Of a stretch of DNA of 64,000 bases, positions 1 through 64,000 are shown piece after piece. The position numbers and the translations under genes were made by a program. Each line of letters opens with the position of its first letter. Within the stretch, counting starts at the first letter, position 1. This DNA is from Haemophilus haemolyticus (GTDB taxonomy: Bacteria > Pseudomonadota > Gammaproteobacteria > Enterobacterales > Pasteurellaceae), in NCBI RefSeq assembly GCF_003352385.1, contig NZ_CP031243.1, forward strand, positions 1,802,501 to 1,866,500, given 5' to 3'. The notes under the pieces were generated by a model, which was not told where the DNA came from, ran no database searches, and saw nothing but the letters and a program-made list of their open reading frames with translations.

Positions 1-157
<157 letters not shown>

Positions 158-210
158 TTATCCCTTGTAGCAAACGGAGCGAAAATCATAGCATAAATCC
201 AAAAATTTCG

Positions 211-239
211 TTTTCAAAATCAAGTAAAATCTGTATAAT
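211..239 (+). promoter_or_regulatory. Probable sigma-70 promoter of guaB
   Basis: TTTTCA at 211-216 (4 of 6 to TTGACA) and a perfect TATAAT at 234-239 are separated by 17 bp, 45 bp ahead of the guaB start. No clear PurR operator was seen. Confidence 0.6.
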
Positions 240-283
240 CCCGCCGCAATATTTTTTAACTTCAACTTAGCGAGAATATTGCA

Positions 284-1750
284 ATGTCATTACGCATTAA
301 ACAAGAAGCCCTTACTTTTGACGATGTTCTACTCGTCCCAGCACATTCAACAGTGCTTCCAAATACAGCCAATCTTTCAACCAAACTCACTAAAGAAATT
401 AATTTGAATATTCCTATGCTTTCAGCTGCAATGGATACCGTAACCGAAACCAAACTTGCGATCTCTTTAGCACAAGAAGGTGGCATCGGCTTTATTCATA
501 AAAATATGACCATTGAACGCCAAGCAGACCGTGTTCGTAAAGTGAAAAAATTCGAAAGTGGTATCGTTTCTGAACCAGTAACTGTTTCACCAAATTTAAC
601 CCTTGCCGAACTTGCTGAAATGGTGAAGAAAAACGGCTTCGCTGGCTACCCTGTTGTAGATAGTGAAAATAACCTAATTGGCATCATTACTGGACGCGAC
701 ACCCGTTTCGTAAAAGATTTGAGCAAAACTGTCTCACAAGTAATGACGAAAAAAGAAGACTTGGTGACAGTAAAAGAAGGGGCGAGTCGCGAAGAAATTT
801 TAGAATTAATGCATCAACACCGTGTTGAAAAAGTATTAGTGGTTAATGATAGCTTCAAACTTAAAGGCATGATTACCGTTAAAGACTTCCAAAAAGCGGA
901 ACAAAAACCTAACGCATGTAAAGATGAATTCGGTCGTTTACGTGTCGGTGCTGCTGTCGGTGCTGGCCCAGGTAACGAAGAACGTATTGATGCATTAGTA
1001 AAAGCTGGCGTAGATGTATTGTTAATCGACTCTTCTCACGGTCACTCAGAAGGCGTATTACAACGTGTTCGTGAAACTCGTGCAAAATATCCAAACTTAC
1101 CTATTATTGCGGGTAACGTCGCAACGGCTGAAGGTGCTATCGCACTTGCAGACGCAGGCGCAAGCGCAGTGAAAGTAGGTATCGGCCCTGGTTCAATTTG
1201 TACAACTCGTATCGTGACCGGTGTAGGTGTTCCACAAATCACCGCTATCGCAGATGCAGCAGCAGCATTAAAAGATCGTGGTATTCCAGTTATCGCGGAT
1301 GGTGGCATCCGTTTCTCTGGTGATATTGCAAAAGCTATCGCTGCAGGCGCAAGCTGTGTAATGGTTGGTTCTATGTTCGCAGGTACCGAAGAAGCACCGG
1401 GTGAAATCGAACTTTACCAAGGGCGTGCATTTAAATCTTACCGCGGTATGGGTTCACTAGGTGCCATGGCGAAAGGTTCATCAGACCGATATTTCCAATC
1501 TGATAACGCTGCAGACAAACTTGTACCAGAAGGTATCGAAGGCCGTATTCCATACAAAGGTTACTTAAAAGAAATCATCCACCAACAAATGGGTGGCTTA
1601 CGTTCTTGCATGGGCTTAACTGGCTGCGCAACTATCGAAGAATTACGCACAAAAGCAGAATTCGTTCGCATCAGTGGTGCTGGTATTAAAGAATCTCACG
1701 TTCACGATGTAACTATTACTAAAGAAGCGCCAAACTATCGTATGGGCTAA
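284..1750 (+). CDS. guaB: Inosine-5'-monophosphate dehydrogenase
   Basis: Oxidises IMP to XMP with NAD+, the committed step of GMP synthesis. The 488-residue length is that of bacterial IMPDH. The TIM barrel is interrupted by two CBS domains (about residues 95-205). The catalytic loop GPGSICTTR places the nucleophile at Cys306. The phosphate-binding [11 protein letters not shown] follows, and the mobile flap holds the RGMGSLGAM segment. Separated from guaA by a hairpin and a small lipoprotein gene, so guaBA is not a simple two-gene unit here. Confidence 0.97.
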
Positions 1751-1758
1751 CAATGAAT

Positions 1759-1788
1759 AAAAGAGCGGTTAAATTTGCCCGCTCTTTT
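1759..1788 (+). terminator. Hairpin after guaB
   Basis: Perfect 10-bp stem AAAAGAGCGG/CCGCTCTTTT with a 10-base loop, ending in four T. It starts 8 bases after the guaB stop and could attenuate transcription into the lipoprotein gene and guaA. Confidence 0.6.
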
Positions 1789-1818
1789 GAACTGTTTCAG
1801 GCAATAAAAGGAACTATA

Positions 1819-2148
1819 ATGAAGAAATTTATATTACTGATTCCATTTATTCTATCGGCCTGCACATTACTCGGTCCAACTTATACTGGGGAAACAACCG
1901 CAGACGATTTACTAAAATATGATACGGCAAGTAACATTAACCTATTTTTCAGAGCAATCCATAATTGTACGCCTAAACAAATTCACACTCAGATCGATGA
2001 TGTAAAACTAAACAACAAAACTTCCACTGTAGATTTAGTGAATGAAACTTGGACAGTAAAAGGCTGTAATAAGACCGAAACATTTCAAATCAAATATATC
2101 AGCGATGGACATGGTGGAACTTACATCAATATGACAAAACAAAATTAA
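1819..2148 (+). CDS. Small putative lipoprotein
   Basis: 109-residue product. The start at 1819 ([15 protein letters not shown]) is chosen over an upstream in-frame ATG at 1753 because it gives a classic lipoprotein signal peptide with lipobox LSAC (lipidated Cys15) and has AAAAGGA at 1806-1812. The mature part has two further cysteines (CTPK and KGCNK) that could form a disulfide. It ends 13 bases before guaA, so the two are probably co-transcribed. No family recognised; function unknown. Likely membrane-anchored in the periplasm. Confidence 0.75.
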
Positions 2149-2161
2149 CATAAGGCAAAAA

Positions 2162-3733
2162 ATGACAAACATCCACAACCATAAAATCCTGATCCTCGAC
2201 TTTGGTTCACAATATACTCAACTGATTGCACGTCGTGTGCGTGAAATCGGTGTATACTGCGAACTTTGGGCTTGGGATGTAACCGAACAACAAATTCGTG
2301 AATTTGCCCCAACGGGTATCATTCTTTCAGGTGGTCCTGAAAGTACTACCGAAGAAAATAGCCCTCGTGCACCGGAATATGTATTTAATGCTGGTGTACC
2401 AGTATTAGGCATTTGCTATGGAATGCAAACGATGGCAATGCAACTTGGCGGCTTAACCGAAACGTCTGACCACCGAGAGTTCGGCTATGCTTCAGTTTCT
2501 CTTGAAAATTGCACCGCACTTTTTGCAAATCTTAATGATAACTTGACAGCAAATGAGCCGACTTTAGATGTTTGGATGAGCCATGGTGATAAAGTCACTC
2601 GTTTACCTCAAAACTTCCAAGTAACAGGTACTACTCCAACCTGCCCAATTGCAGCTATGTCTGATGAAAGCCGTCGTTTCTACGGCGTACAATTCCACCC
2701 AGAAGTAACCCACACCAAAAAAGGTTTAGAATTATTAACTAATTTTGTCGTGAATATCTGTGGTTGCGAAACCAAATGGACAGCTGAAAACATCATTGAA
2801 GATGCCGTTGCTCGCATTAAAGAGCAAGTGGGCGATGATGAAGTAATTTTAGGTTTATCTGGTGGTGTAGACTCTTCTGTGGTTGCATTACTTTTACACC
2901 GCGCTATCGGCAAAAACTTACACTGCGTCTTCGTGGATAATGGTTTACTCCGCTTACACGAAGGCGACCAAGTCATGGAAATGTTCGGTGACAAATTCGG
3001 TTTAAATATTACCCGTGTTGATGCTGAAAGCCGTTTCTTAGGCGAACTTGCAGGCGTATCAGATCCAGAAGCGAAACGTAAAATTATCGGTAAAGTATTC
3101 GTTGATGTATTCGATGATGAATCGAAAAAACTCACTAATGTGAAATGGTTGGCACAAGGTACGATCTACCCTGACGTAATCGAATCTGCAGCAAGCAAAA
3201 CCGGTAAAGCACATGTGATTAAATCTCACCACAACGTAGGTGGCTTACCAGACTATATGAAACTTGGTTTAGTTGAACCTTTACGTGAATTATTTAAAGA
3301 TGAAGTACGTAAAATCGGTTTAGCATTAGGCTTACCGGCTGAAATGATCAACCGCCACCCATTCCCTGGCCCAGGTTTAGGCGTCCGTGTATTAGGCGAA
3401 GTGAAAAAAGAATACTGCGATTTATTACGCCGTGCGGATGCAATCTTTATCGAAGAATTGCGCAATAGCGGTTGGTATGAAAAAACCAGCCAAGCCTTCA
3501 GCGTGTTCCTACCAGTAAAATCTGTAGGTGTAATGGGTGACGGACGTAAATATGACTGGGTAATTTCCTTGCGCGCCGTAGAAACAATCGATTTTATGAC
3601 CGCACATTGGGCACATTTGCCTTATGATTTATTAGGTAAAGTATCTAACCGCATAATCAATGAAGTGAACGGCATTTCCCGCGTCGTATATGATATTAGC
3701 GGAAAACCACCAGCAACTATCGAGTGGGAATAA
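2162..3733 (+). CDS. guaA: GMP synthase (glutamine-hydrolysing)
   Basis: Amidates XMP to GMP using glutamine and ATP. The class I amidotransferase domain occupies residues 1-200 with the catalytic triad visible: Cys85 in GICYGMQ, His179 and Glu181 in FHPE. The ATP-pyrophosphatase domain follows, with SGGVDSS at 233-239. The C-terminal dimerisation domain ends in the conserved KPPATIEWE. The 523-residue length is usual. Downstream is an inverted pair of uptake signals serving as terminator. Confidence 0.98.
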
Positions 3734-3779
3734 AAAATCACTTTTTCAGATACGTTCTAATTATTTCAGTAACTTTAAT

Positions 3780-3805
3780 AAGTGCGGTTAATTTTCACCG
3801 CACTT
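3780..3805. terminator. Bidirectional terminator made of two inverted uptake signals
   Basis: AAGTGCGGT (3780-3788) and ACCGCACTT (3797-3805) form a 9-bp stem with an 8-base loop, followed by TTATTTTTG. It lies between convergent guaA and the RarD-like permease. The right arm is also the last codons (Lys-Val-Arg-stop) of the permease gene, so one uptake signal supplies the stop codon. Confidence 0.75.
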
Positions 3806-4685
3806 TATTTTTGTTTAAAATCCCTTCTATACCAATCACAATGAGACTTAACCAAATAGGCACATAAGTAAAATAGTCGCTTGTGGTTATTTGATTATCT
3901 AGCACAAAGACAGCTATTAAAAAAAGCAATATGGGTTCGATATAACTCAACACCGCAAAAATACTGACCGGAATTTGTTGGCTAGATTTTAAGTTGGCTG
4001 AAAGCGAAATCGCACTCACAATACCAAGTGCAGGCAATAATAACCAATAACGATATTCTTGCGTAACCAAAGAAAGCGTCGTGCTTTGATAAAGAATATA
4101 AATAAAACAAGGAATCGAAATTAAAATAATATCCAATGTAATTCCTTGTAGGGCAGGGATTTTCATCAATTTACGGCTTAGATAATAAAATGGATAAACC
4201 GTACAAACCCACAAGCTTGTCCATGAAAAACTTTGAGTGTGCCATAATTCATGTATAACACCGCAGGCAGCCAGTAAAAGAGCGATTTTCTGAATAAATG
4301 ATAAACGTTCTTTTAACCAAGCCCATCCTAAAATAGCCATGATCAGTGGGAAAAGGAAATATCCCATCGCAATATTTATCCCTTCGCCATTTAGCGGTGC
4401 CCACATAAAGAGCCAGAATTGACTTCCTGCATCTAATGTCCCCAGTAAAAATAAAACCCAACGCGTCCAACTTTTTCCTAAAGTTGTCGTGATAAGAGAC
4501 AAAAGAGAGCGGCAACCAATAGTCGGGAATAAAATTAAAAGTAGCCCAAAGATCATGGTTAACATACGCCACGCAAACACATCTGTTCCGCTAAGTGGTT
4601 GGAGCCATATGCTAAATAAATACAATATGCCAAATAAACATTGTGAAAAAATGCACAATAATACGCCTTGAGTGACTACTTTCAT
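3795..4685 (-). CDS. EamA/RarD-family inner-membrane transporter
   Basis: 296-residue protein with about ten hydrophobic segments and the two-fold EamA architecture of drug/metabolite transporters, most like RarD. The start at 4685 (MKVVTQGVLL) is preferred to the upstream ATG at 4745 because GAGG sits 6 bases upstream and the extra residues are hydrophilic and atypical. Divergent from an Lrp-type regulator with a palindrome between them, so the regulator probably controls it. The substrate cannot be inferred. The C-terminus ends in KVR encoded by an uptake signal. Confidence 0.8.
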   Translation of the reverse strand: MKVVTQGVLLCIFSQCLFGILYLFSIWLQPLSGTDVFAWRMLTMIFGLLLILFPTIGCRSLLSLITTTLGKSWTRWVLFLLGTLDAGSQFWLFMWAPLNGEGINIAMGYFLFPLIMAILGWAWLKERLSFIQKIALLLAACGVIHELWHTQSFSWTSLWVCTVYPFYYLSRKLMKIPALQGITLDIILISIPCFIYILYQSTTLSLVTQEYRYWLLLPALGIVSAISLSANLKSSQQIPVSIFAVLSYIEPILLFLIAVFVLDNQITTSDYFTYVPIWLSLIVIGIEGILNKNKVR

Positions 4686-4728
4686 CTTAGACCTCATCTC
4701 ATCAATATGATTATTATAAAATCCCAAG

Positions 4729-4760
4729 ACAATAAAAAATCTCAACTTTATCTTTATTGT
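4729..4760. promoter_or_regulatory. Inverted repeat in divergent promoter, candidate Lrp-type operator
   Basis: ACAATAAA (4729-4736) and TTTATTGT (4753-4760) are perfect 8-bp arms 16 bp apart, between the divergent permease and Lrp-type genes. Position and symmetry suit an Lrp/AsnC regulator; binding is inferred. Confidence 0.4.
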
Positions 4761-4803
4761 GATAATATTTTTCCCAATTATTACATTTTTGAGAAATTAT
4801 CTT

Positions 4804-5265
4804 ATGCAAACACTGGATAAATTAGATCGTCATATTTTGAATGTATTACAACAAGATGCCATGATTCCGTTAAAAGAACTGTCAGAGAAAGTGAATAGTT
4901 CCGTTGCAACCTGTCAACGACGTGTACAAGCATTAACTGATTCAGGCGTTATTACAAAACGTGTTGCAGTAGTTTCCCCAAAAGCTGTTGGGCGTACTAT
5001 AAGCGTGTTTGTTATGGTCGAAATGGATAATCAACACTCTTATTACCAAGAGCAATTTGAACGAAAAATGCGCCAAGAAGACGAAGTGGTGAGCTGTTAC
5101 GAAATTTCAGGGGACTATGATTTTATGTTGCTACTTCATGCAAAAGATATGGAAAGCTATCACGCATTCACACGTCGAGTATTGACTGGCGAATTTCATG
5201 TAAGAACTTATAAAAGTTTATTTGTAATGAATTTTACCAAAGCAGATAGTGGAATTATCTTATAG
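4804..5265 (+). CDS. Lrp/AsnC-family transcriptional regulator
   Basis: 153 residues, the family's usual size. The N-terminal helix-turn-helix (about 4-60: LDKLDRHILNVLQQDA, then LSEKVNSSVATCQRRVQAL) is followed by a RAM ligand-binding/oligomerisation domain (about 65-150, SGDYDFMLLLHAKDMESY). The start at 4804 gives the family-typical MQTLDKLDR; the in-frame extension to 4759 adds only unrelated hydrophobic residues. The ribosome site is weak (GAGAAA). Likely controls the divergent transporter and its own gene in response to an amino acid. Confidence 0.88.
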   Translation: MQTLDKLDRHILNVLQQDAMIPLKELSEKVNSSVATCQRRVQALTDSGVITKRVAVVSPKAVGRTISVFVMVEMDNQHSYYQEQFERKMRQEDEVVSCYEISGDYDFMLLLHAKDMESYHAFTRRVLTGEFHVRTYKSLFVMNFTKADSGIIL

Positions 5266-5327
5266 AACAGCGCAGTAAATTTTGCTCTTCTCCCACAAAG
5301 TGGGATTCAATCATTACTGATAAATTC

Positions 5328-5425
5328 AACTGAAATTAAAAGGACTGAGTTCGATACAATATCGTCGTCAGTCCTTTAGTAAATAGTCTAGTTTTGAAGG
5401 TCAAAGTAAATTTACCGCACTTTTC
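5328..5425 (-). repeat. ~100-bp hairpin repeat, copy 1 (also terminator of rlmB)
   Basis: Shares near-identity with 16443-16540. Core hairpin: AAAGGACTGA (5339-5348) pairs with TCAGTCCTTT (5368-5377), with an inner CGATA/TATCG stem. Similarity runs on through GTAAATAG to the uptake-signal-like TTTACCGCACTTTT beside the rlmB stop. On the minus strand it is placed as a transcription terminator for rlmB. The second copy abuts an IS3 transposase fragment, so the repeat may be an insertion-sequence end. Confidence 0.75.
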
Positions 5426-6166
5426 TTATGAACCTAAACGCTGGCGTACAATTTCAAATAAACATACCCCTGTTGCGACAGATACATTTAATGATGAAAC
5501 TGAACCAGCCATTGGAATGCTAATCAGTTGATCGCAATGTTCACGTGTTAAACGACGCATCCCTTCGCCTTCTGCTCCCATAACAAGTGCTAGTGGCCCT
5601 GTCAGTTTGCTTTGATAAATGGTTTCAGTGGCTTCGCCAGCAGTGCCAACCACCCAAATATTATGGTTTTGTTGTAAATCGCGTAGTGTGCGAGAAAGAT
5701 TGGTTACACGAATTAACGGCACGGTTTCTGCCGCGCCACAAGCAACTTTACGCGCGATAGATGTTAATTGTGCTGATTTATCTTTCGGTACGATCACGGC
5801 CACTGCGCCCGCGGCATCCGCTGTTCGCAGGCAGGCGCCCAAGTTGTGTGGATCCGTCACGCCATCCAAAACTAATAAAAGCGGATTTTGTTTATTCGCA
5901 AGAATTTCATCAAGATCATTTTCATTAAGTTCTTTTGCTGCTTGTACTCGAGCAATGACACCTTGATGAACCTCACCATCGGCTTTTTTATCAAGTGTTT
6001 GTCGATTAACGAATTGCACACCAATTCCGAGGGAATACAGTTCGTTTAAGAGTGGCTGTAGGCGTTTATCTTCACGTCCTTTAAGTACGAAGACTTCAAT
6101 TAAACGTTCTGGTGAATGGGTTAAAATACTATTAACAGCATGAATGCCGTAGATTTGTTCTGACAT
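5426..6166 (-). CDS. rlmB: 23S rRNA (guanosine-2'-O)-methyltransferase (Gm2251)
   Basis: 246 residues, typical of RlmB in the SpoU/TrmH knotted methyltransferase family. The N-terminal substrate-binding domain ([11 protein letters not shown]) is followed by the three SPOUT motifs: [24 protein letters not shown], and [18 protein letters not shown], which form the AdoMet-binding trefoil knot. Methylates the 2'-OH of G2251 in the peptidyl-transferase P loop. Lies 55 bases downstream of rnr on the same strand, as in E. coli, so likely co-transcribed. Confidence 0.95.
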
Positions 6167-6221
6167 AAATTTCTCTTTTTTTTATTTGAATTTTTAATTC
6201 ATCCTAAAAATAGGAAGTGAA

Positions 6222-8570
6222 TTATTTTCGTTTTCTAGATGTTTTCTTCAAAACTTCTTTCTTTTTTACCGCACTTTTTCGTTTTTTAGGGGATTTAGAC
6301 GGTAGCCCTTTAAAGACTTTCTTGGCTTTTTCTTTCGCGGTTTTTCCAGCTCGACGAGGCTTACGTTCACTCCCCATCAGCGAGAAATCGACCATTTTAT
6401 TTTCTAAATGTACCGCTTCAACTTTGATGCGAACTTTATCGCCTAAGCGATATTGCATTCCGCTATTTTCGCCTATTAAACGCTGTTTTGCTGCATCGAA
6501 TTGGTAATAATCGTTTTCTAAGGTGGAAATATGGACTAAACCATCGATGAATAAATCATCTAAGCGCACAAATAAACCAAATCCCGCCACAGATGAAATA
6601 ACACCGCTAAATTCACCGCCAACATGATCTTGCATATATTCACATTTCAGCCAATCTGCCACTTCACGAGCGGCGTCGTCAGCACGGCGTTCGGTCATTG
6701 AACAGTGATTGCCAAGTAAATCCATTTCATCAAAAGAGTAATGATAACCGCCAGTATCCGTTGTTTTACGTTTTGCGCCTTGTTCTTTAGCGAGTAAATA
6801 TTTGATGCCTCGATGAAGTGTTAAGTCTGGATAACGGCGAATTGGCGAAGTAAAGTGTGCATACTCTTCCAAAGCCAAACCAAAGTGCCCAATATTATCA
6901 GCATGATAGACAGCTTGACTTAATGAACGTAGCAACATTGTTTGAATAAGTTCATGATCAGGTCGTTCTTTAACTTTTTCTAAGAGAGCAGCATAGTCTT
7001 TTGTGGTTGGTTTTAAGCCACCTTCTAAAGTTAAACCAAACTCACTTAAGAAAGTGCGGAACGATGTTAATTTTTCTTCGCTAGGGGTAGCATGAATACG
7101 ATATAACGCAGGTTCTTTATGTTTTTCCATAAAATTAGCTGCTGCGATATTCGCAAGAATCATACATTCCTCAATGATTTTGTGGGCATCATTGCGAACA
7201 ACGGGTTCAATGCGCTCAACTCGCCCCATTGCATTGAAAATAAACTTAGTTTCAATGGTTTCAAAATCGATCGCTCCACGTTGATGACGCGCACTAAGCA
7301 AAGCTTGATAGAGTTTATAAAGTTCTTCTAAATGAGGCACAAGCGTAGAATAACGAGTGCGTAATTCTTCATCGCCTTCAAGCATTTTTGCTACTTTGGT
7401 ATAAGTGAGGCGGGCGTGAGAATTCATCACCGCTTCATAAAAGCGATAATCTGTGAGCTTACCTTTGGCCGAAATTTGCATCTCACACACCATACACAAA
7501 CGATCCACTTGTGGGTTCAGCGAGCATAAGCCATTCGATAAAATTTCAGGTAACATGGGTACAACTCGGTTCGGGAAATAGACCGAGTTACCACGATTAT
7601 GTGCTTCTATATCCAAAGCGGAACGTAAACGTACGTAATAACTGACATCCGCAATCGCGACCCAAAGTTTCCAGCCCTTGCCGTGTTTTTCACAATAAAC
7701 GGCATCATCAAAATCCCGCGCATCTTCGCCATCAATGGTCACAAGCGGCAAATTTCGTAAATCCACACGACCTTTTTTGGCTTCTTCAGGCACTTCTTCA
7801 GTGAATTTTTTTACGTATTTTTCCACCGCACTTGGAAACTTATGGGGAATATCGTGGTTACGCAAGGCGATTTCCACTTCCATTCCTTTCGCCATATTAT
7901 CTCCTAGAATTTCAGTGATCACGCCAATTGGCTGGTTAAAACTGGCAGAGCGTTCTTGCAACTCGACAACGACAACTTGTCCCATGCGAGCGCCATTACG
8001 ATGTTCATTAGGCACAAGAATATCTCGGCCAATTCTGCTGTCATCAGGCACCACATAGCTAAAGCTGTTTTCTAAGAAAAAGCGCCCCACAATTTGTTTT
8101 TTACGGCTTTCTAATACGCGTACAATTCGCACTTCACGGCGACCACGACGATCTAATCCAGCAGGTTGCGCTAAGACAAAATCCCCATGCATGACTCTTT
8201 GCATTTGATGGTTTGGAATGAATAAATCATCCTTTTTGCCATCGACCTGTAAAAAACCAAAACCTTCGCGATGACCAATTACCGTGCCTTTAAATAAATC
8301 TAATTTTTCTGGTAAGGCATAGCGTTTACGTTTGGTGAACACTAATTGGCCGTCATTTTCCATCGCGCGTAACCGGCGACGCATCGCTTCTATTTGATCT
8401 TCATTTCGAATGGAAAGTGCGGTCAAAATTTCATCCCGATTCATCGGTGCATTATTGTCTCGAATAACGCTTAAAATAAATTCACGACTCGGGATTAGAT
8501 TGCCGTATTTTTCCAATTCTCGTTTGTAATGAGGATCTTGGCTGATTAAGTTTTTACGTTTTTTTGTCAT
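6222..8570 (-). CDS. rnr: Ribonuclease R
   Basis: Processive 3'-5' exoribonuclease of the RNB family that degrades structured RNA. Seen in order: an N-terminal HTH-like region ([19 protein letters not shown] onward), cold-shock domains, the RNB catalytic domain with the acidic cluster in [12 protein letters not shown], a C-terminal S1 domain ([19 protein letters not shown]), and a lysine/arginine-rich tail. The 782 residues are slightly shorter than E. coli RNase R (813). A perfect uptake signal lies within the first 150 bases of the gene. Confidence 0.96.
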
Positions 8571-8762
8571 TATTTTTTACAGTTTTAAAAAGTGCGGAGA
8601 GTTTGACACTGTAAGGGGGATAATGCAAGACGGGGGAGGTTTATTTATCAGTAAAACCAATGAACTTTTTCAATGTGTAAATAAACACCTGTTTTTCTTT
8701 TTTATTTTTTGTTAAAGTTTCAAACCCTTAATTATTATTCATTTGACAAAAGGAACAATATT

Positions 8763-10246
<1,484 letters not shown>

Positions 10247-10264
10247 TCTTTAAACTAAGTGAGT

Positions 10265-10290
10265 AAGGGCGTGATGTACGCCCTTTTTTA
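10265..10290 (+). terminator. Rho-independent terminator of the adhesin gene
   Basis: AAGGGCGT/ACGCCCTT 8-bp stem, loop GATGT, followed by a run of T, 18 bases after the adhesin stop. Confidence 0.85.
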
Positions 10291-10360
10291 TTTATCTATT
10301 TATTTAAATATTATATAGATATTCAGATGGATAGATATAGTTAACCTTTTGGGAAAGAAT

Positions 10361-10388
10361 AAAATCTGCACTCGTGATGAGTGCAGAT
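10361..10388 (-). terminator. Rho-independent terminator of the yedE-like gene
   Basis: On the minus strand ATCTGCACTC/GAGTGCAGAT forms a perfect 10-bp stem with a 5-base loop, followed by TTTATTCTT. Confidence 0.8.
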
Positions 10389-10398
10389 AGAAAGTGAA

Positions 10399-11457
10399 TT
10401 AAGCCGATTTTTTGGTAAAGCCAATATAGGCGCAGAATATAAATCCAAGCACTAAAGCGTATGGCGTAAATTCACCAATGCCAGAGCCTGAAGCTGCAAG
10501 GCTTAAACGATGCGCCGCGGCTGCACCTAAAAGCATACCAAGCACAAAAATAGCGGAGTCATTATCACCTTCACCAAGATGAACCAAATGTTTGCCAGGG
10601 CAACCACCGCCAAGGGCGAAGCATAATCCGCAAAGTGCCATGCCGAGGAAGTTCCAAAGATATTGATTATGTGCACCAGGTTGTTGTTCAAACCCTAAAT
10701 GGAATTGACCAAGTAAAGCATTGGTAATGGCAGCAAATACCACTAAAGCGATGACACCATTCAATAATGAAGAATCACGGAATAGAATGAAATTGCGGAA
10801 TGCACCGATTGAGCAGAAACGTGATTTTTGCATTAATACGCCTATGATTAGCCCGCCTGCTAAAGATAATGCCCAAAATGCATGTTGTGTGCCAGGGCCT
10901 TTTTGTGAAAAATAAAGCGGTAAACCTTCGCCAAAACTAAATTGTGTGATAACGCCAATAAGTAATAAACCCGCAATAATGACAGAAATCCAGCCTGTAA
11001 CGGGGGCTTGTTCTTTGGCTTTGCCGAGCGAAAATCCTCGATTGCTAAAGAAAATTCCACCTAATACACCGACAAATAAACCGACAATACCGGCAATCGC
11101 AGATAAATCGCCGCCCCCTAGACGCAAATATGCACGCCATGGACAACCTAAGAAAGTTAGAGCACCAATCATGGCAAATACGCCTAAAATTAAGCGAATG
11201 AATGGTGATGAACCACCACGAGCACGAAATTCTTTCGCAAATAACGCACTCACTAACGCACCGAAAATTAATCCGATGAGTTCGGGGCGGATGTATTGAA
11301 GTGGAGCGGCTTGATGTAAGCCAATGGAGCCAGCCGTATCGCGTAAGAAACAGGCTGCGCAGAATCCCATGTTGCCTGGATTTCCGCTATAAGTAAGTAG
11401 TGGAGCGATGATACCAAGTGCAGCACCTGCAACCACAGGCCATTTTGATCCTTTCAT
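10399..11457 (-). CDS. yedE: YedE/YeeE-family membrane protein, putative selenium transporter
   Basis: 352 residues with about ten transmembrane segments. Two YeeE/YedE cysteine-containing repeats are visible: SRFCSIGAFRNF in the middle and CFALGGGCPGKHLVHLGEGDND near the C-terminus, with GFCAACFLRDTAGS and FLGCPWRAYLRL in the first half. This set matches the YedE/FdhT subfamily linked to selenium metabolism. H. influenzae makes selenocysteine formate dehydrogenase, which fits. No SirA-like yedF partner lies beside it. Transport of a sulfur or selenium species is inferred from the family. Confidence 0.82.
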   Translation of the reverse strand: MKGSKWPVVAGAALGIIAPLLTYSGNPGNMGFCAACFLRDTAGSIGLHQAAPLQYIRPELIGLIFGALVSALFAKEFRARGGSSPFIRLILGVFAMIGALTFLGCPWRAYLRLGGGDLSAIAGIVGLFVGVLGGIFFSNRGFSLGKAKEQAPVTGWISVIIAGLLLIGVITQFSFGEGLPLYFSQKGPGTQHAFWALSLAGGLIIGVLMQKSRFCSIGAFRNFILFRDSSLLNGVIALVVFAAITNALLGQFHLGFEQQPGAHNQYLWNFLGMALCGLCFALGGGCPGKHLVHLGEGDNDSAIFVLGMLLGAAAAHRLSLAASGSGIGEFTPYALVLGFIFCAYIGFTKKSA

Positions 11458-11685
11458 AATGAAACCCTTGTGATATCTAAAGTTAAACTAAATTGTGTAC
11501 TCTCGAATACTCGAAAAGCACGTTCATTTTAATCCAAGAAGTTAAATGGTAAAGAATGTTTTGATGAAAAGATGAGATAAATCAAAAATTTGGTAGGAAA
11601 AAAGTGCGGTAAAATTTTTATTGATTGTCGTAATGAAAATAAAAGATCTATACTAACTGCGTTCATTTTTTACTCGGAAGATACT

Positions 11686-13560
11686 ATGACAGAACGTTCA
11701 GCCAATATCATTACCCACGATCCTTTTGGTAGCTTGCTTGGATATGCGCCTGGTGGCGTAGCAATTTATTCCTCAGATTACAATACTGCAGATGATAAAG
11801 AGTTCCCGAATGATGCCGCATTTCGCAGTTATCTAGGGCGAGAATATATGGGCTATAAATGGCAGTGTGTGGAATTTGCTCGTCGTTATTTATATCTCAA
11901 TCATGGCGTTGTGTTTGCCGATGTCGGTATGGCGTATGAGATCTTTTCTTTACGTTTTTTACGCCAAGTGGTGAACGATGCCTTGTTGCCCTTACAGGCA
12001 TTTGCTAATGGTTGCAAACGTAAACCTCAAGCAGGTTCCTTATTAATTTGGCAAGAAGGGGGCGAATTTAAACACACGGGGCATGTGGCAATTATCACTG
12101 AGGTATTGGCTGATAGAATTCAAATCGCCGAGCAAAATGTAATTCATTCCCGCTTGCCAAGTGGCCAGCAATGGACGCGTGAATTGCCGATGATTGTTTC
12201 AGAACAAGGTTATTTTATACAAGATACTTTTGATGATACTAAGATTCTTGGTTGGATGATCCAAACAGACGATACTGAGTTTTCGGAACCCCAACCTTTC
12301 CCAAAATCAATCGCACTTCGGTTACACGCTCATCATGTTGACAATCACGGTCAATTTAGTGAGAAATGGTTAAATGAAAATGAGCCATTTGGTGCGGCAT
12401 ATATTAAAGCAATGAGCGGACATAAAGTGAGCCATTCTGATCAATATCGCTATTTTGCGATGTCTGAAAGTGCTCAACAAGAATTAATTCACGCCACTAA
12501 TGAGCTGCATTTAATGTATTTACATGCGACAGACAAAGTACTCAAAGATGATAGCCTGTTGCAGTATTTCAATATTCCGAAGCTCCTTTGGCCACGCTTA
12601 AGACTTTCTTGGCAAAATCGTCGTTATCAGACGATTACCGGTCGTTTAGATTTCTGTATGAGTGAACGAGGTTTGAAAGTCTATGAATATAATGCCGACT
12701 CAGCTTCTTGCCATGCTGAGGCTGGCGATATTATGAATCGCTGGGCAAAACAAGCTGGTGGCGTATTGGGGGAAAATCCTTCCGATGGCTTGCGTAATGC
12801 ATTAGCTGATTGTTGGCAACATAGTCAAGCCTCAAAATTAGTTCATATTCTGCAAGATCACGATGATGAAGAAGATTACCACGCCATGTTTATGCAACAG
12901 GCATTAGTGCAGGCGGGATTTCAAGCCAAAATTATTCACGGAACTGAAGGCTTACATTGGGATAATCGTGGTCGCCTGATTGATGAGGAAAATAACCAAG
13001 TTCAAACTGTTTGGAAAACTTGGGCATGGGAAACCATGCTAGAACAACTTCGTGAAGATGCAACAGGAATGGAAGTTGCTCCACCTATTCGCACAGGTTA
13101 TCCAGAAGATAAAGTGCGGTTAATTGACGTACTACTTCGTCCAGAAGTGTTGGTTTATGAACCGCTTTGGACGGCAATTCCAAGCAACAAAGCGATTTTG
13201 CCTGTGCTTTGGTCTTTATTCCCTAATCATCGTTATTTGTTAGAGGCAAGTTTTCATCTCACACCAAACTTAATTCAAAACGGCTATGCACAAAAACCAA
13301 TTGCAGGTCGCCGAGGTGATAACGTTAAATTAATTGGTGAAAATAACTCTATGCTAGGCATAACCGATGGACAGTTTAGTCAGCAAGATAGTATCTATCA
13401 ACAACTTTGGTGCTTACCACAAGTGGAAGATCAATATTTGCAAGTCTGTACTTTTACTGTTGGAGGACATTATGGTGGCACTTGCCTACGTTCTGATTCG
13501 AGTCGAGTGATTGTAGGCAATAGTGATATGCAACCATTGAGAGTGTTGAAGGATAAATAA
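11686..13560 (+). CDS. gss: Bifunctional glutathionylspermidine synthetase/amidase
   Basis: 624 residues, close to E. coli Gss (619). The N-terminal CHAP amidase domain has the catalytic Cys61 in GYKWQCVEFARR and the His in HTGHVAII. The C-terminal ATP-grasp-like synthetase domain has YEYNADSASCHAEAG and ends VGGHYGGTCLRSDSSRVI. It couples glutathione to spermidine with ATP and hydrolyses the product. The start at 11686 (MTERSANII) has GGAAG upstream; the longer ORF from 11590 would read through an uptake signal in non-coding-looking sequence. Stands alone, convergent with brnQ. Confidence 0.95.
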   Translation: MTERSANIITHDPFGSLLGYAPGGVAIYSSDYNTADDKEFPNDAAFRSYLGREYMGYKWQCVEFARRYLYLNHGVVFADVGMAYEIFSLRFLRQVVNDALLPLQAFANGCKRKPQAGSLLIWQEGGEFKHTGHVAIITEVLADRIQIAEQNVIHSRLPSGQQWTRELPMIVSEQGYFIQDTFDDTKILGWMIQTDDTEFSEPQPFPKSIALRLHAHHVDNHGQFSEKWLNENEPFGAAYIKAMSGHKVSHSDQYRYFAMSESAQQELIHATNELHLMYLHATDKVLKDDSLLQYFNIPKLLWPRLRLSWQNRRYQTITGRLDFCMSERGLKVYEYNADSASCHAEAGDIMNRWAKQAGGVLGENPSDGLRNALADCWQHSQASKLVHILQDHDDEEDYHAMFMQQALVQAGFQAKIIHGTEGLHWDNRGRLIDEENNQVQTVWKTWAWETMLEQLREDATGMEVAPPIRTGYPEDKVRLIDVLLRPEVLVYEPLWTAIPSNKAILPVLWSLFPNHRYLLEASFHLTPNLIQNGYAQKPIAGRRGDNVKLIGENNSMLGITDGQFSQQDSIYQQLWCLPQVEDQYLQVCTFTVGGHYGGTCLRSDSSRVIVGNSDMQPLRVLKDK

Positions 13561-13574
13561 AACACCTTGTGATA

Positions 13575-14885
13575 TTAAGAATGGGTTTTACGCAATGCTT
13601 TTCCAATTAAAATGCTTGCAACTAACATCACTAAAGTCGGAACCAACCAGGCCATTCCTTCAGATGAAAGAGGGAAGTGTTCCAATAATGAATTAATGCT
13701 TTCTGGTAACATTTTAACGTTATTTAAGCTATCACATAAACTAAAACAAACAGTTACGATTAATGTGCTGTTGTATGTAAATTTGATTGATGGAATTTTT
13801 TTGCGTAAGAATTGCAATAATACAAGCACAATAGCCACTGGATAAATTAATAACAAAGCAGGGATCGTTATGCGAAGTAGATCCGTTAAACCATATTGTG
13901 AAACAGTGATTGTCATTGCGGTAAAAAGTGCGGCCCAAAACGGATAAGAAAAACGTACAGAGAATTTTGAAAAATAGTCAGCAGCGGCACTCGTTACACC
14001 AACAAGGGTTGTTAAGCTCGCTAATACAATAATCCCTGCCATAATCCAAGTACCAGCAGAACCGAATAAGATATTTACATAACGAGAGAAAATTTGTCCG
14101 CCATTAGTTGCACCTTCTGCAACTGCAGCACTAGTCGCACCTAGATAGAAAAGCGAAAAATATAAACCCGCCAGTAAGATGACTGAAACAAATCCGGCTG
14201 AGATAGTGTATTTCACGATATCTTTGGGTTGAGTTACATTTTTTGCTGCGAGTGCACGAGCGACGATTCCACCGAAAGCAATAGCTGCGAGTACGTCCAT
14301 GGTTTGATAACCACTGGTTAATCCGATTAATAAAGAATGGCCATTTTCATACGCTTTACTTGGCGCTTGAATTTCAGATAAAGGTGAAATAAATACAGTG
14401 ACGGCTACAGCAACTAATAACACAAGCAATGCCGGTGTCATGAATTTACCAACACTTGAAATAATGGTATTTGGGCGAATCATAAAGCCCATCGCGATTA
14501 AGTTGAAAATGAGTGAAAAGAGGAAACGAACACTCGCATTATCTTCCACTAATCCTAAAGGTAACCATGCCATTTCGTAAGCAACATTCGTGATACGAGG
14601 CATTGCAAAAGTGGAGCCAATGGTTAGATAAAGTATAACGAGAAAACCAGTGCCCGCCCATTTAGGTAAATCTTTCGTGAGTTCTTCACCACGACCTAAA
14701 ATAGATACAATAACAAGTGTAATAAAAGGCATTAAAACGCCGGTTAATACAAAACCGAAGGAGGCGCCTGCCCAATGCTGTCCGGCGGTGAAGCCTTCCA
14801 TTGGCGGAAAAATGATGTTACCTGCGCCTAAAAATAAGGCGAAGATCATCATTCCTAAAACGATAATATCTTTACGTGAAAACAT
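13575..14885 (-). CDS. brnQ: Branched-chain amino acid:cation symporter (LIVCS family)
   Basis: 436 residues with about twelve hydrophobic segments. The N-terminus MFSRKDIIVLGMMIFALFLG followed by GAGNIIFPPMEG is the BrnQ signature. Takes up leucine, isoleucine and valine with Na+ or H+. Divergent from nhaA across a 226-base gap, which is notable because both depend on the sodium gradient. The 15-base gap to gss leaves no room for a separate terminator. Confidence 0.93.
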   Translation of the reverse strand: MFSRKDIIVLGMMIFALFLGAGNIIFPPMEGFTAGQHWAGASFGFVLTGVLMPFITLVIVSILGRGEELTKDLPKWAGTGFLVILYLTIGSTFAMPRITNVAYEMAWLPLGLVEDNASVRFLFSLIFNLIAMGFMIRPNTIISSVGKFMTPALLVLLVAVAVTVFISPLSEIQAPSKAYENGHSLLIGLTSGYQTMDVLAAIAFGGIVARALAAKNVTQPKDIVKYTISAGFVSVILLAGLYFSLFYLGATSAAVAEGATNGGQIFSRYVNILFGSAGTWIMAGIIVLASLTTLVGVTSAAADYFSKFSVRFSYPFWAALFTAMTITVSQYGLTDLLRITIPALLLIYPVAIVLVLLQFLRKKIPSIKFTYNSTLIVTVCFSLCDSLNNVKMLPESINSLLEHFPLSSEGMAWLVPTLVMLVASILIGKALRKTHS

Positions 14886-14991
14886 AATTTTTTGACTCTA
14901 AAAATAAAAAGGCCTGCATTCTACTACAAAGTGTAGAAAATCCCTATTCTGTAAAACTAAAAATGTGAATTTCGTCACAATATGAAGAATC

Positions 14992-15009
14992 TTATCGACA
15001 ATTCGATAA
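14992..15009. promoter_or_regulatory. Palindrome upstream of nhaA
   Basis: TTATCGA-CAAT-TCGATAA, perfect 7-bp arms, lies about 105 bases ahead of the nhaA start in the brnQ/nhaA divergent gap. Could be a regulator site; no regulator gene is adjacent. Confidence 0.3.
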
Positions 15010-15111
15010 AAATCCCTGCAAAATCGACCGCACTTTTTCCTTTGAGGGCAAAAATATGCTAGGATTCAGCCTTTGTTAATTTTTTGTTATTTATTTTGGG
15101 AAGGAGTTTGC

Positions 15112-16278
15112 GTGGTACAACTGATTCAACGCTTTTTAAAATTAGAATCCGCTGGTGGTATTTTGTTGCTTTTTTCTGCTGCAGTAGCGATGTTGCTGGC
15201 TAATTCGCCATTAAGCAGTCAATATAATGATTTCTTGAATTTGCCAGTCAGTTTGCAAATTGGCAGTTTCTCTATTAATAAAACCTTAATCCACTGGATT
15301 AACGATGGTTTTATGGCGGTGTTTTTTGTGTTAGTGGGAATGGAAGTTAAAAAAGAATTATTCGAAGGCGCACTTTCTTCCTACCAACAAGCTATTTTCC
15401 CTGCTATTGCTGCGGTGGGGGGAATGATCGTGCCCGCATTGGTTTATTGGTTCATTGCAAAACAGGATCCTAGCCTTGCAAACGGCTGGGCTATTCCTAT
15501 GGCGACTGATATCGCTTTTGCGCTTGGTATCATGGCATTATTGAGTAAGCAAGTACCATTGCCCCTAAAGATTTTTTTACTCGCACTCGCTATTATTGAT
15601 GACTTAGGCGCGATTGTTGTAATTGCGCTGTTCTTCTCTCATGAATTAAGTGTACAGGCTCTAATTTTCTCAGGTATTTCTATTTTGACTTTGGTTTTAT
15701 TAAACCGCTTTAGAGTTAGTGCACTTTGTGCCTATATGGTGATAGGGGCAATTTTATGGGCATCTGTTTTAAAATCTGGTGTTCATGCGACGTTGGCTGG
15801 TGTGATTATTGGTTTTTGTATTCCATTAAAAGGTAAAAAAGGTGAACGACCGTTACATGATTTTGAGCACATTCTAGCGCCTTGGTCATCCTTCGTTATT
15901 TTACCGCTCTTTGCATTTGCCAATGCAGGTGTTAGTTTTGACGGTATTGATGTGAGTATGATTTCATCGCCATTATTATTGGCTATCGCGTGCGGTTTAA
16001 TTATAGGTAAACCAGTCGGCGTTTTCGGATTTAGTTATATTTCCGTTAAGTTGGGATTAGCTAAATTACCGGATGGAATCAATTTTAAACAAATTTTTGC
16101 GGTCGCAGTTTTATGTGGTATCGGCTTTACGATGTCAATGTTCTTAGCAAGCCTTGCTTTTGATGCAGATGCTGGAGAAAGTGTCAATACGCTTTCTCGT
16201 TTAGGTATTTTACTTGGTTCAACCGTTTCAGCAACGCTTGGGTATTTATTCTTAAAACAAACGGCAAAACGAAGCTAA
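15112..16278 (+). CDS. nhaA: Na+/H+ antiporter NhaA
   Basis: Exchanges internal Na+ for protons for salt and alkaline-pH tolerance. The GTG at 15112 is chosen because AAGGAG sits 5 bases upstream and the product is then 388 residues, the length of E. coli NhaA; the upstream ATG at 15073 would add residues not seen in the family. The two essential aspartates are in the TDIAFALGI and [17 protein letters not shown] segments. Around twelve transmembrane segments. Confidence 0.95.
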
Positions 16279-16332
16279 TCATACACAAAGTGCGGTAAAT
16301 TGAGCTGCAGCCCTAAAAGTTGGACTAAATAA

Positions 16333-16449
16333 GCGACCGATGACATACAAAGCATGTCAAGAAAAGAAAACTATCTAGACAATGCGGAAATAGAAAGTTT
16401 ATTTGGTCGATTAAAAACGGAATGTTTTTATAGTTGGAGTTTAACTAAA
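16333..16449 (+). pseudogene. IS3-family transposase (orfB) C-terminal remnant
   Basis: Between stop codons at 16330 and 16447 the frame reads TDDIQSMSRKENYLDNA, then EIESLFGRLKTECFY. This matches the catalytic-glutamate region of IS3/IS150-type integrase-like transposases (usual form QSMSRKGNCYDNAVMESFFGRLK). Nothing upstream restores the rest of the gene, so it is a relic of an old insertion beside nhaA. It leads directly into hairpin repeat copy 2. Confidence 0.8.
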
Positions 16450-16540
16450 ATTAAAAGGACTGAGTCCGATACAATATCGTCATCAGTCCTTAAGTAAATA
16501 GCCCAGTTTTTTAGGCTCAGATGAAATTTACCGAACTTTT
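16443..16540 (-). repeat. ~100-bp hairpin repeat, copy 2 (also terminator of clpB)
   Basis: Near-identical to 5328-5425 and in the same orientation. Stem AAGGACTGA (16456-16464)/TCAGTCCTT (16484-16492) with the same inner CGATA/TATCG hairpin. The flank diverges (AGCCCAGTTTTTTAGG here). It is placed as terminator for clpB, just as copy 1 is for rlmB. The uptake signal at its end is degenerate (ACCGAACTT). Confidence 0.75.
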
Positions 16541-16547
16541 TTAATAC

Positions 16548-19118
16548 CTATTGTCTAGCTTGAACTTCTGCGTTGGCGTAATCAATGGTAACAACCTTAC
16601 CAGGTAATAACGCACCAGATAGAATTTGTTGTGCCAAGCTGTTTTCGATCTCTTGTTGAATTGCACGTTTCAATGGACGCGCGCCATAAATTGGGTCGTA
16701 CCCCACTTCACCAATGAAATCTAATAAAGCATCGGTAAACACCAATTCGTAACCACGAGTTTCCATACGTTTTGTCAAACGTTCTAATTGAATATTGGCT
16801 ATTGCACGGATATTTTCTTTACCAAGCGGATGGAATACCACGGTCTCGTCAATACGGTTGATAAATTCCGGGCGGAAATGTTGCCCCACTACAGACATCA
16901 CTAAGGCTTTCATTTCGCTATAGCTTTCATCTTTGTTACCTTGGATTAAATCAGAACCTAAGTTAGAGGTCATGATCACCACCGTATTACGGAAGTCCAC
17001 AGTACGACCTTGCCCGTCAGTTAAACGACCATCATCTAACACTTGCAACAAGATGTTGAACACATCTGCATGGGCTTTTTCCACTTCATCGAGCAAAATG
17101 ACCGAATATGGACGACGACGAACAGCCTCAGTTAAATAACCACCTTCTTCATATCCAACATAGCCTGGAGGTGCACCAACTAAGCGAGAGACACTGTGTT
17201 TTTCCATAAACTCTGACATATCAATGCGCACCATCGCATCTTCACTATCAAACAAGAATTTAGCCAAGGTTTTACAAAGCTCTGTTTTACCCACACCTGT
17301 TGGCCCAAGGAACAAGAAAGAACCAATTGGGCGATTAGGATCAGAAAGACCAGCGCGGCTACGACGAATCGCGTTCGCGACGGCATCAACCGCTTCTTCT
17401 TGACCAATCACTCGTTTATGTAGTTCATCTTCCATGCGCAAGAGTTTTTCTTTCTCGCCTTCCATCATTTTTGATACTGGAATGCCTGTGGCTTTAGAAA
17501 GCACTTCTGCGATTTCTTCATCCGTGACGCGATAGCGTAAAAGCGTCATTTCTTTTCCTTCGCTAGTTTCAGCTTGCTCAAGTTGCTTTTCAAGAGCAGG
17601 GATGCGGCCATATTGCAACTCAGACATTTTAGCTAAATCACCCGCACGACGAGCTTGTTCTAGTTCGGTTTTTGCAGTATCTAATTCTTGTTTAATATGT
17701 TGAGAGCCAGAAAGCGTTGCTTTTTCAGATTTCCACACTTCTTCAAGTTCAGCATATTCACGTTCTTTTTCAGCCAATTCTTTCTCTAACATTTCTAAAC
17801 GTTTGCGACTTGCTTCGTCTTCTTCTTTTTGTAACGCTTGTTGTTCCAATTTTAATTGAATAATACGACGTTCAAGACGATCCAGCGGTTCAGGTTTAGA
17901 ATCTATTTCCATACGAATGCTAGACGCCGCTTCATCAATCAAATCAATCGCTTTATCAGGTAACTGACGATCGGAAATATAACGATGTGAAAGCGTTGCC
18001 GCAGCGACAATCGCAGGGTCAGTAATATCTACATGGTGGTGAATTTCATAACGTTCTTTCAAACCACGTAAGATCGCAATAGTATCTTCTACACTTGGTT
18101 CGTCCACAAATACTTTTTGGAAACGGCGTTCAAGTGCGGCATCTTTTTCAATATATTGACGATATTCGTCTAACGTTGTTGCACCCACACAATGTAATTC
18201 ACCGCGCGCTAAACTTGGTTTTAATAAGTTACCCGCATCCATCGCACCATCGGTTTTACCCGCGCCGACCATAGTATGAATTTCATCAATAAAGAGGATA
18301 ACGCGACCTTCTTCTTTCGAAAGTTCATTGAGAACCGCTTTTAAACGCTCTTCAAATTCACCACGATATTTCGCACCAGCAATCAACGCCCCCATATCTA
18401 ATGAAAGTACGCGTTTATTTTTCAAACCTTCTGGCACTTCACCATTTACAATGCGTTGTGCCAAACCTTCGACAATAGCGGTTTTACCTACACCCGGCTC
18501 ACCAATTAACACTGGGTTGTTTTTGGTACGACGTTGTAATACTTGAATGGCTCGACGAATTTCTTCATCACGTCCAATTACAGGATCAAGTTTGCCACTT
18601 TCTGCACGAGCAGTTAAATCAATTGTATATTTTTCTAATGCTTGTCTGCTTTCTTCTGCATTTTGATCGTTCACGTTTTGTCCCCCTCTAATTTGCTGAA
18701 TGGCTTGCGAAATTTGTTCTTTTTTCGCACCGCACTTTTTCAAAATATCGCTGAGCGCTCCTCGTTCTTCTAAAGCTGCAAGCAAAAACAATTCGCTCGA
18801 AATAAATTTATCTTGGTTTTGTTGTGCAAATTTATCGCATAAATTAAGTAAATTAATGAGCTGGCGTGAAAGTTGTACATCACCGCCATTGCCAATAACC
18901 TGTGGCAATTTATTTAGTTCAGTCTTTAATTCATTACGCAATAAAGTTACATTTACGCCACTTGCAGTTAAAATTGGTGCAATTGAACCGCCCTGTTGAT
19001 TTAACAGTGCAGTCAATAAATGCACGGGTTCAATAAATTGATTATCTTTTCCGATAGCAAGTGATTGTGCTTCGCTTAAAGCTTCTTGGAACTTTGTTGT
19101 AAATTTTTCAATGTTCAT
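16548..19118 (-). CDS. clpB: ATP-dependent disaggregase ClpB
   Basis: 856 residues, full length for ClpB. N-domain (1-145), first AAA+ module with Walker A GEPGVGKT and Walker [11 protein letters not shown], the long ClpB-specific middle coiled coil (about 410-525), and a second AAA+ module with GPTGVGKT and LLDEVEKAH. Works with DnaK/DnaJ/GrpE to rescue aggregated proteins. The start has GAGGAAA upstream. The minus strand at 19185-19191 carries CTTGAAA, the sigma-32 -35 sequence, but I see no good -10, so heat-shock control is only suggested. Confidence 0.97.
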
Positions 19119-19246
19119 ACACTTTCCTCAATTTGGTTTTGGCTTTCGCCGTTTGCTCAAATTAAGTAAGATCGTTTAAAAGGATTTCAAGAGAAAAAAT
19201 GAAATATTTTTGATTTTATCTATCAATAAAAATTTGATGATAGGTT

Positions 19247-19810
19247 TCAACCTACCAAAATATCGAACAGTGGCACATCCCAATGCTCAGTGGGAAGATT
19301 TTCTACTTGCTGACATTGATGCGCTAAACCAACTGGAATAAAAGACTTATTTTGCCAATTCTGCAAGGTGCGATCATAAAATCCACCGCCCATGCCAAGG
19401 CGGTTTCCCTGTTTATCAAAAGCCACCAATGGCGTAAACAAAATATCCAGTTCATTTAATGGCAAAACATTTTGAACATTCAGCTTTGGCTCCCAAATAC
19501 CAAACTGATTTTGTTTCATTGGCGTATCAGGTAAATAGCGTAAAAACAATAAATGATGTTTAGTAAAAGGATGTAAAACAGGCAAATACACATTTTTGTT
19601 TTGCATCCAAAGGGATTGGATTAGGGCTTTTGTAGAAATTTCGCCATCAAAAGAAAAATATAATGCAATATTTTGGGCTTGTCGTTGCTCGATAAGATTT
19701 AACGCCTGTTGAGTAACCGATTGCTCAGCTTTTTTCTGTTGAAGTGCGGTTAAATTTGCTCGTATTTTTCGAATGTCAGAGCGGATTTGCTGGCGTTTTT
19801 GAGTATTCAT
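19247..19810 (-). CDS. ygfA: 5-formyltetrahydrofolate cyclo-ligase
   Basis: Converts 5-formyl-THF to 5,10-methenyl-THF with ATP. About 187 residues. N-terminal KRQQIRSDIRKIRANL is typical, and the C-terminal nucleotide-binding region reads GNRLGMGGGFYDRTL. The ORF can be extended to 19879, but that extension lies in the 6S RNA closing stem, so the start at 19810 (MNTQKRQQ) is preferred; an ATG two codons upstream (19816) is possible. Neither has a clear ribosome site. Location directly after ssrS is as in E. coli. Confidence 0.9.
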   Translation of the reverse strand: MNTQKRQQIRSDIRKIRANLTALQQKKAEQSVTQQALNLIEQRQAQNIALYFSFDGEISTKALIQSLWMQNKNVYLPVLHPFTKHHLLFLRYLPDTPMKQNQFGIWEPKLNVQNVLPLNELDILFTPLVAFDKQGNRLGMGGGFYDRTLQNWQNKSFIPVGLAHQCQQVENLPTEHWDVPLFDILVG

Positions 19811-19829
19811 AGACATGAAAGGAGAAGAT

Positions 19830-20028
19830 AGAACCCAGAGTGCCGCTGCGGGCAGTAGTCCTTGAACCCGACGGTTCAAGGAAATCAGTTGATACCGTTT
19901 TCAGGTTTCTTAGCCCAATGAACGAGTCAAAGGTTAAGCCTACACACCAACGATAGGAAACCAATTTATAAGATTTAAAGTATCGGCTCAGGGACATAGC
20001 CTACTGACGAACACTCCAGGTAATTCTT
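19830..20028 (-). ncRNA. ssrS: 6S RNA
   Basis: The minus strand shows the conserved CCCTGAGCCGATA near the 5' end and the CCTTGAACC/GGTTCAAGG hairpin near the 3' end. A closing stem pairs ACCTGGAGTG (20021-20012) with CACTCTGGGT (19842-19833), ten pairs with two G-U. Between them is the large open bubble that mimics a melted promoter and sequesters sigma-70 RNA polymerase in stationary phase. It lies between zapA and the cyclo-ligase gene as in E. coli. Ends are approximate. Confidence 0.93.
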
Positions 20029-20036
20029 ATAGGTTT

Positions 20037-20065
20037 ATACTAGCCCAAATTCTCAGTATTGACTA
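20037..20065 (-). promoter_or_regulatory. Probable proximal promoter of 6S RNA
   Basis: On the minus strand TAGTCA (-35, 20065-20060) and TAGTAT (-10, 20042-20037) are 17 bp apart, placing the start near 20030. A further TTGACA at 20080-20075 could serve a second upstream promoter. Confidence 0.55.
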
Positions 20066-20270
20066 GCATTTATTTGTCAATTTTAACGAGTTGATTATAA
20101 AACGACAAAAGAGTGTGATAACACAAATTAGTTTTAGGTATTTCTTTATCTTGGAGAGGAGAATCTAAAGAATATAGCGGTGACTTAAGTGATTTTTAAC
20201 TGATTGCTCTGAATTAACTACATCTTTTAATTTTAAAAAATCTCAGCTCTATTTCACCGCACTTTCCAAT

Positions 20271-20573
20271 TTAATATTGTTCTTTATTGACACGGATATT
20301 TTCTAACGAATGGTCTAATTGCTGGATACCCGTTCTCAATACCTCTTCAATTTTAGCCGCTTTATTTTTTTCTTGGCTTAATTCAAAACTCAAATTAAGC
20401 GCCACAATAGAAAGCACACGATCAAGCTGAATAAGGCCTGTCTTTTCTTTCATTTCAGAAACCAATATATCTAAATTACGGGCAGCTTGGCGCAGTAATT
20501 CTTCTTGCTCAACGGGCACATTTAAACGCAAGACCTGACCCAAAACTAAAATTTCGACCAATTTTAACGACAT
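20271..20573 (-). CDS. zapA: Cell division protein ZapA
   Basis: 100 residues, the normal size. The N-terminal globular FtsZ-binding part (MSLKLVEILVLGQVLRL, then EELLRQAARNLD) is followed by a C-terminal coiled coil (about 45-95). ZapA tetramers bundle FtsZ filaments at midcell. Upstream of 6S RNA on the same strand, the arrangement seen in other gamma-proteobacteria; divergent from polA. Confidence 0.92.
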   Translation of the reverse strand: MSLKLVEILVLGQVLRLNVPVEQEELLRQAARNLDILVSEMKEKTGLIQLDRVLSIVALNLSFELSQEKNKAAKIEEVLRTGIQQLDHSLENIRVNKEQY

Positions 20574-20722
20574 TTGATTTCCTTAAATTAAATATTTGAG
20601 TGGCTGATATTATGCCATAGCAAAAAACGTTCGTCACAAATTTTACATTGAATCCGCCGTTCGCTCATCACCATAAATTACGTTATAATGCTCGCATTTT
20701 TTCAGTTTAAAACGAGATTTTT

Positions 20723-23530
20723 ATGGCCCAAATTGCAACAAATCCGCTTGTGCTAGTGGATGGTTCTTCTTATTTATATCGCGCATTTCATGCCTTTCCT
20801 CCTTTAACCAATGCAGCAGGTGAGCCAACGGGTGCGATGTATGGCGTTTTAAATATGTTAAAAAGCCTCATCTCACAAGTACAACCCTCTCATATAGCCG
20901 TTGTTTTTGATGCCAAAGGGAAAACATTTCGTGATGAAATGTTTGAACAATATAAATCTCACCGCCCACCAATGCCTGATGATTTGCGCAAACAAATTCA
21001 GCCGTTGCACGATATGATTTGTGCATTGGGGATTCCGCTTTTAGTGGTGGAAGGGGTTGAAGCTGATGATGTGATCGGCACACTCGCACTACAAGCCTCT
21101 CGTTTGGGTAAAAAAGTGCTCATTAGTACTGGCGATAAAGATATGGCACAGTTAGTTGATGACAATATTATGCTCATCAACACCATGAATAATAGCTTAT
21201 TGGATCGCGAGGGTGTGATTGAAAAATACGGTATTCCACCTGAACTCATTATTGATTATCTAGCACTCATGGGCGATAGTGCAGATAACATTCCCGGCGT
21301 TGCTGGCGTGGGCGAAAAAACTGCACTTGGTTTACTACAAGGTATCGGAAGTATGGCTGAAATTTATGCCAATCTTGAAAAAGTAGCGGAATTGCCAATT
21401 CGTGGTGCCAAAAAACTAGGTGAAAAATTATTGGCTGAAAAATCCAATGCCGATCTTTCTTATACATTAGCAACAATCAAAACGGATGTTGAACTTAACG
21501 TGACAACAGATGAATTGTTGCTTGGAGAAAGCCAAAAGGATCAACTTATTGAATATTTTGCTCGCTACGAATTTAAACGCTGGCTTAATGAAGTGATGAA
21601 TGGGGCAGATTCTATTACCCAAACCACTGAACAGCCAGTGAAAATGAACCAGTATCAGGCGACCTCACCAGCTCAAAATTCGGTGGGAAATAGTGCGGTG
21701 GAAAATACGCCTAAAATTCAAATCGATCGTACAAAATATGAAACCTTGCTCACTCAAACGGATTTAACCCGCTGGATTGAAAAACTCAATGCAGCAAAAC
21801 TCATTGCAGTCGATACTGAAACAGACAGTCTTGATTATATGTCTGCGAATTTAGTGGGTATCTCTTTTGCTCTTGAAAATGGCGAAGCCGCTTATTTACC
21901 ATTGCAATTAGATTATTTGGATGCGCCAAAAATACTTGAAAAATCGACCGCACTTGCTGCTATCAAACCAATTTTAGAAAATCCTAATATTCACAAAATT
22001 GGACAAAATATTAAATTTGATGAAAGTATTTTTGCCCGTCATGGCATTGAATTACAAGGTGTTGAATTTGATACGATGTTGCTTTCTTATACGCTAAATA
22101 GTACTGGTCGTCATAATATGGACGATTTAGCTAAACGTTATTTAGGCCATGAGACTATTGCATTTGGAAGCATTGCAGGAAAAGGGAAAAGTCAGCTTAC
22201 GTTTAATCAAATTCCATTAGAACAAGCCACTGAATACGCAGCAGAAGATGCTGATGTGACCATGAAATTACAACAAGCACTGTGGTTGAAACTGCAAGAA
22301 GAACCAACGCTTGTTGAATTGTATAAAACAATGGAATTACCATTACTCCATGTGCTTTCTCGTATGGAACGTACAGGCGTTTTGATTGATAGTGATGCCC
22401 TGTTTATGCAATCTAACGAAATTGCCTCAAGATTAACCGCACTTGAGGAACAAGCTTACGCATTAGCAGGACAGCCATTTAATTTGGCCTCCACCAAACA
22501 ATTACAAGAAATTTTGTTCGATAAACTTGGGCTACCTGTTTTACAAAAAACGCCAAAAGGTGCGCCATCAACGAATGAAGAAGTATTGGAAGAATTAGCC
22601 TATAGTCACGAATTACCCAAAATTTTGGTTGAACATCGTGGGTTGAGCAAACTCAAATCTACTTACACGGATAAACTGCCTCAAATGGTCAATTCACAAA
22701 CGGGGCGAGTGCATACCTCTTATCATCAAGCAGTCACGGCGACAGGACGTTTATCATCTAGTGATCCAAACCTACAAAATATCCCAATTCGGAATGAAGA
22801 AGGTCGTCGTATTCGACAAGCATTTATCGCGCGTGAAGGTTATTCTATTGTCGCCGCTGACTATTCTCAAATTGAGTTACGCATTATGGCGCATCTTTCC
22901 GGCGATCAAGGCTTAATTAACGCCTTCTCTCAAGGCAAGGATATTCATCTCTCCACCGCAGCTGAAATCTTCGGTGTATCATTAGATGAAGTCACCAGCG
23001 AGCAACGTCGCAATGCTAAAGCAATTAATTTCGGCTTAATTTATGGAATGTCCGCCTTTGGACTTTCACGCCAACTGGGTATTTCCCGTCCAGATGCACA
23101 AAAATACATGGATTTATATTTCCAACGCTACCCTGGCGTACAGCAATTTATGAGCGATATTCGTGAAAAAGCGAAAGCACAAGGTTATGTGGAAACTCTA
23201 TTTGGTCGCCGTTTATATTTACCTGATATTAATTCTAGTAATGCAATGCGTCGTAAAGGAGCAGAACGTGTAGCGATAAATGCACCGATGCAAGGCACAG
23301 CTGCGGATATTATTAAACGAGCGATGATTAAACTTGATGAAGTAATCCGTCACGATCCAGATATTGAAATGATTATGCAAGTACACGATGAATTAGTGTT
23401 TGAAGTGCGGTCAGAAAAAGTAGAATTTTTCCGTGAGCAAATTAAACAAAACATGGAAGCAGCTGCTGAATTAGTTGTTCCGTTGATTGTGGAAGTAGGT
23501 GTTGGACAAAATTGGGATGAAGCGCACTAA
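20723..23530 (+). CDS. polA: DNA polymerase I
   Basis: 935 residues with all three domains. The 5'-3' exonuclease (about 1-290; [31 protein letters not shown]) removes primers. The 3'-5' proofreading domain (about 325-520) keeps the acidic exo I motif AVDTETDSL and Exo [15 protein letters not shown]. The polymerase domain (about 540-935) holds [36 protein letters not shown] and VHDELVFEV. Complete, with no frameshift. Fills Okazaki gaps and repair patches. Confidence 0.98.
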
Positions 23531-23541
23531 GGAATTTAATC

Positions 23542-23856
23542 ATGAATAAAGTTATTAAAAGTCGCCACTTTACGGCAGAACGTGCTTGGGGAGCCCTCGA
23601 TATTACCAATATGAATGGTATTTCGGTGCGTCTGCACTGGACAGATAAACCTTACAAGTGGCATATCAATGACGGTGAAGAAGTCTTTGCTGTCATGGAT
23701 GGTACGGTGGAAATGCGCTACAAAGAAGATAGTCAAGAGAAAGCCGTATTGCTCCATACGGGTGATATTTTTTATGCGGGTATCGGTACCGAACATGTTG
23801 CTCATCCACAAGGTGAAGCGCGTATATTAGTCATAGAGAAAGAAGACAGTATTTAA
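23542..23856 (+). CDS. Cupin-domain protein
   Basis: 104 residues forming one small beta-barrel cupin: HINDGEEVFAVMDGTVEM is the first cupin motif and HTGDIFYAGIGTEHVAHP the second, giving probable metal-binding His and Glu residues. It begins 11 bases after polA and ends 18 bases before the cysteine desulfidase gene, so it may be co-transcribed with the latter. Substrate unknown; similar small cupins bind metals or small ligands in the cytoplasm. Confidence 0.75.
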   Translation: MNKVIKSRHFTAERAWGALDITNMNGISVRLHWTDKPYKWHINDGEEVFAVMDGTVEMRYKEDSQEKAVLLHTGDIFYAGIGTEHVAHPQGEARILVIEKEDSI

Positions 23857-23874
23857 CAAATTAAAAAGAATTTT

Positions 23875-25179
23875 ATGAATCAAGAAAGACTTAACGAAAT
23901 TGAAAAACCATTACTCCACATCGTTAAACATGATGTTGTGCCAGCCCTAGGCTGTACCGAACCTATTTCTCTTGCGCTCGCATCTGCTACAGCAGCGAAA
24001 TATTTGGGCAAAACACCTGAACGCATTGAAGCTAAAGTCTCACCTAATCTCATGAAAAATGGATTGGGTGTTGCAGTGCCAGGAACAGGCATGGTGGGAT
24101 TACCTATTGCTGCGGCAATTGGCGCATTAGGCGGTAATCCAGATGGCGGTTTGGAAGTATTAAAACATATTACGCCAGAGCAAGTTACTGCCGCTAAATC
24201 TATGCTTGAACAAAAATTAGTGAGTGTAGATATTCATCAAACCGAACATATTTTATATTCAGAATCAACATTGTTTGCCGATAATGATTACGTGAAAGTA
24301 GCAATTCAAGATCAGCATACCAATGTTATTTTGATCGAAAAAAATGGTGAAATCATTTTTCAGAAAGTGGAAGATGAATGTACTCATTGCGATCCTTATG
24401 AGGTTTTTAAACAAATTAGTGCACGCGAGATTTTTGAATTTTCCAATGCGGTTGAATTAGAAAAAATTCGTTTTATTAGTCAAGCTGCAGACCTTAATCG
24501 GGCACTTTCAGATGAAGGTTTGCGAGAAAATTATGGGTTGCATATTGGCCGCACATTGAGAAAACAAGTGGGTAGCGGTTTAATTTCTGATGATTTGCTA
24601 AGCAAAATTATGATTGAAACCACCGCCGCATCAGATGCAAGAATGGGCGGAGCAACTTTGCCAGCGATGAGCAATTCTGGTTCCGGCAATCAGGGGATCG
24701 CTGCAACGATGCCTGTTGTCATTGTTGCAGATTATCTCAAGGTGAGTGAGGCAAAACGAATCCGCGCACTTTTCTTATCACACTTAATGGCCATTTATAT
24801 TCATAGTAAATTACCAAAACTCTCCGCACTTTGTGCTGTAACTACAGCATCAATGGGAAGTTGCGCTGGCATTGCGTATTTACTCACAGGCAAATTTGAA
24901 ACAGCCAGCATGGGCATTTGCAGTATGATTGGCGATATTAGTGGCATCATCTGTGATGGTGCAGCCAATAGCTGTGCCATGAAAGTCTCCACCAGCGTTG
25001 CTTCAGGCTATAAATCGGTACTTATGGCAATGGATGAGACTCACGTTACTGGCAATGAAGGTATTGTCGAACATGATCTTGATCGAACTATTGATAATCT
25101 CTGTGCTATTGCATCAAAAAGCATGCAACATATCGACAGACAGGTTATTGAAATCATGGTGAGTAAACCTTGTCCTTAA
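23875..25179 (+). CDS. yhaM: L-cysteine desulfidase, UPF0597/YhaM family
   Basis: 434 residues. The N-terminal ALGCTEPISLALA and the glycine-rich SNSGSGNQGIAATMPV are hallmarks of this iron-sulfur, serine-dehydratase-alpha-like family. Several C-terminal cysteines (MGSCAGIAYLL, MGICSMIGD, GIICDGAANSCAMK) are candidate cluster ligands. The family breaks down cysteine to pyruvate, ammonia and sulfide. Followed by a hairpin, after which the Ter island begins. Confidence 0.88.
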   Translation: MNQERLNEIEKPLLHIVKHDVVPALGCTEPISLALASATAAKYLGKTPERIEAKVSPNLMKNGLGVAVPGTGMVGLPIAAAIGALGGNPDGGLEVLKHITPEQVTAAKSMLEQKLVSVDIHQTEHILYSESTLFADNDYVKVAIQDQHTNVILIEKNGEIIFQKVEDECTHCDPYEVFKQISAREIFEFSNAVELEKIRFISQAADLNRALSDEGLRENYGLHIGRTLRKQVGSGLISDDLLSKIMIETTAASDARMGGATLPAMSNSGSGNQGIAATMPVVIVADYLKVSEAKRIRALFLSHLMAIYIHSKLPKLSALCAVTTASMGSCAGIAYLLTGKFETASMGICSMIGDISGIICDGAANSCAMKVSTSVASGYKSVLMAMDETHVTGNEGIVEHDLDRTIDNLCAIASKSMQHIDRQVIEIMVSKPCP

Positions 25180-25191
25180 TGAAAATAAAAT

Positions 25192-25221
25192 GCGGTGAAA
25201 AATCTATATAATTTTTACCGC
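25192..25221 (+). terminator. Terminator after yhaM
   Basis: GCGGTGAAAAAT and ATTTTTACCGC pair with one bulged base across a CTATATA loop. It lies at the left boundary of the Ter island. The arms resemble a decayed uptake signal pair. Confidence 0.5.
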
Positions 25222-25242
25222 TCTCATTGTGTATAATTTTGA

Positions 25243-25608
25243 TTAAAGTTTATTTTGAAAAGAACTAATAAAAGCAATTAATGCTGATTTTTGCTGTTCC
25301 GATAGTCCAATAATCATCTTCAACAAAACTTCATCTAACATTGTCATTTTTTCATTATCATCCACACCGTAACGCAACCATTCTGGTTTAACTGATAACC
25401 ACTTAGATAATGTTTCAATTTTATCCATTGATGGAATAGCCAAACCATTAAGCCATTTATGTACGGCTTGTTGAGTAACAGACTCATTTGGGTGTTGTAA
25501 ATTAAATTTAGTTGCTATTTCACTTGTCTTCAAATTCTGCATAGCCATTGCTGAAAGAGCTAGTTTTAAACGTGCACTAAATTTTTCTTTTTCACTTAAT
25601 ATTTTCAT
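25243..25608 (-). CDS. XRE-type helix-turn-helix regulator of the Ter island
   Basis: 121 residues from the start at 25608 (MKILSEKEKFSARL); the ORF can be extended to 25653 but the added residues are hydrophobic and lie in the divergent promoter. The N-terminal half is a phage-repressor-like HTH: LKTSEIATKFNL, then VTQQAVHKWLNGLAIPSMDK, where QQAVHKWLNG is the recognition helix. The C-terminal half is a short helical tail with no protease domain. Divergent from terC with two palindromes between, so probably an autoregulating repressor. No clear ribosome site. Confidence 0.8.
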   Translation of the reverse strand: MKILSEKEKFSARLKLALSAMAMQNLKTSEIATKFNLQHPNESVTQQAVHKWLNGLAIPSMDKIETLSKWLSVKPEWLRYGVDDNEKMTMLDEVLLKMIIGLSEQQKSALIAFISSFQNKL

Positions 25609-25646
25609 AATGAAAATAATTATGACGAAATCCAAAAAGATCTTGT

Positions 25647-25685
25647 AAACCATTTAGGTTTTTATATAAACTGTGTTGGTTTATA
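25647..25685. promoter_or_regulatory. Two adjacent palindromes, candidate operators of the Ter operon
   Basis: AAACC-ATTTA-GGTTT (25647-25661) and TATAAAC-N7-GTTTATA (25665-25685) are both perfect inverted repeats in the 100-base gap between the divergent HTH gene and terC. They share the half-site RTAAACC/GGTTTAT and overlap the AT-rich promoter region. This suggests cooperative binding of the adjacent HTH protein. Confidence 0.55.
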
Positions 25686-25708
25686 GATTTTTGTTTTAGG
25701 TTTCATCT

Positions 25709-26710
25709 ATGCATCATTTTGGATTTCCTTTCGAGGTTTTGGTTGTTTTCTTCTGTGCAATTTTATTCTCAATTTATATTGACTTAGTTTCTCACCGACA
25801 TAGTAAAGGAATTACCGTAAAAAATGCCGCGCTTTGGTCAATTTTTTGGATTTCATTGGCATTATCGTTCTACTTTTATCTTTATTTCCGCTTTGAGCCG
25901 GAATGGGCAGATCTCTATCTTGCCGGTTATGTACTTGAAAAAAGTTTATCCATTGATAACTTGATGGTATTTGTTGCGATCTTTACATCTTTTGGTATCA
26001 AAGATCACCTTCAACACCGTATTCTTTATTGGGGAATCTTAGGCGCATTGATTTTCCGAGCTATTTTCGTTGTGATTGGAACAGGATTATTTGCCGCCAG
26101 TCCTTGGATTGGATTTATCTTTGCTGCATTTGTACTTTGGAGTGGTTGGAAAATGTTACGAGGCGGAGATGATAATGAAGAAGAAATCGAAGACTATACT
26201 CATCACTGGAGTGTTCGTTTGGTAGGGAAAATAATGCCTGTTTTCCCAAAACTAATGCAAGAAAAATTCTTTGTAAAAAATAACGAATTAAATGCAGATC
26301 AAATAGTTTCCGTTACTCGTCAAGGTTTTCGTTACGCAACGCCTGCATTTTTATGTTTAATGACTATTGAAACATCCGATGTAGCATTTGCCTTTGACTC
26401 AGTACCTGCTGTTATTGCTGTTACTCAAGAACCATTACTCGTTTATGCTGCAATGATTTTCGCGATTCTAGGATTACGTAGTCTCTATTTTATTCTTGCT
26501 GCACTCACAAAATATCTTGTTCACCTCGAAAAAGCTGTCATTGCCTTATTGTTCTTTATTGGTATCAAAATGGGAATTCAATCTTGGAATCATGCGGTAT
26601 TTGATACAGGTATTCATATTCCAGCAAACGTAAGTCTTTATATTGTATTAGGTGTTTTGCTAATAGGAGTTATTGCTTCATTTATTTTCCCTGACAAAGA
26701 ACAGGAATAA
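25709..26710 (+). CDS. terC: TerC/Alx-family integral membrane protein
   Basis: 333 residues, about nine transmembrane segments. Family motifs are present: LAGYVLEKSLSIDNLMVF near residue 70 and CLMTIETSDVAFAFDSVPAV near residue 220, whose membrane-embedded acidic residues are conserved in TerC and Alx and linked to metal-ion (Mn2+) export. First gene of the operon, with AGG eight bases ahead of the ATG. In Ter systems TerC is the membrane anchor that works with TerD-type proteins. No yybP-ykoY riboswitch was visible in the short leader. Confidence 0.9.
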   Translation: MHHFGFPFEVLVVFFCAILFSIYIDLVSHRHSKGITVKNAALWSIFWISLALSFYFYLYFRFEPEWADLYLAGYVLEKSLSIDNLMVFVAIFTSFGIKDHLQHRILYWGILGALIFRAIFVVIGTGLFAASPWIGFIFAAFVLWSGWKMLRGGDDNEEEIEDYTHHWSVRLVGKIMPVFPKLMQEKFFVKNNELNADQIVSVTRQGFRYATPAFLCLMTIETSDVAFAFDSVPAVIAVTQEPLLVYAAMIFAILGLRSLYFILAALTKYLVHLEKAVIALLFFIGIKMGIQSWNHAVFDTGIHIPANVSLYIVLGVLLIGVIASFIFPDKEQE

Positions 26711-26715
26711 TCTAT

Positions 26716-27084
26716 ATGGTTACTAAAAAGTTAATACTACTTTCAATCGGTTTAATTTCCATTAATACAATGGCTAATCAATATTATGTTGCCCCACCAA
26801 CATCTTCTACGAGGGGGCATGTTCCGGTTATTAGTGATGAACAAATGGAGAAATGTGTTGAAATTTATAACCAATCAAAATGGTTAGGTGATTCACTTCA
26901 AAATACTTATGTTGATCAATATTCGAGTGCATCAGTAAATGCTTATAACCAAAAAATAGCTCAACATTCACAAATGATAAATTGGTTTAATCAAAATTGC
27001 GCAGGAAAACAATCACGTTCTGCTTGTGAAGCTGCAATGGAACTAAATCGTAAAAATGGGATACCAACACAAAATTGCTATTAG
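26716..27084 (+). CDS. Small secreted four-cysteine protein of the Ter operon, unknown function
   Basis: 122 residues starting 5 bases after terC. The N-terminus (MVTKKLILLSIGLISINTMA, then NQYY) looks like a Sec signal peptide cleaved after Ala20. The ~100-residue mature part has four cysteines (EKCVEIY, FNQNCAGK, RSACEAAM, QNCY at the C-terminus), enough for two disulfides, and is Asn/Gln-rich with helical stretches. I recognise no family. Being between terC and the cytoplasmic ter genes suggests a periplasmic partner of TerC. Confidence 0.8.
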   Translation: MVTKKLILLSIGLISINTMANQYYVAPPTSSTRGHVPVISDEQMEKCVEIYNQSKWLGDSLQNTYVDQYSSASVNAYNQKIAQHSQMINWFNQNCAGKQSRSACEAAMELNRKNGIPTQNCY

Positions 27085-27093
27085 GAGAAATTT

Positions 27094-27732
27094 ATGCGTC
27101 GTTTACCTGTTTATTTATTAGTCGATACTTCTGGCTCAATGATGGGCGAGGCTATTGAATCTGTGCGTAATGGTTTACAAATGCTAGTTTCTGCATTGCG
27201 TCAAGATCCTTACGCATTAGAAACGGCTTATCTATCTGTGATTACTTTTGATAGCAAAGCCAAACAAGTTACACCACTAACGGAGCTAATGAGCTTTCAG
27301 CTTCCAATTATTGAAGCATCAGGCTTAACATCAATGGGCGAAGCGTTAAGTTTACTTACAGATTGTATCAATCGCGAGGTACAAAAAGGATCTGCAGAAA
27401 TAAAAGGTGACTGGAAACCAGTTGTATTTTTACTTTCAGATGGTGTACCAACTGACGATTTGCAGAAAGGAATTAATGCATTAAAAACAGTGAAAACAGG
27501 AACTTTTGTGGCTTGTGCGGCAGGCGCTGGAGCAGATACCAATGTATTAAAACAAATTACAGAAAGTGTAGTGTCATTAGATACCGCAGATGCCAACTCT
27601 ATTAAAGCCTTCTTTAAATGGGTATCTGCCTCTATTTCTGTATCAAGTCAAAAAGTAGATCTCAACAAAAAAGATGTAAGCGGATTAGGTGAACTTCCTC
27701 CACCACCAGCAGAATTAAATATTGTTTTATAA
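27094..27732 (+). CDS. TerY-type von Willebrand factor A protein 1
   Basis: 212 residues, almost entirely one vWA domain. The metal-ion-dependent adhesion site is intact: DTSGSM near residue 10, T in GLTSMGEAL near 77, and SDGVPTDD near 118. Cytoplasmic, no signal peptide. The C-terminus ends LPPPPAELNIVL, a tail matched in the next gene. Preceded by TAGGAGAAATTTATG, nearly the same as the third paralogue. Expected to act as a metal-dependent scaffold for the phosphatase and kinase encoded downstream. Confidence 0.88.
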   Translation: MRRLPVYLLVDTSGSMMGEAIESVRNGLQMLVSALRQDPYALETAYLSVITFDSKAKQVTPLTELMSFQLPIIEASGLTSMGEALSLLTDCINREVQKGSAEIKGDWKPVVFLLSDGVPTDDLQKGINALKTVKTGTFVACAAGAGADTNVLKQITESVVSLDTADANSIKAFFKWVSASISVSSQKVDLNKKDVSGLGELPPPPAELNIVL

Positions 27733-27750
27733 TTTAGGTGGTTAGTAGAT

Positions 27751-28386
27751 ATGTCTAGAAGACTACTCACTTATATTTGTATTGATACATCAGGCTCGAT
27801 GAAAGGCGAACCAATTGAAGCAGTGAATGTTGGTTTGCAATCACTGCTTTCCGCCTTACGACAAAATCCTTATGCGTTAGAAAGTGTGTATCTCTCCATT
27901 TCAACATTTGATACTCAAATCAAAAATGTGCTGCCATTAACCGCACTTGAAGATGTGGTATTGCCGACCATTAGTTGCCCTGATAGTGGGGCAACCTTTC
28001 TTGGCAAAATGTTAGAAGAAATCTCACAAGCGGTTAAAAAAGATCGTATTCTTGCTACATCTGAACAAAAAGGCGATTGGCGACCGATTTTAATTTTACT
28101 CACAGACGGAAAACCTTCCGATACATTAGCTTATGAACTCGCCATTCCACAAATTAAAGCCTTAAATTTTGGCAACATTGTCGCTTGTGCAGCAGGTCCA
28201 AAAGCGGATCCAAACATCTTAAAAAAATTAACGGATACCGTTGTATCACTCGATACAATGGATGCAAATAGCTTTGCACAGTTCTTCCAATGGGTTTCTG
28301 CTTCGGTTGCTCAAACCAGTGTCAGTGTGGGCTCAACAAGCAATGCTCTCCCGCCTCCACCTGATGAAATCACTCTTGTATTTTAG
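27751..28386 (+). CDS. TerY-type von Willebrand factor A protein 2
   Basis: 211 residues, paralogous to the first vWA gene over its whole length. MIDAS elements: DTSGSMKG near residue 10, the conserved threonine in GATFLGKML, and LTDGKPSD near 119. The ending LPPPPDEITLVF mirrors the first paralogue's tail. Contains the island's only perfect uptake signal (about 27940). No separate promoter seen in the 18-base gap; part of the same operon. Confidence 0.87.
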   Translation: MSRRLLTYICIDTSGSMKGEPIEAVNVGLQSLLSALRQNPYALESVYLSISTFDTQIKNVLPLTALEDVVLPTISCPDSGATFLGKMLEEISQAVKKDRILATSEQKGDWRPILILLTDGKPSDTLAYELAIPQIKALNFGNIVACAAGPKADPNILKKLTDTVVSLDTMDANSFAQFFQWVSASVAQTSVSVGSTSNALPPPPDEITLVF

Positions 28387-28394
28387 GAGAAATT

Positions 28395-29432
28395 ATGCGT
28401 CGTTTACCTGTTTATCTTGTTGTTGATATCTCCGAAAGTATGGCTGGCGAAAATCTTCGTCAAATGCAAGAAGGCATTAGCCGCTTGGTTAATCAACTTC
28501 GCCGTGATCCTTACGCGTTAGAATCTGTTTATCTTTCTGTGATCGCATTTGCTGGGGCGGCTGGTACGCTTGCACCATTAACGGAATTAATGAGTTTTTA
28601 CCCGCCTCGTTTGCCGATTGGTTCTGGAACATCTATTGGTGCAGCACTAAATCATTTAATGGATTCTTTAGAAAAAGATATTGTGCGTAGTACGCCAGAG
28701 AAAAAAGGCGATTGGAAACCATTGATTTACATTATGTCAGACGGTTCGCCAACAGATGATCCTGCACAAGCTATTTCTCGCTGGAAACACCATTTTCAAA
28801 ATAAAGCGAAGCTAATCAATATTGGCATTGGTAAATTTGCCAACCTTGATACATTAAGTGAAATTAGTGATTTAACCTATCAACTAGATGATGAAGATAT
28901 AGAAAAAGTTTACCGTGCTTTATGTGAATCTGTTGCGGATTCCATTCTAAGTCAAAGTCGCTCGCTGGGTGTGGAATTGCCTATATCACTGAATAAAGAA
29001 ATTTTAGAAAGCGGTGCGATTTCTTTGATTAAAGAAAAAGAGCAAGTGGTCGCTTTAGATGAAAATTATGCAATCATCGTGGGTAAATGTAGCAAGGTGA
29101 AATTGCCTTATTTAATGAAATATGAACGGCTTGAAAACAGTCCGCTTGATAATTCGATTTTTCAATATGTTGGTGTTTACCCAGCTGAAAAAGATTACGC
29201 AGATTGGTCTGATCATCGGCCAAATCACAGCCAAATTTCTACTTCACAATTATGGGGTAGTGGCGGTTGTCCCCATTGTGGAGCTGCTTTTGGTTTGTGT
29301 ATGTGCAACTGTGGGCAAATTTTCTGTGCTAACGGCGAAAAAGAAGTCGTCTGCCCTGGTTGTAATGAAACCTTGTATTTTAATGATGAAGCAGACGGTG
29401 CTGATTTTGATATTACGCGTGCAAGGGGCTAG
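28395..29432 (+). CDS. TerY-type vWA protein 3 with C-terminal zinc ribbon
   Basis: 345 residues. The vWA domain (1-185) begins MRRLPVYLVVDISESM, identical at its start to paralogue 1; DxSxS is kept as DISES, and MSDGSPTDD supplies another MIDAS aspartate. A linker domain follows. A cysteine-rich C-terminal module (about 291-331: GCPHCGAAF, CMCNCGQIFC, VCPGCNETL) has eight or more cysteines for probably two zinc ions. It lacks the proline tail of the other two. This is the form closest to classical TerY. It abuts the phosphatase gene by 2 bases. Confidence 0.9.
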   Translation: MRRLPVYLVVDISESMAGENLRQMQEGISRLVNQLRRDPYALESVYLSVIAFAGAAGTLAPLTELMSFYPPRLPIGSGTSIGAALNHLMDSLEKDIVRSTPEKKGDWKPLIYIMSDGSPTDDPAQAISRWKHHFQNKAKLINIGIGKFANLDTLSEISDLTYQLDDEDIEKVYRALCESVADSILSQSRSLGVELPISLNKEILESGAISLIKEKEQVVALDENYAIIVGKCSKVKLPYLMKYERLENSPLDNSIFQYVGVYPAEKDYADWSDHRPNHSQISTSQLWGSGGCPHCGAAFGLCMCNCGQIFCANGEKEVVCPGCNETLYFNDEADGADFDITRARG

Positions 29433-29434
29433 GG

Positions 29435-30985
29435 ATGAATGCAACCGAACAATTAGAAAAAATAAAATCTTGGTTAAATCAGGCTGATGAAAAATATCTT
29501 GATGCCTTTGCCAGTCAAAATCAGACATTAATATCCCATATTTGTGAAATATGGCAACGTTTTCAGGAAGCTAAAAATATAACATCATTGGAAAATAATA
29601 TGTTGACCATTCAACCAACAGAAACAACACCAGTATATAAAAAAGAGCTCATCATTACATTGCCAAATGCAAAACAAGATGAACCTTATTTTTACCAAAA
29701 AACCAATGATTTCCCTACAATTCAATCTCTAAAAGTCGAAGAGGACCTTGGATTAGCTTGGAATGTAGAAGCCCAAGCATTAGATGGTGTACCGATAAAG
29801 AGCGGTGAATTTTTACTGACTTTTCAACTTACTGACGGTAATACAGCACACTCAACCCTTTTTATCAATCCTAATCCGAAATATTTATGGAAGAACATTC
29901 CTTCCGATAAAAATAGCCGTTTTTGGAAACCAGATAGTGCAAGTAGCCAGATTTCCACAGACTTAGGACAATTAATCGCAGCACGTATGCGCGGACGTAC
30001 TCACGCAATGAAAGGAACGTGCTGCGATGATGATTTTACTATCGGCTATCACGAGAAATCAAAATTTCATTTCATTGCTGTTGCTGACGGTGCAGGAAGT
30101 GCAGAATTTTCTCGCCAAGGCTCAAAACTAGCTGTAGAGGCCGCAAAAGATAAATTTTTTGAGTTACTGAATATTGAAGGTAAGGACTACCAAAAACTTT
30201 CCCAAAAAAACGAACAAGAACTCGCTTATATTACCAAAGTGATGTTTAAAGAAGCGGTTCAAGCCGCTTATCTTGCCCAAGAAACAGCAGCAAAAGATTA
30301 TGTTATTGAACAGAAATCTCTTTCTTGCACATTACTGCTTGCGTTTACATTACCTTTAATCGATGGGAAATGGTTCACTGCTTGTTATTGGGTGGGAGAT
30401 GGTGCAGCTGCAATCTTTGATACCGCTATACAAAAAATCAAATTATTGGGTGAGGTGGACTCAGGACAATATTCAGGTGAAACCCAATTTTTAACCTTAG
30501 CTGAAGCCAATGCGGAAAAAATCACCGCACGCATTTATACAGATATTCGTGATTATCCTCCAATCCTGATATTAATGACAGATGGCGTTTCCGATCCTAA
30601 ATTTCATAGTGATGTACAGCTTAACACCTTTGAGGCTTGGCAAACATTTTGGCAAGAATTACGTGAACCATTACAAAAAGAGCAACCAGAAAAAGCCTTA
30701 GAGGAATGGCTAGATTTCTTCTCAAAAGGAGAGCACGATGATCGCACTTTAGCGATATTTATTCCGCAGTCAGAATGGCAGGGAATGACTTATACATCAA
30801 TGAGCAATGAAATCTTGAAGGAAGAGTCAAGAATAGTGAATGAGATAGTTCTACAAGCGACTGAAAATAATCAAGAATTTGCTAATGAAAAAGTCAGAAC
30901 TATCAACATTACTCAGAACAATGAAACAAAAACAATCACGCTCCAGAAAGCAAGTGACATACCACTTCAAAAAGGAACTGAATAA
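29435..30985 (+). CDS. PP2C-family protein phosphatase of the Ter island
   Basis: 516 residues. The PP2C domain occupies about 185-450: VADGAGSAEFSRQGS near 217 (metal-binding Asp-Gly), SCTLLLAF, VGDGAAAIFD, MTDGVSDPKF near 381 and GEHDDRTLAIF near 434, so the metal ligands look intact. The N-terminal ~170 residues carry a beta-rich stretch (LDGVPIKSGEFLLTFQLTDG) resembling putative Ig (He_PIG-like) folds. The C-terminal ~60 residues are hydrophilic. The stop overlaps the kinase start (TAATG), so the pair is translationally coupled. Ser/Thr dephosphorylation opposing the kinase is inferred. Confidence 0.88.
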   Translation: MNATEQLEKIKSWLNQADEKYLDAFASQNQTLISHICEIWQRFQEAKNITSLENNMLTIQPTETTPVYKKELIITLPNAKQDEPYFYQKTNDFPTIQSLKVEEDLGLAWNVEAQALDGVPIKSGEFLLTFQLTDGNTAHSTLFINPNPKYLWKNIPSDKNSRFWKPDSASSQISTDLGQLIAARMRGRTHAMKGTCCDDDFTIGYHEKSKFHFIAVADGAGSAEFSRQGSKLAVEAAKDKFFELLNIEGKDYQKLSQKNEQELAYITKVMFKEAVQAAYLAQETAAKDYVIEQKSLSCTLLLAFTLPLIDGKWFTACYWVGDGAAAIFDTAIQKIKLLGEVDSGQYSGETQFLTLAEANAEKITARIYTDIRDYPPILILMTDGVSDPKFHSDVQLNTFEAWQTFWQELREPLQKEQPEKALEEWLDFFSKGEHDDRTLAIFIPQSEWQGMTYTSMSNEILKEESRIVNEIVLQATENNQEFANEKVRTINITQNNETKTITLQKASDIPLQKGTE

Positions 30986-32484
30986 TGGGTAAAGTTATCA
31001 CGCTCACTGCAACAAATGGTGAAACTATTCAATTTGTTGATGAAATCAAAGCCCAAGGCGGAATGAAAGATGTGATGTTCTCACCTAATAAAGATTATGT
31101 TGTTGCATTCTTCCGTGAACCTGCTGATCTTGCCACGAAAGAGCGGTTAGAAATGATAACAGGAACTTACCGCGAAAAGATCTTTAATCAAGAAGGTGGC
31201 GAATATCTTAAAAAATTATTCTGTTGGCCTACCGCTGTAGTGGAATATCAAGGCAAGCTCGGTGTGGTTAGCCCTTTTTATCGTGATTGCTTTTTCTTCC
31301 AATATGGCAGCCGTAATAACGATATGTTAGGCATTAAAGGCAAAGATAAAGATGGTAAATGGTTCGCCAGTGCATCTAATCGCAATAAGTTTCTTGACTC
31401 GCGAGAGTTAGGTGATTGGATGTTGCATCTGAAAGTCTGCTTGATGCTGGCTCGTGCCGTTCGCCGTATGCATATGGCCGGATTAAGTCATAGTGACTTA
31501 GGTTACAAAAACTGCTTAATCGATCCAACAACTGGTCAAGCAAGTTTAATTGATATTGACGGCTTAGTTGTGCCGGGGAAACATCCACCAACAGTGGTGG
31601 GAACACCTGATTTTATTGCACCTGAAGTAGTGGCAACTCAACATTTAGACAAAAGTGATCCGAAACGTAAATTACCAAGTCGAACCACCGATCTACACGC
31701 ATTAGCTGTTTTGATTTATATGTATTTACTTTATCGCCATCCACTTCGGGGAGATAAAGTCTTTGATATGAATGATAGCCAGCGTGATGAAGAATTAGGA
31801 ATGGGAGAAAAGGCGTTATTCATTGAACACCCAACTGATCATTCTAATCGTATAAAAGTAGGGAATGTTAAACCTAGCGAACAGCCTTGGAAAGACACAC
31901 AAAAAATGCCTTATACCATTACTGGCCCTTATTTAAGCGAATTATTTAAACGAGCTTTTATTGACGGCTTGCATAATCCTATTGCTCGCCCGACAGCAGA
32001 TGAATGGGAACAGGCATTAGTCAAAACAGTAGATTTGCTTCAGCCTTGTCAAGGCGCTAATTGTGAACAGAAATGGTATGCTTTTGATAATTCTAAATCG
32101 CCTAAATGTCCGTTTTGTGGCACAGCACATCAAGGTAAATTGCCCGTGTTAAATTTATATTCTTCTGCACCAAATGGTAGTTATCGTCCTGATAATCACA
32201 GAATTATGGTCTACAGCGGGCAATCACTTTTCAAATGGCATTCAGATAATCGTATTTTCCCGAATGAGAAATTAAAAGTGGAGGATGCAAAACGCATTGG
32301 ATATTTCGTGTTATATCAAGGAAATTGGTGGCTTGTGAACGAAAATCTGACTGATATGGTAGATGTCAATACTAAACAATCTATTCCTATTGGTGGAAAA
32401 GTGAAACTCGAGGAAGGCGCCAAAATTCTTTTGAAAAAAGGCGAAGGCGGACGGCTTATCGTTGTTCAAATGACTGGTGCATAA
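30985..32484 (+). CDS. Ser/Thr protein-kinase-like protein with zinc ribbon (Ter island)
   Basis: 499 residues. The kinase core (about 20-330) has the catalytic loop as SHSDLGYKNCL near 168 (HSD in place of HRD, catalytic Asp and Asn kept), DIDGL in place of DFG near 190, and TPDFIAPEV as the APE motif. The glycine-rich loop is poorly conserved. A four-cysteine zinc ribbon follows (about 354-381: CQGANCEQ, CPFCG), then a ~100-residue beta-rich C-terminal domain of FHA-like pattern. Matches the kinase of TerY-phosphatase-kinase triads. Activity is likely but unproven. Confidence 0.85.
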   Translation: MGKVITLTATNGETIQFVDEIKAQGGMKDVMFSPNKDYVVAFFREPADLATKERLEMITGTYREKIFNQEGGEYLKKLFCWPTAVVEYQGKLGVVSPFYRDCFFFQYGSRNNDMLGIKGKDKDGKWFASASNRNKFLDSRELGDWMLHLKVCLMLARAVRRMHMAGLSHSDLGYKNCLIDPTTGQASLIDIDGLVVPGKHPPTVVGTPDFIAPEVVATQHLDKSDPKRKLPSRTTDLHALAVLIYMYLLYRHPLRGDKVFDMNDSQRDEELGMGEKALFIEHPTDHSNRIKVGNVKPSEQPWKDTQKMPYTITGPYLSELFKRAFIDGLHNPIARPTADEWEQALVKTVDLLQPCQGANCEQKWYAFDNSKSPKCPFCGTAHQGKLPVLNLYSSAPNGSYRPDNHRIMVYSGQSLFKWHSDNRIFPNEKLKVEDAKRIGYFVLYQGNWWLVNENLTDMVDVNTKQSIPIGGKVKLEEGAKILLKKGEGGRLIVVQMTGA

Positions 32485-32520
32485 GATTTATTAACCTAAT
32501 AATAACTGGAGAATTATAAT

Positions 32521-33099
32521 ATGGCAATTTCATTAACCAAAGGTCAAAACGTTTCATTAAGTAAAACCGATCCGAGCTTAAAAAATGTATTGGTTGGTTT
32601 AGGGTGGGATGCTCGTTCAACTGATGGGCAAGACTTTGACTTAGACGCAAGTGTATTTATGGCAACAGAAAATAGTAAAGTGCCTTCTGATAGACATTTT
32701 ATTTTCTATAATCAATTAGTTTCACCTTGTGGTGGTGTAGAGCATACTGGCGATAACCTCACCGGTGATGGAGATGGTGATGATGAAAGCGTGATAGTTC
32801 GCTTAGACAAAGTAGAAAGTAATATCAAATCACTTTTTATTACTGTAACTATTCACGATGCAGAAGCTCGTCGTCAAAATTTTGGTCAAGTCAGCAATGC
32901 ATTCGTACGTATTGTTAATAATGATACTAGTGATGAAATTGTTCGTTTTGATCTTTCTGAAGATTACAGCACCGAAACAGCAATGGTGTTTGGTGAAATT
33001 TATCGTCATAACGGTGAATGGAAATTTCGTGCAATTGGTCAAGGATATACAGGGGGATTATATTCACTTTGTCAACAATATGGTGTAAATGTTGGTTAA
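32521..33099 (+). CDS. terD: TerD/TerE-family calcium-binding stress protein
   Basis: 192 residues, the standard TerD length. Starts [15 protein letters not shown]; acidic loops [18 protein letters not shown] (about 28-45) and [12 protein letters not shown] (about 79-90) are the two Ca2+-binding sites of the TerD fold. Cytoplasmic beta-sandwich protein thought to associate with TerC at the membrane. A 36-base gap with GGAG precedes it, the largest in the operon, possibly allowing separate translation control. It could equally be called TerE. Confidence 0.92.
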
Positions 33100-33111
33100 T
33101 TGGAGTGAAAA

Positions 33112-33759
33112 ATGGTTTCATTAAATAAAATTACTTTAGAAAAAAAAGGTGATTCGCATAAAATTGATTTATCGAAATCAACTGATCAGCAAATTACTAT
33201 TAACTTAAATTGGACTCAACAAAAACCCTCTGGTTTCTTCAGTAGCTTATTTGGTTCAAATAAAGAGATTGATTTAGATCTTGGGTGTTACTGGGAGTTA
33301 CAAGACGGAACAGCTTCACTTATTGACGGTTTGCAATTTTCCAAAGGCCGTGGCGGGTCAAGAGAACGTCTAACACGCCAAGGATGTTATAGCCAAGCAC
33401 CTTGGGTATGGCATTGTGGAGATGATCGGAATGGCAGCTCAGCCGAAGGTGAAAATATTTTAGTCAACCCAAAAGGTATCAGAGATCTACGTCGTTTGGT
33501 TATCTATTGTTTCATTTATGAGGGGGCTGCTAAATGGGCCGAGTCTGATGCCGTAGTAACCGTTAAAGTGCCTAACCAGCCTGAAATCGTTGTTGAAATG
33601 GGGAAACAAACTGATCCTCGCACATTCTGTGCGATTGCAAGCATTGACTTTGATGATTCTCAGATGTCAGTTCGTAAAGACATTAACTTCTTTAATGGAC
33701 ATGCAGATTGTAGCCAATATTACGGCTGGGGATTCGAGTTTTCCGCGGGAGCAAAATAA
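33112..33759 (+). CDS. TerA/TerD-superfamily stress protein
   Basis: 215 residues. Begins MVSLNKITLEKKGDSHKI, like TerD-superfamily members, with acidic EIDLDLGCYWELQDG as the first metal loop and GDDRNGSSAEGE as the second. It lacks the full calcium motif of TerD and fits best with TerA-type members, which are however usually longer. Last gene of the operon, 12 bases after terD, closed by a strong hairpin. Confidence 0.82.
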   Translation: MVSLNKITLEKKGDSHKIDLSKSTDQQITINLNWTQQKPSGFFSSLFGSNKEIDLDLGCYWELQDGTASLIDGLQFSKGRGGSRERLTRQGCYSQAPWVWHCGDDRNGSSAEGENILVNPKGIRDLRRLVIYCFIYEGAAKWAESDAVVTVKVPNQPEIVVEMGKQTDPRTFCAIASIDFDDSQMSVRKDINFFNGHADCSQYYGWGFEFSAGAK

Positions 33760-33836
33760 AATACCTTACTTACCAAGCTACATACAATAAAAGGTAATTT
33801 TCTTAAATGTAGGATATGCAATATAATCTTATATAC

Positions 33837-33873
33837 ATACCTGTTTATTATATAAATTAATAAACAGGTATTT
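33837..33873 (+). terminator. Terminator closing the Ter operon
   Basis: ATACCTGTTTATTA (33837-33850) and TAATAAACAGGTAT (33858-33871) form a perfect 14-bp stem with a 7-base loop, then TTTCTT. The stem is AT-rich. It could also serve hugZ from the opposite strand. The rest of the 171-base gap holds nothing I recognise. Confidence 0.7.
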
Positions 33874-33930
33874 CTTAACTTTATGTATGAAAATTATTCC
33901 ATATTATTTAATGAGAAAATACTAGTTATT

Positions 33931-34689
33931 TTATGCTCTATCTTTTTCATGTGGATTACCTTTGACACCAATATGAGAAATTTCCCCATTAGCATCAATC
34001 AAATAAGCTTGGCCAAAACCTCTTACAAAACGACCTGTTCCAAATGTAAGTTCAACTAAATCAAAATCAGTAAATTCACGAATCGTTTTAATTCCGCCTA
34101 CATCATTCATAGTTTCGGCTAATTTATCTAAGACCTTTTCAACAATTGGATCTTCACGAGGAATAAAACGTGCACTTGCTTTGTAACGTAAACGAGTACG
34201 TACAATAATCGATTTCGCTTTGCTTTCATCTTCTAAAAACATCACTTCCGCTTGATTCGGATTGCGTTTTAAATTGTCATAATGCTCTGCAATGGCACTG
34301 ATATAAATATAATATTTTCCACCAAGCGAAATAATTGGCGCATAAGATGCCATCGGTAAGCCATCTTTATCTAAAGTGGCAAGCACACAGCTTTTAAACT
34401 CTTGACGAAATTCATCAATTTTAGCTTTTATACGATCGTAATTTGCAACTGGTTTATTTTCTACACAAAGATTGATTATTGCTTGCTTAATTGAACCTTC
34501 GTCAGCTTGTTGTGGAAATTCCACGCGTAATGTTTTGCCATCATTATATTTAAAATCTAAACCACCAAAATCTACATTAACTAATGTCACATCCGTGATT
34601 TCCTTTTCGCCACCAAATTTTTTACAAAGAGCAGCCATATCATCTTGGTGATGATCATTCATGTGAGTGATAATTCTATTGAAATCCAT
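33931..34689 (-). CDS. hugZ: HugZ/HutZ-family haem utilisation protein
   Basis: 252 residues. An N-terminal DUF2470-like domain ([18 protein letters not shown], about 1-75) is joined to a split beta-barrel of the FMN-binding/pyridoxamine-oxidase fold (about 90-250), where [17 protein letters not shown] is the barrel signature. HugZ proteins bind and degrade haem to release iron, sensible in an organism that needs exogenous haem. Lies just outside the right end of the Ter island, upstream of no other minus-strand gene. Confidence 0.85.
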
Positions 34690-34821
34690 TTTTGTTCCTT
34701 ATATTTACGATTAATCTCATTATTCTACGGATTCTCTTCCGTGAGGAATAATGTTGAGCATTATACTCAAGTAAAATATATTTAACATATTTTTCACAAA
34801 ATAATAACATTTTAAATAAAA

Positions 34822-34844
34822 AGGCCCTTACGAAATAAGGGCCT
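34822..34844 (-). terminator. Rho-independent terminator of hbpA
   Basis: On the minus strand AGGCCCTTA/TAAGGGCCT, a perfect 9-bp stem with a 5-base loop, followed by TTTTTATTT, 23 bases after the hbpA stop. Confidence 0.9.
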
Positions 34845-34866
34845 AAAAGAACTGAAGTGGTATTAA

Positions 34867-36510
34867 TTATTTACCATCAACACTCACGCCATAGAAAGCA
34901 TCATAGCCAAATGGGCTTTGTACATAGCCTTTTACGCGTGGACTAAGCGGTGCAAAACCTACAGAGTGCGCAACTGGAATCCAAGGTGCCTGATTATGAA
35001 TGATAACTTGCGCTTGTTTATAAAGTGCGGTGCGTTCTTCCTTATTTGTTAATCCGATTGCTTTATCTAGTAATTCATCAAACTCTGGATTTTTAAAGCG
35101 AGCCATATTGGAATTACCCGCATTAGAACTTGCCAATAATGGAGATAAGAAGTTATCAGGATCACCATTATCACCAGACCAACCAAAGATACCAGCAGTT
35201 AACTCACCCGCTTTCGCACGTTTTTGATAATCCGCCCATTCATAGGTAACAGGATTGGTTTTTACACCTACTTTCGCCCAATCCGCCATAATAAGTTCAG
35301 CCATACGTTTTGGATTTGGGTTAGATGCACGTACAACAGGTTGAATCCAAAAATCAGTTTCAAAACCATTTGGATAACCTGCTTCTGCTAAAAGTTGTTT
35401 TGCTTTTTCTGGATCATACGGATAATCTTGAACTTCATCGTTGTAACTCCAAATTGTTGGAGGAAGTGGATTTTTAGCTGGTGTACCTGCGCCTTGGTAA
35501 ACCGCTTCAATAATCGCTTTTTTATCCACTGCGTAATTCAACGCTTGACGAACTTTGACATTATCAAACGGTGCTTTTTCGGTATTGAATGCAATATACG
35601 CCACGTTCAAACCTTTTTGTTCCAAAAGTTGTACTTTTGGATCTGTTTTCATTTTTGCTAAATCTGCTACATTCGGGAATAAAATTAAATCACAAGAGCC
35701 AGCCTGTAATTTTGCATAACGTGTTGTCGCATCTGGCACAATATTGATAACTAAACGATCCAATGGTGTTCTACCCTTCCAATAGTTTTCGTTTGCTACA
35801 TACTGGGCTGCCTGATCTGTTTTGTAATCAACAAAAACAAATGGTCCCGTCCCCACTGGGCGATTATCAATTGTTTCTGGCTTACCTGCTTTCAGCATTG
35901 CATCAGCATATTCTGCGGAATAAATAGAAATAAAATCCATACCAAGACTAGCCAAGAAAGTCGCATCTTTCTTGTTCAAGGTAATACGAATTGTGTTGTC
36001 ATCTACTTTCTCCACAGATTTTAACAACTCAGGGAATTTCATTGCTTTGAAATATGGATAAGTCCCTTTAGATACATTGTGATATGGATGATTTGGATCT
36101 AACTGACGTTGGAATGAAAACACGACATCATCCGCATTAAAATCACGTGTTGGGGTAAATTCTTTTGTTGTATGGAATTTAACACCTTTTCTTAAATGGA
36201 ATGTATAAGTTAAACCATCATCGCTGATTTCCCAGCTTTCAGCTAAAGCAGGTTCAATATCCGTTGAGCCTTTTTTAAATTCAACTAAGCGGTTATACAC
36301 TTGTTGTGAACTGGCATTATAAGATGTCCCCTCCATTACAAGTGCAGGGCTAAACCCTAAAGGTGCTTTTGCTGTACAGTAAACGAAAGTATTGTTAGAT
36401 GCAGATTTGGTTTCAGCTTGTGCGGTCGGTTTATTTGCTGAACCTGATTGATCGCAAGCTGCTAATACAAGTGTTACAGCTGCAAGAGTTAGTGTTGCTT
36501 TTAGCTTCAT
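34867..36510 (-). CDS. hbpA: Haem/peptide-binding lipoprotein, ABC transporter solute-binding protein
   Basis: 547 residues of the DppA/OppA solute-binding family. The lipoprotein signal peptide ends in the lipobox LAAC, giving lipidated Cys19. GPFVFVDYKTDQAA, YIAFNTEKAPFDNVKVRQALNYAVDKKAII and the C-terminal NNQAPWIPVAHS-like segment (here HNQAPWIPVAHS) are typical of the family. In H. influenzae this protein (HbpA) binds haem and glutathione and feeds the Dpp permease. No permease genes are adjacent. Confidence 0.9.
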   Translation of the reverse strand: MKLKATLTLAAVTLVLAACDQSGSANKPTAQAETKSASNNTFVYCTAKAPLGFSPALVMEGTSYNASSQQVYNRLVEFKKGSTDIEPALAESWEISDDGLTYTFHLRKGVKFHTTKEFTPTRDFNADDVVFSFQRQLDPNHPYHNVSKGTYPYFKAMKFPELLKSVEKVDDNTIRITLNKKDATFLASLGMDFISIYSAEYADAMLKAGKPETIDNRPVGTGPFVFVDYKTDQAAQYVANENYWKGRTPLDRLVINIVPDATTRYAKLQAGSCDLILFPNVADLAKMKTDPKVQLLEQKGLNVAYIAFNTEKAPFDNVKVRQALNYAVDKKAIIEAVYQGAGTPAKNPLPPTIWSYNDEVQDYPYDPEKAKQLLAEAGYPNGFETDFWIQPVVRASNPNPKRMAELIMADWAKVGVKTNPVTYEWADYQKRAKAGELTAGIFGWSGDNGDPDNFLSPLLASSNAGNSNMARFKNPEFDELLDKAIGLTNKEERTALYKQAQVIIHNQAPWIPVAHSVGFAPLSPRVKGYVQSPFGYDAFYGVSVDGK

Positions 36511-36663
36511 GATAGTTCCTCACTTTGTTGGCAGGGATTTATTCGAGCATTGTCATATAACCAAGATGCTAGATAAATCCTATCTAAAATAAATGTTTAA
36601 TAAGATATAAGCAAATGTCGCTTTTTTTAAATAAAAAAATTCTATGGATTATAACAAATTAAT

Positions 36664-38052
36664 CTAAGGATTCTTCCGTAAATGATCGCCATCATTTTTA
36701 TGTAATTTCATAAGCGACCAAACTAAGGCGATTGCAAAAAGTGATGAGGTTAAGAAAGTATAACTAAAAGCCTGTTGTAAACCATCACTTGCGCTAAAGA
36801 AATGTCTATAGAGATTTAGAATTATCGATGAAATAGCAATACCAAATCCAATCCCAACTTGCTGCACAATACTTAATACTGTAGAACCTGTGCCTGCCTG
36901 TTGTTTTGAAAGATCGCCTACAGTCAACGTATTAATTGAAGTGAAAATTATCGACATGCAAGCGCCATACCACATAAGATTACAAATAATCCAAGTCAGA
37001 GAACTTTGTTGATCTAACCAAGCCATTGAAATCACAGAGCCAGCCATCAAAAGTGCGGATGAAATTAGCGTTGTTTTATAGCCCCAACGATTTAAAATTC
37101 GTCCAATTAATATTTTCAAAATCACAGAAATTAACGCAATCGGTGCTAATAGCCAGCCTGACATTTCAGCACTGTAACCGAAAGATAATTGGAACATCAA
37201 AGGCAATAAAAAGGGAACGCCAGATGCAGATAATCGGATAAACATATTGGCAATGATGCCTAATCTGAATGTACGAGTGCGGAAAAGAGATAAAGGTAAA
37301 ATGGCATCTTCATTGTTTTTGGCATAGCTACAATACGCCACGAGTAACAGAACACCAACAACTAATACGCTATAGGTTGCAATTGCACTATGCTGGCTTT
37401 CACCGAGTAAATCCAAACCAAGCGTGATGCCAACTAACCCCAATGCAAACAGTAAAAAACCTGTCCAATCTAGTTTCTCAGCTTCTCCTTTGATGTTACT
37501 CATCACGCTGCCCGATGCCAAAATCCCTAGTGCACCAATTGGAATATTAATTAAAAAAATCCAGTGCCAGCTGGCGTGAATGACTAACCATCCACCTAAA
37601 ATAGGCCCTAGAATGGGTCCGATCAAACCTGCAGTTGCCATTAAATTCCAAGCATTAACTAATTGTTGTTTCGGGACAGCTTGAATAATAGCTAAACGCG
37701 CCACTGGCATCATAAAGGCACCACCTATCCCCTGAATCACTCTGGCTAAGATTAAACTTTCTAAATTAGGAGCTGCAGCACAAGCAATAGAACCAAAAAT
37801 AAACGTCAACACTGCAGCGCGAAAAACGGTCAATGTCCCAAATTTTGCAGCTGCCCAAGCGGTAAGAGGAATAAATAATGCAACGGCTAAAGAATAAGCA
37901 ATAATCGCCATTTGCATTTCAAAAGCGGGTTTATGTAAATCGGAAGATATCGCGGGTAAAGCTGTATTTAGAATGGTCGCATCGAGGCTTTGCATAAAAA
38001 GCGCCATTGCTGCTACCCAAGCTAAACCGCGATAGGCATTGGATTCAGTCAT
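36664..38052 (-). CDS. MFS multidrug exporter, DHA2 (EmrB-like) family
   Basis: 462 residues from the start at 38052 (MTESNAYRGL), which overlaps the mobB stop as ATGA; the longer ORF to 38079 reads into mobB. DHA2 signatures: MQSLDATILNTALPAIS (motif D1), LILARVIQGIGGAFMMPVARLAII and GLIGPILGPILGGWLV (antiporter motif C). Twelve to fourteen membrane segments. No EmrA-type periplasmic adaptor is adjacent, so it probably exports across the inner membrane only. Confidence 0.88.
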   Translation of the reverse strand: MTESNAYRGLAWVAAMALFMQSLDATILNTALPAISSDLHKPAFEMQMAIIAYSLAVALFIPLTAWAAAKFGTLTVFRAAVLTFIFGSIACAAAPNLESLILARVIQGIGGAFMMPVARLAIIQAVPKQQLVNAWNLMATAGLIGPILGPILGGWLVIHASWHWIFLINIPIGALGILASGSVMSNIKGEAEKLDWTGFLLFALGLVGITLGLDLLGESQHSAIATYSVLVVGVLLLVAYCSYAKNNEDAILPLSLFRTRTFRLGIIANMFIRLSASGVPFLLPLMFQLSFGYSAEMSGWLLAPIALISVILKILIGRILNRWGYKTTLISSALLMAGSVISMAWLDQQSSLTWIICNLMWYGACMSIIFTSINTLTVGDLSKQQAGTGSTVLSIVQQVGIGFGIAISSIILNLYRHFFSASDGLQQAFSYTFLTSSLFAIALVWSLMKLHKNDGDHLRKNP

Positions 38053-38564
38053 CGTGCTCCGTGAAAATGGTGCAACCAATTTTCAATAAAATCGGCAATT
38101 TGCGGAATGCGGTTAATATCCAACAAAGTGCGGTCAATTTCAAGGGGATAATTCGTTGCAACTGCGAGCACATATTCGTCAATTTCGGGTAAAGGTTTTG
38201 TCATTTCTTGACGATGGAGCAAAATCTTTGGAATTGGCTCTTGTTTAAACCCCTCTACCAACACTAAATCAGTTAAAGTGCGGTCAAATTGTTGTGCTAA
38301 ATAATCCAATGAAACAGGTTTTGGCGTTTCCGTCATGATCGCCCAGCGTTCATCATTCGCTAAAATGACTTGAGAAGAACCCGCCTCTTTCATACGCCAA
38401 CTATCTTTTCCTTCCTTATCAACTTGCATATTGTGATGGCTATGTTTAATCACTGAAACGCGAATGTGACGAGCGATAAGTTCTGGGATAAGTTTTTCTA
38501 ATAATGTTGTTTTACCACTACCGCTATAACCGGTAATTCCAAGTAAAGGAATCTGATTGTTCAT
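38049..38564 (-). CDS. mobB: Molybdopterin-guanine dinucleotide biosynthesis adaptor MobB
   Basis: About 171 residues. P-loop GYSGSGKTTLLEKL near residue 10, then VSVIKHSHHNMQVDKEGKDS and DLVLVEGFKQEPIPKI, the MobB motifs. The start at 38564 (MNNQIPLLG) is used because AAGG lies upstream and the 7 extra residues of the longer form are atypical. GTP-binding helper in loading guanine nucleotide onto molybdopterin; mobA lies about 5 kb away. Coupled by ATGA overlap to the MFS pump. Confidence 0.92.
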   Translation of the reverse strand: MNNQIPLLGITGYSGSGKTTLLEKLIPELIARHIRVSVIKHSHHNMQVDKEGKDSWRMKEAGSSQVILANDERWAIMTETPKPVSLDYLAQQFDRTLTDLVLVEGFKQEPIPKILLHRQEMTKPLPEIDEYVLAVATNYPLEIDRTLLDINRIPQIADFIENWLHHFHGAR

Positions 38565-38603
38565 AAAAATAACCTTAAAAATCACCGCACTTTAGATACG
38601 GAA

Positions 38604-38623
38604 AACCCCGAAAGATCGGGGTT
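38604..38623 (-). terminator. Rho-independent terminator after tiny membrane ORFs
   Basis: AACCCCGA/TCGGGGTT, an 8-bp stem with loop TCTT on the minus strand, followed by TTCC. It separates the small ORFs from mobB. Confidence 0.75.
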
Positions 38624-38629
38624 AATAAA

Positions 38630-38716
38630 TTAAGAATGTTTTGCTACATAATTGGCAAAAATAAGTCCGCCAATAGCAAGAAGAGCAACAATGCCAAGCC
38701 CTATAGTAAGCCACAT
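38630..38716 (-). CDS. 28-residue single-span membrane peptide
   Basis: The minus strand encodes MWLTIGLGIVALLAIGGLIF followed by ANYVAKHS and a stop. A strong GGAGGG sits 10 bases ahead of the ATG. One hydrophobic helix with a positively charged end. It starts one base after the stop of the small ORF upstream (TAATATG) and ends just before a hairpin terminator. Function unknown; could be a subunit of a small membrane complex or a small-toxin-like peptide. Confidence 0.6.
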   Translation of the reverse strand: MWLTIGLGIVALLAIGGLIFANYVAKHS

Positions 38717-38717
38717 A

Positions 38718-38939
38718 TTATTTTCCCTCCATTAATTGACGAAATTTACGCCCCATCACAAGGCAAGCATAAGCAATAATGAGCAAAAAACTAATATTTA
38801 ATCCTTTTAAGAAAAGCGGTTGCTCGCCATAAAGTATAACAGGCATTGCTAGAATAGCAACTTTTGCCACATCATCACTAAGTTTTGACCAAGCCTATAA
38901 AGAGCTTTTCTCAATGGGTAATTTAAATAAATTCAGCAT
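38718..38939 (-). pseudogene. ~73-codon membrane protein gene interrupted by an amber codon
   Basis: Reads MLNLFKLPIEKSSL, then TAG (38897-38895), then continues in frame AWSKLSDDVAKVAILAMPVI and a hydrophobic helix (GLNISFLLIIAYACLVMGRKF) to TAA. GGAGAAACT precedes the ATG. A single C-to-T change (CAG to TAG) would explain the stop. It is coupled to the 28-residue ORF. No family recognised. The sequence error alternative cannot be excluded. Confidence 0.6.
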
Positions 38940-39009
38940 AGTTTCTCCGATGAATAAAAGAGAAATTTTGCTGAAATAGAAAGGGAATTTCTCAACTAGC
39001 TTTATAGTT

Positions 39010-39025
39010 TGCGATCTAGATCGCA
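39010..39025. promoter_or_regulatory. Candidate CRP-S (Sxy-dependent CRP) site
   Basis: TGCGATCTAGATCGCA is a perfect 16-bp palindrome. It matches the CRP site layout TGNGA-N6-TCNCA, with the C in TGCGA that marks the competence-regulon (CRP-S) sites of H. influenzae instead of TGTGA. Its centre is 79 bases upstream of the small ORF at 38939 on the minus strand. No clear -10 was found at the ideal distance. Confidence 0.5.
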
Positions 39026-39051
39026 GAAATAATAAAAAGCGAATAAAAAAC

Positions 39052-39486
39052 TTAAGACAATACGCGCAATAAAACAGGCTGAAACTCTGTTTGCTGCCCT
39101 AATTTTCTGCTATAAGATTTTACAAAAATGAAAGAAAGTGCGGTTAATTCAAAGATTAAAATTGCACGCAGGATTTCATTATCGCTAATGTAATCAGACA
39201 ACATCGTCGCAATCAATAAGGTCAAAAGTGGTACAACATACATCAATAATGCCGATAACAACATCGACTTTTCTTCTAATCCAATTTCAACAATTTGACC
39301 TTCGCGTAATGGCATTAATATTTTCACATTAAAAATATGCTCGCCACGTTTACCGTTTAATTCTGAAAGGCTTGATGTTCCACAACTGTTTTTAGCTGCG
39401 CATTGGCCACAAGCACTTTGGGATTGGCATTTCACTTTGGCAATGCCATTTTCATAACTGATGACAACCGCACTTTCTCTTAGCAT
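39052..39486 (-). CDS. rseC: RseC/MucC-family membrane protein (SoxR-reducing system)
   Basis: 144 residues. The N-terminal cysteine cluster CQSQSACGQCAAKNSCG (about 20-36), a short beta domain, then two transmembrane helices (about 75-118) are the RseC/MucC pattern. In E. coli RseC modulates sigma-E and helps reduce SoxR via Rsx. Its start abuts the rsmJ stop, so it is probably co-transcribed with trmA and rsmJ. Confidence 0.88.
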   Translation of the reverse strand: MLRESAVVISYENGIAKVKCQSQSACGQCAAKNSCGTSSLSELNGKRGEHIFNVKILMPLREGQIVEIGLEEKSMLLSALLMYVVPLLTLLIATMLSDYISDNEILRAILIFELTALSFIFVKSYSRKLGQQTEFQPVLLRVLS

Positions 39487-40280
39487 TATTTTTCTTCTCC
39501 AAAAGCGGGCGTAGCCGCTTGTCCCATATAAATATCAAAGCGATGATTTTTCGTTTCACGGCTAAAGTGCGGTTGTTTTCCACCAAGAAATTCCGCATAG
39601 TCAGGACGCTTCACAACCACACGTTTTTTAGCTAATTGTAGTGCAGGTAAAAGCAATTCATCGGCATCTAAATCTGCTCCAACTAAATGCTGGAAGACGC
39701 GCATTTCTTTTTTTACTAGTGCAGATTTTTGTTTATGCGGATACATTGGATCGAGATAAACCACATCGGCATAATCGCTATTAGGATCAAGTTCATTAAT
39801 ATGGTGAACATTCAGCAAGCGCAAATTTTGTTGCAACATCTCGCCGATTTCCTCATCTTGATAAGCATGATTTAAACCATCTTGCAGAAGTAAAAAAACA
39901 ACAGGATGGCGTTCAACTAAACGAACTTGGCAGCCAATCGAGGCTAGCACAAAGGCATCACGCCCTAGACCTGCTGTTGCATCAATAACCGTTGGCAATT
40001 CCGAACCTTTAATCCCAACTGCTTTCGCTACAGCTTCACCGCGACCACCACCGAATTTACGACGATGAGCCATTGTACCACCAACAAAATCAACATAAAC
40101 CGCCCCGAGTTTAGGTTCATCTAATTTGCGCAATTCTAAACGGTCATCGGTTTGAACAAGCGCAAGTGGGCTTTGTTCATTATGAATAATATGATGTTCA
40201 GCACAAAGTGCGGTCAATTCTGCTAATGTTTTTTCTGGAGATTCAGAAATTAGTTGAATACCTACTTGCGAATGAGCCAT
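39486..40280 (-). CDS. rsmJ: 16S rRNA (guanine1516-N2)-methyltransferase
   Basis: 264 residues. AdoMet-binding [17 protein letters not shown] (about 106-122) and the catalytic [21 protein letters not shown] (DPMYP motif) identify RsmJ. Preceded by [20 protein letters not shown], also typical. Overlaps the end of trmA by 19 bases and ends at the rseC start. Confidence 0.93.
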
Positions 40281-41353
40281 ACGCCGCTTTCCATGTGGTC
40301 AGTGTAAGGGAATTGGTCAAATAACGCAGCTTTTTCAATGCGGTGCGTTTTTGAAAGTTCAACAAGGTTATCGCACAGCGTATGTGGATTACAGGAAATA
40401 TACAAAATGCGATCGTAATTTTGTACAAGTTTCACTGTATCAGGATCAAGCCCTGCGCGAGGTGGATCGACAAAAATGGTATTACATTCATAAGATTTTA
40501 AATCAATCCCTTTCAAGCGATTAAAGGCTCGAACCCCATTCATAGCCTGCGTAAATTCTTCTGCCGACATACGGATAATTTGTAAATTATCTACTTTATT
40601 TTCAGTGATATTAAACTGTGCGGCGGCTACGGAAGGTTTGGCGATTTCTGTTGCCAATACCTTACGGAAATTTTGTGCAAGTGCGATAGAAAAATTACCG
40701 TTTCCGCAGTAAAGTTCTAATAAATCACCTTCGCTATTTTGGGTACAATCAATTGCCCATTCAAGCATTTTGCAGTTTACTGTTGCGTTTGGCTGCGTAA
40801 AACTATTCTCGACTTGGCGATAAACATAATTTCTGCCATTCACAGGTAAAACTTCGTCCACATAATCTTGCTCAAAACAGACTTTTTGTTTACTTGCACG
40901 CCCGATTATTTGCACATCAAAATCTTGCTTTTCGAGTAAATCTTTTAGATTTTTAGCCGCACTTTCCCATTCTTCAGTGAGTGTTTTATGATAAAGCAAG
41001 CTCACAATAATCTTATTACTCAAGGTGCTAAGGTAATCAATTTGGAATAATTTTTTGTGTAGCACTTCTTGTTGTTTTAACAAAGGTAATAAGGTTTGCA
41101 TCATACGATTAATTAGCATGCTGGCGATTGGAAATTCATCCACGCGATAACGCTGCAACGTCGCTTGATCAAACATAATATGATAAAAATCATCTTGCTC
41201 GTGCCAAATACGAAACTCCGCACGCATACGATAATGACTTGTTGGAGAGTCAAAAACTTGAATATCCGGCGCATTGAAAGGGCGCAAAAGTGCAGTTAAT
41301 TTTTCAAGTTTTTTTTGTAGCAGTTCGTTGTATTGAGAAATCGGTAATTGCAT
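40262..41353 (-). CDS. trmA: tRNA (uracil54-C5)-methyltransferase
   Basis: 363 residues. Makes ribothymidine at position 54 of t[20 protein letters not shown] is the AdoMet site, [14 protein letters not shown] and [15 protein letters not shown] hold the catalytic Cys, and [13 protein letters not shown] is the C-terminal signature. First gene of a trmA-rsmJ-rseC group. Confidence 0.96.
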
Positions 41354-41462
41354 AGAAATTAGTATTTATAGGGTGTATGAAGACGAATCGTTCATACAAA
41401 GATAGGAGAATAAAGTTATCAGCTGTGAATTACGCGAGATTTCACAAGCTATTCAAAAACAA

Positions 41463-41484
41463 AAGGCAGACTTCCGCCTGCCTT
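41463..41484 (-). terminator. Hairpin after maoP
   Basis: AAGGCAG/CTGCCTT, a 7-bp stem with an 8-base loop on the minus strand, ending TTTTG. Confidence 0.65.
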
Positions 41485-41496
41485 ATTTAACGTATC

Positions 41497-41832
41497 TTAT
41501 TCACCGGAATAATCTTCACCGCCAGAGGCAGCTTCACTCACATCACCAGATAAGGTGTAAACACGTTTTTTAGTGTTAATACGAGTACGATATTTATTCC
41601 AAGTTTTTTCAAAGAAAGTCTCTGCTGCGCGCTCACCACGGCAAAAAGCGACGAAATCTTTTTCTTCTTTAGTCGCTGGCTCACGTTCCCCTAAGTCTAG
41701 TGCTTTGAACGCTTGGCCATATTGCTCAAGCACCTGTGATTCTTTGATTGTGTAATCACCGTGACGGGAAAAACCACGTGGGTAGTTTTTGTCGTCAAAG
41801 AAACGACGCGTTACGCTAAAACTTGCAGCCAT
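41497..41832 (-). CDS. maoP: Macrodomain Ori organisation protein MaoP (DUF413)
   Basis: 111 residues, as E. coli MaoP/YifE (112). The segment [17 protein letters not shown] is nearly the same as in the E. coli protein, and the C-terminal VYTLSGD followed by an acidic tail also matches. In E. coli MaoP acts with the maoS site to organise the Ori macrodomain. Single-gene unit with its own hairpin. Function in Haemophilus is inferred from the family. Confidence 0.9.
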
Positions 41833-41893
41833 AATATTCTCTCTTCTTTCATTAATATTTACAAAATAGGGCAGGCATTAAACCAATTTTTCG

Positions 41894-42511
41894 TTATTTT
41901 TGCAATAAACCTTTTACGGTTTGCACATAATCTTTCACGAAATCATCGTAATTTAACCCTTCAGGGTTTACACGGAATTTACCATTTACATAAAAATCAG
42001 GTACGCCACGTACTTTAAATTGTTCTGCGGCGTTTACTTGTTTATTGACTAAACCATTCACTGCAAAACTATTAATGCCACCATCAAATTGCTCGGCAGT
42101 TATACCATTCGATAAGAAAATAGCTCGAATATCATCCATTGATTTCAAAGCATCCTTTTGGGCCGCTTCAAATAATGGTGCCTTTACTTTACTTTCTGCC
42201 CCCAATGCCATTGCTAACGCCCAAGCACGCGTTAAGTTTTCAGACTGGCGACCTAAGAAATTCACATGATATTGTTTAAATTTCACGTCTTTTGGTAAAG
42301 CATCTGCGACTTGTTGTGGAATTTTGTATTCCATTTCAAAGGCGTAACAATGCGGACAGTAGAATGAGAAAAACTCAATCACTTCTTTTTGCTGTGAAGC
42401 CTGTTGACTCACTTGAACATATTGTTTGCCTTCTTGTAAATCTGCGGCAAAACTATTTACAGACATAAGCGTGCTGATACCTAAACCTAACGCAAGTAAT
42501 ACTTTTTTCAT
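41894..42511 (-). CDS. dsbA: Periplasmic thiol:disulfide oxidase DsbA
   Basis: 205 residues. Signal peptide MKKVLLALGLGISTLMSVNS, with likely cleavage after FA near residue 22. Thioredoxin fold with the active site CPHC at 52-55 (FFSFYCPHCYAFEMEY) and the cis-proline in GVPDFYVNGKF. Introduces disulfides in exported proteins; in H. influenzae it (Por) is needed for natural competence. Directly downstream of yihD as in E. coli. Confidence 0.97.
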   Translation of the reverse strand: MKKVLLALGLGISTLMSVNSFAADLQEGKQYVQVSQQASQQKEVIEFFSFYCPHCYAFEMEYKIPQQVADALPKDVKFKQYHVNFLGRQSENLTRAWALAMALGAESKVKAPLFEAAQKDALKSMDDIRAIFLSNGITAEQFDGGINSFAVNGLVNKQVNAAEQFKVRGVPDFYVNGKFRVNPEGLNYDDFVKDYVQTVKGLLQK

Positions 42512-42523
42512 TTACTTTCCTTC

Positions 42524-42790
42524 TTATTTAATGATACCGCGAGCACGGAGCAATGCGGTTTTAAAATCTTCTTCGTAATCTTTTTTGAGACCAGGAATTG
42601 GCTCATGTTTATCGGTACCATCCATTTTTAACTGATAAATAATCACTTCATCAGTTAATTCATTTAATGGCTTTTGGAAACCTGATTCATTGGCAATTTT
42701 TTGCAAAATTTCCATTAAGCTCAAATCCGGGTCTTTAGACCAATAAGGCTGTAAAAGTTCCAAAACTTCATTTAAACGCTTACATTTCAT
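42524..42790 (-). CDS. yihD: YihD-family protein (DUF1040)
   Basis: 88 residues, the size of E. coli YihD (89). [20 protein letters not shown] and [14 protein letters not shown] followed by [13 protein letters not shown] identify the family. Located 12 bases ahead of dsbA, as in E. coli. Biochemical role unknown. Confidence 0.88.
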
Positions 42791-42854
42791 TGCTATTTCC
42801 TTTTTAATCGTAAAAAATAGGCAAATGATACTTGAAATAACGATAGATTAAAAT

Positions 42855-43433
42855 ATGACAATCACAATAAGCGCGGTAATTTTGGCTGGTGGCAAAGCAC
42901 GCAGAATGGACGGGCAAGATAAAGGATTACAGATTTTAGGTAAACAATCTTTAATTCAACATGTTATTCATCGCTTGCAACCACAAATTCATCAGATTTC
43001 AATTAACGCTAACCGAAATCAAACAGAATATGCAAAATTTGGCTTTCCTGTTTTCTCCGATGAACTGCCCGATTTTCAAGGGCCATTAAGTGGCATGCTA
43101 ACAGCCCTAGAAAAAACAAAAAGCGACTTCATCCTTTTTACACCTTGTGATACACCTTTTTTCCCAACTAATCTTTTAGATAAACTCAAAAGTGCGGTTG
43201 AAAATCACCGCACTTTAATTGCGTATGCTTGCGATGAGGAACGTGAACATCCCGTTTTTTGTTTGATGTCCGTTCAGCTAAAGGAAAAATTGCGACACTA
43301 TCTAGCATCGGGTGAACGACGCCTTTTACAGTTTATGAAAGAAAATGGCGGGATTTCAGTAAAGTTTACGCAAGAAGAAGGCAACTTCGAGAATTTTAAT
43401 ACGATGGATGATTTAAAGAAAACAGTCATCTAA
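42855..43433 (+). CDS. mobA: Molybdenum cofactor guanylyltransferase
   Basis: 192 residues. Transfers GMP from GTP to molybdopterin to give MGD. The nucleotide-binding LAGGKARRMDGQDKGL (about 10-25), DELPDFQGPLSGML and FTPCDTPFFP, with the metal-binding aspartate, are MobA motifs. An inverted pair of uptake signals sits inside the gene (43189-43216). Divergent from yihD. Confidence 0.95.
   Translation: MTITISAVILAGGKARRMDGQDKGLQILGKQSLIQHVIHRLQPQIHQISINANRNQTEYAKFGFPVFSDELPDFQGPLSGMLTALEKTKSDFILFTPCDTPFFPTNLLDKLKSAVENHRTLIAYACDEEREHPVFCLMSVQLKEKLRHYLASGERRLLQFMKENGGISVKFTQEEGNFENFNTMDDLKKTVI
43189..43216. repeat. Inverted uptake-signal pair inside mobA
   Basis: AAAGTGCGGT (43189-43198) and ACCGCACTTT (43207-43216) form a perfect 10-bp stem with an 8-base loop, within the coding sequence (encodes KSAVENHRTL). 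Such pairs are usually intergenic terminators; here it is in frame. Confidence 0.85.
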
Positions 43434-43465
43434 CCGAACACTAACAAAAGTGCGGTTTATTTTTA

Positions 43466-44326
43466 TTATTTACGAGCACCAAATATCGCAATCAATTCTT
43501 TCACTTTTACGCGTTTTTCTGAATTCTGACTAATAGAACGTTGGACTTTTACCCGTTTAAATTTTGCACCGTTATAAATTTCACGCGTAAATTTAGTATC
43601 GTGATTAGAGATCAATATCGGAATTTGTTTTTCTTTTTGTATAGATTTCGCTAAATCAGCCAAAGCACGTTGCTGCATCAGACCAAACTCATTGCCCGCA
43701 TAACCAGTAAAATTAGTATCCTGTTGTAGCGGAGCATAAGGCGGATCGCAATAAATCACCGAATTCTTATCGGCAAATTCAAAAGTTTTTTGAAAATCAC
43801 AACATAAAAACACCGCACTTTGCGCTTTATGAGCGAAATAACGTAATTCATCTTCTGGAAAATAATGAGTTTTATAAGCCCCAAAAGGCACATTAAATTC
43901 ATTCTTGCTGTTGTAGCGGCATAATCCGTTAAAACCAAAACGGTTCAAATACAAAAAAATAATCGAACGTTCGAAAGGATCCGTAGAAGCATTGAATTGA
44001 CGACGTTTGGTATAGTAATAATCAGGTGTATTGGCATCATCAGCAAAGAAAATCGGCTTGCAAGCTTCGATATAACCCTCTACATTTTCTTTAACAATAT
44101 TGAATAGATTGATTAAATCAGGGTTGATATCTGCCAAAATATAGCGTTCAAAATTAGAATTAAGAAATACTGCTCCAGCCCCCACAAATGGCTCAATTAA
44201 GCAGTTTTTTTTGTTTGGAAAGGCTTTATTTATATCGTCCGTTAAACGAAACTTCCCCCCCGCCCATTTTAAAAATGGACGGTGTTTTAACTTAGGTTTT
44301 AAAGATTGTTTTTTCGGACGTAACAT
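43466..44326 (-). CDS. dam: DNA adenine methyltransferase (GATC)
   Basis: 286 residues from the start at 44326 (MLRPKKQSL), one base after the aroB stop; the longer ORF to 44359 overlaps aroB. FLKWAGGK (18-25) binds AdoMet, and VIYCDPPYAPL carries the DPPY catalytic motif, as in E. coli Dam (278). Supports mismatch repair and replication timing. Third gene of aroK-aroB-dam; damX, present between aroB and dam in E. coli, is absent. Confidence 0.96.
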   Translation of the reverse strand: MLRPKKQSLKPKLKHRPFLKWAGGKFRLTDDINKAFPNKKNCLIEPFVGAGAVFLNSNFERYILADINPDLINLFNIVKENVEGYIEACKPIFFADDANTPDYYYTKRRQFNASTDPFERSIIFLYLNRFGFNGLCRYNSKNEFNVPFGAYKTHYFPEDELRYFAHKAQSAVFLCCDFQKTFEFADKNSVIYCDPPYAPLQQDTNFTGYAGNEFGLMQQRALADLAKSIQKEKQIPILISNHDTKFTREIYNGAKFKRVKVQRSISQNSEKRVKVKELIAIFGARK

Positions 44327-44327
44327 C

Positions 44328-45419
<1,092 letters not shown>

Positions 45420-45435
45420 TTATCCTTAGGTGTGT

Positions 45436-45978
45436 TTAAAGTGCACCATTCAATCCATTCATATTATCAATTAAATCAACAATTTGATTTACCATTACTT
45501 TGGCATTTTGCTCATCGGTTGGCAAAGTGATGTCCGCAATTTCTTCATAAAGCGGATTGCGAATTTTTGCTAAATCTTCCAATACTTGACGAGGATTATC
45601 TGCATCTTGGAGCAATGGACGTTTTTTATCACGTTGAGTACGTTGGAATTGTTTTTCCACCGTTGTTTCCAAATAAATCACAATACCGCGTGCAGATAAA
45701 TAATTACGGCTTTCTTTAGAAAGCACTGCGCCACCACCAGTTGAAAGCACAATACCTTGCATTTGTGTGAGTTCGTTAATAATGCGTTCTTCACGCTTAC
45801 GGAAGCCTTCTTCCCCTTCCAAATCAAAAATCCAGCTAATGTCTGCTCCCGTACGCTCTTCAATCACGGCATCGGAATCAATAAAATCCATATTAAGCTG
45901 TTGTGCTAATTGACGACCGATAGTGCTTTTACCTGCACCCATTGGCCCCACTAAAAAAATATTACGTTTTTCCGCCAT
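45436..45978 (-). CDS. aroK: Shikimate kinase
   Basis: 180 residues. P-loop GPMGAGKST at 11-19, [14 protein letters not shown] (substrate-binding Asp), FRKREERI and STGGGAVL are all in place. Phosphorylates shikimate with ATP. First gene of the aroK-aroB-dam operon. The 240 bases upstream contain no other gene that I can support. Confidence 0.97.
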
Positions 45979-46217
45979 TGTTCTTTTCTAATTAAATTAA
46001 AGGTGAAATAAAAATTTGATCTTTCTAACAAAAATACACAGTCTAAAACAAATTTGACTACTTGAAAGATCTCCCCAAAAATGGCCTAGATTATCGCAAT
46101 AAACCACCCTATTTTTCAACCTTTCTAGGGAATTTATTTTCCACGAGAAACCATTCAGGTGTGGAATAATCACGATTCTCAATCATCTACGGCATCTTAA
46201 AGCAGCAAACTCATAAC

Positions 46218-46248
46218 AAAAATAGCGCGTTAAATACGCGCTATTTTT
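46218..46248 (-). terminator. Rho-independent terminator of nadN
   Basis: AAAAATAGCGCGT/ACGCGCTATTTTT, a perfect 13-bp stem with a 5-base loop, 17 bases after the nadN stop on the minus strand. Confidence 0.92.
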
Positions 46249-46264
46249 AGTCTATTTTTCAATT

Positions 46265-48076
46265 TTATTTTTTAGGTAAGGCATCAGTTGAAGCATTAAA
46301 TTTCACATTTGATGAAGTATAAGCCTCAAAGTGCGGATGTTTTTTCATAAATTTAATGAAACTTTCCGCATCAGGCAAGTATGTATCAACGCCTTCATAT
46401 TTAGGATCGTTAAATAATTTACCAAAAGTTTTGTACCCATCTTTACCGCTAGCTACATAAGCATTGGTACCAACGAGATAACGTTTATTATCATCAATCG
46501 GTTCCCATTGCTGGGTTTGTTTATTCAATACTTCCACGCTCACTAAGCGTTTACCTTCTGCATTTGGTGTTTCATTCGCTTCGTAACGAATGCCTGCTCC
46601 ATAAGGGAATGCCCCAGTAGAACCATCAACTAAAGCAAATTGCATCGCATCTTCAAGTACTTGTTTCACTAACGAACCTTCCATTTTATAGGTATATAAC
46701 GTATTGCCGAAAGGTAAGAAAGTATAAGCATCATTAAAGGTTACATTGCCTGGTAAAATATCCGCACGAACACCGCCTGCATTTTGAATAGTTAAATCTA
46801 CTGTTTTGAGTTCGTTATACATCGTTTCTGCAATAAAGCGTGTCGCGATAGAACCTTCTGGATTAGAGCCCGCTTTATTTGGGATGCGGTTTGCTGAACC
46901 ACCCGGCATTGCAGAGCCAGTGATGACGCCAACAATTTCTTGTGCTAAACGATCTTTTTCACTTTTATATTTTGAAATAAGCATGTCTGTTTTTGCATCA
47001 TGATCATCAAGTGAAATACTCTTCATTGATTTTAAAGTATCAAGCGCTTTTTTACGTTCATCACCTGTTAGTTCGGTCCATTTACCTTCCGCATTTTTCA
47101 CTTGAAGTTTATGAGAACTCATTAACACATGAGGAATTTTACGAGTAATAGACGCAATACCTTCAGGACTGAATTTCACGCCTAAGTCACCCACCACAGC
47201 AGAATAAGCCCAGCCTTCCATTACAAATACCGGTTCGCCATTCGGATTTTTAAATTCAAGTGGATATTCATAGATTACTGGCAATTTTAAACCACGTAAT
47301 TCATCATTTCCGTATAAATAATGTGAATCGCCAGTAACGATCACATCAATATCATTCACTTTTTGAGCAATTTCGATATTTTTTTCACTACCTGCGTGTG
47401 AAAGTAAGATGATTTTATTAATACCTTGTTGTTTTAGCGCATTTGCCATAATTTGTGCGGTAGCAATTTCATCATAGAACTTCACATCCTTACCTGGTGA
47501 AGATGAATTAACCGTTTTATTCACGGTATCTAAACCGATAATAGCAATTTTTTCTCCATCCACAGTGAAAATATCGTAAGGTTTCCATTTGTTATATAAA
47601 ATTGAATTTTTATCAGGAATAACATTGGCTGAAAGTACTGGAATTTTTAATGGCTCGAGTAGTTTTAATAAACCTTCATTACCCGCATCAAATTCATGGT
47701 TACCCAAAGTAAAATAATGGAAATTACCAGCATTCATAACAGCCGCATCAGCGGAACCGCCAAAAAGGGTGAAATACAGTGTACCGGTAATCGCATCACC
47801 AGCATGTAGCACTAATGGATTTTTATACTTTTTACGCAACTCATAAAGTTTTCCATTCACAGCAGAAAAACCACCAATATCAACCTTTGTTTGTTGACCA
47901 TTTAAATTAATTCTCGCTTCGTGCGGTTCCAAATAAGAATGGTGGTCGTTAATATGTAAGATACTTAACTCCACAGCTTTATGTGCTTGCGGCGCTTCTT
48001 TAGCAAAGGTTGCGCCAGAGCAAAGCATTGCTAACGCACTAACTGCAAAGGTAACTGATTTTTTAGATAAAAACAT
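46265..48076 (-). CDS. nadN: Periplasmic NAD nucleotidase / 5'-nucleotidase
   Basis: 603 residues with a signal peptide (MFLSKKSVTFAVSALAMLCS, cleavage near FAKEA). The N-terminal metallophosphoesterase has HINDHHSYLEP, LHAGDAITGTLYF and LGNHEFDAGNEG metal ligands; the C-terminal domain has NAGGVRADI and FLPFGNTLYTYKM. NadN splits NAD to NMN and NMN to nicotinamide riboside, the form H. influenzae imports (V-factor use). Length equals the known H. influenzae protein. Confidence 0.95.
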   Translation of the reverse strand: MFLSKKSVTFAVSALAMLCSGATFAKEAPQAHKAVELSILHINDHHSYLEPHEARINLNGQQTKVDIGGFSAVNGKLYELRKKYKNPLVLHAGDAITGTLYFTLFGGSADAAVMNAGNFHYFTLGNHEFDAGNEGLLKLLEPLKIPVLSANVIPDKNSILYNKWKPYDIFTVDGEKIAIIGLDTVNKTVNSSSPGKDVKFYDEIATAQIMANALKQQGINKIILLSHAGSEKNIEIAQKVNDIDVIVTGDSHYLYGNDELRGLKLPVIYEYPLEFKNPNGEPVFVMEGWAYSAVVGDLGVKFSPEGIASITRKIPHVLMSSHKLQVKNAEGKWTELTGDERKKALDTLKSMKSISLDDHDAKTDMLISKYKSEKDRLAQEIVGVITGSAMPGGSANRIPNKAGSNPEGSIATRFIAETMYNELKTVDLTIQNAGGVRADILPGNVTFNDAYTFLPFGNTLYTYKMEGSLVKQVLEDAMQFALVDGSTGAFPYGAGIRYEANETPNAEGKRLVSVEVLNKQTQQWEPIDDNKRYLVGTNAYVASGKDGYKTFGKLFNDPKYEGVDTYLPDAESFIKFMKKHPHFEAYTSSNVKFNASTDALPKK

Positions 48077-48100
48077 AATGGCTCCTTGTGAGTAAACAGA

Positions 48101-48880
48101 TTAATTTAAGCCTTCAAGCATTGCTTGGAAAGTCTTATAACGAATAGCATAGTTATTGTGTTGAAGATTTTCACGTGCTTGATCTAAATACGAAAAATCA
48201 TCAACTTCGACCCCTTTAAATTGGCGAGCAAACATCATATTAGCTAGAGCAAGGCGGGGCTTAATTTCAGAAGATGGGGTTATCAAACTCACTCGATTCT
48301 CGGTAATAGAAAAAGTTGTTTGATTAGGAAAATCTTGACGTATCTGTTCAATAATTTTTTGAAATATGCCTTTAGCATCCAAAGACAATAATATGATTTG
48401 ATCTGGTTTTGCCCCTCGTTCTATTAAAGCCTGAACAAATTGCTCCGAATTATCTGTTTGACGAATATAAATTTTTGCCTGCTCATTCGCTAAAAAAGAC
48501 ACCAATAAGTTTTTCTTCATTTCCTGAATTAAATTAGCATCGCCAGTATTTATCGGCTCAAAGTATAAATAATCGAGAAATTTAGGAGTGAGATTTTTAT
48601 CTGTTTTAAAAATACGAGTGAGGATTTTTTCGCTTATTTGGATCTGATTATCTAGGAATTGAGGAGGTAAAGAAAAAAGTGCGGTGAGTTTTTTCTGTAA
48701 AATCGAAACTTGTTGCTTTTCTTGTTTGGCTAAAGCGATTGAAAATTGTTGCTTTAAAGCCTCAGCGGACTCAGTAGATACTGATTGGTGAGAAGACGAA
48801 GGAGGACTCGCTATCACAGATTGTTGAATGCCAATACATGACGCTAATCCAAGTAACACAGAATGAAAACCGATTTTCAT
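48101..48880 (-). CDS. Conserved hypothetical exported protein
   Basis: 259 residues from 48880 (MKIGFHSV). The alternative ATG at 48892 lies just upstream, and its AGG would serve as the ribosome site for 48880. Signal peptide ends near QQSVIA. The mature part is mostly helical, with a Ser/Gln-rich start and no cysteines. No catalytic motif seen and no family recognised. It ends 24 bases before the nadN start, so both may be co-transcribed and act in the periplasm. Confidence 0.75.
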
Positions 48881-49056
48881 AATAAACCTCATTTAACTGA
48901 TATTTTATCAATGTAAAATACCGCTTAACGCGTAAACTTGACCTAAAACTGCTTGAGAGTTTCTCAGATTATACGTAAAACAAAATTGCATGTGAATGAT
49001 AATATTTAGCTTTTCAAGGGGGATGTAACGTACTTATTAGAATGCTCATCCAAAAC

Positions 49057-49084
49057 TTGCAATTTTGCTCAAAAAGTATAAAAT
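49057..49084 (+). promoter_or_regulatory. Probable promoter of the rpsP-rimM-trmD-rplS operon
   Basis: TTGCAA (49057-49062) and TAAAAT (49079-49084) are 16 bp apart, about 105 bases ahead of rpsP. The remainder of the 311-base gap 48881-49191 holds AT-rich DNA in which I see no gene. Confidence 0.45.
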
Positions 49085-49191
49085 TCGCAGGCTTTTTGTC
49101 TATATATACAGAGAAAAAAGTAAGCTATATTCTTAAATCGCTTTCGAATTTGGGAATATTCTTTTAGTAATTAAACATTTAGAGGAAGGTT

Positions 49192-49437
49192 ATGGTAACC
49201 ATTCGTTTATCTCGTGGCGGAGCTAAAAAACGCCCATTTTATCAAATCGTAGTAGCTGACAGCCGTTCACCACGTGATGGTCGTTTCATTGAGCGTGTAG
49301 GTTTCTTCAACCCAATCGCACAAGGTAACGCAGAACGTGTTCGTATCGACCTAGACCGTGTTAACCACTGGGTTGCTCAAGGTGCGTCACTTTCAGATCG
49401 TGTTGCAACTTTGGTAAAAGAAGCTCAAAAAGCATAA
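49192..49437 (+). CDS. rpsP: 30S ribosomal protein S16
   Basis: 81 residues. [20 protein letters not shown] and [20 protein letters not shown] are the S16 signature. GAGGAAGG ribosome site upstream. First gene of the conserved rpsP-rimM-trmD-rplS operon. Confidence 0.98.
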
Positions 49438-49481
49438 TCTCGCTTTTTGATTTAGTTCTTAAACTAAGATAGGTGAAAAAT

Positions 49482-50009
49482 ATGGAACAACAACGTATTG
49501 AAGTTGTGGGCAAATTAGGCTCAACCTACGGTATTCGTGGGTGGTTACGTATTTATTCATCAACAGAACAAGCTGAAAGCATTTTTGATTATCAACCTTG
49601 GTTTTTAAAAATCAAAGGTGAGTGGCAGCCAACTGAATTAGAAAACTGGCGTCATCATAATCACGAAATCATCGTTAAATTAAAAGGCGTTGATGATCGT
49701 GAAGCCGCACAAATTTTAGCAAATGTTGAAATCGGTGTGGATTTATCTGTTTTCCCAGAACTAGAAGAAGGCGATTATTACTGGCACGATTTAATTGGTT
49801 GCTCAGTCGTAAACCTAGAAGGTTATACAATGGGAACGGTGACAGAGATGATGGAAACAGGTTCTAATGATGTATTAGTGGTGAAAGCCAATACGAAAGA
49901 TGCTTTTGGAAAACAAGAGCGGTTAATTCCGTTTTTGTATGAACAAGTAGTTAAAAGAGTCGATCTCACCACGAAAACTATTGAAGTGGATTGGGACGCT
50001 GGTTTCTAA
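49482..50009 (+). CDS. rimM: Ribosome maturation factor RimM
   Basis: 175 residues from the ATG at 49482 ([20 protein letters not shown]), with AGGTG upstream; a GTG three codons earlier is less well placed. N-terminal RimM domain ([17 protein letters not shown]) and C-terminal PRC barrel ([20 protein letters not shown]). Assists 16S 3'-domain assembly by binding S19. Confidence 0.95.
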
Positions 50010-50046
50010 TCTCAAGTATGCACAAACGTAATGTAGTAGGCTTTTT

Positions 50047-50787
50047 ATGTGGATAGGGGTGATTTCATTATTCCCCGAAATGTTTAAAGCAATTACGGAA
50101 TTTGGGGTTACAGGTAGAGCCGTAAAACATAATCTTCTGCAAGTAGAATGTTGGAATCCAAGAGATTTTACATTCGACAAGCATAAAACCGTAGATGACC
50201 GCCCTTATGGTGGTGGCCCGGGAATGCTGATGATGGTACAACCTTTACGGGATGCGATTCATACTGCAAAAGCAGCGGCAGGAGAAGGCGCAAAGGTGAT
50301 TTACCTTTCGCCACAAGGACGTAAACTCGATCAAGGCGGCGTAACCGATCTTGCTCAAAATCAGAAATTGATTTTAGTATGCGGACGTTACGAAGGTATT
50401 GATGAACGATTGATTCAAACTGAAATTGATGAAGAATGGTCAATCGGCGATTACGTTCTAACTGGTGGGGAATTGCCAGCAATGACATTAATTGATGCTG
50501 TTGCGCGTTTTATTCCTGGTGTATTAGGCAAACAAGCCTCCGCAGAAGAAGATTCTTTTGCAGATGGTTTATTAGATTGCCCGCATTACACCAGACCAGA
50601 AGTGTTAGAAGGATTAACTGTACCACCCGTGCTGATGTCGGGACATCACGAAGAAATTCGTAAATGGCGATTAAAACAATCGCTACAAAGAACCTGGCTC
50701 CGACGCCCTGAGCTCTTAGAAGGCCTAGCTCTGACTGACGAACAACGTAAACTGTTAAAAGAGGCGAAAGCCGAGCATAACAGTTAG
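50047..50787 (+). CDS. trmD: tRNA (guanine37-N1)-methyltransferase
   Basis: 246 residues. [46 protein letters not shown] and [15 protein letters not shown] form the TrmD trefoil-knot AdoMet site. Methylates G37 to prevent frameshifting. Confidence 0.97.
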
Positions 50788-50823
50788 TTTCAGTTACATC
50801 TAGGATCAATAAAGGATCAAACA

Positions 50824-51174
50824 ATGTCTAACATTATCAAACAACTTGAACAAGAACAATTAAAACAAAACGTACCTAGCTTCCGCCCAGGTGATACTTT
50901 AGAAGTTAAAGTATGGGTAGTTGAAGGTAGCAAACGTCGTTTGCAAGCATTCGAAGGCGTGGTTATTGCAATTCGTAACCGTGGCTTGCACTCAGCATTT
51001 ACTTTACGTAAAGTATCTAACGGCGTAGGCGTTGAGCGTGTATTCCAAACTCACTCTCCAGCTGTAGATTCTATCGCTGTTAAACGTAAAGGTGCGGTAC
51101 GTAAAGCTAAACTTTACTACTTACGTGAACGTTCAGGTAAATCAGCTCGTATTAAAGAGCGTTTGGGCGAATAA
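50824..51174 (+). CDS. rplS: 50S ribosomal protein L19
   Basis: 116 residues. [20 protein letters not shown] and [14 protein letters not shown] are L19 hallmarks. Last gene of the operon, 36 bases after trmD, followed by a strong terminator. Confidence 0.98.
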
Positions 51175-51187
51175 TTTCGCAAAGAAA

Positions 51188-51213
51188 AAGGCTTGGGATT
51201 CCAAGCCTTTTTT
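51188..51213 (+). terminator. Rho-independent terminator after rplS
   Basis: AAGGCTTGG/CCAAGCCTT, a 9-bp stem with loop GATT, then a T run. It ends just before the convergent queH stop and may act in both directions. Confidence 0.92.
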
Positions 51214-51225
51214 GTGTTCATCATA

Positions 51226-51963
51226 TTAATCAGCACTATAATACAATTTTCCGATTTCAATTTTTTGACGACCAGTCTCTTCTCGCCATTTATTACTATC
51301 ACGTAAAGAATACACACAGCCGCAATATTCCTGTTGATAAAACCGCTCACGCTTACTAATCTCAATCATGCGTTGCGAGCCACCTTCTTTTCGCCAGTTA
51401 TAATCCCAATAAATAACATCATCATATTTTTCCGCAGCGCGATGCCCACAACCATTGATTTGATTCATATCCTTCCAGCGAGAAATGCCCAGGCAACTAG
51501 TAAATACAGGGAAGCCATGTTCATGAGCATATTCAGCAGCTTTTTCAAAACGCATATCAAAACACATAGTGCAACGAACTCCCCTCTCAGGCTCCCATTC
51601 CATTCCTTTAGCACGATCAAACCAATTTTGACGATCGTAATCTGCATCAATAAATGGAATGCCAAATTTTTGGGCAAAACGAATATTTTCTTCTTTACGA
51701 ATTAAATATTCTTTGAGTGGATGAATGTTCGGATTGTAAAAATAAATCGTAAATTCAATGCCAGATGCAAGGATTGCTTCCATCACTTCACCCGAGCAAG
51801 GCGCACAGCATGAATGTAAAAGGAGTTTATTATGTCCATCTGGCAACTCAAGTTTTTCACGAATAAAAGGTGCATTAGGATCTTTGCGTACCTTTTGTTT
51901 ACGAGTTTTGCCTTGAAAGTTAACCGCACTTTGCTCGGGTTTAGATTGAAGTTCTGTATTCAT
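51226..51963 (-). CDS. queH: Epoxyqueuosine reductase QueH (DUF208)
   Basis: 245 residues. [36 protein letters not shown] and YCGCVYSL supply the conserved cysteine pairs that bind iron-sulfur and a second metal. QueH carries out the last step of queuosine synthesis in tRNA anticodons, replacing QueG. An N-terminal Lys-rich extension (about 1-35) precedes the domain. Confidence 0.9.
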
Positions 51964-52013
51964 AAAGTTTAATTAAAATTAATTGATATCAAGTATATAA
52001 GCTAAATTAATGG

Positions 52014-53003
52014 CTAATAATTTCTATCCACAGACAAATAAGCCAAAGAAATCAATGCCTTCTTATAATCACTGTCTGGCAACATTGCAATTGCATCTAC
52101 TGCTTTTTGAGCCTCTTCTTTCGCACGATTCATTGCATAATCTAAAGACTTATGCTCATCCATAATAGCTAATACTTCATCAATAGCTTCACGTTTACCG
52201 CCTTGCTCTATCGCTTCGCGAATTAAAGCTGCCTGTTGAGCATTACCATGACGCATAGCGTGTAGCAGAGGAAGAGTTGGTTTTCCTTCAGCTAAATCAT
52301 CGCCTACATTTTTACCTAGAGCTTGTGCGTTTGCACTATAATCCAATACATCATCCACGAGCTGAAATGCAGTTCCAAGATAACGCCCATAATCTTGTAA
52401 AGCCTTTTCTTGAGCTTCTGTTCCGCCCGCAACAATTGCCGCAGCCTGACCAGCCACTTCAAACAAACGCGCAGTTTTGCTATAAATGACACGCATATAA
52501 TTAGCTTCGCTCGTTTCGGGATCATTAACATTCATTAACTGCTGAACTTCGCCTTCTGCTAAAACGTTAGTCGCATCGGCCATAATTCCCAAAATCTTCA
52601 ATGACTCTAATTGTGCAACTAATTGAAATGCACGCGTATAAATAAAGTCTCCTACCAGCACACTTGCAGCATTCCCAAATTCTGAATTCGCCGTAGCTCG
52701 CCCACGACGCATATCGGACTCATCCACCACATCATCATGTAGTAAAGAGGCAGTATGAATAAATTCAACAAAAGTAGCACAAGTAATTGAATTAGAGCCT
52801 TCAAACCCTAAAGATCGAGCTGCGAGAACTGCGATCAATGGACGGATCCGCTTACCACCACCTTGAACAATATAAAAACCTAACTGCCCTATTAATGGAA
52901 CATCTGAATTAAGCTGAGCAAGAATATTTTGATTCACTTTTTGCATGTCGGGATCTGCAAGTTTCTGGATCTCGTCTATGCTCATAAGATCTTGTTTCTT
53001 CAT
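52014..53003 (-). CDS. ispB: Octaprenyl diphosphate synthase
   Basis: 329 residues. First aspartate-rich motif DDVVDESD at 90-97 and second FQLVDDVLDYS near 215; GGGKRIRPL binds IPP. Makes the C40 side chain for quinones. Divergent from rplU, as in E. coli. Confidence 0.96.
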   Translation of the reverse strand: MKKQDLMSIDEIQKLADPDMQKVNQNILAQLNSDVPLIGQLGFYIVQGGGKRIRPLIAVLAARSLGFEGSNSITCATFVEFIHTASLLHDDVVDESDMRRGRATANSEFGNAASVLVGDFIYTRAFQLVAQLESLKILGIMADATNVLAEGEVQQLMNVNDPETSEANYMRVIYSKTARLFEVAGQAAAIVAGGTEAQEKALQDYGRYLGTAFQLVDDVLDYSANAQALGKNVGDDLAEGKPTLPLLHAMRHGNAQQAALIREAIEQGGKREAIDEVLAIMDEHKSLDYAMNRAKEEAQKAVDAIAMLPDSDYKKALISLAYLSVDRNY

Positions 53004-53114
53004 TTTTTCATCAATTATTAGTCAAAAGTGCGGTGCATTTTACCCGAATTTTCAGACTTTCTGAAATCAATCCGCAAATGAAGGGAATTTTTTTATTTTA
53101 TTGTAAATAAATTC

Positions 53115-53143
53115 TTGCCATAAGTAGGATTTTTCCGTAGAAT
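53115..53143 (+). promoter_or_regulatory. Probable promoter of rplU-rpmA
   Basis: TTGCCA (53115-53120) and TAGAAT (53138-53143) with a 17-bp spacer, about 75 bases ahead of rplU. Confidence 0.6.
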
Positions 53144-53216
53144 TTGCGACCTATTTATATGAATTTTTAAGTGTGGACTGCTAAAGAGCAGGGAAACACA
53201 ATTAAGCGGAGTATTT

Positions 53217-53528
53217 ATGTACGCAGTTTTCCAAAGTGGCGGTAAACAACACCGTGTGAGCGAAGGTCAAGTTGTTCGTTTAGAAAAACTTGAACTTGCA
53301 ACTGGCGCAACAGTTGAGTTCGATTCTGTGTTGATGGTCGTTAATGGTGAAGATGTTAAAATCGGTGCACCAGTAGTTGCTGGCGCAAAAGTAGTGGCTG
53401 AAGTCGTTGCACAAGGTCGTGGCGAGAAAGTTAAAATCGTTAAATTCCGTCGTCGCAAACACAGCCGTAAACAACAAGGTCATCGTCAGTGGTTCACAGA
53501 AGTGAAAATCACTGGGATTCAAGCATAA
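53217..53528 (+). CDS. rplU: 50S ribosomal protein L21
   Basis: 103 residues. [20 protein letters not shown] and [19 protein letters not shown] are L21 signatures. Paired with rpmA 20 bases downstream. Confidence 0.98.
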
Positions 53529-53548
53529 TTTCAGAGGAGATCAAGTAG

Positions 53549-53806
53549 ATGGCAACTAAAAAAGCTGGTGGTTCAACTCGTAACGGTCGCGATTCTGAAG
53601 CTAAACGCCTTGGTGTTAAACGTTTCGGTGGCGAATCTGTATTAGCAGGTAGCATCATTGTTCGTCAACGTGGTACTAAATTCCACGCAGGTAACAACGT
53701 AGGTATGGGGAAAGACCACACCTTATTCGCAACTGCAGATGGTAAAGTTAAATTTGAAGTAAAAGGCGAGAAAAGCCGTAAATACGTAAGTATTGTTACT
53801 GAATAA
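53549..53806 (+). CDS. rpmA: 50S ribosomal protein L27
   Basis: 85 residues. [20 protein letters not shown] and [11 protein letters not shown], then the [19 protein letters not shown] segment. The N-terminal arm reaches the peptidyl-transferase centre. Confidence 0.98.
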
Positions 53807-53825
53807 TTTAAAATCTATTCGATTG

Positions 53826-53857
53826 AAACGCCCTACAATTTTGTGGGGCGTTTTGTC
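53826..53857 (+). terminator. Rho-independent terminator after rpmA
   Basis: AAACGCCCTACA pairs with TGTGGGGCGTTT (12 pairs, one G-U) across a 4-base loop, then TTGTCTTTT. Confidence 0.88.
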
Positions 53858-53886
53858 TTTTTTAATTTCACATAAGCGAGCAAGCA

Positions 53887-54807
53887 ATGAAACAACAACC
53901 TATATTAGGCTTTACCTTTGCGCTTATTACCGCTATGGCTTGGGGATCCTTACCTATCGCCCTAAAACAAGCTTTGTCTGTAATGAACGCACAAACTATC
54001 GTATGGTATCGTTTTATTGTAGCCGCAATCTCATTATTAGCTCTACTTGCTTATAAAAAGAAATTACCTGAACCAATGAAAGTCGGTCAATATGCTTGGC
54101 TTGCTCTTATTGGGGTAATTGGCCTTACCGGCAATTTTCTATTATTTAGTAGTTCGCTGAATTATATTGAACCTTCAGTTGCACAAATTTTTATTCATTT
54201 ATCCTCTTTTGGAATGCTCATCTGTGGTGTACTGATCTTCAAAGAAAAATTGGGGTTGCACCAAAAGATTGGACTTTTCTTATTGTTAATTGGTTTAGGC
54301 TTATTCTTTAATGATCGTTTTGATGTATTTGCTGGACTAAATCAGTATTCAACAGGTGTCATCTTAAGCGTAGCAGGATCCCTTATTTGGGTCGCTTATG
54401 GAATGGCGCAAAAATTAATGTTGCGTAAATTTAATTCACAACAAATCTTGCTAATGATGTATTTAGGTTGTGCCATAGCCTTTATGCCGATGGCTGAATT
54501 CTCGCAAGTACAAGAACTCACACCTTTAGCTCTGATTTGTTTTATTTACTGCTGTGTAAATACCTTAATTGGATATGGCTCTTATGCGGAAGCACTTAAT
54601 CGTTGGGATGTATCAAAAGTCAGTGTTGTTATCACACTTGTACCTCTTTTCACAATACTATTTTCCCATATTGCCCATTATTTTAGCCCAGCAGATTTTG
54701 CGGCACCAGAATTGAATAACATTAGCTATATTGGCGCATTTGTTGTAGTATGCGGGGCAATTTTATCCGCGATTGGACATAAATTATTACCGCATAAAAC
54801 TCATTAA
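53887..54807 (+). CDS. EamA-family transporter
   Basis: 306 residues with ten hydrophobic segments in two EamA repeats. GFTFALITAMAWGSLPIALK opens the first, and GVILSVAGSLIWVAYGMAQK the second. Between the L21-L27 terminator and obgE, in the same direction as obgE, as in several gamma-proteobacteria. An uptake signal lies just after the stop codon. Substrate unknown. Confidence 0.85.
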   Translation: MKQQPILGFTFALITAMAWGSLPIALKQALSVMNAQTIVWYRFIVAAISLLALLAYKKKLPEPMKVGQYAWLALIGVIGLTGNFLLFSSSLNYIEPSVAQIFIHLSSFGMLICGVLIFKEKLGLHQKIGLFLLLIGLGLFFNDRFDVFAGLNQYSTGVILSVAGSLIWVAYGMAQKLMLRKFNSQQILLMMYLGCAIAFMPMAEFSQVQELTPLALICFIYCCVNTLIGYGSYAEALNRWDVSKVSVVITLVPLFTILFSHIAHYFSPADFAAPELNNISYIGAFVVVCGAILSAIGHKLLPHKTH

Positions 54808-56007
<1,200 letters not shown>

Positions 56008-56038
56008 GAAGGTCTAACTTTATAAACATTAAAAATTT

Positions 56039-56069
56039 AAAAGCACCTAAACTACTTTAGGTGCTTTTT
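56039..56069. terminator. Bidirectional terminator between obgE and ndk
   Basis: AAAAGCACCTAAA/TTTAGGTGCTTTT, a perfect 13-bp stem with a 4-base loop and flanking A and T runs on either side; serves both convergent genes. Confidence 0.93.
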
Positions 56070-56077
56070 ACTATCAA

Positions 56078-56500
56078 TCAACGCTCAAAAATTTCAGAAT
56101 CAGTAAAAAAATAAGTAATTTCACGATTTGCACTTTCCACACTATCCGAACCATGAACTGAATTCTCACGCTGACTTAATGCAAAATCTTTACGAATTGT
56201 ACCTTCTGCTGCAATTTCTGGATTCGTTGTACCAATCAAAGTGCGGTAATCTTTCACTGCATTTTCTTTTTCAAGTACAGAAACCACTATCGGTGAAGAC
56301 ATCATATAATCAACTAAAGGAGCAAAAAATTCTTTTCCTTGATGCTCTGCATAAAAGCCTTCAGCCTGCTCACGAGTTAAGCGTACCATTTTAGAAGCTA
56401 TGATTTTAAAGCCATTTTGCTCAAAACGAGTTAAGATCGCCCCAATTAGATTGCGCTTTACCGCATCAGGTTTAATAATCGAAAAAGTTCTTTCTGTCAT
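56078..56500 (-). CDS. ndk: Nucleoside diphosphate kinase
   Basis: 140 residues from 56500 ([17 protein letters not shown]); a tandem ATG at 56503 is possible. Active-site His116 in [10 protein letters not shown]. Transfers gamma-phosphate between nucleotides. The C-terminal [10 protein letters not shown] is usual. Divides from pepB by a few bases on the same strand. Confidence 0.97.
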
Positions 56501-56509
56501 CATATCTCC

Positions 56510-57814
56510 TTACTTCAATGATTTTGATAACATTAAATTTGCTAAAGTTTGCACACCAATCCCTGTTGCCCCAACAGCCCATAAATCACTACCAGATTTA
56601 CGATAAGTCGCGGAACAATCAATATGCAACCAATTTTGCTGATAATTTTTTACAAAATACGATAAAAATGCCGTTGCAGTGCTTGCTCCAGCTCCAACTG
56701 GAACCGAACCAATATTAGCAATATCGGCAAAAGATGAATTAATTTGTGAACGATGAAAATCTTCAAATGGTAAACGCCAGAAGGGTTCATTTTCTGCTTG
56801 TGCTGATTGGAAAAGATTCTTCACGAGATCATCATCCATAGATAATACCGAATGATAGTCATTTCCTACTGCCACTTTTGCAGCCCCAGTTAAAGTCGCA
56901 CAATCAATAATAAAACCTGGATTTTGGTTATCAGCCTCAATTAATCCATCGGCCAACACCAAACGACCTTCAGCGTCAGTATTGAGCACTTCTGCTGTCA
57001 CGCCATTTTTATAAGTAATAATATCACCCAGTTTAAATGCATTATTGCTTACCAAATTTTCTGCGCAACATAAATACAGTTTAACGCGTTGATTTAATCC
57101 ACGAGCGATAGCAAAACCTAAAGCCCCCGTTAATAGTGCAGCACCGCCCATATCAGTACGCATTGTGCTCATTCCATCACTTGGTTTAATGCTGTAACCA
57201 CCACTGTCAAAAGTAATTCCCTTGCCAACCAAACAAGCTAACACAGGCGCATTCGGATCTTGTGCTGGATTGAAATCTAGTTGCAACATGGCTGGTAAGT
57301 TAATAGAGCCTTTACCCACAGTCCAAATTCCATGATAACTTTGTTGCTCAAGTTCCTCACCTGAAATAATCTTAAAACTTACCGCACTTTTTTCATTATA
57401 AATGTCCGCTTGGTTTAAGATAAATTCAGCTGCACGTTCTGCTAATTTTACTGGTGTTAGGCTTTGTGCCGGCTCATTAATAATTCCACGCACAAAATCA
57501 CTACATTCGATACGCGCCAATAATTCATCTTGTAGATCATGATCCAAATGAGGAAACTCAATCGCGTAATCTTGTTTTGCGGTATAAAAACCTTGATAAA
57601 ACGCCCAGCAAAATTCTAAATCCCATCTTTCACCGACTAATTCCACATCTTTAATTCCCTGCCCACGCAATTTACGAGCAGCTTGTTGAACTAAAGTGCG
57701 GTCAGTTTTTTCATTATTTTTTAAATGAATCGTAGTTTTATTAGAGTCAAAGCTCAAAATAGCATTTTTTCCCCAAGCGTCAGTGGCTAACGCATTTGAA
57801 ATCGTGATTTGCAT
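56510..57814 (-). CDS. pepB: Aminopeptidase B (M17 family)
   Basis: 434 residues from 57814 (MQITISNAL); the ATG at 57829 would place the GGGGAAG ribosome site inside the gene. Two-zinc M17 motifs: [15 protein letters not shown] and [14 protein letters not shown], with MRTDMGGAA between. Cleaves N-terminal residues from peptides in the cytoplasm. Ends 6 bases before the ndk start. Confidence 0.95.
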
Positions 57815-57961
57815 ATCTTCCCCATACATAAAACAAAAAGGATTAAAAAACTATACCAGTTTTATACCTAATTTCACATCATTCAATCATGAATAACAAG
57901 CATTTTACAAATATTTAAGGTAGAATCTACAAAATTTAAGTTTGCACATGCTTTTATTCGT

Positions 57962-59182
57962 ATGATTCAAGAAAAACATCTAACGTTTACAATTAACCTC
58001 TTAGTTTCTCTATTTTTCTTAACCGTTTTGATCATTCCAAAGGGTTATAATTATGCACCAATAATATTAAGCACGATTGGATTGATTTATTTCATACCAT
58101 TAAAGAAAAAACTATCTTTTAGCTCTGAAGATAAAAAACTAATTTTTTCTTTTTTATTTTATTTCTTCACATTCTTATTATCTATCATTATCAATAAAGA
58201 TGGGATTAGAGAAATAGATAATCCAAGCCGACTTCTTTTATTCATTCCCCTACTACTTTTATTCAAAAACTTTCCAATAAAAAGGAAAACAATTTTATAT
58301 GCGATTCCTTCTAGTGCATTAATTACTGGATGTGTTGCGTTATTTCAGAAGTTTGCATTAGGATATGAAAAACCATTTCCTGAAACAATGCATATACAAA
58401 TGGGTGATATCGCCATATCTTTAGCAATATCAAGTCTTATTATTAGTATCTATTTTTCTATAAAAAAAGAATATAAATCAGCACTATTTGGAATGATTGG
58501 TCTGATACTAGCTGTAAGTACTAGTGCGCTATCTGGGGCTAGAGGTGGATGGATTGGCTTCCCTATTGTATTTTTTATTGTTTTAGTTCTATATAGAAAA
58601 TATATTAATAGAAAATTAATTCTATCTTTATTTATAATAACCACCCTGGGATTTTCCACATTACTTTCAAGCTCTAAATTTGGAGTTGAGCAACGTTATA
58701 ATGAAGCAAAATCAGATATCATTAATTACTTTGAAGAAAGTAATAAAGATACATCCTTAGGGGCTCGCTTTGATATGTGGGAAAATGCATTAATTGCTAT
58801 TAAGGAAGCACCTATATTTGGCCATGGTAGTGAAGGATACAACCAATTTAGAGATCGACAAGTGAGCTCAGGACAAATGGCTAAAACAACTTTAGGCTTT
58901 AAAAGTTTACATAACCAATATTTAGAATCGTGGGTGAAACGAGGGGTAATTGGATTTATAGGCTTAATTTTTGTTATTCTAATACCATTATTTTTCTTTA
59001 TTAAAAATTTAAATACTGAAAATTTAGAAATAAAATGCATTACTATCCTAGGGATTACACATATTATTTCTCACCTATTCTTTTTCACGAGTCAATCATT
59101 TTTAGCCCATAATTCAGGTAATATATTTTATTTTTTTACCTTCCTTATATTTTATTGCCTAACTAAACGAAAACAAACTTAA
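57962..59182 (+). CDS. O-antigen ligase-like membrane protein (WaaL/Wzy_C family)
   Basis: 406 residues, strongly AT-rich, about ten to twelve transmembrane segments. The Wzy_C domain (about 170-370) has SALSGARGGWIGF and the periplasmic-loop HNQYLESWVKRG with the conserved His. Members ligate undecaprenyl-linked oligosaccharide to lipid A-core, or polymerise it. Convergent with the rffG-wbaP operon, which makes the lipid-linked glycan, supporting a ligase role for an O-antigen-like addition to lipooligosaccharide. Confidence 0.8.
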   Translation: MIQEKHLTFTINLLVSLFFLTVLIIPKGYNYAPIILSTIGLIYFIPLKKKLSFSSEDKKLIFSFLFYFFTFLLSIIINKDGIREIDNPSRLLLFIPLLLLFKNFPIKRKTILYAIPSSALITGCVALFQKFALGYEKPFPETMHIQMGDIAISLAISSLIISIYFSIKKEYKSALFGMIGLILAVSTSALSGARGGWIGFPIVFFIVLVLYRKYINRKLILSLFIITTLGFSTLLSSSKFGVEQRYNEAKSDIINYFEESNKDTSLGARFDMWENALIAIKEAPIFGHGSEGYNQFRDRQVSSGQMAKTTLGFKSLHNQYLESWVKRGVIGFIGLIFVILIPLFFFIKNLNTENLEIKCITILGITHIISHLFFFTSQSFLAHNSGNIFYFFTFLIFYCLTKRKQT

Positions 59183-59193
59183 ATAATAAGATA

Positions 59194-60237
59194 TCAGGTA
59201 TTATCCTCTTTTAGTTTATTTTGATTAAGGTTTCTATTACACAAGTACAATGTTACCGTCTGACGAAGTCCTTGTTCAAAGGTTATTTGTGGTTGCCAAC
59301 CTAATTCTGCATGAATTTTAGAACAATCCAATGAATATCGCACATCGTGACCAGGTCGGTCTTTTACAAAAGTTATTAAATCTTCGTAATACTTAATGTG
59401 ATTAGGCTTATTTGGTGCAAGTTCTTCGAGTAATTGGCAAATGGTTTTAACCACTTCAAGGTTTGTTTTTTCACAATTTCCACCGATATTATAGTTTTCT
59501 CCAACTCGACCTTTTGTCAAAACTAAATATAAAGCTTGAACATGATCTTCCACAAATAACCAATCACGAATTTGCTGCCCATCACCATAAATTGGCAAAG
59601 GCTTTCCCATCACAGCATTTGAAATCATTAAAGGGATAAGCTTTTCAGCATGTTGATAAGCCCCATAGTTATTGGAGCTGTTTGTGATAATCACCGGCAA
59701 ACTATAAGTACGATGCCAAGCGTGAACCAAATGGTCACTTGCTGCTTTTGAGGCAGAATAAGGACTACTCGGATGATAAGGGGAATGTTCAGTAAAGGCG
59801 GGATCAGAAAGGGATAAATCCCCGTACACTTCATCTGTAGAAATATGGTGGTATCGAAAGGCAGATTTTTTAGCTTCGTCTAAGGTATGCCAATAATTCT
59901 TAGCAACCTCTAACAACGTATAAGTACCAACAATATTGGTTTGAATAAAATCAGCCGCTCCCGAAATAGAACGATCGACATGACTTTCTGCCGCCAAATG
60001 CATCACTGCATCTGGCTGATATTTCTCGAAAACGCTTTCTATCGCCTTAAGATCACAAATATCAATTTGCTCAAAAGCATAGCGAGGATTATTTTCTACC
60101 TCTTTCAAAGCGGATTGATTTGCCGCATAGGTCAGTTTATCAATATTAATAACAGAATCTTGAGTATGGTTAATGATATATCGAATAAGGGCGGAACCGA
60201 TGAAGCCGGAACCGCCGGTGATGAGGATTCGCGTCAT
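59194..60237 (-). CDS. rffG: dTDP-glucose 4,6-dehydratase
   Basis: 347 residues. Rossmann [14 protein letters not shown] at the N-terminus, [20 protein letters not shown] with the catalytic Asp-Glu, and the YSASKA motif. Yields dTDP-4-keto-6-deoxyglucose for unusual sugars. Its ATG overlaps the wbaP stop (TAATG), so the two are coupled. No partner rmlA is in view. Confidence 0.93.
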
Positions 60238-61652
60238 TAATAGGCCCCAGTTTTCTTACAAACCACTTTGACAGTTTTAAGCAAAATCACAATATCATTC
60301 CATAGAGACCAGTTTTTAGCATACCAAGTATCGAAATAAACTCGTGTATCATAGCTCACATTATTTCGCCCACTGATTTGCCATAAGCCTGTCATTCCAG
60401 GTTTAGCCATAAGGTAATAATCTACATCTTCTTGATAGTAAGGTAATTCCTCTTTTACAATTGGACGGGGGCCAACTAAACTCATCTCACCTTTAAGCAC
60501 GTTCCAGAGTTGCGGTAACTCATCTAAACTGCTTCCTCTTAGCCATTTGCCAATAGGCGTAATTCGCGGATCATTTTTAAGCTTAAAATCGGTTTCCCAT
60601 TCTAATCTAGCACTTTCATCCGTTGCTAAAAGTTTTTCTAACACTTCATCGGAATTATTTACCATCGTTCTAAACTTCAAGCATTTGAATTTCTTTTTGT
60701 GCTGACCAATTCTTGAATGCTCGTATATGAAATTACCGCCATCTCTTGTGATTATAAAATATAAAGGAATACAAAATGGTAACAATAAAAGTAAGAGAAA
60801 AGATGAACCTAAGATATCAAAGGTTCTTTTAATAATCTTAGATGAACGTTTGGCTAAATTATTATTCACTCGGAAAAGCACTATTTCTTGGCTGAATAAA
60901 AAGGACATATCTGTACCATAGAGCGGAATACCGCGAAAATCAGGAATGATAGATATCGAGCGACAACCTTTACGAATTAAATAACGCAACCAAAAATCTT
61001 GTTTGGCTTTATTTTCTTCATCAATCGCTAGAATAAACTGAGTAAATTCGGATGAAACCACTTTCATTAGCAGCTCAGGGTTATGGCGCATGACGGGAAC
61101 ACCCTCAATAAACTCTGAATGATAATCTTCCGTTGTCACAAATAATTTTATGTCGAATCCTAAATACGATTCATTATTTAAGGCGTTAAATACTTCTTTA
61201 GCATTTTTTCCATTGCCAATAATGATCGTTTCTTTCAAATATATTCCACTTTTTATCAAAAGCTTTTTTACAATAATCCTGAAAAAAGGAAACCCTACAA
61301 AGATACAAATCCAAGCCATGGACCAGAAATAACGGGAAACATATAGACGAGAAAAAGCAACAATCGCCAATTCAATAATAAAAAGAATCGATAAGGTACG
61401 GATAATTTCTTTTAATTCAAACCAAAACGGTTTGCGGTAAGTATAGTGCCGTAATCGTATCCAAAACCATAACACACCAGCGAAAGATACACAGGCATGA
61501 ATCAATACATAGGCATTAAATTCTTCCAAAGGAAAATAAAAACGGCCGCCATGAGTGATATCTAACACTTCATAAGCAATAAATAATGAACTGAAAAGTG
61601 TTAAAAAATCAGTAGCTAACAAAATAAATTTACACCACGTAATTTTATGCAT
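60237..61652 (-). CDS. wbaP: Undecaprenyl-phosphate hexose-1-phosphate transferase (WbaP family)
   Basis: 471 residues. The N-terminal ~270 residues have four or five membrane helices and a CoA-binding-like domain; the C-terminal bacterial sugar transferase domain has [50 protein letters not shown] and [13 protein letters not shown]. Starts lipid-linked oligosaccharide by moving a sugar phosphate (galactose in WbaP) to undecaprenyl phosphate. First committed gene of the locus in this strand order. Confidence 0.92.
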
Positions 61653-61662
61653 AGTGAAATCC

Positions 61663-62433
61663 TTATCTTAAAAATTTTCGTTTTAATAAATTAATCGCTT
61701 TTTTTAACAAATTCTCGCCTTCTAAATTAACTACCGGAATTTCACAAAACTTTAACTGATGATGAACCAACCAAACATTAAATAGGCGCTCGGCAATAAA
61801 ACCAAATACTCTTTTTTGGTAGCTATCATACTGTGTGATATCTATTCGCTTTTCTAATTCAAACAAAATAGGGAAAAGCCACTTACAGTATTCTGATGCT
61901 TTCTCTGATGACATGACAAACATATTATAAATATGAATTTTTCGGCCTTGCATCACGGTATCAAAACTCTTTAAATATTCAGGTTGCAATTCAATGATAA
62001 TGTCTCTTGTGAGATCAAGATCTTTGATATGATGTGCGTGTTGGTAATGAGAGTAAATTGATTCGATAAAATAATTCCGTTTTCTAGGTAAAATTACATC
62101 GTACTTTTCTAAAATGGCTAACAGTTCTGACTCTGAGGCAATTTGTTTTTTCTTCAAATATAATGTTTTACCCAAAAAATAGCGGCGATAATGCACCAAC
62201 CCTACATATTCATTATTTTCAAATACGCCGTTTTTCCAAGCCCAATAAAGCCCTGTTAATTCACAAAAACTACTATTTTTTTCAGCAATATTTACACCTG
62301 AATTATCTTGGTAAAAGCCCTCATTTTTTAGACCGCTAGCAATCTTTCCTCCTACAAACAGCGGGCGATAGCATGCAGAATCTGGAAACTCATAGTCTTT
62401 ATGCGTAATCACTAATACAGTAAGCTTTTGCAT
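61663..62433 (-). CDS. DUF4422-family glycosyltransferase-like protein
   Basis: 256 residues. TVLVITHKDYEFPDSACYRP at the start, LTGLYWAWKN and VGLVHYRRYF in the middle are marks of the DUF4422 family found in capsule and LPS loci and likely to be glycosyltransferases. AT-rich. 10 bases ahead of wbaP and one base after the GT2 gene, so one operon. Sugar specificity unknown. Confidence 0.8.
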   Translation of the reverse strand: MQKLTVLVITHKDYEFPDSACYRPLFVGGKIASGLKNEGFYQDNSGVNIAEKNSSFCELTGLYWAWKNGVFENNEYVGLVHYRRYFLGKTLYLKKKQIASESELLAILEKYDVILPRKRNYFIESIYSHYQHAHHIKDLDLTRDIIIELQPEYLKSFDTVMQGRKIHIYNMFVMSSEKASEYCKWLFPILFELEKRIDITQYDSYQKRVFGFIAERLFNVWLVHHQLKFCEIPVVNLEGENLLKKAINLLKRKFLR

Positions 62434-62434
62434 A

Positions 62435-63364
62435 TTATTTTAAGTAATCCTTATGATGAGAAAAATCACCAGTAAGCCCGTGCCACGTTGCACGCCAAGC
62501 AAATAGTAAACGAGAAAGGCTTGGCTGAGTAAATGCATAAAACCAAGTTGTTTTAATAAAAAAAGCTAGCGTATAAACAAGCCCTTTATGCTTGGCAAAA
62601 GTAGCAATTGTATTACGACAAAAACAATATTGTTTTAAATCTGAATGTGCATTATTAAACCGTAATTTACCAAAAAACATTGGTTCTGATATAGAGCTTG
62701 CAATAGGATGATAAAATAATGCATCAATCACTGTCAAAATATTGGCACGGTATGCCTCTGCACGCATAGTATATTCTCGCTCATCTCCCCAAATAAAGTA
62801 ATCCTTCATAGGAAATCCCATTTGTTGGACAAGATCTCTTCCGATTAACGTACCATTAAAAGGTAATACTGTATCCTTAATTTGATTATCTATTTTTAAA
62901 AATTTAGGGATATCAGAGTAATGATCAATTACTTGTAAACTATTTGGCAACCGCAAGCTAAAACTTAGTTTCTCCTTGCCTTCACAATCAATCACAATAG
63001 GGCCAATATAGCAATTATGAGATATATAAGGTAAAAGCTTTTCCAAACATGTTTCAGCTGGAAATCCATCATCATCCATCAACCAAATATAATCAAAATC
63101 TTGTTCAAACGCATACTTAATCCCCTCATGGAATCCACCTGCTCCCCCCATATTTTCGGGCAAGGTGATGAAAGTAAAAGCATCATTATTTGTCCAACCA
63201 TTCTCACCTAAAAAATCAGCAGTTCCATCAGTACTGGCATTATCAATCACCACAATATGAGTTAAAGGATGTGTTTGGGCTTTCAGTGCATTTAAACAAT
63301 TTAATAATAATGCTTTGCGGTTAAACGTTACAACCACTGCACAAATTGATTTTTCAGTATGCAT
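62435..63364 (-). CDS. GT2-family glycosyltransferase, galactofuranosyltransferase-like
   Basis: 309 residues from 63364 (MHTEKSICAVVVTFNRK); the longer ORF to 63400 reads through the upstream hairpin. GT-A fold: VVTFNRKALLLNCLNALKAQ, VIDNASTDGT, the acidic DYIWLMDDDGFP (DXD), and FIWGDEREYTMRA. GGAGGFHEG is frequent in Galf-transferring GlfT-type enzymes. Placement next to glf supports UDP-galactofuranose as donor, by inference. Confidence 0.8.
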   Translation of the reverse strand: MHTEKSICAVVVTFNRKALLLNCLNALKAQTHPLTHIVVIDNASTDGTADFLGENGWTNNDAFTFITLPENMGGAGGFHEGIKYAFEQDFDYIWLMDDDGFPAETCLEKLLPYISHNCYIGPIVIDCEGKEKLSFSLRLPNSLQVIDHYSDIPKFLKIDNQIKDTVLPFNGTLIGRDLVQQMGFPMKDYFIWGDEREYTMRAEAYRANILTVIDALFYHPIASSISEPMFFGKLRFNNAHSDLKQYCFCRNTIATFAKHKGLVYTLAFFIKTTWFYAFTQPSLSRLLFAWRATWHGLTGDFSHHKDYLK

Positions 63365-63389
63365 AATTGACTCAATTTTATTTAAACAA

Positions 63390-63417
63390 AAGCCATACAC
63401 GAAATCGTATATGGCTT
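63390..63417 (-). terminator. Hairpin between glf and the GT2 gene
   Basis: The minus strand has AAGCCATATACGA/TCGTGTATGGCTT, 13 pairs with one mismatch-type G-U and a 2-base loop, followed by TTGTTT. It could end or attenuate transcription between glf and the GT2 gene. Confidence 0.65.
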
Positions 63418-63436
63418 GATGATAGGCTCGCTATAC

Positions 63437-64000
63437 TTAATCCATATTCACATAGAATGGTTTAAGTGCGGTCTGTTTTTCTAACGATTCTTTTACAACA
63501 TCCGCTGTTTCTAGGGCTTCTTTAATCGTCACATCCATATCTAAATAACGATAAGTACCTAAACGACCGACGAAAGTCACTTGTGTTTCTTTGTTGGCTT
63601 TTTCAACATATTGCTGAAGAAGAGCTTTATCTTTCACTAAACGAATCGGGTAATATGGAATATCATTTTCACCACATAGACGGCTAAATTCACGATAACA
63701 AATTGTTTTCTCGTGTTGTTCCCATGGTGCAAAGTGTTTATGTTCTGAAATACGAGTATAAGGTACTTCTTCATCACCATAGTTAATTACCGCATTACCT
63801 TGGAAATCACCTTCATCGCGGAATGCATCAAAATCTAAAGTGCGGTAGCCTAAGCGACCAAGTTCAAAGCCAAAGTAAGCATCTAGCGGGCCAGACCAGA
63901 AAATATGATCAAACTCTGCTTTCATTGATTCAGCAAATGGTGTATTTAAACGCACTTCAATATTTTCATGATCTAAAATCGCTTCCACAAGTTGTGTATA
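63437..64000 (-). CDS. glf: UDP-galactopyranose mutase, C-terminal half (runs off right end)
   Basis: The visible 187 residues contain FWSGPLDAYFGFELGRLGYR, then TLDF, and QGNAVINYGDEEVPYTRI with HKHFAPWEQH, the Glf family motifs around the flavin and substrate. TFVGRLGTYRYLDMDV closes the FAD site. Frame continues to the window edge (reads YTQLVEAIL), so the start lies beyond. Makes UDP-galactofuranose, the donor for Galf-containing glycans. Two perfect uptake signals lie inside. Confidence 0.93.
   Translation of the reverse strand, partial: YTQLVEAILDHENIEVRLNTPFAESMKAEFDHIFWSGPLDAYFGFELGRLGYRTLDFDAFRDEGDFQGNAVINYGDEEVPYTRISEHKHFAPWEQHEKTICYREFSRLCGENDIPYYPIRLVKDKALLQQYVEKANKETQVTFVGRLGTYRYLDMDVTIKEALETADVVKESLEKQTALKPFYVNMD

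Follow-up and report, generated by a model that had tools for sequence, protein, structure and literature searches.

A reduced, acquired Ter island with a TerY-P triad in Haemophilus haemolyticus

The purpose of Ter systems is debated, because tellurium is scarce in nature, and a locus of Haemophilus haemolyticus raises the question again for a reduced, nine-gene set: what would such a set do, and how did it come to lie where it does? The locus falls within the stretch of 64 000 nucleotides analysed here (the window; positions 1802501–1866500 of the source genome, a single contig of 1.97 Mb), between genes that we take to be yhaM and hugZ; these names, like polA and hbpA, are presumptive, in part carried over from a preliminary description of the sequence. 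That description had noted nine tightly spaced genes running from terC to a terA-like gene, and the open reading frame list agrees, with nine plus-strand genes at 25709–33759 separated by 5, 9, 18, 8 and 2 bases, a single 1-base overlap, and 36 (the largest spacer) and 12 bases. The features of the island are as follows:

25243–25653, minus strand: HTH gene (Cro/CI-like), presumed regulator (Pfam HTH_3, E 9.7e-4, below the cut-off)
25654–25708: divergent gap of 55 bp, possible operator (TATAAAC-N7-GTTTATA)
25709–26710, plus strand: terC, TerC/Alx-type membrane protein (Pfam TerC, E 1.9e-43)
26716–27084, plus strand: sec122, ORF of 122 aa with a signal-peptide-like start (by eye) and cysteines at 47, 95, 104 and 121
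27094–27732, plus strand: vWA protein 1 (Pfam VWA, E 1.4e-12; complete MIDAS)
27751–28386, plus strand: vWA protein 2 (Pfam VWA, E 1.2e-8; complete MIDAS)
28395–29432, plus strand: TerY, vWA plus TerY_C metal-binding domain (VWA, E 1.9e-12; TerY_C, E 8e-39; complete MIDAS)
29435–30985, plus strand: PP2C phosphatase with a non-catalytic front half (PP2C_2, E 1.4e-35, residues 186–427)
30985–32484, plus strand: protein kinase with zinc ribbon and C-terminal beta domain (Pkinase, E 1e-10)
32521–33099, plus strand: terD (Pfam TerD, E 3.2e-86)
33112–33759, plus strand: short terA (terA2), C-terminal half only (alignment to plasmid TerA)
33837–33871: closing hairpin between the operon and the convergent hugZ (folding energy against shuffles)

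The assignments made earlier (TerC, three vWA proteins, PP2C, a kinase with zinc ribbon, TerD and a TerA-like protein) are in accord with Pfam, plasmid alignments and motifs. TerC scores over the cut-off for the NCBIfam family R_switched_Alx (356 bits), TerD has a solved relative (2kxt, E 8.1e-88), and the TerA-like protein, which falls short of the Pfam TerD cut-off (E 0.049), aligns to residues 186–385 of a plasmid TerA of 385 aa (E 4e-44); this short form is common. An Enterobacter plasmid cluster (terY-C/Y/X/Y/W plus terZABCDEF) encodes homologues of the vWA and TerY_C proteins as well as TerC, TerD, the C-terminal half of TerA and the kinase at 49, 68, 37 and 62 % identity, respectively, whereas the island is without TerB, TerZ, TerE, TerF, TerW and the biosynthetic genes, has TerA halved and has sec122 added. 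With the terZABCDEF operon the island has TerC and TerD in common, but full-length TerA, TerB and the TerD paralogues are missing. None of the ten island proteins was TerB, TerZ, TerE or TerF, or belonged to the ter-linked biosynthetic module (ATP-grasp, phosphoribosyltransferase etc.), and the whole genome gave a single TerD match. A second TerC-family gene is present elsewhere in the genome (G000:C1:1669352-1669918).

The TerY-P triad was reportedly set out by Anantharaman in 2012. By Pfam and motifs the island encodes all three of its parts, namely the TerY-like vWA protein, the PP2C-like phosphatase and the kinase that carries a zinc ribbon C-terminally, as the preliminary description had proposed. 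The MIDAS residues of the vWA proteins are invariant in nine of nine aligned rows and the PP2C metal-site motifs in ten of ten; the front half of PP2C is strongly diverged, but the catalytic half is not. In the kinase the zinc-ribbon cysteines are C355, C360, C375 and C378, while the usual beta-3 lysine is missing (F42 in 21 of 21 rows), so kinase activity is only assumed. Its last 116 residues gave no sequence match in the PDB and no family common to two of 12 rows, and the result lists of a fold search were filled by the kinase domain. The passages of PMC11090510 on this triad describe it in the same terms, with links to tellurite resistance and restriction systems, and there too the vWA, PP2C and zinc-ribbon kinase genes are adjacent; here they stand inside terC-sec122-terD-terA2. 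Histophilus somni 129Pt, also of the Pasteurellaceae, has a kinase–phosphatase pair followed by genes named terDEZ (HS_0631–0635; PMC3339403), but the passage describing them, unlike the island, gives no TerC, vWA protein or sec122. Three plasmid comparators carry a TerD-like gene between two short vWA genes; the island has none there, as is the case in 13 of 25 loci of other phyla.

The presumed adjacency of yhaM and hugZ in strain Rd had suggested that the island is probably an insertion, and related species bear this out. When the gene set and its neighbours were sought in nine other Haemophilus species (one genome per species), TerY was found in none of the nine. The hugZ product located the flank in eight (G009 gave no match), and in seven of these eight readable species the yhaM–hugZ space is 129–132 bp; alignment to the short sites places the beginning of the extra DNA at 25203 and its end at 33906–33930. 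The eighth site (G007) has 3.4 kb between hugZ and yhaM instead of the island, including a gene for a DNA methyltransferase (N6_N4_Mtase, E 2.3e-70) and, next to it, an ORF that matches nothing in Pfam (L057, 3471–5349), and the site thus accepts restriction-modification-like genes. The flanks of another Haemophilus species (G003, L058) are about 95 % identical to those of the window, and by G+C (0.34–0.41 per 1 kb block in the island) the flanks are not distinguishable from it. At three of the seven short sites (L060, L061 and L062) only both ends of yhaM match, the pattern that an internal deletion would leave, and no match to the cupin gene was obtained. All ten reading frames of the island are intact in the ORF list, and against copies in two other genera the ten whole genes have dN/dS values of 0.00–0.23, the highest value in any part being 0.47. 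The island is a real, acquired and intact Ter system of known type; new here are the reduced gene set in its present form and the sec122 companion.

A survey of 140 Pasteurellaceae genomes, that of the window among them, found TerY_C in seven genomes of five genera and TerD in ten. The order terC-sec122-vWA-vWA-TerY_C-PP2C-kinase-terD-terA2 is the same in all seven TerY_C genomes, and the remaining three TerD loci consist of terC-sec122-terD-terA2; since the five-gene triad is absent from these three of ten loci, it behaves as a cassette at a fixed place. The core-only loci, at 57–76 % identity to the window, represent a diverged lineage and not recent deletions. In L068, L070 and L071, 0.7 kb separates sec122 from the first vWA gene; this interval encodes a DUF4328 membrane protein in L068 (4936–5652), and an ORF similar to it lies at the same place in L071 (13098–13781). 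Among named genomes, 25 TerY loci were found, mostly in Bacteroidota, Desulfobacterota and Verrucomicrobiota MAGs, and neither terC nor sec122 was present at any of these 25 over the available stretches, some of them short. In a plasmid collection, 2319 records match TerY.

In a genome of another genus (G073, L067) the island follows polA-cupin-yhaM, the same site as in the window, and in one of a third genus (G129, L066) it follows polA-cupin. Compared with G073, the island is mostly 88–100 % identical per 250-base block, dipping to 72–84 % in the PP2C front and 82–83 % in terA2; outside the island, identity is 69–80 % in polA and 79–94 % across cupin-yhaM. Compared with G129, the island is 85.5 % identical overall and polA 74 %, and the spread of the island blocks (62–98 %) indicates that this transfer was older or mosaic. 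At synonymous sites the distance to G073 leaps from 0.03 (sec122 and vWA protein 2) to 0.76 (terA2), which is mosaic exchange. The sequence AAGTGCGGT, which we take to be the Haemophilus uptake word, has 42 occurrences in the window, of which one lies in the island, against an expectation of 6.4 there based on the remainder of the window (Poisson P 0.012), a scarcity that would be consistent with imported DNA moved by recombination. Exchange of these islands among Pasteurellaceae genera by recombination is likely.

The preliminary description had counted sec122 without naming it, and the gene is a conserved part of the island. It lies beside terC in all ten TerD genomes and occurs in one of the 130 Pasteurellaceae genomes without TerD (Fisher P 1.9e-14 for co-occurrence with TerD among the 140, uncorrected for kinship). 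That lone homologue (G058; L086, 866–1285) is flanked by an HTH gene and a RhuM-family gene, and the 2.8 kb read around it contain no gene of the island; for two homologues from elsewhere in the order (G1173 and G1018), the 14.3 and 9 kb read were likewise free of island genes, and the plasmid collection gave no match to sec122. Further homologues belong to Campylobacter, Sulfurimonas, Shewanella and Marinomonas. Being ter-linked in ten of ten genomes, yet also found apart from ter, sec122 is a tight ter companion in Pasteurellaceae but not a universal one. On an Aromatoleum plasmid (L064, 19416–19838), an unannotated, exported-looking frame of 141 codons, distantly like sec122, lies 1.8 kb past terC. 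The sec122 protein matches no Pfam or NCBIfam family over the cut-off, and its structure model, three helices with a core pLDDT >90, had no solved relative in our search. A pattern search found C47 in all 120 homologues listed out of 126. Of those listed, 116 have the searched motif, with C104 and C121 both present in 92, both absent in 24 (which end a few residues early) and a single one in none; the four outside the motif set comprise two with both cysteines, one with neither and one fragment. This joint presence or absence, in counts uncorrected for kinship, points to a C104–C121 disulfide.

The divergent HTH gene noted previously does lie next to terC, and has counterparts at the same place in L067 (97 % identical) and L066 (84 %). 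The 7 bp arms of the inverted repeat in the divergent gap were reached by eight of 1000 shuffles, both in the window and in L067; in L066 the gap has 5 bp arms only, reached by 501 of 1000. Core-only loci L072–L074 also begin with a divergent HTH-like gene, that of L074 being unrelated to the window's, and in L068 and L071 there is no HTH-like gene next to terC. The 55 bp gap is probably where the HTH protein acts to control the operon, with the HTH and operator assignments themselves weak. The closing hairpin was rightly called strong (−16 kcal/mol, z −6.49, with none of 200 shuffles as good), and a simple terminator scan had no entry for it.

Our current working hypothesis, to which we attach a moderate degree of confidence, is that the island is a laterally shared Ter/TerY-P stress operon specifying a metal-dependent, phosphorylation-gated envelope-stress system. 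We favour such a switch because TerC proteins of Bacillus metalate exported enzymes and co-purify with Sec components (PMC10550928, in part), and because TerY-P has been proposed, in a section of PMC11090510, to be a metal-sensing phosphorylation switch. TerC in the inner membrane would move or hand over Mn/Zn to the periplasm, where an exported, disulfide-held sec122 might act as its partner, client or sensor, while TerD, the half-TerA and the vWA proteins would form an assembly at the cytoplasmic side, activated under metal or envelope stress through its phosphorylation state, which the kinase and PP2C would set. The island would spread by DNA uptake followed by homologous recombination. As to TerC itself, and counting against this hypothesis, excerpts of two reports disagree, metal and oxidative stress resistance being independent of TerC in PMC9933665, contrary to PMC12054061.

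The main rival, which we consider doubtful, is an anti-phage defence island in which the triad senses infection and phosphorylation leads to a TerC/TerD-dependent membrane change or growth arrest. An anti-phage TerY-P module has reportedly been described by Gao in 2020. According to passages of PMC7699616 and PMC11090510, such a module, an OB-fold relative of TerY-P, acts against T7-like phages, and it too has vWA, PP2C and kinase genes. Its kinase ends in an OB-fold; that of the island has a zinc ribbon and a beta domain of unassigned fold. A defence role would also suit the methyltransferase gene and ORF at the same yhaM–hugZ site in G007, the patchy spread (seven of 140 Pasteurellaceae genomes) and the diverged PP2C front half, and a Klebsiella terC mutant showed larger plaques with eight phages, with plating efficiency changed for one of the eight (PMC12054061, in part). 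However, none of the PADLOC models matched the vWA or PP2C proteins (E up to 0.1), and for the kinase all matches were to kinases belonging to other systems (best E 7.3e-6); by Pfam, the ten proteins contain neither a nuclease nor any other known effector domain, and they likewise include no Type II/III-A CoCoNuT partner (McrB-like GTPase, helicase or HEPN nuclease). Since dN/dS nowhere exceeds 0.47, exchange of alleles would explain the PP2C divergence just as well as an arms race would.

A plain tellurite or metal-resistance determinant, in which the benefit comes from TerC and TerD, with the triad doing no more than tuning expression or assembly, would account for the three triad-less loci, and expression of terZ–F makes E. 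coli tellurite-resistant (PMC8115787, in part). The same part of that paper holds terBCDE to be necessary for tellurite resistance, but TerB, TerE, TerZ and TerF are missing here, and several papers, in the portions concerned, state that tellurium is scarce in nature; we regard this explanation as improbable. That the island is a passenger or decaying, without present function, would fit its absence from all nine other Haemophilus species searched but is very improbable in the face of ten intact frames, low dN/dS and retained motifs.

Within the favoured envelope-stress reading, a bolder and distinctly tentative proposal is that the Pasteurellaceae Ter system has an extracytoplasmic arm: sec122, as an exported, disulfide-bonded three-helix partner or client of TerC, would couple the periplasmic metal or envelope state to the cytoplasmic vWA/kinase/phosphatase switch, and the fast-changing PP2C front half would read the inducing signal. 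If so, the distant sec122-like ORF near the Aromatoleum terC would imply that the arm predates the Pasteurellaceae, and sec122, if a TerC partner, would offer a first periplasmic handle on a Ter system. The island provides a reduced nine-gene set in a family that includes transformable laboratory strains and in which some natural loci lack the triad, so that the role of the core (TerC-sec122-TerD-TerA) can be separated from that of the kinase–phosphatase cassette.

Two further kinds of gene were seen by eye. YeeE/YedE-like transporter genes adjoin the right side of the island in L067 (13111–14154) and L066 (6216–7256), and another lies in the window away from the island (10399–11457), as does an ORF resembling the end of a trimeric autotransporter (9008–10246) for which a TTG start is listed.
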